64,000 nt of DNA from positions 3,100,001 to 3,164,000 of the forward strand of contig JAQJZZ010000011.1 of the NCBI GenBank assembly GCA_030077755.1, read 5' to 3'. The DNA comes from Filosporella fistucella. Its lineage: Eukaryota > Ascomycota > Leotiomycetes > Helotiales. Both the position numbers and the translations under genes were made by a program. The notes below the pieces were generated by a model. The model was not told the origin of the DNA. It saw only the letters and a program-made list of their open reading frames with translations, and did not search any database. The first letter of the stretch is position 1. Each line of letters opens with the position of its first letter. This document shows, one piece after another, positions 1-64,000 of the stretch.

Positions 1-39
1 GATTGCCCTGCAGATGATGTCGTTTGAAGCCATACCGGG

Positions 40-960
40 CGGGCGCTAAGCTCGCGTTCACGTACATATATTCAATGGCCAGAGTGTTCTTTATGTGATA
101 TTGTTGAGAGCCATTTAAGGAGGGTGCTACACTCGCGTTCACAACGCCTGTCCTTAATGACCGGAAACCCTTTTGGATGATATCGTTGAAAGATATTCCC
201 AGAAAGTGCTTATCACTTCCTGTCCTTGGTGACCGGAACATATCTTACATGTTGTCGGTGAGAGCTTTTCCTGATTGATGCTGAGCTTCCGTTCACAAGC
301 TCTATGCTTGATGATTGGAAAACTGTTCAGTTGAGATTCTGATGGCTAGTCGAGGCGCCGGGCTCGCGTTCACGACTTTTGTCCTCGATGACCGGAATAT
401 TCTTCAGGAGGGATTCAAGAAGCTTTGTGGACGCAGATTGTGCAAAGGTTCACGAGGTTTGTCGCAGTTACCCGGAATGTACCCTACATGAGCCTTTTGG
501 CGATTCAGATATAATTGCTAAGCTTGCGTTCACACATCTTGTCTCAATCACCGGAGTACTTTGGATGAGGCTCTGGCAGCCGTTCACAACTATAGCTGTC
601 CTTAGTGGCGGAAGTATCTTCAGATGACAATTATGAGAATTCATTCAGTGTGACATCTGAGATCGAGTTCACGACTCTTTACCAGAAATTTATTTGCACA
701 TGCCTGGCATGAGGTCCAAATGAGATTCCCAGGAGTGAGCCAGGTTCTGCGTACACCTTTCTATTGTTCAGGACTCAAGTAGTTGATGACCGGGTTCTTT
801 TCTGATTATGAAAGCTTGTCGTCGCAAGTGCTGAGACAACGTTCACAATGTTGCTGTTCTGCTCTGGAGTCACGCCTTTGATAATCGGAACTTATCCAGA
901 TGGAATTGACGGAGGCCGTTCACAGCGGTGGCTGATTTTCCCGTTCACTATGCTATTGAG
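40..960. repeat. Degenerate minisatellite, unit about 70-80 bp
   Basis: About a dozen diverged copies of one unit follow each other. Each begins near CTCGCGTTCAC and continues, some 15-20 bases on, into a block like TGTCCTTGATGACCGGAA. Anchors are visible near positions 52, 131, 288, 363, 520, 580, 664, 838 and 917. The copies differ by many substitutions and small indels, so the array is old. No reading frame runs through the copies, so I treat it as non-coding. Confidence 0.75.
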
Positions 961-1544
961 TCTGCCCCGAATGGTGCTCAGTCAAAATGATACATCATAG
1001 GAGTCCGTCGCGATCATCGTTTCGTCCATAGCCTGAGATTTTCTTGATGAATTGTTTCCGCCTGGATGTTGAGATTCTGTTCACACGCCACAGGGTTTCT
1101 CCAAGTCATAGGCAAGGCAGTAATTAATAATTGGTTTGGGATCACTCTCTTCCCACTCAATCAGCTGTACTCTATTGTTCTCAATTGAATTGTACACCAT
1201 GAACCACACATAAAAAGCGGGTGGTGCAGTGGCTTTGGTACAATGAAAGTTCTTGGAAGTGAACAACTTGCCTGGACAGGGTCAATTTTTGATATTTGAA
1301 AGAATTTGATTCTTGCTATTGCCGAACATTTGCTGAAAGTAGACAGGAAAATCTATGCTGGGTTTCTGTTATATTTGTAGCGAACTGATGCGTGAAAGAT
1401 AGTATAGGAAGTGGGACCCTGTGGAGTTGAGAACATTTCTAAACTGGGAAAGGTGCACTTGAGATTTACCATATCTGAGCCTACCATCACAAGGCTAAAT
1501 GTGTTGTTAAGTCCATGAGTAGAGAAGCCGTAAACTCGAGGCAA

Positions 1545-1737
1545 TATACATTCTAGGAAGGCGTTGAGTGCGGAGAATTATAGGTGTTTTCAGACGATTA
1601 GAGGGAGGGGAGTATTGGGACGCGATGTATTTGAGGTAGTATACATTAGAGGAAAGTTTTGGTTGCGGAGAACTTGGAAGTGTATTCAGACGATTGGATA
1701 AAGGAGCATTCGGGACGCAATGTATGTGAGGAAGTAT
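1545..1737. repeat. Two diverged copies of a ~95-bp tandem repeat
   Basis: Copy one starts at 1545 and copy two at 1640, both with TATACATT. Both contain TGCGGAGAA, then TTCAGACGATT, then GGGACGC followed by ATGTAT and a GAGG box. Partial further matches occur before 1545 (AGAGAAGCCGTAAACTCGAGG) and after 1737, so the original array was probably longer. No gene is seen between 960 and 2097. Confidence 0.6.
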
Positions 1738-2097
1738 GAACTTGAGGATTCGATGATTTGAGAAAGGCAGTACTTGAGCAATTACAAAACAAGGAATTGC
1801 TAGTGTATCAATCACAATTTGAGGAAGGCGTAACTCGAGAACATTCTATGACTATCTTATAACTAGTAAACACCTAGGCTCTACCTTGATCAGCTTGCCT
1901 AGCAAGGTTGACATTCATTGTTTTCGCAGGTAGATGGTAACTTCTTAATTCGTCACAACGAATTCATTTTTCCGCGAAAGTAAACAATCTTCACAACACC
2001 ATATCAACAAATTACAACAATATGTCCAATCCATCCCATCACTTTTAAGGTGCGTTTGAGATATATGAGAAATAGATATTTATAAGCTATCGATCCA

Positions 2098-2980
2098 TTA
2101 TCCCACAAGTGACACATGCACACTTTTGATCTTGCACACAATTTCGCCTTTCTCATCCATGCTAGCTGACTTTAATAGATGACGAAACGAAGGCAGAAAA
2201 ACGTGAGTAATGCTTTCTGCGCATCGGAAGAGCGTATAGCTTGGGATATCTGTTGATTTATATATTTCTAGGATGATGGTAGCCGGAAGAGATCCAAAAC
2301 TGTATGTCCCCTTCGTGAACTCGACAGTTGGTACTCGTAAGTCGAACGATTCTAATAAAATTTGTGATAGGAAGATGGCAAATTCATCAGAAAGAAGTCT
2401 AGTAAGGTTGGCAAGCAGAAGAATGGTGCCAGAGCCGTGAATGAAATGATCAATTTCGATGATCCGAAGATTCAAGAATATTGCCGTATGATGAAGGAGG
2501 CAGGATACAAAGGCTCAATTCCTGTCGAATAGAGAGGTAGTGTAATGGGCTTGACAACCACCAGCTTATTGCTCTTGCGGAGAAGTTTATTTTGGTATGG
2601 ATGATATGTGTGTATCTGCCTGTTAGAAAGCAACGGTATGGCTTATCACTACCCTGGTTTTCATACATGAAACTCATGGGGTGGTAATGTTGTAGCTAGA
2701 GGCAAGTCCTTCTACTTTCCATTCAAGTTTTATTTGTGGCTCGATGAATATGTTTATATTTCCACATCTTCTCTGCTCACCAAGAAAGACGTTTGACTGG
2801 TCCACCTGCGTCCAGGCCCAGACTTCGCGATCACCCCTGAAGAATATTGTAACCGAGCCCCTGAAGCGATATCCAGGGCGAAGAAGCAATAAGGCCCACA
2901 AATTCTGCACCAGATTTCTTGCATTTGTTAATCCAAGAACAGAGCTCAGTCAGTCGACAGTGGAAGTGTCACTGACTTTT
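2098..2980 (-). pseudogene. Decayed or unresolved protein-coding remnant
   Basis: Three open segments in different frames follow each other on the minus strand (about 2980-2674, 2677-2450 and 2475-2098). The first reads like genuine protein, with a hydrophobic stretch near NLWALLLLRPGYRF and a charged, Trp-rich part (DREVWAWTQ). None starts with a convincing ATG. I found no splice model that joins them cleanly. The family is not recognised. It is either a gene with several introns that I cannot place or a degraded copy. Confidence 0.3.
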
Positions 2981-3998
2981 TGAGCTTCTTGCCTGGCAAT
3001 TTGAAAAAGGGCATTTCAAAGAAAATCCTATGTTGAGAGCCAGCGTGACTGACTATGGCCATAGCCACCACCTACGCCATTTTTTATTTTTCCAGACAAA
3101 GTTTGTCTCACCGATATTTGACTTTCGCCCTGTTACTCTGTGGAAGTATAATAGAAATTCAATATATATCCGCTTATATCGAAGACCTCAGCATAGATCG
3201 CAATTAGACTTTTCTAACTTTGATTTTGGTGTTGTCAGCGCAAATTCGTCCAGGGATATTCCACCCACGCTGCAGCCTGACGTCCTCCTCACCGACCTGC
3301 ATGGGACTGCTGCACACAACCTGTGCAAACTTGAACCGAACGCTGAAGCTTGGAAACCGTTTATTTCCAAGACATCTGACTCTTCTTCCTTCTAACCTCC
3401 TTCTATGCTTCTGCCGATGGATGCCAGATCTTCCTGTCCACGATACGAATCCGTACACAGCCCCGGAAACCGGGCGCTTGATTCTAAATCGTCTGGGGAT
3501 CGTGTTTGCCGGCTTGAGGCTTCATCGTAAGTTCGTGTCAGCCGGTCAATAGTTGGTGCTGGCGCCATTTAGGCAGCGAACAATCATTGCCACTATGTTA
3601 TGCTTTCAATTACTCACCTTCTCGGTGAGCAAAAGACTCAAGGTTGAGGCTCTGCTCAGCCTCATAATTGTTGCTGATTGCAAAGAATTTCCAGGGCAAG
3701 CGACATCCTAGTCGGTGAGATGCTGGGGTAAGGCGGTTCTGGAGGGGTGTTAATGACAGGTATTTGTTGAGATGGTCCAGGGTCTCGACATACGAGGGGC
3801 ATCTTGGCCGAGAAGAGGGGCTTGAACGATGTCATTGTACTGAGCCTGGTCAGACCGAGTGAGTCTACATAAATGCCTTGTCATTCCCAACTCTTGTTTG
3901 AGTCAATATCAAATCTGCCTCTCTGTCCTCACGAGCTCTATATCTTCAACTCCACTCTAAGACCTCAATTCCACACTCATCAAATCACAAAACTCAAA
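2981..3998. other. Spacer, no supported gene
   Basis: Several short frames overlap on both strands but none has a recognisable domain or a consistent start. The last 150 bases are rich in CT and CAA, as in fungal 5' leaders, and probably serve the small gene that starts at 3999. Confidence 0.5.
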
Positions 3999-4235
3999 AT
4001 GTGTCTCTTTTCATCCCCAAAGAAGCACCACAAACATCACCGATATGTCGAGGAGGTTTATGTCGCTCCAAGACCCGTTTCAAGACATTCTCATCATCAC
4101 CATGGTCATGGAGGGAGAACCTCATATACATCTGTCACCCGAACATCTGCGACACCACGAATGAGCCAGAGTAGCTACCGCCGAAGTGGACCTATTGTCG
4201 TTGAACAGAGACGCAGCACCAGATCTTATCGATAG
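3999..4235 (+). CDS. Small His-rich basic protein, 78 aa, unknown function
   Basis: A single-exon frame starts at an ATG in good context (CTCAAAATGTG). An upstream in-frame ATG at 3873 exists, but the leader it would add is not protein-like. The product is short, basic and rich in His, Ser and Arg. It has an MCLFSSPKKHHKHH N-terminus, a YVEEVYVAPRP box, a HHHHGHGG run near the middle, and ends in EQRRSTRSYR. There is no signal peptide or membrane segment. It resembles a class of small His/Ser/Arg-rich proteins common in filamentous ascomycetes (from memory, not searched). Metal binding by the His runs is possible but not shown. Confidence 0.6.
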   Translation: MCLFSSPKKHHKHHRYVEEVYVAPRPVSRHSHHHHGHGGRTSYTSVTRTSATPRMSQSSYRRSGPIVVEQRRSTRSYR

Positions 4236-5251
4236 ACATCATGTCTAGGAAGGGGTATCGCAGGGTGGATAGAGGGATCGAATTCATGGTTTACGATGAC
4301 GATGACGATAATTGTACTGAATATTGAATGGGCTGGATGGCAATTTGCACTTTATAAGAGGTCGTTTTTGGGCTGGAAAGCAATGGAGTAACGGAGGGAT
4401 GGCATTTTGAGCTAAATTTACGACTTTGTCTTGTATTATCTTTTATTGTTCTATAATTTCATTTCGGGTACACAGCGGAGGAGTCTAGAAATTCAAATAA
4501 GTCACAATCATATCTTCAAATAGAAACCAGCGATTCTCGACTAGCATCTTAGATGCCGTGGTCCTCTCTCCCTGCTCTCGTCTCCACTGTGCATTAACGT
4601 CGGCAGCTTCGAGCCGCAGGGTAGGTTGAAAAGGGGAGAGAATAGAATATCAGCAGATCACATGTGTGCATATAGATCATCACTCTTCAACTCAATTGAG
4701 ACGAAAGATTCCAGATAGGAAACACAATTCAATAATTCCAAACTTGAATAGAGTAGCATCAGTCTAGCGAAATCCTCTTTCAGAAAGGTTCTCATGATCA
4801 GATGGAGGTCGTCATTCTGAGACCCTGAATATAGGTAAACGGAAACTACGTCATCGCACCTTCCAGCCCGCATAGCCCGAAAGAGCTCCATGCCGGTCTC
4901 AAAACCTCCCATTTTCAAACATAAAACAATATCAAGCTGCACCCCCGAATACGCACAGATATTGTAGTTTATATCTTCATCCTGGTCGTTAATTTCCACT
5001 CCCATATCCACTTTTTTGCAAGGTTCGTCTCTCTTTTCCAAAATGCTTCAGATGACGTCGGGTGTTGGCGCTTCGAATGCTATAACATAACAATGGAAGG
5101 AGCTGAGCAGTTCCAGGTTACTCAAAACATTGAGCTTAAGAAACAGAAAACAAAATGTAAGCCAACACTTTTCAAAATGCCCCATTTGCTGCGACGAAGT
5201 CGTGAACGCTCCTCCTCGGAGAAACATAGCCCCTTGAAGCACTTGTCAGGC
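4236..5251. other. Spacer with one doubtful minus-strand frame
   Basis: Between 5005 and 4658 the minus strand holds a frame of about 115 codons starting MGVEINDQDEDIN. Its amino-acid composition is plausible, but it has no recognisable family. It lies in the presumed 5' region of the eisosome gene, transcribed the other way. I do not call it a gene. Confidence 0.3.
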
Positions 5252-6332
5252 ATGCTGTAGATCAAACTGAGCCCTGCTAACTATATTACCCAGGAATCGA
5301 GCACTTTCAATCCGTTCCAACAAGAACGGGACAGGCTCCTCTTCTCGCCATGGATTCAGCCTCAACTCCCTTCGCGGAACTGTCCAACCGGAGCTCAGCA
5401 AGAAGCTATACAACTTGATCAAGACCGAGAACAAGCTGATTCAAAGCTACGAGACTGCAGGAAAAGAACGACTTTCCATTGCAAGCCAACTTTCTGATTG
5501 GGGCGAGGCAACAAATGATGAAGCTGTCAGCGATATTTCCGACAAGATTGGTGTTCTTCTGTCCGAGTTGGGCGAGCAAGAGGATGCATACGCACATAAC
5601 CTTGATGATAGTAGGGCCATCCTGAAGGCGATCCGAAATACTGAGAAAAGTGTGCAACCAAGTAGAGACCATAAGGCAAAGATCACCGACGAAATTGCGA
5701 AGTTGAAGGTTAAGGAGCCGGAAAGTGCAAGGCTTGTTACACTGGAGCAAGAGTTAGTCAGAGCTGAGGCCGAAAATTTGGTTGCGGAAGCACAATTGAC
5801 GAATGTGGTATGTAATGCATCTCTGCTAGGTAATAATTCGTACTGACCTCCACAGACACGACAAAAGATGAAGGAAGCTTATGCCGCTGATTTTGCTGCC
5901 ACTATTGAGCGTGCGGAGAAGCAAATTATTCTCGCAAGACATGGCCGCCGTCTCTTGAACCTTCTCGATGATAGCCCCGTTATCCCAGGCGATCAACGTG
6001 CTTCCTACGAATACACCAACCAAGCTCGTCAAATACTGAACGATGCCGAAGATGACTTGAAGGAATGGCAGCCTGAATTGGAAGATGTTCCATCCCACGC
6101 CAATCTTGATGTCAATCTGATGCCAAGCTCGGGAAGGCAACATCGACAACCTGTTGAAGGCTCCGTCGCTGGGAATGAAAGCGTTATTCACCATGATGCA
6201 GCTACGCAGCAGATTGATGGAAGCAGAGTAAGTAGTGGAACATCAGTTGCTACCGGACCAGCATATACTCCTGGAGCGACATATGCCCCGAGCGAGACTG
6301 AACAGACAGAGGCTTCCCGAGTGGTTGCATAA
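5252..6332 (+). CDS. Eisosome core component, Pil1/Lsp1 family (PilB-like)
   Basis: This is a BAR-domain protein of the Pil1/Lsp1 family, which assembles into eisosomes (furrows) under the plasma membrane. The proposed model is join(5252..5256, 5294..5807, 5856..6332). The frame runs through the family hallmarks: LSDWGEATNDEAVSDISDK, SVQPSRD, then LEQELVRAEAENLVAEAQL, and LLNLLDDSPVIPG. The C-terminus is short and Ser/Thr/Glu-rich. The text resembles PilB-type paralogues more than PilA (SIASQLSDWGE, ARHGRRLL). The 48-nt intron 5808-5855 is secure because the frame resumes at TRQKMKEAY. The first exon is uncertain: it would encode only ATG CT before a 37-nt intron with a GCTAAC branch site. 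Confidence 0.88.
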
Positions 6333-7958
6333 GTGTGCATTCCAAGTCGGTGGATTGAAGGGTTGGGACTCTCATGTATAATTTTCGAATTCTGGGCTCG
6401 TCTATATTTCTCTAGCATGGAGCTTGGTGACTCAGGATTGGTGCTTTATTGGCTTATGGATTCATGAATGATTGAAGCCTATGTGCTTATGTATCGAGTA
6501 ACAATGGCACTACTAAAATATTTCGGTCGTCAAGTTTAGTGTAACTGTGATGATTTTTTGGATCGATGACAACCTCTCTGTTCCAAAACGCTTATTATAT
6601 GCGGCAAGTGCCCTAGAACTGATTGATTCACCAGTTCAATAAATATAGCAGAATCTGTACTTGTACGTTGGATTCGAGGTGCTGGCACGACCTGAAATTT
6701 ATGTCCAAACCAGGTGCATCGGACCCTAGCACTGGCTCAGAAGGTCTGTATAGAAACGTCCACGTCTTCTGTCCTATCATTCTATCAACTCGTATATACT
6801 GGAGCCTGCCTCGTATTCGCATGCTTCGTGCAGGCTCCGTTTGCCTGTCGTTGGATTGGGCAGGACCTCACGTACAGTTTCTGTCATACCTGTGATCAAC
6901 CACCCACTCACCCCACGACTTGTACTTCATCCACATACCCTACCGAGCAACCAGGCCATATCGACGAGTACGTCACCATCTTTACACCAGCTGCGCCAAG
7001 TTTGTGGGGACAAGAATGTATCTCTGGCAAAGATGGAAGAAGGAAATCATACGTCTTGGCAGAGGGACAAGTCGGTTTATATGCTTCTTCCTAAATACTG
7101 CAGCGATCGACTGTCCATGTGTTCAACAGGTCACTAGCTGTTCGATTTGAACCTGGCAAATTAAAGATTTTGGTCTTGATTCTGCGGAATTCGGCGAGCA
7201 AGTGTTCATCAGCTGGGCCATTTCTCGGATGGCAACGCCGCGATGCTTCGAGGTGAGGCGATTGATAGCCACTGACGACAGTCTATCGTCCGATTCTGAA
7301 TCTGAAACTATATTAAACTTCATAGTTTCGTCCCCTCGAGTATATTACCAATTCCCTAATATCTTCTAGCCGAGCATTGAAGTCACGAAGTTTCTATTGA
7401 CTTCAGGCTAAATGTCTGTGGTCAACCTCTCAAGTGGACGATCCCTTCCAAGGTCGATACAACAATGGCACTACAATCAAGCATATACTTCCGCTCCGAC
7501 AATTCTTATTCCCCGCATCCATGTTCCCTTTGGGTCAAGCACGGAAGCAAACAGAATGCCCTACACCAAAACCGTCAGCCATCTGAAGTCGAGACTTGTT
7601 TCCGGCTTCGGCAAATAGTATAGCCTGTTTTGAAGTACAAACGGGGTGAACGGCACTGCACGCGCCGATCTTTCTGGGGTAATGCAAGTAATATATATAT
7701 ACACATGTGTTCAGGGGTTTTGTTCCTTCATTGGTCCGTGGGGTAGGAGCCCTAGAGAAACTCGATTATCATGTGGAGAATAGATGCGGGGAACAGAGCT
7801 TTTCCGAAGGGGTATATTGCAATATACTTCTCTACCTTCTTCCAGATGAGGAAGAGGTGGCGGCTGAAGGGAGTGGTATAAGAATGAACTCCCGTCTCTC
7901 TTCACCGAACTGAACCAGGAACAGAATCAATTGTCGTCGTCAAGCAGAGATTCTCAAT
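6333..7958. other. Spacer and presumed promoter of the CE15 gene
   Basis: Frames of 60-126 codons occur on the plus strand at 6623-7150 and 7412-7618. They overlap one another, have no domain I recognise, and I do not call them genes. The downstream part includes an AT-rich run near 7690. Confidence 0.5.
7877..7882 (+). promoter_or_regulatory. Possible TATA box of the CE15 gene
   Basis: A TATAAG hexamer lies about 80 bases before the ATG at 7959, a usual distance for a fungal TATA element. It rests on sequence and position only. Confidence 0.3.
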
Positions 7959-9137
7959 ATGAAGTACATCTCTTCTCTTCTGCTTCTTGCAGGCCCAGCT
8001 ATCGCGGCTCCATCGATATTGCAACAGCGTGATGGTGCTTGCAGTGTCCCTTCTTCGTTCTCACCAACCACGAATGCGAAACTCCCAGATCCATTCACGT
8101 CTATCAATGGAACCAAGATCACCTCGAAAGCGCAATGGCCTTGTCGACGACAGGAAATTTATGAGTTGTTCCAGAAGTACGAGTTGGGTGATGTGCCTCC
8201 AAAGCCGGAATCAGTGACGGCTACTTTCTCTGGTGGATCATTGTCTGTCAAGGTGACGGATAAGGGAAAGAGTATCTCGTTCTCGGCGAAGATTTCTACG
8301 CCCTCAGGTGGAAAGGCTCCTTACCCTGCTATCATCGGTATTGGAGGTGTCAGCATTCCAGTTCCAAACACAGTTTCCACCATATCTTTTGGCAACGATG
8401 CCATGGCTGCTCAACAGAACAAGGGCTCTCACGGCACCGGTCTCTTCTTCGACCTCTACGGCAAGTCTGCCACCACAGGTGCCCTTGCAGCCTGGGCATG
8501 GGGTGTCTCTCGTCTGATTGACGGCCTCGAGCTCACCACTGGCCACAACATCGACGTTACCAAGCTCGGTGTATCAGGCTGCTCCCGCAACGGCAAAGGT
8601 GCCTTCGTCGTCGGTGCCCTCGAGCCCCGTATCGCTCTCACTATCCCCCAAGAATCCGGCTCCGGTGGAGCAGCCTGCTGGCGTATCTCCGACTCCCAAA
8701 AGGCAGCTGGAAAGAACATCCAGACAGCCGGCGAAATCATCGGCGAGAACGCCTGGTTCGGAACCCCATTCAACAACATGGCTACCAAAGTCACCACTCT
8801 CCCCATCGACCACCACGAGCTCGCCGCCCTCGTCGCTCCACGCGGTCTCTTCGCCATCGAAAACGATATCGATTGGCTCGGTCCGGTTTCCACTACTGCT
8901 TGCATGCAAGTTGGTCAACTCGTCTATAAGGCTCTCGGCGCACCAGAGGCATTCGGTTTCTCGCTTGTGGGAGGACATTCCCATTGTCAGTTCCCAAGTA
9001 GCCAACAGGCGGATCTTACGGCATTTATTAATAAGTATCTCTTTGGTACGGGCAGTACCGGGGTGGTGTCTAAGAGTGTTACGTCGCCTACTTTGAGCAC
9101 ATATTATGATTGGACGGTGCCTGATTTGTCGACCTAG
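7959..9137 (+). CDS. Glucuronoyl esterase, CE15 (4-O-methyl-glucuronoyl methylesterase)
   Basis: This enzyme is expected to cleave ester bonds between lignin alcohols and 4-O-methyl-glucuronic acid side chains of xylan, outside the cell. It is a single exon of 392 aa. A signal peptide covers residues 1-17 (MKYISSLLLLAGPAIAA). The nucleophile motif GCSRNGKGA gives Ser209, the IPQESGSGG motif gives Glu232, and GGHSHCQFP gives His342. The Ser-Glu (23) and Ser-His (133) spacings equal those of characterised enzymes such as Trichoderma reesei Cip2. The protein has the catalytic domain only, with no CBM1. The 3' end of the coding region is strongly GC-enriched at third positions. Confidence 0.95.
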   Translation: MKYISSLLLLAGPAIAAPSILQQRDGACSVPSSFSPTTNAKLPDPFTSINGTKITSKAQWPCRRQEIYELFQKYELGDVPPKPESVTATFSGGSLSVKVTDKGKSISFSAKISTPSGGKAPYPAIIGIGGVSIPVPNTVSTISFGNDAMAAQQNKGSHGTGLFFDLYGKSATTGALAAWAWGVSRLIDGLELTTGHNIDVTKLGVSGCSRNGKGAFVVGALEPRIALTIPQESGSGGAACWRISDSQKAAGKNIQTAGEIIGENAWFGTPFNNMATKVTTLPIDHHELAALVAPRGLFAIENDIDWLGPVSTTACMQVGQLVYKALGAPEAFGFSLVGGHSHCQFPSSQQADLTAFINKYLFGTGSTGVVSKSVTSPTLSTYYDWTVPDLST

Positions 9138-12092
9138 AATGAATTTGAAGGGAAGGGGAGGAATTTGTATATATTTTGCTGTGAGAGGGATCAGAGGAGG
9201 GTGAGAGATGATTGATGTAGGAAATACATACTTGAATATGAATATATATTTCTTTCATGGTAGACTACTCGTCTCTTAAATAATTTGTCGTGTAACAATA
9301 TGTCCCTCTTTTGTTGAGGGGTTTCAGAGTGGGGATTTGTGAGCTATATGCGGCCTCTTCTCCACGAGTTCGTCGCGATATACTGTATCATGTCGTAGAG
9401 ACGGTGATCCGAAGGAGACCATTACCATGGCGCTACATCAGGTATGTGTCTCTGAATGTGTCAAGATACTTTGACAATGATAGGGAAAATGCTCTTAGCT
9501 TGCTTCCAACGAAAAATATGCTTCGACTTCGATAATTCGAACGAGCGCATTCGAGGCAGGACACGAACCCAATTGCCCCTTTCTCGGGGATACAATTGTT
9601 TCTGAAATGGAGGCATTTGGCAAATGCTCTAAGCCCAATTTATTATCCTCTGTGCATTAATATGGGCATGCTGAATCGCAAAGTGCGATCTTTGGGGTCA
9701 AGTTTCTTAGTAATGCACTATCGATGAGACTCAAACCAACGATATCGCTCGACGCGAGTTGTCAAGCATCTTATTACGGCGTGAAAAGGCACTCAATAAA
9801 TTGATACGCACTCAGTGAAGAGTCTCCACTAAATACTGCGAGTGGAAGCGCTAGGCAGAGATTTGAGAGGTGAGCTATCATCGCAGAATGACCCCAGCAA
9901 GAGGCCCAACATAAAGAATTTGTCGGCGACTATTCTACCAAACACGCCGTGCTGTCATCTGGGAACCTGATCGATATGCAGATTCGAGAAGCCAAGCAGC
10001 CGACTCCGGCGACACGGCGACTTTTCCATTGATTCCTTCAATTCATCAAGAGGGACAACGTGGCTGTACAGCCAAGACACCGTACCTGAGTGGCGAGCTG
10101 GTGCAATCTCACTATTTCGAATGTTTGCACGCCATAATTGCTTGCATTGCATATGTGCTGCCGTGCAGACTTCCTAAAACATGAGAAGGGAAGTCGGGTA
10201 ATATCTTTCCCCTGCAGTGTTACCAAAATACGATGGTATGGTCGTAAGAAGAGCCAACAACCAGAATCTCGGGTCGGGAATCAGCCCACTTAGGTAGCTA
10301 CGCCGCTGGCGACCAAATTATTTCATAATCTTGTTGAATGATGGATAGAAAATGATTCGCTGAGTTTTGAGCATAGGTGTTCTAACAGGAAAAGATTTGG
10401 CAAAAAAAGAATAACGGCCAGAGCAGAAAAATGACTAACGGGAAATTGTGTAGTTTTGGCTCGTAAGAGTTGTTGGCCCCTGAGCATTTTTAGTACACCT
10501 CGTACCAGAGAAAATCTCGCAACCGGCATCCGAAGAATAGCACAAATCTTATTCAATGTACAATTTGGACAATCCGGGTGTATGAACAAACCGAACCGGA
10601 TTCGACTCTTTGACTCCATTCAAGTTGCACAGCCACTGAGTGGACGACTTGGCCACTTGGAAGTTTTTGAAGATTGTTGACGATCTCCACACACATGGCT
10701 CTCTCCACAATCAAAAATAGAGCGGACTAAGCTTCTAGTGCCGGGAGGCATTGAGATTCAACCGAGGGAACCATGTTTGTTGACGATTGTAAAGTAAGAG
10801 CGAGAGAAAGGTTTAGACTACAACCTCGCACCGAATTAGAAGCGTAACATGATGAGAATATCGTGTTGGTTTCTTGCCAAAAAAGCAAGCCTGGCAGGGC
10901 ATTAACTTGTACCCCTTTCGGCATATAAATGCGCAGCGCAGCTACACGTGATGAAACGCTGATCTTCAGGGAGTACTTGGTGGGTAGATTCAGGGTTCTG
11001 ACAGCGCACCCTTGGCAGGTTGAATGCACGCCAATTACGACGCTGCAGGGCTGCTGATCCTGGAGGAGAAAAATAGATTGAAAGAATGACGCAACAAGGA
11101 ACGAGGAGAATATGAGTTCAATCGAGTGCTGAGAAGTTCTCGACGACCCCACCATTTACACGTCCACCTCCGCCTCTAGAATCTGGGAATAGAATCATTT
11201 TTCTGAATTGAGCAGTCAGAAAGGACGGCAACTGCAGTCATCATCTCATCAGAGTCATCTGTCCTTCAGCTATTGCGCCATCCTTTGAAAACAGTGCCAA
11301 ATTGGCCCAATTTCACGCCTCTTCCTTCACGCATCAGCAACATTGGGTCGCTAAAGGAACAATAACCTCAGCTCCGAGACATTACCTCAAAACACCACCA
11401 AAGAACAGACAGACCACAACACAGCACGAGCAGGCCTATGAAATTCCTGTCATTTACCCCTCCAATCACACCAATATTGTCGACAACGTTGACACTCAAC
11501 TCAGCCTCACTTTGGTCTGGTCTGCCTGCCAACTCATCAAGCTTAATTATCCAGACCCAGCGTTTCGGTCAACAGCTCCCACCCTTGGAATAAACACCAT
11601 CCCTTTACGTGGTGATGGGATCCTGCAGGCAACAAACACTTCAGATGAACTAGAAACTACGCCGCACGAAGGATCGCACGTTAACAAAATTCTTTGCTTT
11701 CATTCTCTTCTTACTTTTCACCTAGTCATCTTCCTCGGATTCTGCCTGACACGTCCTTCTCACTACGTGCCATCTGCCGGAGTGAACTGATATCCGCAGA
11801 TCCGTATTCTCTTTTCCTATCACGCAACACGAAAAACACGCTCCTTTCAAGCTTTGAATACCCGCAGACCGGGATCTGCGAATATCTCTACGTAGTCTCC
11901 GCGCGACTTGTTGACGATTCACGGGTCTCAGTACCGGATTGAGGAGCCGGGTCGCTTTTGCACTTATTTGTTCTTGACATTTACTCAACAAGCAGTCCAC
12001 TCGAAACATCCCCACCAGCTAACGCGCGTCACAACAACTCTCGCTGTTAGACAACACTGGGATTTCCCAGCACCAGCGGATCCACATAGCAA
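9138..12092. other. Spacer, no supported gene
   Basis: Nothing recognisable lies between 9138 and about 11200. A minus-strand frame of 142 codons at 11155-10727 (starting MVGSSRTSQ) has no known family and is doubtful. From about 11220 to 12092 the plus strand is rich in C and T with many CAA motifs. That is typical of a long leader or promoter for the next gene. Confidence 0.5.
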
Positions 12093-15000
12093 ATGACGAA
12101 GATGTCGCAAGCTATGGAGAAGACGTTTACCAGTAAGTGACCTCCGGATCCTAAACATTTGACCCAGCCATGCTTTGCAATTCTAGAATCTGAAGTCAGA
12201 AAGCCGAATATCTCCCCTATCTTCAAGGAGGTTGAGCCTACAAGAGTTTCAGTAGACTCCCACGTCAAGCTTTAACATTCCCAAAACCTTTGTTAAGTTT
12301 GAGGGCAAGACCATTCCAATTGAAGAAGTAGAGGGCGAGATGCCTTCCCGAATCCGATCTCAAATACAGCAAAGACTGTCCATCTACATTCCTTCGAATC
12401 CTTTTACCTTTCCGGCAGACACTAAGACTTCCAAAGAACCACAGCAAGTACTGCAGAAGCAGCCACTAGCAGACATTGCTGGTCCTCAATCCTTCGCCCC
12501 TCCGACTCGACTACCCCCTCCTGCACCGTTTGCACCAGCGAAAGCTGCCATCGAAGAAGTTTCTCCTCACACGAACCGATTACACAAGCCATACAACTTT
12601 TCAAACGATCACACTCCTGTCACACATCCTGCAAACCGACGTGTATCCGAATCGCGGGAAATTTCCCCTCCTTCAAGTAATGGTACACGCCCAAGACACA
12701 ATTCTCTTCTACCTCCCTCTACACAATCCGACTATGGACATCCAAGGAATGTTTCGTCCCCAAATACTGCGCCTAGACGGGGCTCGGGATATTATTCTGA
12801 TGGGGAGGAAGAGAACACAAAAGCTACTCGACGGAAGAGTTGGATACCAATTGTAGGACGCAAGTCCAGACCTGCGTCTGGGAACATGGCTTCTATTAGT
12901 AGCAATGCTTGGATTGAGATTCCCGAGGGGGCGCCGCTTGAATACAGCTTGGCAGCTTTGCAAAACCGGGCACCAGTAAGTGAAATGACCACTGATGCGG
13001 GTAATTCCAGTACTAACAGAACCAGATTGCCGAGTTGTGGAACGAACACCCTACGGCTAACCTCTTGGTATATTTCTACCCTCAGTCGGCGGGCATGCAA
13101 CCTCAAATTAAAACAAGTATGCGATGTGTTCAAGGCTCGCCACTACTCAGAGATACCATATTTGATGCTGCTACACCGAGTGTAAAAGCAAGAGCACGAG
13201 CTAAGAGTTTTGATGGGAGAAGAAGTCTGACAGTTGAGGATGCGACACGCGATCTTGCAATTCGGGGAATGGGAACCCCACCAGATACCCCGAAGCCTGG
13301 CCCGTCCGAACCACAGTCAGCATCTGATAGCTCTGCCGATTCCATCAGATCTTTCCCTCCGAGTAACCCAGGTGTCGCTAATGATTTATTCAATGCCGTC
13401 AACACACCACGATTGCTGCACCTGTATCTTGATCTGGGCTTACCAACCTCCGGCCCATTTTCACAGGAAGATATGGATAGAATGGTTGAGATGCGTAACT
13501 TCTTTGGCTTCTTCGATGGGCAACTTCTCGTTAGCACACCCAAATTCAGCACTGCATACCATGTTTTTCTCAGTATTGCTGCATTGCTGAAGAAGTATGA
13601 ATACATTGATGATGATGGGACTGGAACGAGTTACGGAGAAGACGCTTACAGGAGCTTCAGCTACTACGTCCAAAGCATGAAGCTGAGCATTGTTCGAGAA
13701 AGCACCGAGAAAATTGGCCAGGCACTCATTCTCGGAGAGTGTATGCGTCACCGCGAACTCTACAGTACTGCTTTCGCTCATGCAGCATCCAAGAACTTTG
13801 AGATTCGAAATTCATTACACTACCAACATATGACTGGTGCCACTCAATCAATGCTGAATAAGTCGGCGTTGGATCTTCAGAAGAAGAAAGATCGTGCTGA
13901 GGAGAGGCTTCGAGCTTTTGAGTACCCTTCAATATTTGCTGGTATTGGATCATCGACCACGGCTCCTGAGTCCAAGATCGTGAGATTCGCTCGTTGGGAT
14001 AAACATTTCAAGCTAATGAGAGATCACGTTTTGACTTATTACAAAAAGGCATATGGATCGTGGCCACCAAAGGGAAGCTCCAAGAAAAATGATTTCGTTG
14101 AGGGTGGCCTGAACAGGCTCGTTCTCAGGGCACTTTACGCTGATATGTGCGCTCTCTACGATTATATGGCGGACCAACATTCTTTGACTACGAGAGGAAT
14201 CGACGAGGGCGATGATCAAATTAATGATATTGGTCCAATCTCTCCAGTGGCAGCAGCACTGAGAAAACTTCTTGGGGAGTTCGATAGATCAGCACCTCCA
14301 AATTGCCCACCGATTCCATTCGACGTTCCTATCATACCCTCAATTCAGATCATCGATGCATCATACGATAGAGCTGGACCTGCCGCACAGCACAAGATGG
14401 ATACGAGAAAGCTACACCAGCATGAAATCACCCTTATTCTCCGAAAAAGCTTCAATATGGGTGTGGTACAGAATAACCCTTTCCTGGAATCTTTTGCTGT
14501 ATTCCAAGAAAAACAGGCTCGTTCAAAGACTGCGATGGAATTGTCCGAGATGCGTATTGGCCATTGGATCTTCCTATATGCCGTGATACAATCACTTCCT
14601 CAATTGGTCACTGATTCTCCATACATCGTGGATGAAGGTCTCTACCTCGATCACGCCGAAGAGTTCTTATGCCAAGTTCCCATGCCCAATGTACCATGGA
14701 TCGCAGACGATGAGCGACACTGGTTTTCTGCTCTGAAAGGCGTTACAAGTCTCCCGAGTCACCAGGTCAATCACGGCGTTGAAGCAATCTACGAGCGATC
14801 TCATTGTTGGCAACGTGCTAGAGAATGGACTGCCGTACCTGTCCCAGTAGAAGAATTTGAAGTACGAGGCCTCTCACCACTTGATCCACCTCCCGGACTC
14901 GCAGGGGGAGAACTAGGTCTCAGACCTTCTGTTCGTCGTCGGTCTCGAGCCTCAAGCGCAACAGGAATAGACAATGTCCTCAACGCCCCGGACAGTCGAA

Positions 15001-15299
15001 GCCGCTCTCGCATGTCAAGACACAGTATGGCTTTAGGTCTCGAGAAACTACCCATCGGGCCAGGAGAACCAGACTGGACCGAGAACTCCCGACCAATGAG
15101 CACTGTGAGTCGGGCTTCTAGCCCGTATTCTGGGTCTGGGAGACCATCTAGCAGAACGCGCAGTCGACCACAGAGTCGAGCTGGTGGAACTCCGCCTGTC
15201 ATCGCTGAGCCGCAAAATACAGAACATACATTTGAGTCGTTCCTTCCTGCGGAGATGACACAGACAAAGAAGAAGAAGAGCAGTTTTTTCAGAAGTTAA
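12093..15299 (+). CDS. Large conserved ascomycete protein, resembles DUF8004 family
   Basis: The secure part is join(12340..12975, 13026..15299), 969 aa, with a 50-nt intron ending AACCAG. It has a disordered Pro/Ser-rich N-terminus with basic patches (RRKSWIPIVGRKSR). A central block follows: an AELWNEHPTANLLVYFYP segment, then the folded region from NTPRLLHLYLDLGLP through RNFFGFFDGQLLVS. The C-terminus is Ser/Arg-rich (SRSRMSRHS) and ends KKKKSSFFRS. This layout matches the ascomycete-restricted DUF8004 proteins of unknown function (from memory). Upstream exons at 12093-12132 and 12187-12251 read MTKMSQAMEKTFTK and SEVRKPNISPIFKEVEP. They join in frame only through an unusual intron (12252-12297) or if a one-base frameshift near 12270 is assumed. 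Confidence 0.75.
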
Positions 15300-15689
15300 A
15301 CAGATGATGAGTTGATTACTTAGAATTGCATGTTGATTTTGCTTGATTTGGAGACAATGCATTGAAGGATTTACGAGATATGATGATAATGATGAAAGTG
15401 TAGCATAATTGATGGAGTAAGAAAGGAGTGGGAGCATAATATTTTCAAGGCGGCTGCATAGCGATGGTGTCTTCTTTTCTCTTAATTTATTCAGATGAGA
15501 TTCCCTATTGAAATTCTAGAAGATCTGCTCGGAGATTCAGCTGCTTTCGTCGAGCAAGAGATATGTAAAGTAGTATAAATCGCTTGTTGCCATATAGCAT
15601 AATAATGAAATCTGAATTCTGCAATTGCTATTATCGCTAGAGTGACGAGGAACTGTCGATACACACGACGGTAGAAAATAAATAGTAGT

Positions 15690-16140
15690 TCCAAAGCACT
15701 AAACCGCAGATAATACTAATAACTACAAGAGAGTATAACTTATTAGGATTTGTATTACTTAGAAAAATATTTGGTCAAGGGTAATAGAGCTCCTTTGTTC
15801 GGCCGTCTTGCTTCGTTCAAAGTCTAAGTAAAATTAAAATACTAAGTATTAAGAAGTACTTCTTATATATTACTTCGTTAGCCGCTAAGAAGGTTTGCAC
15901 ACGTGCTAGATTATTTAAAATTACAAAAAGAAGGAACGAGGAACTCGTAATAAGAGGGCAAAGTGAATTCAAAGAAAAGGGAGGAAGTAATAGTATATGA
16001 GGATAAGGTTAAGAAAATACAGTATGAAAGTAAAGTAAAGTAAAGAAAGGCAAAGAGAAAAGAGCGAAGGACAAAGCACGTGAACAAACGTAATTTCACG
16101 AAGACTTATAAACTATTTAACACGTAAGAGATACGACTAC
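15690..16140. repeat. AT-rich patch, possible RIP-degraded repeat
   Basis: Base composition shifts abruptly to runs of A, T and TA with few CG pairs, and returns to normal near 16140. It includes a perfect 14-base palindrome AAGAAGTACTTCTT (15851-15864) and purine-rich AAAG strings (16025-16080). No coding remnant is recognisable. Degradation by repeat-induced point mutation is inferred from composition only. Confidence 0.4.
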
Positions 16141-16632
16141 GACCTGTCTATCAAAGAGGTCTTGGCTCACTTCCGGAAGGTTTTGGAAGTCATTCCATAA
16201 CTGCAAGGATGGGTTCAAAGATAGTGTGGTAATTGCTTTGGACTTGGAACGACGGAATTAAAGGGGTTCCTCACTCGAAGAATTATAAGCTTGCAATCAT
16301 CACCTTCTTCTACTCACAAGTAATATTATACTCACCGCCTCGGTCCTCGGAGAATAAACCTCGAAAAAGTGACAGGATTCAGGAATCTCACTTGCTCACC
16401 TACTCCGCCACTTCACCTCATCCTCTCTTACCAACAGCAGCCGAGCGCACCCATAATGTGGTGAGCTTTGGTGGGTGCTCCACAGAGATGCGTGATATGT
16501 AATAGCCGGTAGATATGGAAGGAGGAACAAAGGTAGCAAAAGAAGGGATATTTATAGAGAAGTGCGGTGTGCAACATGAATTCAAAAATAGATCTCGGGA
16601 ATTTTGTAGGTGAATTTTATGTCACGTGGGGG

Positions 16633-16664
16633 AAGGGGTGAAGGGGTAAAGGGGTAAAGGGGTG
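16633..16664. repeat. Four copies of an 8-base repeat (AAGGGGTR)
   Basis: AAGGGGTG, AAGGGGTA, AAGGGGTA and AAGGGGTG follow directly one after another. It is a simple short tandem repeat in a spacer. Confidence 0.7.
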
Positions 16665-17731
16665 GTAGATGGGGGAATAATTGCCTACCTAGATAGGTGA
16701 GAAGTTTTTAAGCTAGGACGAACTCAATATGTTTGTGCTAGATTTCATAGGCAATTGTTTGCTTTTCGCTTTTGGCATTGGGATAAAGGCCATCCTGGAA
16801 ATGGAGAGTATTCCACGTGGTGTAAGCGCTCTCGGGGCGTCCCGTTCATGTTTGTACCTATCCTCACCCTCACATCTTAACGCGCATATCGAGCGAGTAC
16901 TTGTTTCACAACTGACATCTTGCATCTCTCCCTACCTAGCCCTCCTATGTTTCCTTTGTCCCTTCATCTTTGCTTTTATCCAGCTTATCCATCCGCTCAC
17001 CAGCCTCTTACCGCTGCATATAAACGCCCTCTCATATCCTCTATCTCACCTATTGCATGCAGCATGTTTCATATTTCATCATTTTCTTACCTGCATGATT
17101 CATCTCGCTTTGCTTGAAAAGGCGTGAAGGTAGTGGTATAGAAGACTGCGGGAGTGGCTGCGGGAATGGCTGAAGTGGGTGAGAAAGAGATGGATGGCAA
17201 GAGGGGATAGGTTGGAGGTTAATTTTAGAGTTGGGTTGCGATGTGCAATATTGCTTGGATAGATGAAGGGAAGGAAAGGGGATTGGATCGGGTGTGGGTG
17301 TGGTGGGGGGAGGATGGAGGATAGAGACAATGATGTTAGTGGAGAAGGATTGGACGGTGAGTGGACGGGACTGTAGCGGATTAGGTGCAGGATAGGATTT
17401 TGGAAGAGGATTTAAAAAGTACAAAAATTCTTCGATTGATTGGAAAAGCTGGGAAGTAAAACCTAACAAAGGGGTTGGGGGGGATCACTGGAGAAGTTGG
17501 GAGAAGGAATAATGAGTGTTGAAATTAGTCAAGTAGTATGTCGATGAAAAAGGGAAGCAGAGTGCTAGCCATGGCTCAATGGACAGACAGTTCCATGATC
17601 TTCAATCTGTTTGAATCAGATATATACAAATAAAGGTATGTACAACACCACCAAGCCTTCCTCACCACCCAAACTGACAAATATATACAGTTGAAACTTC
17701 CCCCTTTCACCCCTCAACTCTCTCCAATCAC

Positions 17732-18616
17732 TTAACAAGTGAATACCGCTGGTCCAGGAGGTGTATAAGTATTAGCGGCATACATATCATAAACAATTCC
17801 TGGATCGGTAGTGGTATATACTCCTGGAATAGCGACCTTCGTCGCAGGTCCAGTACTTGTTCCGGTGCCTGTGATCTGGATCTGATGACACGAGGGATAG
17901 AATTGTGCACCAGGGTAGTAGTATGCAGCGTGCAAAGCAATAATCTCGTGTCGGACGATGTATGAGCCTGCGGACAGACAGGAGGGAATGGTGTAGGAGT
18001 AGCTGTTTCCAGCGGTCATGAGAGGTGTATCGCCCCAGACGTTGGTGGTGCCTGTTCGCCCTGTTTGGGCAATCTTGAACCAGACGGCACTGGAACTGGT
18101 TAGTATGATATGGCACTAAGATGAGAAAGAGGGACATACGAGGTTCCTGGCACATAGGTAGCACACCCTGTGGAAGGACATTTCGCCATGTATGTAAGTA
18201 CTGGGCCAGCATGGGACTCAGGCCACAGAGTCCAACGGAGAGAAACCGTCGATCCTGCTGCGACTGGACCGGCGGTTAGGAGAGCAGGTTGGGAACCGGA
18301 GATTCCTCCTGCGGTGTAGCCTCCACATTGTAGATCGATGAGTGTTACGTCTTGGACTGGTCCGTTGCCTTGGACGGGACGGAAGATTCGAGAGGGAATT
18401 GGGCTCATGTAAGGATCTTGGTATGGTTTGTAGCCCTGAAATTGTCAGAATAAGTCAAGATATAACATGAGAATTTGAGGTTCATCGAGGGGATGGAAGA
18501 GAATGTGAGAAGCATACCTCATAGAGTGTCCCTCCAATGGTGGCATTATCAACATAGCCATGTGCAGAAACAGTAGCTACCAGAGCCGCAAGAACAGAAA
18601 CAGATTGGAAGAACAT
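17732..18616 (-). CDS. AA9 lytic polysaccharide monooxygenase (formerly GH61)
   Basis: This is a secreted copper enzyme expected to cleave cellulose (or other beta-glucans) oxidatively. The model is complement(join(17732..18089, 18140..18435, 18518..18616)), 250 aa, with introns of 82 and 50 nt that keep the frame. The signal peptide is residues 1-18 ([18 protein letters not shown]). It leaves His19 as the mature N-terminal His, the first half of the copper brace ([11 protein letters not shown]). The second His is in [14 protein letters not shown]. The axial Tyr and its partners lie in [10 protein letters not shown] and [13 protein letters not shown]. There is no CBM1; the protein ends soon after the domain (VFTC). 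An in-frame ATG at 18670 would destroy the signal peptide, so the start at 18616 is preferred. Confidence 0.95.
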
Positions 18617-18677
18617 GATGAACGAGTTGTTTTGAGAAGGTATGAGCAGATCTCTCTTCTCAAAAACCAAACACCTA

Positions 18678-18686
18678 TTATATATA
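18678..18686 (-). promoter_or_regulatory. Probable TATA box of the AA9 gene
   Basis: TATATATAA on the minus strand lies about 62 bases upstream of the AA9 start codon. The flanks are CT-rich on the coding strand. Confidence 0.45.
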
Positions 18687-18689
18687 CAT

Positions 18690-19935
18690 CACTCCCCTCT
18701 GATTCAAAATCCACTTTCCCTCCGTTCATCTGATCTCTTCTCTGCCCCTCTATTCCCATTCGTGGGACCCTCATAAATTCTCCTAGCATACGCATGTCAT
18801 AGCGAAGGAACAATTCCTACTCTCCTTCTCGCTAGGCTATACAAATGTCTATACAAACAAAGTTCCTCGAATCTGGAGGCCTGCGGGTAATTTACCCGGG
18901 ACAATGTGTCGTCCGATCGTAGGGACGGCAACTTTATCTGCGCCACAAGGCCGTTTCATGGTGTTTCGCGGGGTGCGTGGGTGGGTGGGGAGCACCCCTG
19001 TTTGATCGACGAGTGGAGGGAAAATGCTAGGTGGTGTTGTTGAGTGTATATTAAGTCCGGCTTGGCTTGAAGAATTTTGCTTTTATTGAGAAGAAGTAAT
19101 GTAAAGAAGAGATGAGAGTTGAGGAGTGAAAATTATGCAAATAGTTAAAGGATGCAATGTTCCCTACGTTGTTGACTACGAAGTTGAGAATTTCTACGAA
19201 CTTGCTAGAGAATATTTTCTTGCTTTGGTCCAAATCGAAGAGTAGCATCTCATATTACAAACGAAGTATAAAATTCAAACAATTAGAACTTTTCTCACTT
19301 TTTGCCATGATTCAACTGTAGGTCATCAGCTCTCAGCACAGTCGCACAGTCGCACAGTCGCACAGTCGCACAGTCGCACAGTCGCACCCTTGTACATTTC
19401 CGAAAGCAGATATCACTCGACTCGTGATGTAGAAAGTAAGTCATACAACTGCAAAACAATGGAACGTCTCCCTCCGTTAGGATTTAAGCTTCTATGCTGG
19501 AAAGGCTCCCGCCTACCCGTAGCTAATACTTGATGGGATGAGCATCTGCAAGAATAGTCCATAGAAGAGAAACCGTAGTGGCAAGCAGACGCAGCAGTTG
19601 CATATTGGCCCTCAAAAGTGGCTTGTAGTACCGAGTGCTGCGAACTGGATAAAATTTGAGAATAGGTCATTGACGACTTCGCCGTTGATAGGGCTCTTGG
19701 TACGATTTCAATTCAGACATTCTTGTTGTGCAACAACTTGCCGGGGTAATCGAAACACAATATGAGAAGTAAAAATGACGCATGTAGCCCAGAATTAAGT
19801 CTATACAATTGAAAGGGGAATATGTCCAGCTAATAGCAAATCTATACAGTTGAAAGGGGAATCCTGCCAAACGCCAAAGTCCCTCGCCTATTGATCTATG
19901 CATTGGTAACAGAGCATCTCAACGACGACCACTGC
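18690..19935. other. Promoter of AA9 and spacer to the transporter gene
   Basis: No gene is supported. It holds an 8-base microsatellite at 19337-19387 and a 22-base direct repeat with one mismatch (19800-19821 and 19841-19862, starting TCTATACA). Confidence 0.5.
19337..19387. repeat. 8-base tandem repeat CACAGTCG, 6.4 copies
   Basis: The unit CACAGTCG is repeated without any mismatch over 51 bases, which suggests recent expansion. It lies about 720 bases upstream of the AA9 start and 550 bases downstream of the transporter stop. Confidence 0.9.
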
Positions 19936-21383
19936 TTAGACCTTCGACCACACGCCTCTTCCTGTGGTTTGCTTCACCCCTAGTATTCCCGCAGCACCCA
20001 CGACAACCACTAGTCCGCTGAAGATACAGACTTCCTTGAATCCATGGTAATGTGTCACGAAAGCACCATCGATAGGAGGACCAATTAATGCAGCGATACC
20101 GGTGAATGACATGCCCATTCCCATGTATGTCCCAATATTTCTTGGGTCTTTTGGTATTTGTGCAAGACAGACTGACATTCCAGATACAATTGCACCAGAA
20201 CAGAAACCGTACAGGGCGGAGAATACGATGATTCCAGTGTTGGTATGGATAGCCTGCAGGCAGAATATGAGGATACCTGTGGCAACGCCAGCAGCGCAGA
20301 GAGCGTTCATCCTTCCAAGCTTGTCACCCAGAACACCGGGAATAACTCTGCCGAAGAACGAAGCGCCGTTCAGAATAGCGACGATGTAGGATGACAGTTG
20401 AGTGCTCATGCCCGCTGCAACAGCGAATGATGGGAGATAGAAGAATGGCATAAAGACCCCTAGGACCATCAAGAAACAACAAGCAAGGAGTGCATCATAG
20501 GTTGGTTCCTTGAAGGCGGACGGCAGGAAGAAGTTTCCTTTGCGAGGTGGAAGACGGGCTCGAATGGCGAAGCATGCTGGGCAGAGGACTACAAGCATCA
20601 GGAATCCAAGAATTCGAATTGTCCATCCGAAGGAAAGGCTTTCATTGGCGAGCATTTTGCTGAGAGCAATTGGGAATATGACTCCTCCGATTGATGATCC
20701 GGCGATGGCGAGACCCATTGCTGCACCACGCTTCTTGTTGAAATATTGTCCTGTTGCTGCCATGGCTGGAGCCATTGTCATACCCATGGAGATACCGCCG
20801 AGGATTCCTTGTGCTAGCATGAATTGGTAGTACTTGGTACAGAGAGAAGTCATCATCACGGAGAAGATGTAGACTAATGCTGGAGGCCAGATCAACTGTT
20901 GGAGTTAGCAACTGCTTCGTTAGCTTGCATGCCGTGCGTACCTTCGCTCCATATCTATCAAACAACGGACCACCGAACAAATTCCCCCCGAACAGAAAGA
21001 AAATCTGCAAAGATCCAATCCACGAAATTGCTGAGGGGGTTTGGTCTCGAAGTTGGTTTTTCATATAATGTTCTTGATATACACTGCGCTTGTCAGCAAA
21101 GTCCAAGATCGCCAAGAGCTCCCACATACCCGAACGCGTTGGCATAACCAAATGTACAGAATAGCACTCCTGATGCACCGATAGCAACAGCCCAAGCTCT
21201 GGCCCCTCCATCTGGAAAATCGTGGGCGACTTGTGTAGCTGTTTTCTCGATAGGCGCCTCGAGACCCGAATCACTATCTTGCGGCTCGATCTTGGTTTCT
21301 GTCTTGTCAAGAGGTTGTGCATATGAAGCCTCAAGGTCGCTGTCTTGGACCTCTCCCTTGTTTTCCTTATCGAAAGCGGACAT
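19936..21383 (-). CDS. MFS transporter, monocarboxylate-transporter-like (MCT/MCH) family
   Basis: This is a twelve-helix plasma-membrane transporter. The model is complement(join(19936..20895, 20942..21083, 21130..21383)), 451 aa, with two 46-nt introns. The N-terminal tail is acidic and cytosolic. The family signature DFPDGGARAWAVAIGASG opens helix 1, followed by NAFGVYQEHY. Later motifs are SWIGSLQIFFLFGGNLFGG, NKKRGAAMGLAIAGSSIGG and the loop NGASFFGRVIPGVLGDKLGR. Fungal members of this family include the riboflavin transporter Mch5, but most have unknown substrates, so none is assigned. It lies on the same strand as the AA9 gene and is divergent from a Zn2Cys6 regulator. Confidence 0.9.
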
Positions 21384-22247
21384 AATGGACTCGGTGTATT
21401 GAGTTTATGATAATTAAAAAAAAGTATGAAGAAAGACAGTACTGAGAAGAGATTACCTGATTGTTGAACTGGAAGAGAAAGCCAAGTGTAACGATGAGGT
21501 CGCCTTTGCGGCTCAGTGTATTTATATCATCTTACATATTGGGCTTGCATGTTGGATTTCATGGATTTATTTTCAATCGGGAAATACGTTCGCTCTCGGA
21601 ATTATCCCTGCTATTCGCGAAGGCCGGTGCATGTTCGTCGGGGAGACGATTCAGTCACGGTGAGATTGATTCCAGTGACAGCCTGGCACAATTCTTCTGT
21701 TATAAGTGGTCGTGTCGTATGGATAAATGCCTCTAGAAATCTTTAGGAATGAGCCATCATGAATCACGATTGTGAGTATTATACACTTGGAAATGCAACA
21801 GAATTCATGAAAGAGACTGTACTGGCACGTGACCGGATAAGGAGTTAATCTGATGACTTACCCACTGTGTCTCTCCACGCCATACGCTAAGCCAGCCATT
21901 GAGCCGTGCTGACAGGAGAAACTCCGGTGCAAATGCTATAAAGCTGCTATCTCCGCCTCGACTTGAATTCACCGAGATACCTTTTCACGTAGTCAAAGTC
22001 ACCATCTTATCAATCTCTTCCAAATTTTATACTTCGACTGTTTCCCCCACACCCGAGTGTATTACTCAGATCAAAATCTGGGCAAAAACTTCTTCACCGG
22101 CACGATTTGCCCTTGGCAGACTCAGTCTGGACGTCGCCGGCGAATTCAGAACTCGGATATAACGACGGGGAAAAGCTTAGTTCCACATACAACTTCAAGC
22201 CCCCGTTCAACCTGTCTGCCTGAGTCAATCCAGCTCGCTCTTTCAAA
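21384..22247. promoter_or_regulatory. Shared divergent promoter region (transporter / Zn2Cys6 factor)
   Basis: The two start codons are 863 bases apart on opposite strands. No other gene fits between them. The last 250 bases are CT-rich towards the regulator. I saw no clear pair of CGG half-sites, so autoregulation or local control is a hypothesis only. Confidence 0.45.
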
Positions 22248-24791
22248 ATGGCCGAAGCAGCGAGACCTTCGAGCGAAACTCCACCAAGAAAGCGAAGGAG
22301 ACCTGCTCTATCATGTGAGCAGTGTAGAAGAAGGAAAATCAAATGCGATCGGACGTACCCATGCGGACAGTGCCAACAATCGAAATCAGCGACTTGTACC
22401 TACAGTCCGGGAAGTATTCCGCTTGCTAGCAAGCTTTCCAGCATTAATTCTACCAATATTCCAAGCAATCTTGCCAATAATCACGTGAGTCAATTGGCAC
22501 CCGGACCCTCTGTTCTCAACCAGGTTTCTATCCCGAGCAGGCAAAAGAGTGTGGCTGCAGGTTCGACAAGTACCGATACAACTTCGGATACTTCCCCAAG
22601 ACCAGTCGCTTCTGATGGCACTCATACCACGTGGGGTGACTCACCAGAAGGTGCACCTCCAAGTGACTTCTCGAATAGCAGGGAGTTATATGACAGGATC
22701 AGAAGTCTGGAGCAGAAACTGACAGGGTCAAATGGAGAAGTCGCGGGAACTGCTCCTACAACAGTCAGGTTGGAAGAAGGAGTTCATGGCATTTTAGAAG
22801 AAAAGGTTTCAAAGGGTAAATTGAGGGGAACCGTCTCCAAGACACGCTTCTTTGGGCAAAGCCATTGGATGTACTCATTCGGGACTGTAAGTATTTCCTA
22901 CTGTTACCAAATTCCAATCCTGACACCCACCCACAGTACGACAAAATCTCTTGTCTCACCGTCGATGGAGAGAAATCGAGCGCCGAGTTTCGAGATGAAA
23001 AGATCAATTCAAATATCAACGGAGTTTTGGAACAATGCAAATCTATGGCCAGAGCAGCTAAAGCCGGACCACACAATGAATGGTTGATGAATCCTAGCTT
23101 TCGAGACGCAGTGCCTCCCCGTCATATTGCCGACAAGTTCGTCAATCTTTATTTCAGAACCAACGAGTCTATCCACCGGATTTTACATGTTCCCTCTTTC
23201 TATAGAGAGTATGAGCAGTACTGGGAAAATCCAGCTGGATGTAGCTCCGTCTTCATCTTGAAGATGTTACTTGTTATGTCTATTGGGTCTGTGTCCTATC
23301 AAGATGCAGATCGAGAGACCTGGAGGAGGAAGTCTCTTCAATGGGTATACTCTGCTCAGTCTTGGCTTGCGTCTCCTTTTGAGAAAGGCCGTCTCCACAT
23401 CTCTGGTCTTCAAGTACACTGCCTTGTTCTCATTTCCAGAGTCAACAATAGTATAGCGGGAGATTTGACATGGATTTCTGGTGGATCCCTTATCAGAACT
23501 GCAATGTATGAGAGTTCGCCCTACCCTGCTCCGGGGTGCCTTCCAAAGCCTTCTCAAAGCCATCAGTAGCCATTCGGCTTTGATATACACTATGCCAAAT
23601 ATATACTGACACCCACACAGGCAAATGGGCTTCCACCGCGACCCAAAATTCCTGCCCAAAATGAGTCCCTTACACGCAGAGCTCCGCCGCAGACTATGGA
23701 CAACAGTCCTCGAGCTGAATTGCCAATCCTCCCTCGACTCAGGCATGATGCCACTCATCTCTCCCGAAGACTGGGACACCCAGCCCCCCTCCAACTTTGA
23801 TGACATCGACATCGACGACGGTGTCTCCAACAGCCCCACCCCGAAACCCCTCGAGATCTTCACCCAAACTTCACTTCAACTCCTCTTCTGCCGCTCCATC
23901 AACACCCGCATAGCCATAATCCGTCACGCCAATTCCTTCCGCCAGGAACCTACCTACGAAGAAGTTCTGAAGCTAGGCGCAGATATAACCAACAATCTCA
24001 AAGAAAACAACGCTTTTATCGACCGTGTAAATGCCGAGACGCCAATCCCACAAATCACCCAACTCCAACGTAATCTTTTAGACATGCATATACGTCGTTT
24101 CCTTCTCTCGATCCATCGTCCCTACGCCGCTCGTGCAGAGAAAGATCCCCGCTTCTATTTCTCCCGCAGTGTCTGTCGCGACGTCGCTATGACGATGCTT
24201 ACCTACCCTCCAGACATCTGTCTGGTGCCTGGCGAGAAAGACGATTGGAGCAGACTCAAGATTATGGGTGGTGGATTTTTCAAAGGATTATTGGTTCATG
24301 CAGCTATGGTAGTGTTCTCAGAGCTGATACTCCTGCTTGAAGAAGAAGATACAGCTATGAATCGAGCAGCGAGGCAGCCCCTAAAGGCTGTGTTGCAAGA
24401 CTTAATTGATCTTTCACGTCAGCGCATCGAGGCGTGCGAGAATAATATCAAAGGACATCTTTTCATGTCCGTCATCTTCGCACAGGTTGAAGCCATGGAA
24501 GCTCGTGTTCCCGCTGAACCGGCTGTGTTTGCCGCAGCAAGTAAAAGCGCGAATGTATGTCTCGAATTATTGAGGAAAAGGGTGCCTCAGATGGCGGAAG
24601 AAAATGCGTATTTGCAGCATGTGGACAATGGGACGAGTATGGATGCGGTGGGCGTGCAACCTGTTTTTCAACAGGACTTTGGACCGGGAATGGATTTCAG
24701 TATGCAGGATTGGAACATGGATTTTGGGGTGCCGGATAGCTTTTTGTTGAGCGGGTATGAGGATAATCAGCCCTGGGGGTTGCAGGTTTGA
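22248..24791 (+). CDS. Zn2Cys6 transcription factor with fungal-specific TF domain
   Basis: This is a nuclear DNA-binding regulator. The model is join(22248..22886, 22937..23505, 23621..24791), 792 aa; introns are 50 and 115 nt and the frame is kept. The binuclear zinc cluster has Cys at 23, 26, 33, 39, 42 and 50 (CEQCRRRKIKC, DRTYPCGQCQQ). A basic PRKRRRP stretch precedes it. A Ser/Thr-rich linker and a short coiled-coil segment (LYDRIRSLEQKL) follow. The middle homology region runs from about residue 240 to 500 (VNLYFRTNESIHRILHVPSF, RTAMQMGFHRDP, LRRRLWTTVLELNCQSSLDSG). The C-terminus is acidic and aromatic (MDFSMQDWNMDFGVPDSF), like an activation domain. Targets are unknown; the adjacent transporter is the nearest candidate. 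Confidence 0.93.
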
Positions 24792-25326
24792 GAGCGAGGT
24801 GGCGAAGATATGAGATGAGATTATGTAAAATTAAAGGGGCTGAGAAGGAGGGTTGAAAGTTTGGACGAATTGATGATGGACATGGGAGTAGGATGGAAAC
24901 ATGATAGTCGGTAACACATAATGTGTGGCCTAATGGGTCTCGAGGAGTTTGGAACGATACCCCTCACTGTAGTATTAGATAAACTCAACTTTGATAGCGA
25001 GACAGGAATTTTAAACCCAACTTTGAAAAATCTAAGGATTCAGATTCATGAACATCAATTGCATTTAATATTGAAAGATGACATTCTCGTTTGTTCTAAG
25101 CTTTCCATCTCAGTGCACCCTGATCGGCCTGACTTCGGGTCCACTATGCAACTCATCGTTTCTTTGAAGGCAAACTGGAAACTAAAGATCATTGCAAGCA
25201 TCCAAGTTTGATATAGATTTGCGTGCGAACAATCCAGAGAATTTCTGGTTGTCAAAGGATCTACACATCCTCCTAAAATCTATCCAAACAGATAAGCAAT
25301 TGGTTGAAGGATACCCTCCGTGCCCC
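24792..25326. other. Spacer between convergent genes
   Basis: Frames of up to 96 codons occur on both strands with no recognisable content. Confidence 0.5.
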
Positions 25327-26450
25327 TTATCGAATTTTTTTGAATGACTTTGGCAACCTATTGATAATAGTGTTCATGTTGTGGACCACCAGCACCGAAA
25401 TGGTATTGACTGCCACGGAAGCACCACTTAAAACCACGGCTGGATCTGATCCAGGTCTGTGATTTTGGAGGGTGTAAAAGGGACTGACGTCCAAAGCCAC
25501 GTTTCGAGGCAAATGCAGATAGTCGTAAATATCACGATCTTTGCCAAGATCAATGAAATCGGGCTCAGTAGTGTAGCCAGACACAATGAGAGGAGCACGA
25601 TTGTACGCTTTCGCCATGCCGTGCGTGTCGTAAATAGTAAAACAGTAGCCCTACCAATACAAGCTGGAAACATGAATGCATAGTACATGCCTAGCGCTAT
25701 CTTTCCCGCCCCATATCGAAATACTTCACTGTTGTTGAAGGAAATGAGGTCCAAGCCAGTGTCAAAAATATAGATTCGTAAACCCCGATATTGTATGCTT
25801 GCTGTTGGGTAACAGAGTCCAACACAGAACCACCTCGATCTAAAGGAGTAGCTCCAAAGAGCCTCGTCTGATATCACACCACACACTGCCAGAAGTATCG
25901 TTGCTATCACGCCGAACACCGTTCCCGGGCGTTTGATAGTTGTAAAGCATAACGACGAGCATGGACTATGGATAGCAAGGTGCCCATTCCAGCACCAAGT
26001 CTGATGACTTCCATCGCCACAATGAGACTCCCGACTTGGTCCCTAGCCTTGTCGTCTGCGTTGAAATCATTGGAAGGAAATATGATCAGAAGATCACCGG
26101 CAGCGACGAGAGGGTAACTATATGCAGCTATAAGCTCAAGATTGATTCCACCGTAAGTGAGATCCGAGCGGTGTCCACCATTTCCAGCCTGAGAAGGCTC
26201 CATTATAAGGCTGTTCGCAGGAGTTGAGGATATTCGATACATTTGATCTAAGCAGCAGGAGAATACGACTATGAGACACGATGCCCAGCTTCCTGGGCCG
26301 TAGTAGCCAGAGACATTACTGAACCCAAACGTAGCGATTTTGTCGTCGTCTGCAGGTACCTGATTCTCGGAGAGTCCAATCCCAATAACTGATGAAATGT
26401 AGACATGATGAGTTGGTACCACCCCGAAATAAGAGCTGAAAAGCCAACTT
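25327..26450 (-). pseudogene. Multi-span membrane protein gene, apparently frameshifted
   Basis: Three overlapping segments in different minus-strand frames look like parts of one membrane protein. Segment one (from about 26440) contains IATFGFSNVSGYYGPGSW, then helices and LLSIVHARRYALQLS. Segment two (25919-25428) begins RPGTVFGVIATILLAVCG. Segment three (25617-25327) reads GYTTEPDFIDLGKDRDIYDY and ends INRLPKSFKKIR. The junction one/two near 25935 and two/three near 25600 have no room for an intron, and each needs a one- or two-base shift. Upstream there is no ATG in frame, but a TTTTCAG acceptor precedes the first segment. Function unknown. It is either a pseudogene or affected by sequence errors. 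Confidence 0.45.
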
Positions 26451-27573
26451 CAGGATAGATGTCATCTCATGTAGCTATCATGTTCAGATGAGACTGAGAT
26501 ATATTTGTAGAGAGGTCAAGTGAGGAATGCGGTCGTTGACGATGTCGGGGATTTGTATTCAGGTCGCGATCCCAAAAGGCTCTACGTTGACGAAGTTTGC
26601 GAAAAGAAATGTGGTCTGGAAGTGATGCGAGTAATTTCGCTATCATCGAAATTGTGTGCTAAGATAATCGACTGGTTTTTGACTTCATGATGCAGAGACA
26701 ACACAATAGAGATTGCTGAAGCCTCGACTGAAAGCCACAAATAACTTCTGCAACATGCTTCAGCTGGCACCACATATTCGGCCAATGAGGCGCGGATATA
26801 GGGAAGGCTACCCAGATAAAGCAAAACAAAAGAACGTCACAGTACGAAAGTCGCTCCTCTCAGAATTGTTGAAGCATTCGTGAGTATATAATGTTTTTGC
26901 TTCGTCGCGCGACTTCCCTGCATGATGTTTGGAAACCCAAATTCAATGGCACTTTCAAGCATTTGTCACCCAATCTCCTGCCAACGAGCTGACCCTCAGT
27001 AAACGAAGAGATGATAGCCGTTGGATAATTTACGAACTAGATAATTTGTGCTTTCTCTCGTGACGACAATATTGGCGCCTACTTGAAATGATTCTAAAGC
27101 TGAGGACACAGTCGGCTTTTTGGAATTAGAAGACGAGAGAATCCAAGGAGTTCAAACCTGGTTTCGATGAAGACTTAGTTGGTTGACTTCCAATACGACA
27201 CTCCTCACTCCGCTCCGATAGTCGACTCTCGAATCTCGATTTTTTACATCTTTTCCATCACCTTACTGCGAATTCGTGTTTGTCGTCCTCGACTTGCTGC
27301 CTTAACTTCTTCTCGAACAACTGCCGGTGCCATCTTCCCATTTTCAACATAAAATTTACCAGAAAGACTGGCTCTTCAGGGCACGATAGGGAGCCACGAC
27401 AATATCGATCCCTTGACAACAACCTGTGTCGATTTCCAGATGGTCTTGAGCACTGGAGAGATCACGTCTACAGATCTTGTATGCCTGTACCTAAACCAGA
27501 TTGAGAAGTAGAACTGCCGAGGCTTGTATAAAAGACGACTCTCAGATAACCCATTGAGACTGTTTAGGGAAAT
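26451..27573. other. Spacer, no supported gene
   Basis: A minus-strand frame at 26824-26582 (MLYLGSLPYIRASLAEYV) could be an early exon of the broken membrane-protein gene, but no splice path is evident. The rest shows nothing recognisable. Confidence 0.4.
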
Positions 27574-29789
27574 TCAAGGATTGCATAGTGTGGATGCTCC
27601 CCTGTCGATTTTCTCATGGCCCTCTGAGCCGCCAACATGGATTCCCATAGCCATACCGCTCGCTTGGCTATAGACAGATTAGTATGGATTTGAAAGGTGA
27701 GACAAAAGGCGAGCGGCTTCCAAGCTGCTCAGAAGCTGCTCGCCTCTGCTGTTTTTGACAAATGCAGGGCAAAAATTAGACGTACTGGAAGAGGACATGA
27801 CAGTGAAGCATCCAAATGCCCACATTGTCCGCTTTGAATCTGATGATAACATATCCCCTTCTGGGAACGCTGACGGTATCTTTCTTAACTGGTGTCAGGA
27901 AGTTCAAGGATGGCACTGTGGCCGAGGCTGATTGAGAATATGGACTGAAACTTCCCCAGCCGTGTTCTGAACGATAGCTTGCTAGGACATAAAAGGAGTA
28001 CCCATGTAAATGAAACGGATGAGCACCATCGTCAAGATTGTTGATGATTATGTCGACCCATGTTTCTGAAGGATCGGAGTGCGGAATGTATGGAACAAGT
28101 TGATTTTTGTCCCAATTTGAGCGGGGGAGTGAGATTAATGGGAGTGATGGCGAGGACTGAACTGACCAGGAAGTGCGATTCATGAAACCTGTTGGTCGAT
28201 TCCCATCGATTGACAATTTCTGCGTTTTCGCATAGAGAAGAATTGTTTTGTCAGCTGGGCGGGGTATTTCAGTTGACATCGAGACAGCAGCAGTTGCTGA
28301 AGCAAGATCAAAATGATTGATGGCTGGTATCCGAGGAGGGGTGATTTCACTTCCGGTTGTGTCTTGGGAATACACGAAGGGGAATGACTGATTTGGCCTT
28401 AGGGCTTGGTTCGTATATTTGAGATTTCTAGTGAAACTTTAGTGCTGATGGGAGGTTGGATTTTGAGCGCATACTCTGGATCTAGATCGACATAAAAACT
28501 GGAAGCCGCAGGGCTAGAATTCCCATGCCATCGCACAATGATGTCTACTCGTTCCCCAGGATAGAGTATCCCAACGGAGTCGGAAGCATTTGCCTTGACG
28601 TAGAAGCCTCCATCGAGTGTCACAGGGCTGAGGGAAGTGGACGATATCTGAAGCGTGAAACCTGCCAATGAACTAAAGAATTAGAATTATCGAAGACGAA
28701 GGACTGAAAACACACCCTACATTGACTACTCGAAGTCGAAAAGATCTGGAAGAAAACGATCTTGAAAGTAGCCCGGCCCTGTCACTTTCATTTTTCTCAA
28801 CGCATTTGACGGGTCTCGCTGGAGGGGCCATTGAGCAGATGAATCTTCCCACTCCATTCACCAACAGGGAGTCCGGCACAGGCTTGCAGTTGTCAGTTTG
28901 GATTCTGGATTCTGTTGCTGCTTCATATTCGGAAGTGCCGGCTCACCTCACTTCCAAATGCCCGCGCACTTGTATACCACTCAAGGACCTCATCAGCACT
29001 CCGATGATACCAATCCCCAACCATCAGAAGAACCTCGCTCTCATAACCAAATACTTCACGCTCGTCTATTATATGTGCTGGCTTGTGGACAATAAGCCCG
29101 CCATACATACCATCTCCTCTCTGAACTTGTGAATGAGCGTGCCACCAGAAAGTCCCGGCTTGTTCGCTGACGTCAAAGTCGTATACAAATGTCTGACCAG
29201 GTGGGATAGGACATTGAGTGAATCCTACAGCTCCATCCATTAAGTTGGAATTACGCATCTCCAGGCCATGCCAGTGGATTGAAATGCCATCGTTGTCCAA
29301 TGAGTTGGTCACGTGTATGGACAATTTGTCTCCTGATCGGCACTCGATCGTTGGACCAGGGAATTGATCATTGACGAGATATACAAGCTTTCTCACTCCA
29401 TCGGGTGAGCGAAAACCAGATGTTATATTCCAATGGTGCGTTATAGTCGTTGGTGATCTATGCACGTGGTTTTGAGGCTGTAAATGAATGCCGATAGTTT
29501 CCTCCTTGGTGTCAATATCAGAGTAGAAGTGTGGGATTTCCAATGCTGGGTTTGCAAAGATAATGTATGAGGACCGTAACGCAATGATGATGAGGAGGGA
29601 GACCGAAAAAGTGACGCTAATGAAACGAAGCCACCTGTTGACGCCTCGAACCGTTCCGTTTTCATATTCTTTGGTGATGAATTGAGAACTGTCGTTTTCT
29701 TCCAGTAGCTCAAATGTTTCTTCGCGCGTTGAAGTTAAAATGAAAGAACTTGTACCCGATCTCCGTCGAGGATGATTGTGGAATTGCAT
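27574..29789 (-). CDS. Multicopper oxidase (laccase/ferroxidase type) with N-terminal membrane anchor
   Basis: This enzyme oxidises phenols or metal ions with reduction of oxygen to water. The model is complement(join(27574..27667, 27786..28427, 28475..28672, 28716..28882, 28947..29789)), 647 aa; all junctions keep the frame. All four copper-binding motifs are present: HWHGLE (172-177), WWHAHSQ (215-221), HPFHLHGYSF, and HCHVLFHQASGMAM, the last interrupted by the final intron. There is no signal peptide. Instead residues 1-50 are hydrophilic and residues 54-79 (WLRFISVTFSVSLLIII and following) form one membrane segment, so it is probably a type II membrane protein with the oxidase outside. 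The last intron (118 nt) is the introner-like element described separately. The first intron ends in a less common AAG acceptor. Confidence 0.9.
27668..27785 (-). mobile_element. Introner-like intron, copy 1 (in multicopper oxidase gene)
   Basis: The 118-nt intron begins GTACGTCTAATTTT and ends CATACTAATCTGTCTATAG. Its centre is a hairpin with 13-base arms (27708-27720 and 27732-27744, one mismatch) and an 11-base loop. It aligns over nearly its whole length with the 118-nt intron at 61589-61706 in an unrelated gene, including the 5' end, TGYATTTGTCAAAA, the hairpin arms and 20 of the last 21 bases. The frame on both sides (HCHVLFH / QASGMAM) confirms it is an intron. Introner-like elements are known from some other ascomycetes, mainly Dothideomycetes. 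Confidence 0.75.
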
Positions 29790-30622
29790 AGCACTAGTGG
29801 TTATTAGCGTGTCTTTGTCCGGTCGGCGACTATCTCATTCTTTCTTCCTTACTTATTTAGCTCATCCATCATCATCACCGCAACTTGTCCGATTGCATCA
29901 GTAACTGGCTGAAAGACATATATAATCTTATTCTGATACCAAGGAGAAGAGCCGCAAGAGAAGATGGCTCCCTGAAATAGGTATCGGTATCAAGTGACAT
30001 GTATCTTGCCAGCATTCCGAGCACGTGGGCGAAGCATTGCACGCAGTCTAGCTGTAAGAGGAAGGCCACAAAGTTGAACAAACGGTGCTGCGACCATTTC
30101 TGCTTACAACTGCTCGATGGATTGTTGCAATCAACATGCATGAGTTATCGGATCAAAGTTGTTTCCTGAATTGCACGAGGAGAGAAGCACCGAGGTGATT
30201 GGAAGTTCCACTCTTGACATGCAGTCGTGCAATGCTAGCATGGCTCTGGGACAGGCATTCGGCAGCTGACAATCGTCGGAAAATCAATTGCCAACAAACG
30301 TGCAAAAGCTGATCTGATCCATGTGGGACTGGAGCTTGATACGACTGCAAGGACCGCTCTTTGTGGTGCCCGTGCTACCACAAGACTACGAAAGGTTCGT
30401 CTGAAGGGTCGTGAAGTTGCGTGCAGCAACAATTTCCATGCTGCTGATCATCCTGGACCTTGTCAATAGTGGCATGTAAATCCGGAAGCTTCATTCTTCT
30501 TTCTCTCTAGTGAGGGGTAACTTTACAAATTATTTCATTACGGCCAACGTGTGAAGTCTATAAGTATAGCTCTTCCAGAGGTTTGAACAATGGGCTTGAA
30601 GCAGGGCTAACCAACATCCACC
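29790..30622. other. Spacer with two divergent promoters
   Basis: It separates the multicopper oxidase (leftward) from the phosphoesterase gene (rightward). Frames of 65-88 codons on the minus strand lack recognisable features. Confidence 0.5.
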
Positions 30623-32546
30623 ATGGCAGTCTCAAGCCTCCTTTCTACCTTGATGGTGATGTATCCTCTACTTGCTGGATCGGCTCTTGCTGGGTCTCTG
30701 GCAGATATTGAACATGTCGTGCTCTTCATGCAAGGTACCACCACTCCTGCGAGGATCGAATATATTGCTGATAGTTCCAGAAAATCGAGCTTTCGACCAT
30801 TATTTCGGAACAATGGCTGGCGTTCGAGGGTTCTCGGACCCCAATGTTCAGGTCAACAATGGTAAACCCGTCTGGCAACAAGACGTCAATTCCGCTCTTA
30901 CAACAAATGCATCCTATCTCCTCCCTTGGTATCTCAACTACCAAGGCGGAGATTTCCTCAAAGCAACTCAGTGTATGAACGCTGGAAGCAATAGCTGGAA
31001 AGAGAACCATGCTGCTCTTAATGGAGGCTTGAACAACCACTGGGCTACAAACAACACTCCTTGGTCTTGGGGTCATTACCGGCGTTCTGACATCCCAGTG
31101 CAGTTCTCGATAGCGGATGCATGGACAGTAGGCGACATGTATCAAGAATCTGCCATCGCCTCTACCAACCCAAATCGCGTCTTCTGGGCCTCGGGTTCTA
31201 TCAACGTTCCGGGCTCTCCACAAACCAGCTCAGAAGGCGGATATCCATACATTGATAATAACGAGACACCTGGCTGCGAAGACGGAGGCTATAATTGTTA
31301 TCCCCTCCGGTGGACCACCACCCCAGAGCTCTACCAAAATGCCAATATCTCATGGTCCGTCTTTCAAGATGCGGACAACTTCGACGATAACCCACTTGCA
31401 TGGTTTGCTCAATATCAAGACGCCGTTCCTACTTCAGAGTTGTACAAGAGAGGTATGGTAGGCCAATCCCTTGACGCCTTTTATGCCCGAGCGAAAAATG
31501 GTACTCTCCCCGCAATCTCCTTTATCATTGGTCCAGCCGAGCTCTCCGAACATGCAGCGTACTCTCCCCGCGATGGTGCTTGGCTACAGAAACAAGTCGT
31601 CTCGGCTATTACCCAAGGGGCAGCCTACTCCAAAACTGCTCTCTTCATCTCCTATGACGAAACCGGAGGCTGGGGCGACCATGTCGTACCCTACCACTCT
31701 CCCTCCGGCACATCAGGAGAATGGCTCAACGATCCCTACGGAGAAGTAGGCTACACCTACTCTGGCCCCGGTTTCCGCCTTCCCTTCTATATCGTCTCGC
31801 CGTGGACAAGAGGCGGTTCGGTATTCACCGAGCATGCAGACCATAATTCGCAGATCCTATTCATAGAAGAATGGCTCGCAGCCAAAGGACACAATGTAAA
31901 GACAGAGGAAATGGTTCCATGGCGTAGACAGCACATGTCTTCACTCGTCAACGCCTTCGATTTCTCGAATCCTGATTTCTCTGTTCCTGAACTGCCGTTT
32001 GCAGAGGAACCACATAAAGATGCTTCTGGAAACTATGATGGCGCTTCGTATTGCGAAGCTTTGTATAAGCAGACAAGGCCAGATGTACCTTACACGCAGC
32101 AAATTGATCCTAAGAACGTGTCTTCGCTCTCGGAGCAGGGTTTCAAGAGTATGAGAGGTGCTTTGACAGAGGGAAGATATATAGTCTTCGAAAACTCAGG
32201 ATATGCTCTCACCAATCCTGGGTCTGGAGCTAGAGATTTCACAGCTACAAAAGTGACGAGTGGTCATGAATTGATAGCGCAGAGGTGGATAGTTCATGCT
32301 GTTCAAGAAGGAGGAAACCAATTTAAAATTCAGAGTGCCAGAGATGGGAGATGGATTGGGAGTCATACTAGCTTTGTTACTAATGCTAGTGGTGCACAAG
32401 TTTACACAGTAGAGTTTGAGGTAGGAAAGGGATATAGTTTGAAGAAGGAAAATGGGAAGTTTGTTGGTGTGGATAGTAAAGGCGGAGTAGAGATTGTAGG
32501 GAGTGAAGTTTGGTGGGAGGGGTTCAGTGTCACTTATTCTAGCTAG
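30623..32546 (+). CDS. Secreted phosphoesterase, phospholipase C / acid phosphatase type (PF04185)
   Basis: This hydrolyses phosphate esters, probably phospholipids, outside the cell. The model is join(30623..30734, 30781..32546), 625 aa, with a 46-nt intron that restores the motif FMQENRAFDHYFG. The signal peptide is about residues 1-23 (MAVSSLLSTLMVMYPLLAGS). Family motifs in order: ENRAFDHYFGTMAGVRGF, FSIADAWTVGDMYQES, YDETGGWGDHVVPYHSP and EHADHNSQILFIEEWLA. The C-terminal 130 residues (from MRGALTEGRYIVFENSG) form the beta-rich domain found after the catalytic part in bacterial-type phospholipases C. Substrate (lipid or other phosphomonoester/diester) is not decided by sequence. Confidence 0.92.
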
Positions 32547-32710
32547 GAAACACAGTATAATTGGTAATGAATTGTAAGTTCCCATATTAATCAGACAAAA
32601 GGAGGTGGTTCGTGAAAATCATCATAATTCATTCTATCCTCATAAATCATCGATCTAGGGTATCGCCAAATCAACGTAACGTTATATAGGGGTATCACCA
32701 AACCATCATC

Positions 32711-34488
32711 TCACAATTTCACAATTTCCACATCAACATCCACCTTCCACGGAACCAACAGCCCCTTACCCACTTTCCCAAACACATCAGCCATCTCAAA
32801 AGTAGACAGTCCACATTCTTCAACGTGAATATTGAGTGTTATCCCTACTTTATTTCCCTTCCTTCCCAAGCCATGACCAGTACCGACACGTACTACTTTC
32901 ATTCTCTCATTCACTTCGCTCTCAGTCTTGGGAAAGACAGGCATGACAGTAGCCATAAATCGTGCGATCGCGCCGATGTAGTCACACCACCAAGCTGTTT
33001 CAGGTGCGACGAGTTCTTGAAGATTGGAATGAATACCCCTATCTACTCGACCGAGATCTGTTGCCCATCGTGCGCATAGTAATAGAGAAAGTATAGCGCG
33101 AATCTCGTGTGTTGTGCCTGGGAGACCTGCAAGTTGACCTGAGATGGGATTATGCAGTGCACGGGCAGAATTGGCATCATCGAGATTTCCCATGTCTTGC
33201 CAGATGTTTCGGGCGAGGTAGTGAAGAAGAGGAGTGCTAAGAACAGGTGGGTATCCAGAGGGGAGTGCGGAGAGAATGAATGCTACGATGGAGGGGATCA
33301 TCTCTGGATTCTGTCCTGGAGTGCCACCAGGTAGTAAAGCAATCGGATCACTTTCTCTTAAACTTGGAGGAAGTTTCATATACAGTACGCCTTCTCTGTT
33401 GCCTCCACTGCAAAACGTGACCTGCCTGATTTTGGGAATAGCCTCGACGAGAGATTGGATGACAGTAGCGATGGCGGGGAATTGCTCTCGTCTCCGTTTT
33501 GACATGCCAAAAATCTTTCCCTCTTCGTAATTATTGGAGTGAAGCATCTCTCGCCATTTGATGAACCGGTGACCGGGAACAGTATATCCTCCTATAGCGG
33601 GGATTGGGTAAGGCTGTATGGGATCAGTGTGCATAAGCATACTACCATATCCTCGGAAACCACCTCCACAAAAATATATAGTAATGCCCTCTGGACTATC
33701 AGCCTGTTCTTTCAGTCGCGGAAATCTCTTCTCCATCCCTTCAAAAGTGTCTTTCATTCTGGTCCTGAGTTCCTTCTTGGCTTCATCTGCTGATTTCGTT
33801 GCACTAAGTGCAGCTGTCAACTTAGCCGCACCAAATGGCATGCTAGTTGCTGCTTCGGCAGCAAACACATCATATGGCGCCTCTGCATCCGAATGTACAT
33901 AAGTCATTTGTACACTTCCCCCTCCAAGATCCATAAACAGTCCATCAACAGATGTGAATCCACTTCTTGCGCCCATAGCTCCAAACAAGCTTTCCATTGC
34001 GGGACTTAGTATGTCCACCACCAAGCCACTGGAATTTTTGATAGCTAGAAGCATCTCCTCCCGATTCTTCGAAGTGCGCATAGCTTCTGTAGCAAACACG
34101 CTTATTTTCTCTTTCTGAACTCCATATCTGTCGCATATACTCCTGAATCTCTGCATAGTCTGCGCGACCAACCTTATCGTATGCTTCGAGAAATGGAATG
34201 GTGTCGCGTCGGGAGTAGATTCGTGGAGGGCATCGTAGAGCGATATACCTGCTCTTTCTCGATAGAGACAGTGAAGGAGTCGGCTTCGAGGAGGAGAGAG
34301 GTCCGAAATGGAGAATCGTATGCCATTACTTCTGGCCGTTAGAAAGATGGAGGTGGCATGGGAGGTTAACTGTACCTGCCCATGTCGACAAGGCCATAAA
34401 GGTGCTCTGATGTCTTTTTGGGGTCGAATGGAGACATCGCGGTAGCAAAGTTCTCCATCGTAATGACGGTACCCATGTCTTCTGGCAT
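32711..34488 (-). CDS. Ppx/GppA phosphatase family protein, Rtg2-like (retrograde regulation protein 2)
   Basis: It belongs to the exopolyphosphatase/GppA fold of the actin-like ATPase superfamily. Yeast Rtg2 senses mitochondrial state and relays it to the Rtg1/Rtg3 factors. The model is complement(join(32711..34328, 34376..34488)), 576 aa, close to the length of yeast Rtg2. Exon 1 ends GLVDMG and the frame resumes SNGIRFSISDLSPP, giving the conserved first nucleotide-binding motif. The phosphate 2 motif FMDLGGGSVQM and IYFCGGGFRGYGSML follow. The intron has a tandem acceptor CAGAAG: use of AAG gives DMGSNGIRF (the family consensus), use of CAG inserts one Arg. The stop is 164 bases from the phosphoesterase stop, so the two genes converge. 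Confidence 0.92.
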
Positions 34489-35671
34489 GATTGATTATCG
34501 GTGAAATGAGAGAAGTTGTAGGAATTAATCATTCGAGGGAAAAGTTGGCCAAGAGCTGCCCCTCCAATTGAAGCAAACAGAGCAAACATTCGAGTTTGAT
34601 TTTTCCGAGAACCACAGTTTGGTGACCCCTCTCTTGACGGAATTTTGTGAACTTCATGATGTCTCTTCTCATTTCTCCCAGGCCATATTCACTCGATCTC
34701 TACTTACCTACTCTTTATTGATATCAGACTTTCTCGATGCATGAAAATGGCGACCCAGCACGATAGGAGCATCATTACAATGTATGGTACTCAGAGACCC
34801 GAAAAGTCTGACCATCAAAATCTTCCCCTGATCCAGGGCGAGCTACCTTTCCAATTGATGAAAACTGATCAAACTTCATACTGCTTGTAAATTTTATTAT
34901 AAGAGGGGGGATAACACCTTACAACTAGGCTACTCTTTCCCGTCGGAGTCTGGGGTAAGCTTGTAACGCTTGTTATATTTCATGAGACACTGCATAGTCT
35001 GTATTTTCTCGGGAAAAGGTGAACAATAGAGTGTCCTTTCATCCCTTATTGAATCTTATTTTATTGTTATTCCAACACACTTCAAAATGGGTCATCCACG
35101 AACCAGGACCTTGGGTGATATGATGGTGTGAAGTTCTTCAAGTGCTGGTTTTCCGTCATATATTCGAACCTTGGAAGTTCAATTATCAGATCACAACTTC
35201 ATAAGATCGGCTTGAACTTAGAGCACGACAACCGGGGTATCGTGTAAGGCACCTCAGAACTACTAGCAAGTAGCAAAATTTCTTAGAATCTTGAAGTTTG
35301 TCGAGTGAGACCTCCACCTGAAATGTCTTCAGCATGTCATAATCTGTGTTAATCTTATCAAGTTCATGATTGATCTTCTTCTGTTAAAAGCATCTACGTT
35401 ATGCTGCCTATTTTGATTAGCATTGAGAGTTAACAAAGCGAGATGTTGTCCCAAAGCATTGGTACAGGCTCTCTGCTACCTCGAGTGAACAAAGGAGAGA
35501 GAAAGCCATAGTTAAAAATATGCCAAATCGACTCATTGATATTGTACCAAATCCCTATAATCTTCTCTCTATTTCAGTACAAGTGTAGACCCCATATATT
35601 TCAATTTCTCGCACATAATCTTCTCTTGTATTTCAAATTCCATTACAACTTGCATATATACTTTCGATCAC
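34489..35671. other. Spacer, no supported gene
   Basis: AT-moderate sequence without frames of note on either strand. It includes the promoter of the Rtg2-like gene (right to left) and the 3' flank of the lipase gene. Confidence 0.55.
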
Positions 35672-37336
35672 TTAGTCTTCTGCCGCAGGGTAATAATCCA
35701 CAAACTTTGTACAATTACTTGGAATTGGACTTTGCTTATTGGCGAGTTGTATCAGCCACCAAAATGCCTTCCCATTCACAACCACATTCACTCCTTCGTC
35801 GGAATGTTTCACACATGGGTTATTGTTCTCGTGCATCTCGATCTTTGCTCCCATCTCACAATACTGGTTGTATAGCTTGTAAGTATCAGCGATATCACTG
35901 ACCTGATCCTCAGTCGCCTGGTAAATATACATCGGCATTTCTGGGATATTGACATGGCCCATGATTCCGTCACGCCAGATGACTCTTTTCACAGAAGGCA
36001 AAGCCATTACCGCATCGAGTCCACCGACGAAGTAGTCAGAAATAGTCAAATTTTGGAAATCTTTCATGACGTCGTCGTAGGTCATATTGGTAACATTGAG
36101 GAACTTATTGGCTGCATATTCTCCTGTCGTCTTCAATCTGGCCACAATTTCCTGTCGTACATTCGGATACTGACTGCCTATCCCAACCATTGCGACCGGT
36201 ATTAGTCCCCGGTATTCTGTTGTCTCGATTTTCTTCAGCACACTCGTCATGTTTGGCGTTAATCCTCCTAGAATAACCCCAGCAATAGTCATATTTGGCG
36301 CATAAGAAGCCTGCAGCTCCGCAGCCCATTCGCTGGCAAAAGCACCCCCAGAGTATCCCCACAGACCAAGGCTCTCATTAGCAGCAAGTCTCTCATTAGC
36401 AGCAAGCTTAGGGCTTTCCTTCGCGAAGGTGGAGGATGCTCGAACAGAATCAATAACGGCATGGCCAGACATTACGCCTGCCGCGAAACTCGCTAATGGC
36501 CCTTCATAGTCAGGGATATTGACGAACCATCCCTCCAACAGCATAAGGTGCCACAGACTCTTTATCTGTGAAGTCATGGACCCGCCAAGATAAATTCCAT
36601 AGCTGGGACTACCGTCAATGTTGGCAGTGTCGTAGGGAACTTGGTAAGAGCATAGCATCTTCGGGTTGGATGCGGTGGGAACAAGGAGGGTGGTGACTGC
36701 CCAAGTTGGTTTGTATTGACTGTCTGTTGTGGCGAACATGATTTGGTATGCTTTTGAGACATAATTGCTTTCCATTACTTTCTTGACGTTTCCTAGGATA
36801 GGGCGAGAGTCTAAGATTGTGCCTGGGAGCTTAGTCTCGAAACCTATGCGAGGAGTATACCAAGGATCTTGGGAAGGAGGTAAAGCGCCTTGTGGAATTG
36901 CAAGAGGAATAGTAGAAGTGCTCTTGCTTATACTACTGGTTGATATTTTGGTACATTTATTCGAAATTGTGCTTGTTGAAATAACTGAGGAGGTTGAAGT
37001 GGTTGTACAAATTATGCTGCTCGTCGAGGATGTGGTTATCGTGGTGGTAGAAGTACTACAAGGAGTAGTGCTCTGGGAACTGCTCGTGCAGCTGGTTTTG
37101 CTCACACTCGTCGTGCTCGAGCTGGTCGAGCAAATTATGCTGCTCGTTGAGGATGTAGTTGTCGAGGTAGTAGAAGTGCTACAAGGAGTCGTACTCTGGG
37201 GACTGCTCGTGCAGCTGGTTCTGCCCAAACTCGTTGTGGTCTTCGTGCTGCTGGTAATGGGAGTGACACAAGGCAAAGCATAACCCATCCCAAGCAACAA
37301 CGAGTACAGGAGCAGGAGAGTGAAAGTTTGAGACAT
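35672..37336 (-). CDS. Secreted lipase, fungal secretory lipase family (PF03583), with Ser/Thr-rich linker
   Basis: It is expected to hydrolyse acylglycerols or related esters outside the cell. A single exon of 554 aa. The signal peptide covers residues 1-20. Residues about 24-145 are almost pure Ser/Thr with regular Cys, presumably O-glycosylated. Inside it a 30-residue block (40-69) is repeated at 81-110, offset 41 residues (123 bp). The catalytic domain starts near IPQGALPPSQDPWYTP. The nucleophile elbow is GYSGG with Ser329. Just before it, an 18-bp tandem duplication gives LAANERLAANES. The aspartate is likely in YIYQATEDQVSD and the His in CVKHSDEG. The Ser/Thr extension is unusual, since related enzymes usually begin at the catalytic domain. 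Confidence 0.9.
   Translation of the reverse strand: MSQTFTLLLLYSLLLGMGYALPCVTPITSSTKTTTSLGRTSCTSSPQSTTPCSTSTTSTTTSSTSSIICSTSSSTTSVSKTSCTSSSQSTTPCSTSTTTITTSSTSSIICTTTSTSSVISTSTISNKCTKISTSSISKSTSTIPLAIPQGALPPSQDPWYTPRIGFETKLPGTILDSRPILGNVKKVMESNYVSKAYQIMFATTDSQYKPTWAVTTLLVPTASNPKMLCSYQVPYDTANIDGSPSYGIYLGGSMTSQIKSLWHLMLLEGWFVNIPDYEGPLASFAAGVMSGHAVIDSVRASSTFAKESPKLAANERLAANESLGLWGYSGGAFASEWAAELQASYAPNMTIAGVILGGLTPNMTSVLKKIETTEYRGLIPVAMVGIGSQYPNVRQEIVARLKTTGEYAANKFLNVTNMTYDDVMKDFQNLTISDYFVGGLDAVMALPSVKRVIWRDGIMGHVNIPEMPMYIYQATEDQVSDIADTYKLYNQYCEMGAKIEMHENNNPCVKHSDEGVNVVVNGKAFWWLIQLANKQSPIPSNCTKFVDYYPAAED
36372..36407. repeat. 18-bp tandem duplication inside the lipase gene
   Basis: Two copies of CTCTCATTAGCAGCAAGY lie head to tail. 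In the protein they add six residues directly before the nucleophile elbow. The two copies differ only in the last base, so the event is recent. Confidence 0.85.
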
Positions 37337-40300
37337 TATAAATTATGGAGCATATGTTTTGTTGCAAGGCAAGCAGCGAAAGTGTGTGTTGCGGGAATCT
37401 CATGAGGATAGAACTCCAAAAACAACCTCGCGATCTCAAACATCCTTATTATACGATCATCCAATAAACACAACACTCTCTACCTGCAAGAGCAACAAAA
37501 TGTGTATCATGAGATCCCGAGGCTCATTCTCAAGTATCTAAGTATATCAATGCCAACCGTCCGATCTTTGCAGCAACCTGCACAATTACGAAGGATATAA
37601 ACCAACCAGCTCCCCCAACCTTAAAACGCAAGATCACTGAACATCAGCTCTCTGCATTCACTGCCATACTCTGTCGCAACAATAACACGGCATTGCCAGC
37701 GCTGAGAGAGCCAGATCTATTCTGCGGTGGTAGGCTGTGTGTGCTGAAGTCAGCTGGGTGATAATCAGGTGATAAACATGTGATTTCTAGGGGTCGAGTG
37801 GCTGTGATGGTGAGCAGCTTGACAGGCGACGCGTGAGCCGATTGTAATCCGTGGCTGAGAAACAAGCTGCGGACCTGACTGGAATATCATTTGATACTGC
37901 TAGGTTTCAAGGGGCTTTTGATGATATGATGTCGAGATAGGACTGGGTCGAAGACGAAGGGCGGCGGGACGTCGTAACTTGTCAGCCAGTGCAGAATTGA
38001 GTTGTGCTAAGTAGACTGGGCGTCCTTGGCTATGAGAAGAGATCTAGAAATCGAGACTCGGTTCTCCCGCGTCGACATATTTGATCGCATTGGTGCTATG
38101 ATGAGGAGCAAAACAGTCAGTGATGAAGTACCATGCTAATTCTCGAGGCAATCGGAGAGAGCGCCAGAATATATAGAACGACTTTAGGTGGAAATGGCTA
38201 GGTACGCTTCTTACTTTTTCTTCTTATGGTATTTAGGGGATAGCAGAATAGTGAGGATATTACATGACTCAAATAGACATACGGGGTAGAAAATGATGAA
38301 AGACAGTGAGCCTCATTTCGACAATCAGAAGCTTGGTATTTGAAGCTATTAGAAAGGAGTATACTACGTACTCATAGGGTTTCCCATTCTGTATCTTCAA
38401 CTAGTACTCACACGGACCAATTGTCAATCTCGACTGGGGTCGGTTTGTGGGGAAATGATCGGAAAAGAGACTGTACTAAGACCCCGCGATTTGGCTCACT
38501 AGAATGTGGTGAATCCTCAGGAACAACTGTTTTGTCAAGCCTAGGGAAATTTTCAAGTCCGAACACTGATTAATCTACAGCCCATACCCAGACCCAGAAG
38601 GCTGGCACTGCCATGGCCTTACGGAGTAAGTCAAAAACGTGGCTCTCTTGGCAGCTACTCTTCTCCAGATCTCGTCCACCACGCCTTTTCGTGACTCGCG
38701 TCGACGAATTAGGCATAAGATGATTCGGAGAAACGAATATTGTACGGACTTGGCTTTCATTGGAGAAGAGACACCGACAAAGCTCGAGATTTTGGGAAAA
38801 TGTAAGCGCAGAGACTTTCTTTGCCTATCCAATAGGGACAAACACCGTGCTAGTCATTCGCAGAATCTGTGCCAAGAAATCGCGCAACCCGATGGTCAGC
38901 TGTTGCAGATTGAGACGGTGAATGGTTTGAACAATTCGCCATAAATGCCTACCATGTCGATAATACTTGTGAACCGTAAATGATGGGGCAGTGAGCGAAC
39001 AGAACAGCCATATGAATTGCAAAGTTGCAAAAAGTGGGAACAAATGCACAATAATCACAAAACGTAATCAATTAATGTAACAACCCGCAAAAACCTTTCG
39101 TTTGGCGAGTGGCTAAGAGACTTTGCCTCTCCGTATCGAGATGACCTCGCATTAAAGACGTCATTGTGAATGGACTTTTGTGGGATATAGATAGGGCAGG
39201 AAGATAAGGGCTGATAGCCTGAGATACGGTTGCGAGATAGGAAGAAGGGATGATACACAGAAGAGCATTTTGTACAACTTCTTATCACTTGCGATTGTGT
39301 TTCTGCATCTCTGCATGCATTTTGTGCAGCTAAGTCGGATGGGCCGGTTGAATGCCCCACCTGCTGCCCCTATTCCTCTCGCTTGGGGAACTCGACGTTT
39401 TCGCTTGGACACATCAGACAACAACAACCTGACAACGTAAGCGTACCCCGCAGCGGAGGCTGGAAGAGTTTGTGGAGAAGGCGGAGAGGAAATCTCCTTT
39501 GCAAATGGACTTTGCCTCTTGAAAAAGAAGCTATTTAAATTATCAATTATTCAGACTTCGACCCGAGTCATGAAGGATTGTTCTTAGGAGATTATTGTCT
39601 TGTACCGGACGATAAGAATCCCATTCTTCCACAGTGTCCAAGAAACGGTCCGGAGCATTACAGTGGGTAACATACTAACCCCCACGCCTGTCAGCTTCGA
39701 AGGTTCGGTGTCTTACAGGGCTCTCAGCCACTACTAACCACGTGGATAATTCAAATTTCAGGCCAAAACTGGCTCTTCCGGTGGCTGTTAATATTTTACT
39801 GATACTAATGTTTGGCGGTGGTGTTACTGTGGTGTTATTTGGATGAACTGAGAATGACGGCGAAGGCAAAATGAAAACCATGACCGTATTGTGGAATGGC
39901 AATTCACATTTTGCATTGATCCCTTCGGTTCAGCATTGATTGATTGCTATGGCTGGCTTCGGGGCGTAACCATTTACCACATTGCAATAGCTTCCGGTAT
40001 GTTGAACTCAATTGCATCTAATTCCCTACCAACTTCACACAAATTCTCCCAACAAAATTGCATTTCTATATTGAGTGAGTCTGTGAGCCAGAGTCTCGTA
40101 TTGCTTTTCCCGCCACCACGGTTCCCTGCACGTCCGGCTTCCATCAGGTGAGCCAGCCAGCATCCAGCAAATTGGCATTTCTTCACGATGCCCGTTTTTA
40201 CAACATCGCCATCACCCATCACCGGCGCCGGACCGGCAGGAAAGCTGCATACTATGCTTGCCCGTCTCTGACTCCGTACTTCTGTTTTCTCTCAAAATCG

Positions 40301-42449
40301 CCGATCTTTGCCTGTCACCGACTTTGCAGCACAACCGTCTCCCAATCTCCGGTTCCAAGACGGAACTCGCAGCTTGCATCCGTTCAGCGGTCAGGCGGCG
40401 CTGAAAGTAGCAGGTCTGTACGCTGAAATCCGTTCGTTACTCGTTACTCGTTACTCTCCGTCTGAAGAGTCAGTGATGACTTTGCGACGAGAAATGCAAG
40501 ACCTATTTCAGCCTTCAATTAATCCAAGGGAGGCCTACAACGGTAAGCCGGAACCGATAAATTGCAGCTGTTGTACGATATAGATGAATAAAAATCGCTT
40601 CCGGTAGAGAGATACAATAATCAAATCGTTGAAAGTCAGCGAGAGCCTAGATTTGCAGTTGGTGGTGCCTATGAAGGCGTGGTGCAGGCATCCAGGCGTC
40701 CTGGTGTTTCATTCCAGGCAGTGGCAAGCAGTGTGTATGCACTGACGCAGTGCTTGCAGTGGTGGAAATGCAGCACCCAGGCGCTGGACTCGCCGGTGCT
40801 TACAGGCTTCCAGTTAGTGGTTGAGACGCCGACGGGGGGTGCAACAGTGGGAGCCAGGTACGGCAGTTTCTGGTGCATTTTTCTTGATGCGGAGAAGCCA
40901 CAACATGCAGGCGTTACAAGGAATAACACATCAATTCCAGATGCAGCGAATCGTGCCCCGGCCGTATCGAAATTGGTCAATCGAGGGTCCTTGTTCGTTG
41001 TGTTCGATGGGATTTTCATTTCGGCACCAGAAAATGCGTGACGGCAGTATTGATGTGGGCGTTTACTTGGCGATTTTATAGTATTTGAAGCTATTTGAAG
41101 GCGTCAAAATTCGAGGAAATCAAGACAATTCAAAATAACTCAGCTGTTCCAAAGCTACATCCCGGAATTGCGAACGGCCATTGACACGGAAAAGTAAGAG
41201 AAAAATCCTTGAGAATCAATAGAAATTGATGTTGTCCGTGGGGTATAGATGGAAGCACACAGGTAGTAGCGTCACTATTTTCGGACAACCTGCACATCTG
41301 ATGCCTCCGCTTGCCGGAGAAGGACCACGACCCAAACTTGGCACTCAAAGATGCCTGGAACTTCTCAACTTTTGAAGCCATCGTGAAGGCGGTGAAGCAG
41401 GGGATCCGTGAGGCATTGAGTTCAGTATCCAATTACATCGGGACGATCTCTCTTACGGGCAACAAAAGCCACTCATATGACCGGTGGGAAAGCAAGTCAG
41501 CCATGTTTACCTACCCCAGGCTGTCCCAGAACATACTACGTACATCTGTTGAATCAGGGTTGATTCATCGGAAAGCCCACGATTTGCCTGTCGTGGCGTA
41601 TCACTTCCTTGTTGATAAGATATACGCCATGTATTTTCTGTTCAAAGTCTTCAATTAGACAGAATCCCAGATAAATCCCTCAACCAAAAAAAGTAGAATT
41701 ATCCAGCATCAAATCAACCGTCAAGTAATTGACATCATGTAGTAGCGTCCATTCGTCGACAGAAATCCCGCTTGTGGCACATCCACCCCCCTTTTCACAT
41801 ATCCGCTGCTGAGCTTTGCTTTTTCTCAGATTCTTCTTTTTTGCAGTCCAGATTTCAACATCAGTTGTCCTGTCAGAAACTTCTTCAGTCAACATCTGTG
41901 GGTTTCCAGTCACAATCACACCCTGGAGTACAGTTGTGGCACATCATGCGCGCCAGCAAAATACAGTAATTCTGTGACTAACGGTCTCCAGTTTGCAAAA
42001 AAAGCTGAATGACTCGGCTAAAAACATCAGATCAGCTCGTAAGCCAGAGCGAGGCAGTTTAATTAGGCTAGGGTATTGGTTTTGCTAGTGTTTCACTAAC
42101 CTGTTATGGACACAGCAGGTTACTGCTTCTAATAATGCTGGTGTTGCTGGCCGTGGTCGTGCTCGCTGCAAGTACATTTAAATAAGGGTCGCAGCTGCTG
42201 GATACTTGGGCTGATTGACTTACTGACTGAGAGCGAGAGAGCGAACCTCACCTCAATTCTATACACCGATGAACCCAACCACCAATTGCTTGTAAAACAC
42301 AATACACAAGACACAGTTCATACTTACAATACACATCTTCAATACACGCTCCTCAATTACCTTTCTACCTACCTAGCTCATAGCTCATAAGTCATAACAC
42401 CTCCAATTGCAATTCCAATTCCAATTCAATTCAATTCATTACCGCAATC
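37337..42449. other. 5.1-kb spacer, no supported gene
   Basis: No frame has a recognisable domain. Frames over 100 codons at 40679-41041 (both strands) and 41311-41658 are unconvincing. Small structures: three copies of TCGTTAC (40434-40454), a 7-bp stem hairpin TAACCTG...CAGGTTA (42097-42122), and AATTC/ATTCC simple repeats just before the GH94 start (42400-42440). Confidence 0.5.
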
Positions 42450-44854
42450 ATGCTTCGTCCTACACACAATGGTGACCGTTACGAACTCACAAGTCCTACT
42501 GCCATGCCAAAGGCAGATGGCTTTCTCTGGAACACCAAGATGATGATTCAAGTAACTTGTCGCGGCTATGCTACTGCACAGTTCATGCAACCGGAGCCAG
42601 CCAAATACGCGCACGCGCCAAATCTCGAAGCCAAGTCCTTCATGCAACCGGAACAGGGCTACTTCACACACCATCCGGGTCGTTTTGTGTATATCAAGGA
42701 CGAGGAGACTGGCCAGATTTTCTCAGCCCCTTTCGAGCCAGTTCGAGCACCTCTCGACAAATTCGTGTTTTCCGTAGGAAAGAGCGACATCACGTGGACC
42801 GCAGAGTACCTGGGAATCCGTGTTCATCTTATCTTAGGAGTTCCTACACAAGATGTCGCCGAGCTCTGGACCGTCCGGGTCACCAATCTGTCAAATCGCC
42901 CTCGCAAAATCAGCATCTATCCCTACTTCCCATTCGGAAACATGTCATGGATGAACCAGTCTGCTGAGTATCGCCAGGACTTGGGTGGTGTTATTGCTAG
43001 CAGCGTGACTCCTTACCAAAAGGCTGCAGATTACTTCAGAAACAAAAATCTCAAAGACAAAACTTACTTCCTCTGTGAGACCCCTCCTGATGCTTTTGAG
43101 TGCCAACAAGAAGCTTTCGAAGGAGAGGGTGGACTTCATGCTCCGTCCGCCATGCAAGAGCCTCAACTCCTTGGCGGTGACGCTCGATACGAGAACCCTG
43201 CAGCTGCTGTACAATACCGTGTAGCTATGAAGGTAGAAGAGACGCGCGAGTATCGATTCTTGTTTGGACCTGCGTGCACAGATGATGAGATCCGAACAAT
43301 GCGTCGGAAGTTCCTCAGCAAGAAAGGATTTGCCTCAGCAGCCCGTGATTATGCCTGGTATATCAAGCAAGGCCGCGGATGCCTGCAGATCGAGACCCCA
43401 GATAAAGATCTAGACAACTTCGTCAACAATTGGCTTCCTCGCCAATGCTACTACCATGGAGATGTGAATCGATTGACAACAGATCCACAAACCAGGAATT
43501 ACCTTCAAGACAACATGGGAATGAGTTTCATCAAACCACAAGTCGCAAGACAAGCCTTCCTCACAGCTTTAGCGCAGCAAGAGATCACTGGTGCCATGCC
43601 GGATGGTATCTTGCTAGCTGAAGGGGCTGAGCTGAAGTATATCAACCAAGTTCCTCATACTGATCATTGCGTCTGGCTCCCAGTGACACTGGATGCTTAC
43701 TTGGCAGAGACTGCGGACTACGACCTCCTGAGCGAGGAAGTCAAGACCGTTCATGGCGACACTTACACGGTCTTTGAAGGCTTTAGTCGGGCTATGAATT
43801 GGCTACTCTCAGCACGAGATGAGCGTGGGCTGAGCTATATCGCTCAAGGCGATTGGTGTGATCCGATGAACATGGTGGGATACAAGGGCAAGGGTGTATC
43901 CGGGTGGCTGACGGTTGCAACTGCATATGCTCTTAACCTTTGGGCTGGAGTCTGCGAACAACAAGGACAACTAAACTTGGCAGAACATTACCGGAGTGGA
44001 GCCAAGGACGTCAACGCAGCTGCAAACAAATATTTCTGGGACGGAGAATGGTTCTCTCGTGGAATTACTGATGACGGAGTCACCTTTGGTATCCAGGAGG
44101 ACAATGAAGGGCGGATATGGCTCAACCCTCAGACTTGGTCTATCTTGAGTGGCGCAGCCAACGCCCAACAACGGGAAAAGATGTTGCAGCAAGTCGATAT
44201 GCAATTGACAACACCCTATGGAATTGTCATGTTTGCTCCAGCCTTCCAAGGAATGCGAGAGGATGTCGGTCGTGTAACCCAAAAGTACGATTCCTTCCAC
44301 CAATGATGAACCCTACTAACAGGTTTAGGTATCCCGGCTCGGCCGAGAACGGCTCAGTATACAACCACGCGGCTATCTTTTATATATACAGCCTATACTC
44401 CATCGGCGAGCATGACCGTGCCTATAAGCACCTCCGTCAAATGTTGCCCGGCCCGACTGAGGAGGACTATATTCAGCGCGGTCAATTGCCGGTATATATT
44501 CCAAATTACTATCGCGGGGCATGGCATGAGTATCCTCGAACTGCAGGTCGCTCGAGTCATCTTTTCAATACGGGTACCATGCCTTGGGTATACCGATGCT
44601 TCATCGAAGGTCTCTGTGGATTGAGAGGAGACGAGGATGGATTATGTATCAACCCTCAATTGCCATCCGAGTGGAATGGCATCAAAGTCACCAGACAGTT
44701 CAGAGGGGCGACTTTCAAAGTGAACATTGCCAGAGCAAATGTTGATGAGGTCAAGGTCAAGATGGATGGAAAGATCTTGCCTGACGCTCATATAGATGAT
44801 ATCAAGGAGGGTGCGACTTATGAGTTGATGGTGTACATCCCTCAGGCGAAGTAG
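42450..44854 (+). CDS. GH94 phosphorylase, probable cellobionic acid phosphorylase
   Basis: It is expected to cleave cellobionic acid with phosphate to alpha-glucose 1-phosphate and gluconate in the cytosol. The model is join(42450..44284, 44329..44854), 786 aa, with a 44-nt intron carrying a CTAAC branch site. The start ATG follows a CAATC leader. There is no signal peptide. The N-terminal beta-sandwich (residues 1-270: [27 protein letters not shown]) is followed by the (alpha/alpha)6 barrel with [10 protein letters not shown]. There, Asp471 takes the place of the catalytic acid of DWND in cellobiose phosphorylases. Phosphate-site motifs such as [17 protein letters not shown] and [12 protein letters not shown] follow. 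The DWCDPMN variant is typical of fungal and bacterial cellobionic-acid-type enzymes rather than cellobiose phosphorylase (from memory). Confidence 0.92.
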
Positions 44855-45525
44855 ACTTTTACCTTGTGCCTCGTGGTGTTTTGGATTTGTTCTTCTGTTG
44901 GCTTTGGGCTTGCATCATTTGGGTTCGTTTTTCAAGTCGCACCGGTCGTGCGCTGGCATTCATTTCTCTTTTCTCGGGGCACTCGCTCGGTCTGTTGCTA
45001 TACAGAATGGCTACTTTCATGTGTGTTGGAGTACAGGCTTGGCTTTGGTCGGTCGGCGGTGGTCTTGCTACCCCACGGTCCTTTGGGGCACAATTGGTTG
45101 GGCTGGTAATAGGATTGACCAAAATGGTCTTTTTGGGTTGCATTGGCATTGATACCGTTGCATGTCCTATCCTCGGATTTTTAATTAGACTGGCGGAATG
45201 GAGTTGAGAGTTCTGTGCTTTGAGTATATTGCTGTAAATTGTCATATGTGTTGCAAAATATTCATAGTCGTGATTTAGTGATCGTTACCACCTGCTTATC
45301 CCCACCAGAGAATGTTTTTCCATATTCGCTGCTTCGCGTACGAGAACAATGTAACGAACGCTGAAGGTGAGCTCCCAGTCACATCTGCCGAATGGAAACA
45401 GCTATCCCTCACTATTGATTCATGCTGAATAATTCCTTCGCGACGGTGCTATCATAAAAACGAGGTCTATCTCGCCGTCGAAATTAGCAACCTCAAAATC
45501 CAATTTGAGCTCATCATTTCTTACC
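44855..45525. other. 3' flank of GH94 gene, no gene
   Basis: Overlapping frames on both strands within 44859-45245 look like chance frames in GT-rich sequence. Nothing else is seen. Confidence 0.5.
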
Positions 45526-45762
45526 TCATTTCCCACGCGGCATTTCTTCGTTTCGAGGCACTTCAAGTCGACCTTGTTTTTCGTTCACCATCTTGCCATC
45601 TCGCTCCTTCTCTACCGCTGACTTCCTTGCCTCTTGGTCGACTATCGGCTCAAGCGATACCCATCTCGTGTTGATAGCTTCGCCTCGGACTTGATTGTTA
45701 TTCCTCTCAATAGGACCGTTATTGTGTCTTCCCATCCACCAGGTTAGGAGGACGCCACACAT
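45526..45762 (-). CDS. Small hypothetical protein, 78 aa
   Basis: A real ATG in good context (CACAATGTG, A at -3) starts a frame of 78 codons. The N-terminus has a short hydrophobic stretch (MCGVLLTWWMG); the rest is highly charged (EARKSAVEKERDGKMVNEKQG) and may be helical. No family is recognised. It stands alone between GH94 and a gene-poor stretch. Confidence 0.4.
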   Translation of the reverse strand: MCGVLLTWWMGRHNNGPIERNNNQVRGEAINTRWVSLEPIVDQEARKSAVEKERDGKMVNEKQGRLEVPRNEEMPRGK

Positions 45763-46255
45763 TGTGAGATATTGTGCGTGAGGAAGTGGTATATTGATAT
45801 ATTGATTGGGAGTAAAAGGATGGGAATAGTTAAAGGGTTGGTGGTATCGGGAATGTTTTAGTTTGTTGGCGAGGGTTTGATAGGGGGTTTAGAAGAAGGA
45901 ACGTGGGGCAGGTCAGATTTCACAGCCTCCACCATGTTTGGCAGACAGATCGTCAGGCTTTTTATCACCCCAAGAGGGATTTTGAAAGTAAGTTGATGAT
46001 TAAGTCGTCAAGGCAGAATTCTAGGCACTCTGGAGGAATTTACGATTTGTTCGTCGTGAAAACCTCTACTGCTTACTTGGTCAGCTTGCTCGTGCACACA
46101 TTTCTCTTCGGGACTCTGCACTAGATCACATTCTTATTCATATATTTTAGTAAATACAGAGTAACAGCCTGCTCTAAAATATGCAACGAAAGTCTCTGAA
46201 AATTTGCAAGTCCCGGTAATCCTCTGTCAGAGTGCACGTGGAAGCCCAGCTCATT

Positions 46256-46631
46256 TCAACTGAAAATATTCAATGTCCACCACCTCCAAGATCTCAGTTT
46301 CTCACTGAGCCTGTGACAAACGGCATCATTTTCTTCTTTGACCTTTAGCTCATTGAGGACCCCTAGCAAATCCATTAACCACGTCGAAGACTTGTTCATG
46401 AAGTTTCGCCTTTGTAGATCGCCTCCTTGAAACAAATATGTCAATTCACAAATATTTGGTCTTATTACTTGAGACAATTTACTTAGCTCCTCCCATAGCA
46501 GTGTTCCGCTCATCAGCTCTGCGTTCCAGCTCACCGATTATCTTCTCTGCCTTCGCATGGTCGATCTTCCTGTTTGGACCGACGCCTTCAATACCTTCCG
46601 CTGGAGGCTTGCTTGGGATGGAGATACACAT
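46256..46631 (-). CDS. Possible small two-exon protein
   Basis: From an ATG at 46631 the minus strand reads MCISIPSKPPAEGIEGVGP and continues through an amphipathic, charged segment (AEKIIGELERRADERNTAMGGA) to a GTAAAT donor. The sequence downstream of a TTTCAAG acceptor is open in two frames. One is short (HEQVFDVVNGFARGPQ, then stop); the other (STWLMDLLGVLNELKVKEEN to 46256) looks more protein-like but needs another junction phase. The exon structure is therefore unsettled. No family is recognised. Confidence 0.35.
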
Positions 46632-46639
46632 CCTGGATG

Positions 46640-47700
46640 CTTTTTATGTCTTCTCAGGTAGATATTATGATGAGTATTCTGAACTTATCGAAGTGTGGTG
46701 GGTGATGTGGTTGAGTCGTGACGATCAAGAACGTTCTGGACTTCTTTACCGTCGTGGGTTCTTAAGCTTGAAGTGAATATGTGGTGACATGGTTCTAGCA
46801 TAGCCCTCCTGCAATACTGCCATGCACACTTTTTGACCTGGGTGATAAGTCATGTACTCGTTACCAGCATCGCATTTGATACTTCGCGATGGTACGAGTT
46901 ACATGTTAGCTATAAATATTCGTCCCAGAATGGTGGAGTTATTGGAAGATACCATATTTGACGCTGTAACTTCAACATGCATTATCATATTGAGGCTGTG
47001 TGGCTCTCGAATGAGAACTTTTCAGGTACAGCTCCTACGCGATAGCTAAAAGTACAGTATTCAGGCACTCGTATTGAACTCGCCAGGACAAGTGAGATTA
47101 CCAGCAGGACAAAATCTTCACATTGGTACAATGATCACATGGAATGCCAAACTAAACAATCTAATGATTTTGTGCTTTGAAGCCATATAATTAAGGTGTG
47201 ACTGCGACATGTCAGACTGTGCCGTGGATGAACGTTGCTCAGCCCCCTTTTCGAGTCTAGCCTAAGCGAGAATTCGAGGATGATGAGAATGCGTTTAGTA
47301 TACAATATACCATGATGATTGTATAGATGCAGAGTGTTGGGACGAAAATCCTTGGTCTTGTGATATATTCAGTACCGATATAACATTGGATTTCTCAACG
47401 AAGCACGGCGAAGGCAGGGCTTGCGTACGATAGACATATAAATCAATCGCCAGTGAAACTGGACTCCACTTCCAGCGAGGTATTCATTTCTCTTCGTCTT
47501 TTTCCCCACTCTTGAATGATTTTCGAAACTCCAACACCATCAGCAGGATAGGAATCACCTGTTGCAATAATATTTGAGAGTTAAATCATTTCCATCACCA
47601 AAATTGAAGCCGCCCAAGTATGGCACATTCACAAAATGGAAAACTGCTCAATCATCTGAATCTCGCCCGCAACCATACTTCACAATATTCCGTCCCCTCT
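46640..47700. other. Spacer, no supported gene
   Basis: Short frames only. Nothing recognisable on either strand. Confidence 0.5.
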
Positions 47701-47713
47701 TACTGATCTACCT

Positions 47714-48721
47714 GTGGACGTGACTCAGAATGACAGATGGTTGAAGAGGGAGGTCTACAAAAGGAACCGTAGGTTCATAGCTCCTCAGCTTTCTCGCCAG
47801 CAGCATCAACACATTTGCGCTCAAAATCCTGCACCACCCTCACCAGAAAACAAAATAATATCTACAGAAATACACAGCACAAAAGACACCTCTAGCGCTG
47901 GCTCACCAGACCCAAGATTCGAGTCCGTGACAACACCAATGGCCAAAGTCAGCCTTGCAGCAGAGAACGACGAGAGCAACGATGGTGCAAGCCTTCCAAT
48001 AGCGTCTTCAAAAGCTACTGACAATGAAACTCCATGTGAGGACCCACAGCTCTCACCAAAGAAGGATTCAGACTTGGATGTGGACTCTAAAAATTACGAA
48101 CTTCCATGCCCTGTCGTGCTATCGTATCTAGCAGATCCCAAAGTTGTAGCCAACTTCCATGATGCTCTAGAGATCGATTTCGACCTCGGTTTTCTACACC
48201 GAGCCGACGAACGAGAAAAGATGTGAGTGGAACACCACATCCAACAACGATTTCAAAAACCCCTCCTCAAGTTAGAACCAGTTCAACTGAGAGGAACTAA
48301 CCTTGAAGACTCGCAATTTATGCCTGTATCTCTGATAGCGCCCGTTTTACCATCCTTGCGGGGACTGAAAATGTACTACCTACATCGGAGAGGAACGGAC
48401 ACTGTGACGACAGTGGACCTCAAGCTCTTACTTCAGTATTGCCCACATCTGGAATGTTTGAAAGTTGACATGCCGACGTTTCCCTATCATGACATTCGTG
48501 GATATGCTAAGAGGGATGCATTTCAAGCACAAGAAATTTTGGACCTTTTACCTTCATTTCCAAATATCCGGCAACTTGTGCTGTATGCACACCACAGCCT
48601 TGGTACTTCTGAACCTCTAAATTCTGAGAACGCTAATCCTGACCACGATGATGTAGAGATAATCATGAGACAACCCCATGTCAAAAAAAAAGGGTTTCGT
48701 GGAGCTGACTTTGAGTTATAA
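47714..48721 (+). pseudogene. LRR/F-box-like protein interrupted by one in-frame TGA
   Basis: One frame stays open for 336 codons apart from a single TGA at 48224-48226, after DLGFLHRADEREKM. Upstream it is Ser/Glu-rich and ends in a helical region (VVLSYLADPKVVANFHDALE). Downstream it reads like leucine-rich repeat turns (PSLRGLKMYYLHRRGTD, LLLQYCPHLECLKV, DLLPSFPNIRQLVLYAHHS). No ATG is found at the 5' end; a stop precedes it at about 47661. A GTGAGT overlaps the TGA and could be a splice donor, but no acceptor restores the frame. A nonsense-inactivated copy is the simplest reading. The family is a guess from LRR-like spacing. Confidence 0.45.
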
Positions 48722-50010
48722 ACCGACCTGCATGGTAGATTCAGACCCCGAAACTGGGGTCCACCAAAGGCATATGTTAACCTGTTGTGATAAATTGATA
48801 TTTAAGTATTGCCCGCTAGAGTAGACTTGCAAACAGCTGTCGCGGGAGTTATGATCACGTTCAATTTTCTAAGGACCAAAGGTTGTGTTGTAAACTCGGG
48901 TTTGGTATAGAGGGTGGAAGGGTCGAAAGGTGCTGAGAACCCAAGAGGGAATTCTATGATTCAGAAACTTGGTTCCTGATCTGAATATTGACACCTTTCT
49001 TCTATCGTCTATAGTTCACAGATATTATATGATTGCTATGATATTAGATCAAAGGATTGGACAGAAATACAAATGTCTTGATCCGAAAACGCTCTCCATT
49101 ACCGTTCAGATAATCGGTAATTGTAAAACATCAGACTTTCTATTCTAGAGGTGGCAAGTTTCTGAATTCTATCAATGTCCTTACGTTCCCTTCCAAAGCG
49201 TAATCTTCATCATGCCCTCTTCCAACACAATAAAGCGGGCAACGGTCATTTAGTCAATCTCAGCTATAATCAAGATACTTGAACTTGAATACCCTCCCAT
49301 CTGTCAATTTTGCCTCACAATCACCACACCGCCTATAATTACATGGAGCGTAGGTAGTGGGGTGATATCCTCTACAGTGTTGATCGAGTATGTGATTATT
49401 GCATTTGATGCACTAAGTCCTAGTTTTTTGACCAGCATAATTCACCAGCAAGAGCTAAAAATTGGGGAAGCTTACCATGCAACAATCCCATCGAAGAACT
49501 CGAGCTCCTTGGTGAGACGGCCGATCATTTTCCTAGCCGTGGTTCGCAGACATAATGTCGAATGCAGTAACGTGTCATTGGGGTATTTATGGCTAGGAAT
49601 GATTGTAGCTTGTTGCAAGTGCCTGGGCGAGATGTCGTCCTGCGGTGAAGCAACTTAGAAGGTTGTTTGATGTCATGTAACTGTTGTACTCAGCGGGACT
49701 TAAGTACTAACTGGTGCGCTATCAATGGTATGATTCAATGTACCAACTCGAGAACTGAATCAAAATTATTAAACTGAAGTAAAGGCTAGGCTTCTTTTTG
49801 TTTTAACATTCATGTGGCCGTAGAATGTTAGCTCAAGTGAGGGAGATTGGATATGCAGTGGAGAAACTCATACAAGTTTGTGAATAATTCATATGAATGT
49901 TCCTTGAAGCTATGTTCATCCGAAAAATGGCTTGCGGCATCAATGGGTCTAACAGATCTGAATACTGCAATAGGGGAGGTTGCTTCTGCTTCGTTGGTTG
50001 CGGTCAATGT
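48722..50010. other. Spacer, no supported gene
   Basis: AT-rich with scattered frames of 75-98 codons lacking recognisable features. Confidence 0.5.
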
Positions 50011-50605
50011 TTAGGCGGCGTGGTCAGCCCTCATCACATCACAATTAGCAGTACACCACGCCACTACACGGCTGTCTGCAACATGAATTTGAGATTGAAT
50101 TTCATGCAGTATTCTGATTCCTAGACTACTGATTTCTGTATTCCACAGACGGCACCTGTAAATTTGCCGGAATGCTGTCATATGATCTTGATTCATATCC
50201 CACTGTCTCCTCCACTTTCCGTCTTTCGGATTCAAGCTGTAAATCACAGCTGACACTTCGTTTCGCTCCGTTCCTGTATTCAAACTCACATCTATCGCAC
50301 ATGGGATGATATCACTTGTAGTACATCTCACATCTATCCGAATACAGGGAACAACATTGATGTCACTAAGCTCAAGCAGTCAGTTCGTGTGATGGGTGGG
50401 TGGGAGAAATCCTAGCTGGACTTACTTTACAGCATATCCAACATTTGACAGTAAAAAGAGACTTATTAGGGTCGGGGAGACCAGGTAGTGGCTTGGATCT
50501 GAGATGTTCTCTGCCTGGAAGTTTAGGTAGCAGCTTGTCCCTCCAATACTCCCTGTACGGAGGATGGGGCAGCGACTTGTATCTCCAGTAATTTTCTGAA
50601 GACAT
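50011..50605 (-). CDS. Hypothetical protein with 14-residue repeats and Cys-rich middle, about 179 aa
   Basis: The proposed model is complement(join(50011..50370, 50426..50605)). Exon 1 starts at ATG 50605 (MSSENYWRYKSLPHPPY) and holds three imperfect repeats of a 14-residue unit: ENYWRYKSLPHPPY, REYWRDKLLPKLPG and REHLRSKPLPGLPD. It then reads TVKCWICCK and reaches a perfect GTAAGT donor. Exon 2 continues in frame (LSDINVVPCIRIDVRCTTSD, then KDGKWRRQWDMNQDHMTAFR) if the acceptor is GAG. The neighbouring TAG acceptor, 5 nt further on, would give a stop at once. No signal peptide. Family and role are unknown. Confidence 0.4.
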
Positions 50606-53600
50606 TCTTCTAATAAGTAGAGGTGTGTGGCTCAAGGAACGATGAAGTTTTTGTGAGTTTGTAAGGTGTCTCCAATGTGTGTCTGAAAAGTAAGTGTAAG
50701 GAAGGCTAGTGTAAGATAGCAATAGCAGGAGAAATAGAAAGGCTTGCGGAAGCTTAAGTAACCCTTACTGTGCTTGCTTCCTGTCATTCGGGAGTTTTGT
50801 ATCTGAATGAGCAGGCAAGAGTATGTGAACTGACTGGAAATGTGTTCTGACTATGTTACCAGTACCTAGTGATATGTGAATGGCATTACTTTCGCGAAAT
50901 GGACATTTGGAGACAGTGTTCGGCACAGGGTCTACCCAGGGTCTAACCCGTAGGTCAACTAACCCAGAGGAATTAGTTAAGTCTGAGTTTGCTTGGGTCG
51001 AACGTCGGCTACACGTAGGGCTAACGGTTATGCAGTACGGTGGCACCTTCCTTATAGACGGTACCACGGTACTACGTCCTTCCATAGCTAGCTAGTTAGA
51101 CAAAGAATACAATTATATTCCCTCTTCTTCTTCTAGTACTGCCACACTAACCCAAACTCTTATCACCTGATCAAAATATACCTAAAAGATAAACATGATG
51201 CTATTCCAAGGCTTCACATGAAAATGTGCCCATACTCAGAATAGATTCGGGGTTATGGCCTAGAGACCTAGGTTTTCTGAGTCATTCAACCCAGCTAGAG
51301 TCTCTAGGTTGGTTGACTAACCCACATAGGAAATGCGTTGGCCCAACTGTTGCCAAACATTGTTTGGAGATGAGGCTATCATTGATCCCTGTGTTCTTGG
51401 AACTGTATGCATTACTATGAGAACTCCCTGGAGGATTGTATAAAGTGAAAGGAAGCTCGAGCATATGCTTCACAGAGTTTATCATTTTATCAATTGAAAG
51501 TACGAGGGCACACCGAAGTTTTTGCGGTCAAAGTCAGCAACATTCAATTTCGTAGACGCTAGAATTTCTACTTCATTAATTCCATCAGTATTTCCAACAC
51601 CCAAGATCCAACGATCTCGAAAGGATCGTCACAAATGAAATTACTACGGCTCACAAAAGGCTGAGGAAGAGGCGATGCACAATCAAAACATCAGGATCGG
51701 GCAAACACAAGCCTTCGTGAATATATGAAGCCATCGAGGACCAAGAGGGTAGCCTCCAACAATTGGGACGCGGAGTTGGAAGCCAAAAGAATATAGAGGA
51801 GAAAATTGTTGGCTCTAACAAATAAGGGTGCCCCAGTGGAGAAAGTTGAGCGACTCTCACAACTTTGGCTTCTATTGCACTAGAACCACCATCTAAGTGG
51901 CAAAAAGAATGATTGCTCGAAGCGCAAGCGAAGAAAGTAAACCTGGACACCAAGGAATTGGGAGTCGGATTCGCAAAACATAATGATACAATGGGGATCA
52001 ATTACCTGGGATTACAAGTACACTTACATCCCAATGCTCTCTCTCACCCCTGCATCCCCAAATCAACCGACAACTCATGCTCCATCCACGCCACAACCCC
52101 TTCGCCACAACATCATATCCTTTACTGAATTGTTAGATGGCTAGCATCTAAGCTCCATAGACTACACGATGTCAGTGATTGCTCGGTGATCCCACCCAGG
52201 AAGCAAACATGGATCGCGTGGGTGCTCAACAACGTTGCTTCCCCCGCTGGAAGTATTTCCGGATCCCGAGGTGGTGATGGTCGTTGACCCAGGCATTGTA
52301 TCTCGTGCAAAGTGATGATATGGAAAGCGAATGTGCGAAGTGGTATCGAGGAGGTATAGGACTAATACAAGCTTTCAAGGACTGTATAGCAGCGTGAAGG
52401 AGAGGCTTGGTGAGAGGAGATTGTGGAGTACTGTGAAGCTGTCAGGAAATAGCGTTGAAAAAGGAAGTTGAAATATTCGAATGAGTGGCTGTGATACCGG
52501 TCTGAGTGATACTCATCTCAAAGGGTGGTAATATATGGTATATATGCTCTGGCTCACAAGGAGCATCGAGCATCGAGCATCGAGAGAGGAACATCGTGAA
52601 GCTTCGCCACACAGCCTAGTCTGCTCAACAACAGGAGCCTTGAAGGTTGAAAATAGGTATGGAGGTTGATGGAGCACCGTACACACCGAAGCCCACGGAG
52701 GAGGGTGAGAGAAAGACCCTGGGCAGAGCGATGGGCATGGACGTCTGTGGCTGGTTCATCTTCAACTATGGAAGAGTGGCACAGAAAGAAGCAAGTTTTC
52801 GAGGAGATGTTATTTCAGGATGAGCTCCCCATGGAACTTTCGACTTGTAACTAGCAGCCATGATGTCGTCGATGCGCAACATCACTGGCTAGGTGAGTGT
52901 CAATACCGAGGCCAAATGGTCCGAGATGATTGAGATAGCCGCCGGCTCTCGAGGACAGGGCGCTGAAGCCAGCAAGAGAGGCAAGAGACACACTTGAGTG
53001 GACAACATGCGCTTTGAATGGGGGACAAAAATAGACCATCCGCCCCATAATGCAACGAAAAGGGGTTTATTCTTCGATTTTTGAATTCATCTTCAAGAGG
53101 GAGGATTAAAAGATGCCTTGAATGAATAGGCAGAAGTAAATTGAGATCAAGGAAAACCCAGATCTCTTCATCATTCCTGTCTCGGTGCCAAAAATGGATA
53201 GCGTGCTGCAAAACACAATTGAATAAGCCTGGGAGTTAACAGATTCACAGATGAGTCAATTGGCACAAAAATTAGAGGCGCACACAAAACTCAAGAAGGA
53301 AATGTAGCCGACTGCTTATTCACACTAGAAAAACTTACTTGATTCCAACAAACTCTGGGGGTGGGCGAGAGTGAGAGTTAGTTATGCGAACGTTCAAATT
53401 TTGTAACGCCATGTATGTTTCCTTTCCCTACTATCCCGTATGTAGTTACGCGGCTTGTCTCCTTTTTCCCAAATCCCTCACCGAACTGCCAGTATACAAT
53501 TGGTGACTGCACTCCAGGAGCGGCAGAGTCTTGCCAAACCCATCGTAGATAGGGGAGGCAGTCACATGACCATAACCTTTTCTTACCGAGTATGTCTGCA

Positions 53601-55075
53601 CACCACCGGAAGACCTTGCACGAATCATACCCCTCCATTCTGAGCCATTCCTGCGTGTGCATAATTCGAACCCATTGTGATCTCATACCACCACCGTAAC
53701 CGTTGCCATACGGCTTGTTGGGGCCTGCTTAAGACACTGGTTGAGAGTTCCCCGTCAAGACTGTGTGTGGTGGCTCAGCAAAACCAGGCGAGTGCCTCAA
53801 TGCCATCTTCCCGCTAGAACCAAGAGAAATCCTGAAAATTTCATCCACAATCGTCACCGATCTAGCATATATGCGATTCTACTGCGCAGATCCGTATTTT
53901 CTCCTGTAAGCCGTTGTCTAAAAAGCTCTCCCTTGTTAAGCTGACGAGCAAAGTACTGTCGCACAGCAGTTTGCCGACGAGGCTGCGAAGTGCCTGAGAT
54001 GGCGCGACAAAGCTGAAAAACCAATGATGTTAGGAAACATTGAAATCCAACATGGAAAAAGGCGCCGAGGTTTGAAGGCACTACCGTGTGTATGTTCACC
54101 CAGAGCGCACCCTCAAGCTCAGAATCAAACAGCCAGTTTTCCGGTATCTTTGCTCCGCCTTTCTCAACTAACGCCTCAGGCCTCAAATCCTTGCCTTGTT
54201 GTGCAGGTACGTTCGACGAATGTATCTTCCCGCTGCTAAATGACAGTGACTGATCATAATGGCGATTTGTCTTGGTAGGAACATGCAGAGATAATCATAC
54301 ATCATTCAGAAAAACCTCGAGGCAGAAGAACTTAGAGCGGCCAACCACCAATGTCAAAATCATACCCACCAATCGCTGTACCGCAACATGCTGCATCATC
54401 GGAATCGCCGAACAAGAATATAACATGTTCCTGCAAGCCATATGGTAACTCATGTTGGAACTAAAGACCATTCTGTACGGCAATTCATGATCAATTAAAC
54501 GGAAGGAAATGGGGAAAATGCGGAGAGAGCGATGCAATTCCGCTTGGCTAACATTGTCGAAGCCAATTGATTTCTTCGCACTCTTCGCTAAAGAAGGCTT
54601 CCAAAACAATCGACATGCAATATGAACGACCTGAGCATATGACAGAGAAAGAGCAAATAACCGTAGATGGAACCAATCTTCACAAAACTAGGCACTCGCC
54701 AACACTCTGTATAGAAACATCTGCCGGAACAGAAGGCAACCATCAATCGCTGTATGTGCCGGAGTGCCCGCTCGCTCTAGCCCAAGCGACATGCACTAAA
54801 TGAGAGATTGAGTACAAACTGCCGATCTCGAATTCACTTCAGATCCCACACCTTCACAGCACGAGAACGCGAGCAGGCAAAACAAGCAAGCTCATATCGG
54901 TCATCTAATTGATGCTACCCAATCTTCACGCCTAGTCGTCAAGCACAAGCAGGACAATGCACATTTATCAAACGCCAGGGTATGCCAACCACCTATCCAT
55001 CCAGATGCCACTGGATCCGATCAAAATGCAGTTATATATTACAGCCAAACAGTGTATCTTCTATACAACAATCGC
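50606..55075. other. 4.5-kb spacer, no supported gene
   Basis: Frames of 60-116 codons occur throughout on both strands, several antisense to one another, with no recognisable domain. Minus-strand stretches at 54186-53854 (KGGAKIPENWLFDSELEGAL) and 53686-53378 have protein-like parts but no joinable structure. Short repeats: GAGCATC repeated 3.4 times at 52561-52584. A 54-codon plus frame at 52659-52823 (MEVDGAPYTPKPTEEGERK) might be a small peptide gene, but nothing supports it beyond its ATG. Confidence 0.45.
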
Positions 55076-57033
55076 TCAGTCGCTCAAATCCTTTCTGCTT
55101 GCTGCCACTGCCGCAATCTCGCTTCTCGAGGGCTCGATCGACCCCCTGATTGGATCTAGCTTGGGCTTTGACGCCTCTCCTTTCTTGAACTTCTTGTATG
55201 AATGATTAGGTAGGATGTCGCCGTCACTCGTAATATAAGTTCCCTCTACGGTATTCCAATCTTCGTCATCTGTACCCTCATCGTCCCCATCTGAGGCATC
55301 TTCTTGTCTCAACGCAAGATGGTGTTGATGCGCCTCTATCTGCGCTTCTTCGCGCATTTTCCGGATCTTAATATAATTGTATGCGGCAATGGCGCCAATA
55401 GTAACGAAGAGCCCGGAAATATTGATCGGTGTAAGGGTATCGTGGAATACAAGACCTGCAGTAACAATGGTGACCACTTCCTTGAAAATCCCTGCAATAG
55501 AAAGTGTGACGACCGAAGTTCGCTGAAGCAGGGCGAATTCAGAGGCTGTCATGCAGAACGCTATGCAGCCAGGAAATAGTAGGAGGAGAGGCCCAAGAAT
55601 AGGCCCCTTCTGCTCGATCAAAATGTGGATTCCAGCAATGAGGGCGGGAAATCCTTCAATCGGGATCGCCAGGAGGAAGAGGGATACAAACATTATCGGG
55701 GCGAGGTAGAAAATGGACGAGAACGGGTTTGAGGTTGCAGGATTTCGGAGAAGAAGAATTTGTGTAAGGCCCCAGCGGAAACCAGAGAAGAAGGCTGCAG
55801 ATATTACGAGCACAAACCCCAACGTGCTGAAAGATACTTCGCCAGCTACCATCATTATTACACCAGCAGTCATCGTGGCTATAATTGCGACAAGACGCCA
55901 CGAAGGTGTTTCAAGCCGGAAGAGGAAAGCGAATAGTAGCACGAATGCTAGTGATGATGATTTGCACATCGCTGTTATCATGTTAGCGGAATATTTACAC
56001 AGAAAAAGGAAACCGACTATAAAATGTCAAAGTGATAAACTTCAAACTCATATTGCCCAACCCAATATCCAGCCCGGTTGCCATTCCACATGGCCCAATT
56101 CGTGTGAAATAAAACGTTCGCGACATTAGCGGTTTCTTGCTCTCAGCATCGTGTTGAGCTATGTCCTCGTCAGAGACATGATCGGTGTTCTTTGGATTCG
56201 ATATCGAGTCGTATCTGGGTCGAAGATGTGGCAGACAGAAGAGGACTAAAGATGCCAGAGAAAATTGTACTAGCATATGAAAACATGTTGTGAATAGAGG
56301 AAAGTGGAAATCGAGGTGCTCAGGATCAAACATCCACTTGTTGTACTGTTGTAGAGTTAGCAGAGCCTGCAGGGAACATCGGCGTACGTACGATAGATAT
56401 TGATAGGGAAAATAAGTACCACAATGCAATCAAAAGTCCATTTATTAGACTCCTCTTGACGACATTCTGATCTGCTTCCTTCTTTTCCTCTGCCGTAATT
56501 TTGATCTCCCCGGCTACCCTCTGGTCTAGCAAAGTATTTCGTCGTCGTTTCTTCTGCCGTCGCCCTTTATCATTTCCTGTCAAGCCAGTTTCTTCGTCAT
56601 CCTGTAGTCCATCGTCTGATAAGTCTTCTAATTCCACATCCTCGCTCGTACTTCCATCCGATGCCATTTCCAGCTTTGGATCCTCGAGTATACTGTCATT
56701 CCCTTTCGTGGACCCTGTCGGACTTTCTCTTGATTTCCCCTTCGCAGACGTATCTAAGGTGTTCAACTGGTTGCTTCTCCTCCTCCTGTGACCCGACACA
56801 GCGGGTTCCATATTAATATCTGGTGGATGAAGGGCTTCCAGGGCTGTCGCTGCATCTGGAGCAAACAAATCGTCACTCGAGCGTGTGGAGAGGTCGGAAG
56901 TCGAGGGTAAGCGTGTCAGAGTCGGTTGAGGAAATACTGAAGGCGATATGGATCTTCGAGGAGGAGATGGGGAGCGGGATGGAGAGCGAGATCGTAGAGG
57001 AGGAACAGGAGCATATGAAGTGTCGTCTGCCAT
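55076..57033 (-). CDS. Triose-phosphate/nucleotide-sugar transporter family protein (TPT, SLC35C2-like)
   Basis: This is a ten-helix secretory-pathway membrane transporter. The model is complement(join(55076..55971, 56018..56345, 56392..57033)), 621 aa; both introns are 46 nt and the frame is kept. The first 200 residues are a disordered Ser/Pro/Asp-rich cytosolic tail (RSRSPSRSPSPPRRSISPS). The TPT domain follows: YLFSLSISIYNKWMF, FPLFTTCFHMLVQF, DIGLGNMSLKFITLTFYTMCKSS (in pieces), FRWGLTQILL and FKEVVTIVTAGLVFHDTLTP. The C-terminal tail is acidic then basic. Yeast Ymd8 and human SLC35C2 are the nearest named relatives that I recognise. The substrate is unknown. The donor of the second intron is the less usual GTCGGT. 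Confidence 0.92.
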
Positions 57034-58924
57034 AACTGCTTCCCTGGTTTAGAGGTTCACTAACGCTGGCTTGAAAGAGGGCCCCGCTTGTCTGAGCATC
57101 AGGGGGAATTGGTGTCGATCGAAACGCGACGGACGGTGAAACTAGCGGCAGTGAAAGCAAGGAGGGCGAGTCGGCACAGGAATGTGGATTTAAGTCTGTA
57201 CCGTTTGTGACTTATGCTGGAGGGGGATTAGTATGGGGGGAAACGAGGTGTGCACTGTGATCTGTCTCAATGTCGTTGACGATAATTGTGCCTCGTCTTT
57301 GCTGCCGCAGCGTCCAGGTGGGTATTCAACCGGTTTGCCGCATGGCTTGGTAGCGACCCTGGTGAGCCGCTATGGGGTTCGCCCTTGCAATTTTCCCGGC
57401 AGTGACGACGAAAACTACATTTACCATGCTATCATATTTCAAGACCCAGTTTTGAGCTTGTCATCACCAGGGCAATCAGTGGAGATGTGAGTTGGCAATT
57501 GTTTTGTTGCATTTGGAGGACAAATGGATTCATGCGAAATTCGGAGAGTTTGTTTCTGGCTCGGAAACCGAAGGAGCCTTGAACTCGTTGGAGGATATAA
57601 TGGTAGGCTGTATACGGAGGTACTTCTTCAGAAGCTGGCAAAGAATGTCAATAGTGGTTAAGGAACTTGGAGAGGTGATGCTCTCAATGTCTCGAAGTTA
57701 AGGACGGCAATTTTTCCTTTTTTCGTTCAAGGATCAAAAACCAGCACTTGTTTATTTCAGCAGTCTGCATTCGAATTTCTGCCAGTTATTGTATATATCA
57801 TACCTGGGTATGGGAATTGCGGCGATATAGATGATACCTTAGGAAGTCCTCACAACCAAAGGGTTCAGCATATAAGCCGGATTAGGATATTCTTTGCTCT
57901 TTATACTATACCGACTTCACTTTATTCCACTGGCAGAGTGGCCTGAGTCGTATGATAGTTCAAGTATAAGACTATGGAAGTATTCAGTTCGGCGAGGGCG
58001 ACTTGAACTTCGTGGTCCTCAACGTTTCCAAGATAAGGATGAGACACATTGCTAGGAGAATCAATATCTTGAGTCTATAGAGATGATGGACTGGAAGCCT
58101 TAGAGGAATTGTGATTTTTTGGTGGGATATATAATGGCAGCGACAGTCCATATGGATGGCAACGTGCAATTATTCCAGAGACAGCTCAGTCTCGTTGTGA
58201 TATTAAAACTTCCACTATAGGTGCCAGTCTAGGTAAGGCCAAATTATATACAGTCACATGACCGTCTCACAATAGTTTTCCAAAGTTTACATGCCTACAG
58301 TATTCAAGAGCATATTGATAAGAAAGCAAATACGAAATAGACTATTGCATCACAAAGGGAATACTTTGCTTTGTGTACCTGTGAACGATGGATCAAAATG
58401 ATACTCAGAATAGTACTTGCTTACTGTAGCTGCTTGCAATCTAGAGACCAATAAGACGCGCAATTGTCCCACGGTTGCGAACTTTATCCGGCTTAGAAGT
58501 GTCACACTACATCAGTGCACTGCCGCCACAACTTGTTGCTGCCACCAAAAGAAAGTCCCTCTCTATCATCCCACGATGATTTTGTCTTCAATTGATTACG
58601 CCTAGATCTTGATAATTGCTGTCTGTCAAGATCATATCAGAATGTCATGAATTATTTACCCCACACTTCCCAATCCGGGATGGCGGGTCTGATAGGTACA
58701 GGTAAGGCAGGGCTAGACAAGGCTGCACTTGTTGCAAGCTCAGAAACAGCAGATGAGACCAAGAATTGATGCTCGTCCTCCCGTCGTCATTCGACTCAAG
58801 ACCCTATCGGTTCCTTCCCCTCCAGGTTCCTTGTCCCTCCTTCCTTGATGACAAAGACCCCGCCACATTGTCTCGAACAGCTTCAACTCCACGTATCCCA
58901 CCCATCCTCTACCTACTACCTACT
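57034..58924. other. Spacer, no supported gene
   Basis: A plus frame at 57492-57701 (LHLEDKWIHAKFGEF) and others near 57233 have no start or family. The last 150 bases are CT-rich and belong to the next gene's leader. An in-frame ATG at 58766 would extend that gene by 53 residues with a low-complexity leader. Confidence 0.5.
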
Positions 58925-61900
58925 ATGTCCTCCGACAGCTCCGAATTCGAACTCCCTTCACATACGTTCTCCAACATCACGACGCCTGCTACTTTCACAC
59001 CGAAAGATAACAAAGCTGACCCGATCGACGAACTTGCAGCAAGAATGAGTATGGGTGCTCCTGTAGCTGTGCAAACCAGCAAACGCCATATCAATGGCTA
59101 TCTGCCGATTGAAAATTATGGCTTGATTGGAAACATGCGAACCTGTGCACTGGTGGGCATTGATGGCAGTATCGACTTCATGTGCTGGTAAGTATTATGT
59201 TCTGTTTGCCCCCCCGCCATGCCAAACATCCCTCTTCAGCTTCACGCTGAATTTACCTACAACACATTGCAGGCTACACCCCATTGTAGTGCCCTCCCAT
59301 CTTGTCTCATAGACTGCTGACTTGTCCAAATAACAGGCCAGATTTCGACTCTCCATCCATATTCTGCCGATTGCTCGACAAAGACAAGGGCGGATACTTC
59401 TCCATTGCCCCTCCGGTATCTGCCACTGCTACTTGGACCACTAAACAGCAATATCTCCCATCTTCCAACATCTTACAAACTCGGTATATTAACGAAGATG
59501 GTGTGGTTGATTTGGTTGATTTTTTCCCACGACCTAAGCACAGCCAAGTTGTTTCCAAGTCCTCAAAGCAGATGCCGTTCCGCGAAGCAGTAACAGTACA
59601 AGATGAACTGAAGAAATGGCTGGTTCGTAGAGCCGAATGCATTAGAGGAGAGGTGGACTTAGGTGAGAGGATTTTTACCTTCTTTCCCGTTTCGCCTTCT
59701 CAACGCCGGGTAGAGATTCATTGGCACAGGGTCAGGAGGGAAACACGTTCTCTAGATGTTGGAACTCTACCGAGCTGGCGGTTTTACAATTACATCTCCA
59801 AACCTATAGTTAACTTGCTTATACCTTGAACATGGACTTTTCTAGCTTACTTGCTTACGGTTTTACAGATGTTGAGATATTCCCTGCCTTCAATTACGGC
59901 AAGGGCCACCATACCACGGAGATCCTTCTCCCAGAACATCCTCCAGGCTGCCTCGATAGCAAGACAGTCACATTTACGAGCAAAGATGTCAAATTACAAC
60001 TTGATGTGACTATTGATCACGGGGAGGAAGATGCCGTGTCTTGCCCAACTCTGGTTTTCCGGAAGGAAAAGCGAGCTGGTATGGAAGGAGAAGGTATCTC
60101 CCTAATTTCTTGTCCCAGACCCTCGCTCCCGTACGGCAACGTGATATCAAGATTGGCAGGGCCGAAGTTGAATATTAATAATCATACGCTCCGAGGAGCC
60201 GAATATTTCTATTTGACGAATACTAACACATCGTAGGCGTTGTTGCACATATTCATCTGACCGAAGGCCAAGCTGTTTCGTTTGTCTTACGCGAAGATAT
60301 TCCCAACCATGTCACTAGAGACGTAACCACCGAGGTTCTAGACAAGCATCAACATGATACCCAGGAATTCTGGTTTAACTGGATTTCGAAAAGTACATAT
60401 AAGGGGCGCTGGCGTGAGGTTGTGAATCGCTCTCTGCTGATTCTCAAACTTCTCACATACGAACCCACAGGCGCAATCATTGCTGCGCCAACATTTTCGA
60501 TCCCAGAAGACATAGGTGGTGTCCGTAACTGGGATTACAGATTCTGCTGGGTCAGAGATTCAAGTTTCACCATCTACATTCTTCTGAGAATGGGTTTCGT
60601 GGAAGAGGCAGATGCATATATGGATTTCATCAGTGAGCGCTTCCGATTGTCCAGATCTCCAGAAGGTGCATTGCCAATCATGTTCACCATTCGTGGCGAA
60701 ACGGAAATCCCGGAAATAGAGCTAGAGTAAGCCTTCTGATCTCCGATAGACTTATCTGTCTCTGACATACTGCAGCCATCTTTCTGGTTATAAGAACAGC
60801 AAACCAGTTCGAATTGGAAATGGAGCTGCTTTTCATCTTCAATTCGACATATATGGAGAGTTACTGGATGCAATTTATCTCTACAACAAATATGGAAAGC
60901 CGATTACATGGGAACAATGGGTCGCTATACGTGAGATCCTTGGTAATTAGTGTTCCTCATCTTGCTGATCCCCATGGCTAACAACCTTGCAGATTATGTG
61001 ATGACTATATGGAAGGGTAAGAGGAGTGAAACGGCATTAGAACGCTGCTAAATGTGTTAGATCCCGACATGTCCATTTGGGAAGTGAGGAGTCGCAAGCA
61101 AAATTATACGTATTCAAAGGTGATGCTCTGGGTTGCTTTTGACCGTGGTCTTCGGCTTGCAGAGAAACGATGCTTGCCTTGCCCACATCGAGTACAATGG
61201 GTGGCAATTCGAGATGAGATTTACGAGGAAATCATGAACAAGGGTATGCCCATATTAAAGCTGCATCCTTTCCCATCTAATGTATTACAGGTTATAGCTC
61301 TAACCTACGTTGTTTCGTGCAAAGCTACGAAAGTGGCGATCTCTTAGACTCTTCAATCCTCGTTGCCCCTTTGGTGTTTTTCATTACGCCAAATGATCCT
61401 CGATTCTTGCGAACAATGGATCGTATTTTGCTGTCTCCAGAGAAAGGCGGACTTACATCTGCTGGTCTTGTCTATAGATACAACACGGAGCATGCAGAGG
61501 ATGGTTTGTACTCTGATTTTCCACTCTAGGCGTTAGTGACTGATGTTATTCTTTAGGTGTTGGTGGTCGAGAAGGTGCCTTTTCTATGGTGCGTCGAATT
61601 TTCTCTGTATTTGTCAAAATAAACAAACAGGAGCAACTTCCAAGCCGTTCAGAAGCTGCTCTTCTTTTCGTCTTAGCCTTCCAACTCCATGCTAATCTGT
61701 CTATAGTGCACATTTTGGCTCGTCGAAGCAATGACTCGAGCTGGGGTTTACAATAAAAAATACCTCACTCGAGCTGTCAACGTCTTCGAAAACATGCTGA
61801 GCTTCTCTAACCATCTGGGAATGTTCTCTGAAGAAATCTCTCGATCCGGCGAACAGCTTGGCAACACACCCCAAGCTTTCAGCCACCTCGCTTTGATCAG

Positions 61901-61946
61901 TGCTGCCTTTAACCTCGATCGCGCTACAGAGTTCAAACGTACCTGA
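58925..61946 (+). CDS. GH15-family glycoside hydrolase with trehalase-like N-terminal domain
   Basis: This is an intracellular relative of glucoamylase and bacterial-type trehalase, function not fixed. Ten exons: join(58925..59187, 59337..59662, 59869..60093, 60237..60726, 60776..60942, 60993..61016, 61061..61243, 61291..61503, 61557..61588, 61707..61946), 720 aa, frame kept at every junction. The N-terminal domain starts [20 protein letters not shown], then [18 protein letters not shown]. The GH15 barrel has [60 protein letters not shown] and [23 protein letters not shown] text near the end. No signal peptide. Introns 1-3 are unusually long (149, 206, 143 nt), exon 6 is only 24 nt, and intron 9 is the introner-like element. 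Confidence 0.92.
61589..61706 (+). mobile_element. Introner-like intron, copy 2 (in GH15-family gene)
   Basis: The 118-nt intron starts GTGCGTCGAATTTT and ends CATGCTAATCTGTCTATAG. A central hairpin has 10-base arms (61631-61640 and 61652-61661, one mismatch) and an 11-base loop. Length, 5' region, arms and 3' end match the last intron of the multicopper oxidase gene (27668-27785). The loop sequence matches that of the other copy only after reverse complementation (two mismatches in 11). The exon frame REGAFSM / [13 protein letters not shown] confirms the intron. Confidence 0.75.
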
Positions 61947-62555
61947 GAGTTTGGGGTTTTTTACTGATACGATGGGATATTGTGTTATTTGAGACTCGGG
62001 CAGAAATGGTCCTGTGGCGGATTTGCAGACGGTATCCCTAAGTGAATCATGTTACAACTACACGAGATGTCGTGACTTCACACATATCATCGACAGCCAT
62101 TAGTTCGTATTCACGGAGGTTATAATTCCCACGGTTGTATGTCCTCCGTCTCTTTCTTGAAGACGTTCGAGCTTGACTGTGAATCTCCCGTCGTGGACTA
62201 AATATCTCTGAATGCTCTTTTAGTCATTGGCAGTGCTCTTGATTGCTGTTTGCGACCGATCTGTTGCATTTCTTTCTCAATACTCGAGATGGGGAGTCGT
62301 ATTGTTTCAAATTCCTTTCAAGCTAAGGTCTCTTTGATGTTTTTATCCCAAGTTTTCTATTCGATGTCAAATTAGCTTTCAAGTGCCCGCATTTCAGACA
62401 TTCCTCAACTTATCATTTCATATTCGCTTTAAATCAAGCATCTATTATCCGCTATGTCTAAGCTCATTTAGATATCGTGTATTAATCTGCGGAAGGAGGC
62501 TTTTAAAAAAAAAAATTTCATATATATTTTGGTTACATTCAGATTATCCCTTGAA
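61947..62555. other. 3' flank of the GH15-family gene, no gene
   Basis: AT-rich, CT-rich sequence with no frame of note. A poly-A run lies near 62506. Confidence 0.5.
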
Positions 62556-62732
62556 ATGGAAGTCACTCTGAAAGAATTTCATCTTTTCACATTACTTCCT
62601 CTAGAAGTCCGCAATTGTGTTTGTAAGTGCGCAACCCCTAAAATTATCCCCGCCAAATCTAGAGCAGTCTGGAGGCAATTAATGGATGCTGCAAGGCTGC
62701 TCTATTCCTGTACATCTGCTTTGTGGGCATAG
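62556..62732 (+). pseudogene. Remnant of a 2EXR-type N-terminus
   Basis: The frame from ATG 62556 reads MEVTLKEFHLFTLLPLEVRN. This resembles the FHLFPLLPxEIR opening of the fungal 2EXR domain (known from memory). The following residues (CVCKCATPKIIPAKS) lack the usual Trp and the frame stops at 62732 after 58 codons. Function of 2EXR proteins is unknown. A GTAAGT at 62621 might be a donor, so a spliced gene is not excluded. Confidence 0.4.
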
Positions 62733-62760
62733 ACTCGTTGATCTAATCCTGATGTTATGA

Positions 62761-63926
62761 TGGAAAGAGCAGATTGCTGGCTCCAGAACTATTACTGTAA
62801 ATGTGCCTGGGCTGATTCGAACGAGCGTTAACTTTTTTGGGGGACCCATGCCTGATGAGCCCGGAGATTTAGATCATGTCAGATTAGGATTTGATTTTTT
62901 GGGTTGACCCGTTTCAGAGGCAGGGGCCACAGGGGGTGCCTGGCATTGCAAACGTTAATCGCGAAGCGCAAGAAGATTTGGAAGGCGGTCGACCAGCAGA
63001 ACTTCGTGTTCGTGGTCGCTCGGGTTCACTTCCTTTTAATCAGTTCACTGACATTATGTATTTCGACATGGAAAGCCTTTTCGCGCTGAATCAAATGGCC
63101 AACTCAAATGGCCAACGCGGCAGGACTGAGCGGGATACTTTTTGGCCCGGTGAAGCACAATGGTCACTAGAAGGAGCTTGAGATATCAGGCGTATAGCTA
63201 CGAATTATGAAGTGGCTGAACTTGAAGCTGGAATGAATATGTTGCGGGGCACGTCTTCCGCCCTGACGTCCAGGCCGAGCTGAGCTGGTGGGCAGTCCAG
63301 AACTCGAGTCGCCTCCGGATGCGCCTCGGGCACCATTTCGCTCTATCAATTGGAATGGAAGTTTTTGGGAGGAGGCGCAAAACATGTCTGAAGTTTTTGA
63401 CAATGTCAGCATAGGATTGACCAATGAGGTGAGGGCTTTTGAGGGAGATATGGAGTTTGATTTTGTCGAAAACCTCGAGATAGGCCTCTTGAGGTCGGTG
63501 AGGGCAGATATTCACAGGTTCTTTGCGTATGTGCCTGATGCAGAAAGTCCTCGTGCCCAGCCTCCTAGGCCGAGAACCTGCTCAGGCTCAGATTATGATC
63601 CTCCTGCAGCTGACGAGAGTGAGATTAGTTCAGATGCCGCATTGTCACAGATTATGTCAGCCATACTTCGAACTCGAAGTGCGTTGCGAGCTAATTATCG
63701 CAGTCGCTTTGATGTTGATATCGGGACTTTACCGCCTTGGATGAATGAAGGAGAGGCAGATGGCAATGCAGAGGATGCTGAATAGGCGAAGGCTCCAGTT
63801 CCTCCTCAGCCACCTGCGACTCCGCAATCTCCAACAAATGATTCACTACCTCCATCTGCCAATGGTGATGGCAACGTGGACATGGGAAATGGTTTGGCAC
63901 ATGGTGATCCGTTTTCGAGGGAGTGA
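62761..63926 (+). pseudogene. Decayed acidic-protein gene with frameshifts and nonsense codons
   Basis: Coding-like text continues through four breaks. Frame one: SRTITVNVPGLIRTS to LGFDFLG, stop 62905. Frame two from about 62891: QGPQGVPGIANVNREAQEDL to AQWSLEGA, stop TGA 63179. The same frame continues (DIRRIATNYEVAELEAG). A third frame from about 63267 reads LVGSPELESPPDAPRAPF to WMNEGEADGNAEDAE, stop TAG 63783, and again continues (KAPVPPQPPATPQSP) to 63924. The TGA and TAG could derive from CGA and CAG by C-to-T change. No family recognised; the C-terminus is acidic and Pro-rich. Confidence 0.5.
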
Positions 63927-64000
63927 AGTTGGGATGCTATATGCCCAGTGGAGGGGGCGACATGATCAAGATCTTAGCTCTTATTCCTTTTAGTTTGGTA

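Follow-up and report, generated by a model that had tools for sequence, protein, structure and literature searches.

How did two unrelated genes within one window, that is, the whole 64-kb stretch of DNA analysed here, come to carry what looks like the same 118-nt intron, one in a multicopper oxidase gene and the other in a GH15 gene? The answer reached in this work is that the two introns are members of a genome-wide family of related introns in unrelated genes, and we put the probability that this is a family of introner-like elements at about 0.93. The features of the window on which the argument rests are the following.

27668..27785, minus strand: putative introner-like element copy 1, a 118-nt GT-AG intron of the multicopper oxidase gene (covariance model, 130.4 bits)
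27678..27682, minus strand: CTAAT of copy 1, presumed from its motif to be the branch site
27704..27747, minus strand: central palindromic hairpin of copy 1 (antisense model match of 39 bits at 27705-27747)
61504..61556, plus strand: ordinary 53-nt intron of the GH15 gene, just 5' of copy 2, with limits taken from the reading frame
61589..61706, plus strand: putative introner-like element copy 2, a 118-nt GT-AG intron of the GH15 gene (covariance model, 110.3 bits)
61626..61668, approximate limits, plus strand: central hairpin region of copy 2, partly decayed (model positions 38-80; z 0.4)
61692..61696, plus strand: CTAAT of copy 2, likewise presumed from its motif to be the branch site

The preliminary description of the window had taken the two introns to be homologous, and this holds end to end: in a whole-genome search with copy 1, copy 2 was aligned over 118 of 118 positions with 76% identity (E 3.6e-14), and the 20 of 21 terminal bases claimed to be common to both are indeed so. 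The match between the two copies is far beyond chance: copy 1 has matches at 16 distinct places of the 45.8-Mb genome (20 rows, four of them antisense palindrome matches to places already listed). Both lie in sense orientation in their genes and both end in CTATAG. The other introns of the window had been said to lack this sequence, which is confirmed by the covariance model, as nothing else in the 64 kb scored above 12.2 bits; the two additional antisense matches, at 39 and 26.5 bits, come from the palindromes of copies 1 and 2. The gene names were also borne out, the joined flanks matching Pfam Cu-oxidase_2 (1.1e-32) and Glyco_hydro_15 (1.4e-10) across the junctions. Copy 1 is inserted in phase 2 and splits the last His codon (CA/C, the slash marking the site) of the HCHxxxH motif of the multicopper oxidase, a residue that we take to be a copper ligand; the frame joined over it reads HCHVLFH/QASGMAMGIHV, with Cu-oxidase_2 spanning the junction. 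Copy 2 is inserted in phase 0 between Met and Cys, inside the Glyco_hydro_15 domain of the GH15 gene. No second GH15 gene was found in the genome search, and the piece of GH15 protein had no match among solved structures.

The preliminary description had also expected many copies in the genome and had considered the case that there were none besides these two. The outcome was the opposite of the latter: 57 copies score at least 24 bits, so that "many" holds as tens of recognisable copies, and more diverged ones may exist. In searches with copy 1, E values between copies in different genes went down to 6.2e-32 over 118 nt, and the majority consensus of 15 copies found 24 places. Among the pattern searches, each set against a reversed-pattern control, the 20-base pattern of the 3' end (at most three mismatches) gave 45 matches against four, the 28-base pattern of the 5' end 11 against none, the 17-base pattern of the 5' end 150 against 80, and the 24-base hairpin pattern 19 rows, corresponding to 17 places, against none; all 17 hairpin places lie inside elements matched full-length by the covariance model. 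This model was built from 15 copies and run on the genome pieces fetched from the DNA and pattern searches. A second-round sample of 40 pieces was composed of 18 places with at most two mismatches, 18 with three mismatches (chosen by eye for a donor-like start, not exhaustively, among the 100 of 150 17-base matches listed) and four hairpin places, and 12 of the 40 contained a full-length match of at least 24 bits. The figure of 57 is a lower bound, since two copies surfaced unsought beside known ones (L065, 1538-1658; L078, 142-257), and diverged copies are under-counted in it. Left out by eye were L050, L066, L084, L089 and L090 (15-18 bits), as well as L049 (24.3 bits, E 0.02), which passes the 24-bit line, would bring the count to 58 if kept and has GA, not CA, as its two exon bases. 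L096 (23.8 bits) and L111 (19.8 bits) belong to the 59-copy set used in the flank-duplication test and lie outside the 57-copy set. Two further 3' pattern matches, L060 and L067, carried no element and were never counted.

The copies measure 62-172 nt, with a mode of exactly 118 nt (13 of 57) and 34 of 57 falling between 114 and 122 nt; this mode exceeds the 42-90 nt of 16 inferred ordinary introns. Two unusually long copies owe their length to internal repetition, L015 (near 1501; 172 nt) to the repetition of a CCCTTTCAA-type stretch ahead of the branch site and L012 (1501-1632; 132 nt) to a duplication inside the hairpin. Copies were also seen in pairs. At L065 (contig C4, near 1.037 Mb) one gene holds two of them, 1401-1520 and 1538-1658, with a 17-nt exon between, and its frame, read by eye, seems open with both removed; at L078 (contig C9, near 4.384 Mb) the copy at 142-257 lies about 1.2 kb upstream of that at 1501-1621. 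A comparison with Rfam returned no match to the element at gathering score and nine weak hairpin resemblances.

All 57 copies start with GT and end with AG (the acceptors of L009, L015, L078 and L118 were placed by hand). With the element removed, 29 of the 36 copies with long flanks have a joined frame that continues without a stop for 30 codons or more to either side, against 7 of 36 in antisense and 6 of 36 with shuffled flanks; judged by these frames, the sense orientation in coding genes prevails. For the first set of 51 elements, a stop was found inside the element in the length-chosen frame for all but five: L024, L068 and L034 have no internal stop and would shift the frame, and L065b and L050 (the latter left out afterwards) have none and would not shift it, the chosen frame of L065b, itself ambiguous, neither stopping nor shifting within the element. 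The frames of L001 and L014 were set from protein motifs. Joined peptides of 26 distinct copies were compared with Pfam: in 14 a domain spans the junction, with 12 of these passing the curated cut-off; of the other 12 copies, one has its best Pfam match elsewhere and 11 are without a Pfam match. The host genes belong to unrelated Pfam families. From these frames and domains we infer that the elements would be introns of coding genes, removed by splicing.

On comparison of sequences, both window introns are gained, since homologs read through both sites. The preliminary description had proposed asking whether orthologous genes lack introns at these positions, and for both genes the protein collection has homologs that lack them. 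For the oxidase, 116 of the 120 homologs listed (152 were found, including Hymenoscyphus at 54%) carry HCHxxxH followed directly by further residues, and in 114 of the 120 the alignment has no gap within 10 residues of the site on either side, among them 106 of the 112 homologs that come from metagenomes and all 8 of the rest. Many of these homologs are reading frames of the last exon only, as from gene callers without introns, so that contiguity there would mean that no intron is present; proteins from annotated genomes are not informative for an empty-site test by contiguity. Among the 120 GH15 homologs listed (of 480 found, including Pseudogymnoascus at 94%), 56 run contiguously through the site of copy 2, and 64 begin at the Met of the site and are uninformative. 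Inspection of several of the 56 showed, ahead of GVGG, residues unrelated to the gene, which is what would result if these relatives have the nearby ordinary intron (61504-61556) in unspliced form. This provides an internal contrast: the frames of the GH15 relatives break off at the ordinary intron and not at copy 2.

Empty sites were also found elsewhere, the evidence covering both window genes and an NmrA gene (copy L029) in comparison with homologs, and the HET and oxidase families in comparison with paralogs. All 120 NmrA homologs listed, which include Phialocephala, Cadophora, Mollisia and others at 56-59%, span the site, 118 of them with insertions of at most three residues and 75 entirely gap-free for 10 residues either side; the other two carry 17 and 25 inserted residues close to it. 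Within the genome, 18 of 20 further matches to the oxidase are continuous across the junction, and 121 of 124 HET rows, 109 of them without a stop, cross the site that is split by a 62-nt copy, two of the three that do not cross being the halves of the split HET gene itself. As observations on the gene families themselves, the 124 matching rows of the HET-domain query amount to a large expansion of heterokaryon-incompatibility-type genes in this genome, and the oxidase query has matches at about 20 further places.

The point of entry is not indifferent to sequence. Immediately before the donor, 33 of 57 copies have CA as their last two exon bases, where the background is 7% (P 1e-23), and A occupies position -1 in 43 of 57; over the 12 upstream positions only -2 and -1 are informative (0.43 and 0.79 bits), all others having at most 0.08 bits. 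CA precedes the donor in none of 22 inferred ordinary introns of the same sequences (Fisher P 4e-7), a control that is small and noisy: the 40-codon setting yields these 22 introns with five false-donor hits and no CA, a setting of 30 codons 32 introns with nine false-donor hits and one CA, and a setting of 50 codons 13 introns with two false-donor hits and no CA. The youngest group has CA in 9 of 13 copies. In the oxidase, the CA predates the insertion, as the split codon encodes a His that is conserved in homologs, and in the HET gene the CA belongs to the Gln of CINQ/AD, presumably a conserved residue. Phase 2 accounts for 18 of the 29 CA copies with an assigned phase, compared with 28% of exon CA in that register (P 1.6e-4). 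Since it is AG before GT that pairing with U1 would favour, the demands of splicing alone do not predict CA. The G found at +2 in 26 of 57 copies departs from base composition (P 5e-4) but was set aside, since the ordinary introns, with 8 of 22, are not clearly different. It is conceivable, and we advance it tentatively, that the preference for CA reflects a true target-site specificity, with entry at CA/N on the coding strand, preferentially inside CAN (His/Gln) codons, by an inserting agent that reads sequence.

The burst of copying is not very recent, because identity to the consensus is 60-91% (median 0.75) and even the best pair of copies is only 92.5% identical, the pairwise median being 0.61. 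In the star-like tree, terminal branches add up to 12.96 and internal ones to 1.54, and a younger group of 13 copies stands out (support 0.85). The hairpin is near-perfect in consensus-like copies and its stability falls with divergence (rho -0.65 between z and score); a z below -2 is reached by no more than 17 of 57 copies, and most copies are therefore now without a stable hairpin. It is flanked on both sides by TTTGTC, and in the 62-nt copies L085 (159-220) and L087 (123-184) it is missing exactly between these two direct repeats. The two group apart, L085 with L004 (support 0.96) and L087 with L001 (0.87), and since these partners are different full-length copies, the grouping points to a loss of the hairpin in two separate deletions, which left introns of ordinary length. 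Covariation within the hairpin exceeds that in shuffles (20 double-changed cells against 7.0), but no conclusion is drawn from it: the alignment had been fitted to the structure, the antisense palindrome of L002 makes up one of its 38 rows, and the copies share ancestry. No strong RIP-like bias was found, with C>T at 0.16 and T>C at 0.13 per site.

A target-site duplication was not found as a feature of the family: the longest stretch common to both flanks has a mean of 3.39, where permuted pairs have 3.29 +- 0.11, and flanks that match exactly end to end over at least 3 were found in 2 of 59 copies, against 1.7 expected. Nor were terminal inverted repeats seen in the consensus ends, as inspected by eye only; the symmetry that was found is central. 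One copy is an exception, with the 9-bp direct repeat AATCATCAG at both ends and an acceptor AG supplied by the repeat copy, although a 9-nt match was reached in 11 of 200 permutations and may thus be due to chance.

L009, 1501-1625, contig C9 near 4.96 Mb: the copy with this repeat, inserted in a dynamin-like gene at its GKSS motif for nucleotide binding

Taken together, these results support the reading as introner-like elements that the preliminary description had put forward, the features of fungal introner-like elements that can be sought in sequence all being found here, and we hold this identity with hardly less confidence when it is taken together with the events that the sequences appear to record. 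On this reading, a spliceosomal intron with canonical GT-AG ends, about 118 nt long and carrying a palindromic hairpin at its centre, multiplied as a unit and entered the coding exons of unrelated genes in sense orientation, generally with no duplication of target bases; the copies would be excised from these genes by the U2 spliceosome. The spread of the intron may have proceeded mainly by an RNA copy, with the excised intron reverse-spliced into nucleic acid and then copied to DNA, and a stable hairpin could help the excised RNA to persist or to integrate. Older copies would become ordinary introns, some of them by loss of the hairpin between short direct repeats. We lean, with some reserve, towards such an RNA route of multiplication, which is favoured over both repair capture and a transposase.

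Capture of the excised intron RNA, or its cDNA, in double-strand break repair without true reverse splicing, as in the model for Hypoxylon, would account for seamless insertion without duplication, and the resemblance of L009 to a repair scar, together with the duplex that a palindromic RNA could form (proposed in the excerpted text of PMC8469720), would also suit it; CA in 33 of 57 copies is, however, not expected from randomly placed breaks, and we consider this route unlikely. Slightly less probable still is a non-autonomous DNA transposon carrying splice sites and moved by a transposase, as proposed for algal introners. The central palindrome, the clear preference for CA and the direct repeat AATCATCAG of L009 that supplies the acceptor AG are what such an element might show, but they are set against the lack of a family-wide duplication (3.39 against 3.29 +- 0.11, with the match of L009 reached in 11 of 200 permutations), the consensus ends, in which no terminal inverted repeats were seen by eye, the finding that 17 of 17 hairpin-pattern places are full GT-AG elements, and the prevailing sense orientation; ascomycete families are, besides, reported without duplications and terminal repeats in the main text of PMC9860276.

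The two remaining explanations do without the multiplication of whole introns. That only the hairpin is mobile, as a small repeat inserted into pre-existing introns, would suit the TTTGTC on both sides, which resembles a short duplication, and the two 62-nt copies that lack the hairpin exactly between these repeats; notwithstanding, homology covers the whole element from donor to acceptor, introns are missing from homologs at those sites that were compared, no hairpin among the 17 places lies in an unrelated intron, and the grouping of the hairpin-less copies with different full-length ones (0.96 and 0.87) fits two later losses, all of which makes this explanation very improbable. That gene or exon duplication, or chance, explains the likeness of the two window introns can practically be dismissed: nothing was found in its favour, the host genes come from unrelated families, and matches between copies of different genes extend over 118 nt, with E down to 6.2e-32.

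Similar families have been described in other ascomycetes. In the Dothideomycetes Fulvia, Dothistroma, Zymoseptoria and Passalora, according to the excerpted text of PMC4457414, introner-like elements form species-specific families that become indistinguishable from regular introns. As in our family, they are near-identical to diverged introns in unrelated genes and at new positions, and are longer than ordinary introns before they degenerate into regular ones (excerpts of PMC4457414); a predicted stable structure or inverted repeats is a further likeness, in the part of PMC8469720 that cites it. The active Dothideomycete families are 98-99% identical according to the excerpts, whereas the copies described here are more diverged, judged against the published descriptions, and another ascomycete class, Leotiomycetes, is indicated here by the names that homologs of the oxidase, NmrA and GH15 proteins bear.

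The sister stwintrons and cropped sister introns of the Hypoxylaceae, as far as the excerpted texts of PMC8469720 and PMC12403724 describe them, share with our family the sense orientation, the seamless insertion without duplications, a palindromic symmetry that decays in diverged copies and the loss of the symmetric part between repeats. In those introns the symmetry is terminal, and many of them are twin introns nested one in the other, whereas here, by alignment, the palindrome is central and the intron single; neither a nested donor-split twin intron nor a cropped form with terminal symmetry was met in this family, as judged from the alignment. For the symmetrical introns of Hypoxylaceae, the excerpts of PMC8469720 report seamless insertion without duplications, no exonic pattern and no phase bias, in contrast to the CA in 33 of 57 copies found here and the favouring of phase 2 among CA copies.

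In the main text of PMC9860276, introners of diverse eukaryotes are likewise multiplying introns biased to genes, and ascomycete families are given as lacking target-site duplications or terminal inverted repeats; introners outside the ascomycetes mostly have duplications, terminal repeats or both, whereas here no family-wide duplication was found and no terminal repeats were seen by eye. The main text of this broad survey names none of the fungal classes looked for. The statement of the preliminary description that it knew of no well-described family in Leotiomycetes agrees with the open-access papers searched, in which no Leotiomycete family came up, the broad survey being covered in its main text. 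The kind of family is thus already known, and its new parts are the apparent host group and the preference for CA.

The origin of new spliceosomal introns is an old open question. Intron multiplication is a known but rare source of them, only a small share of genomes showing it. The family described here presents the stages from an intact hairpin to an intron of ordinary length together with a measurable landing-site preference, and is therefore a system for telling apart the insertion routes of reverse splicing, repair capture and transposase. If the preference for CA is a true target specificity, this family would differ from that of Hypoxylon, for which insertion is described as random, and the step at which a new intron enters its gene would become experimentally accessible.
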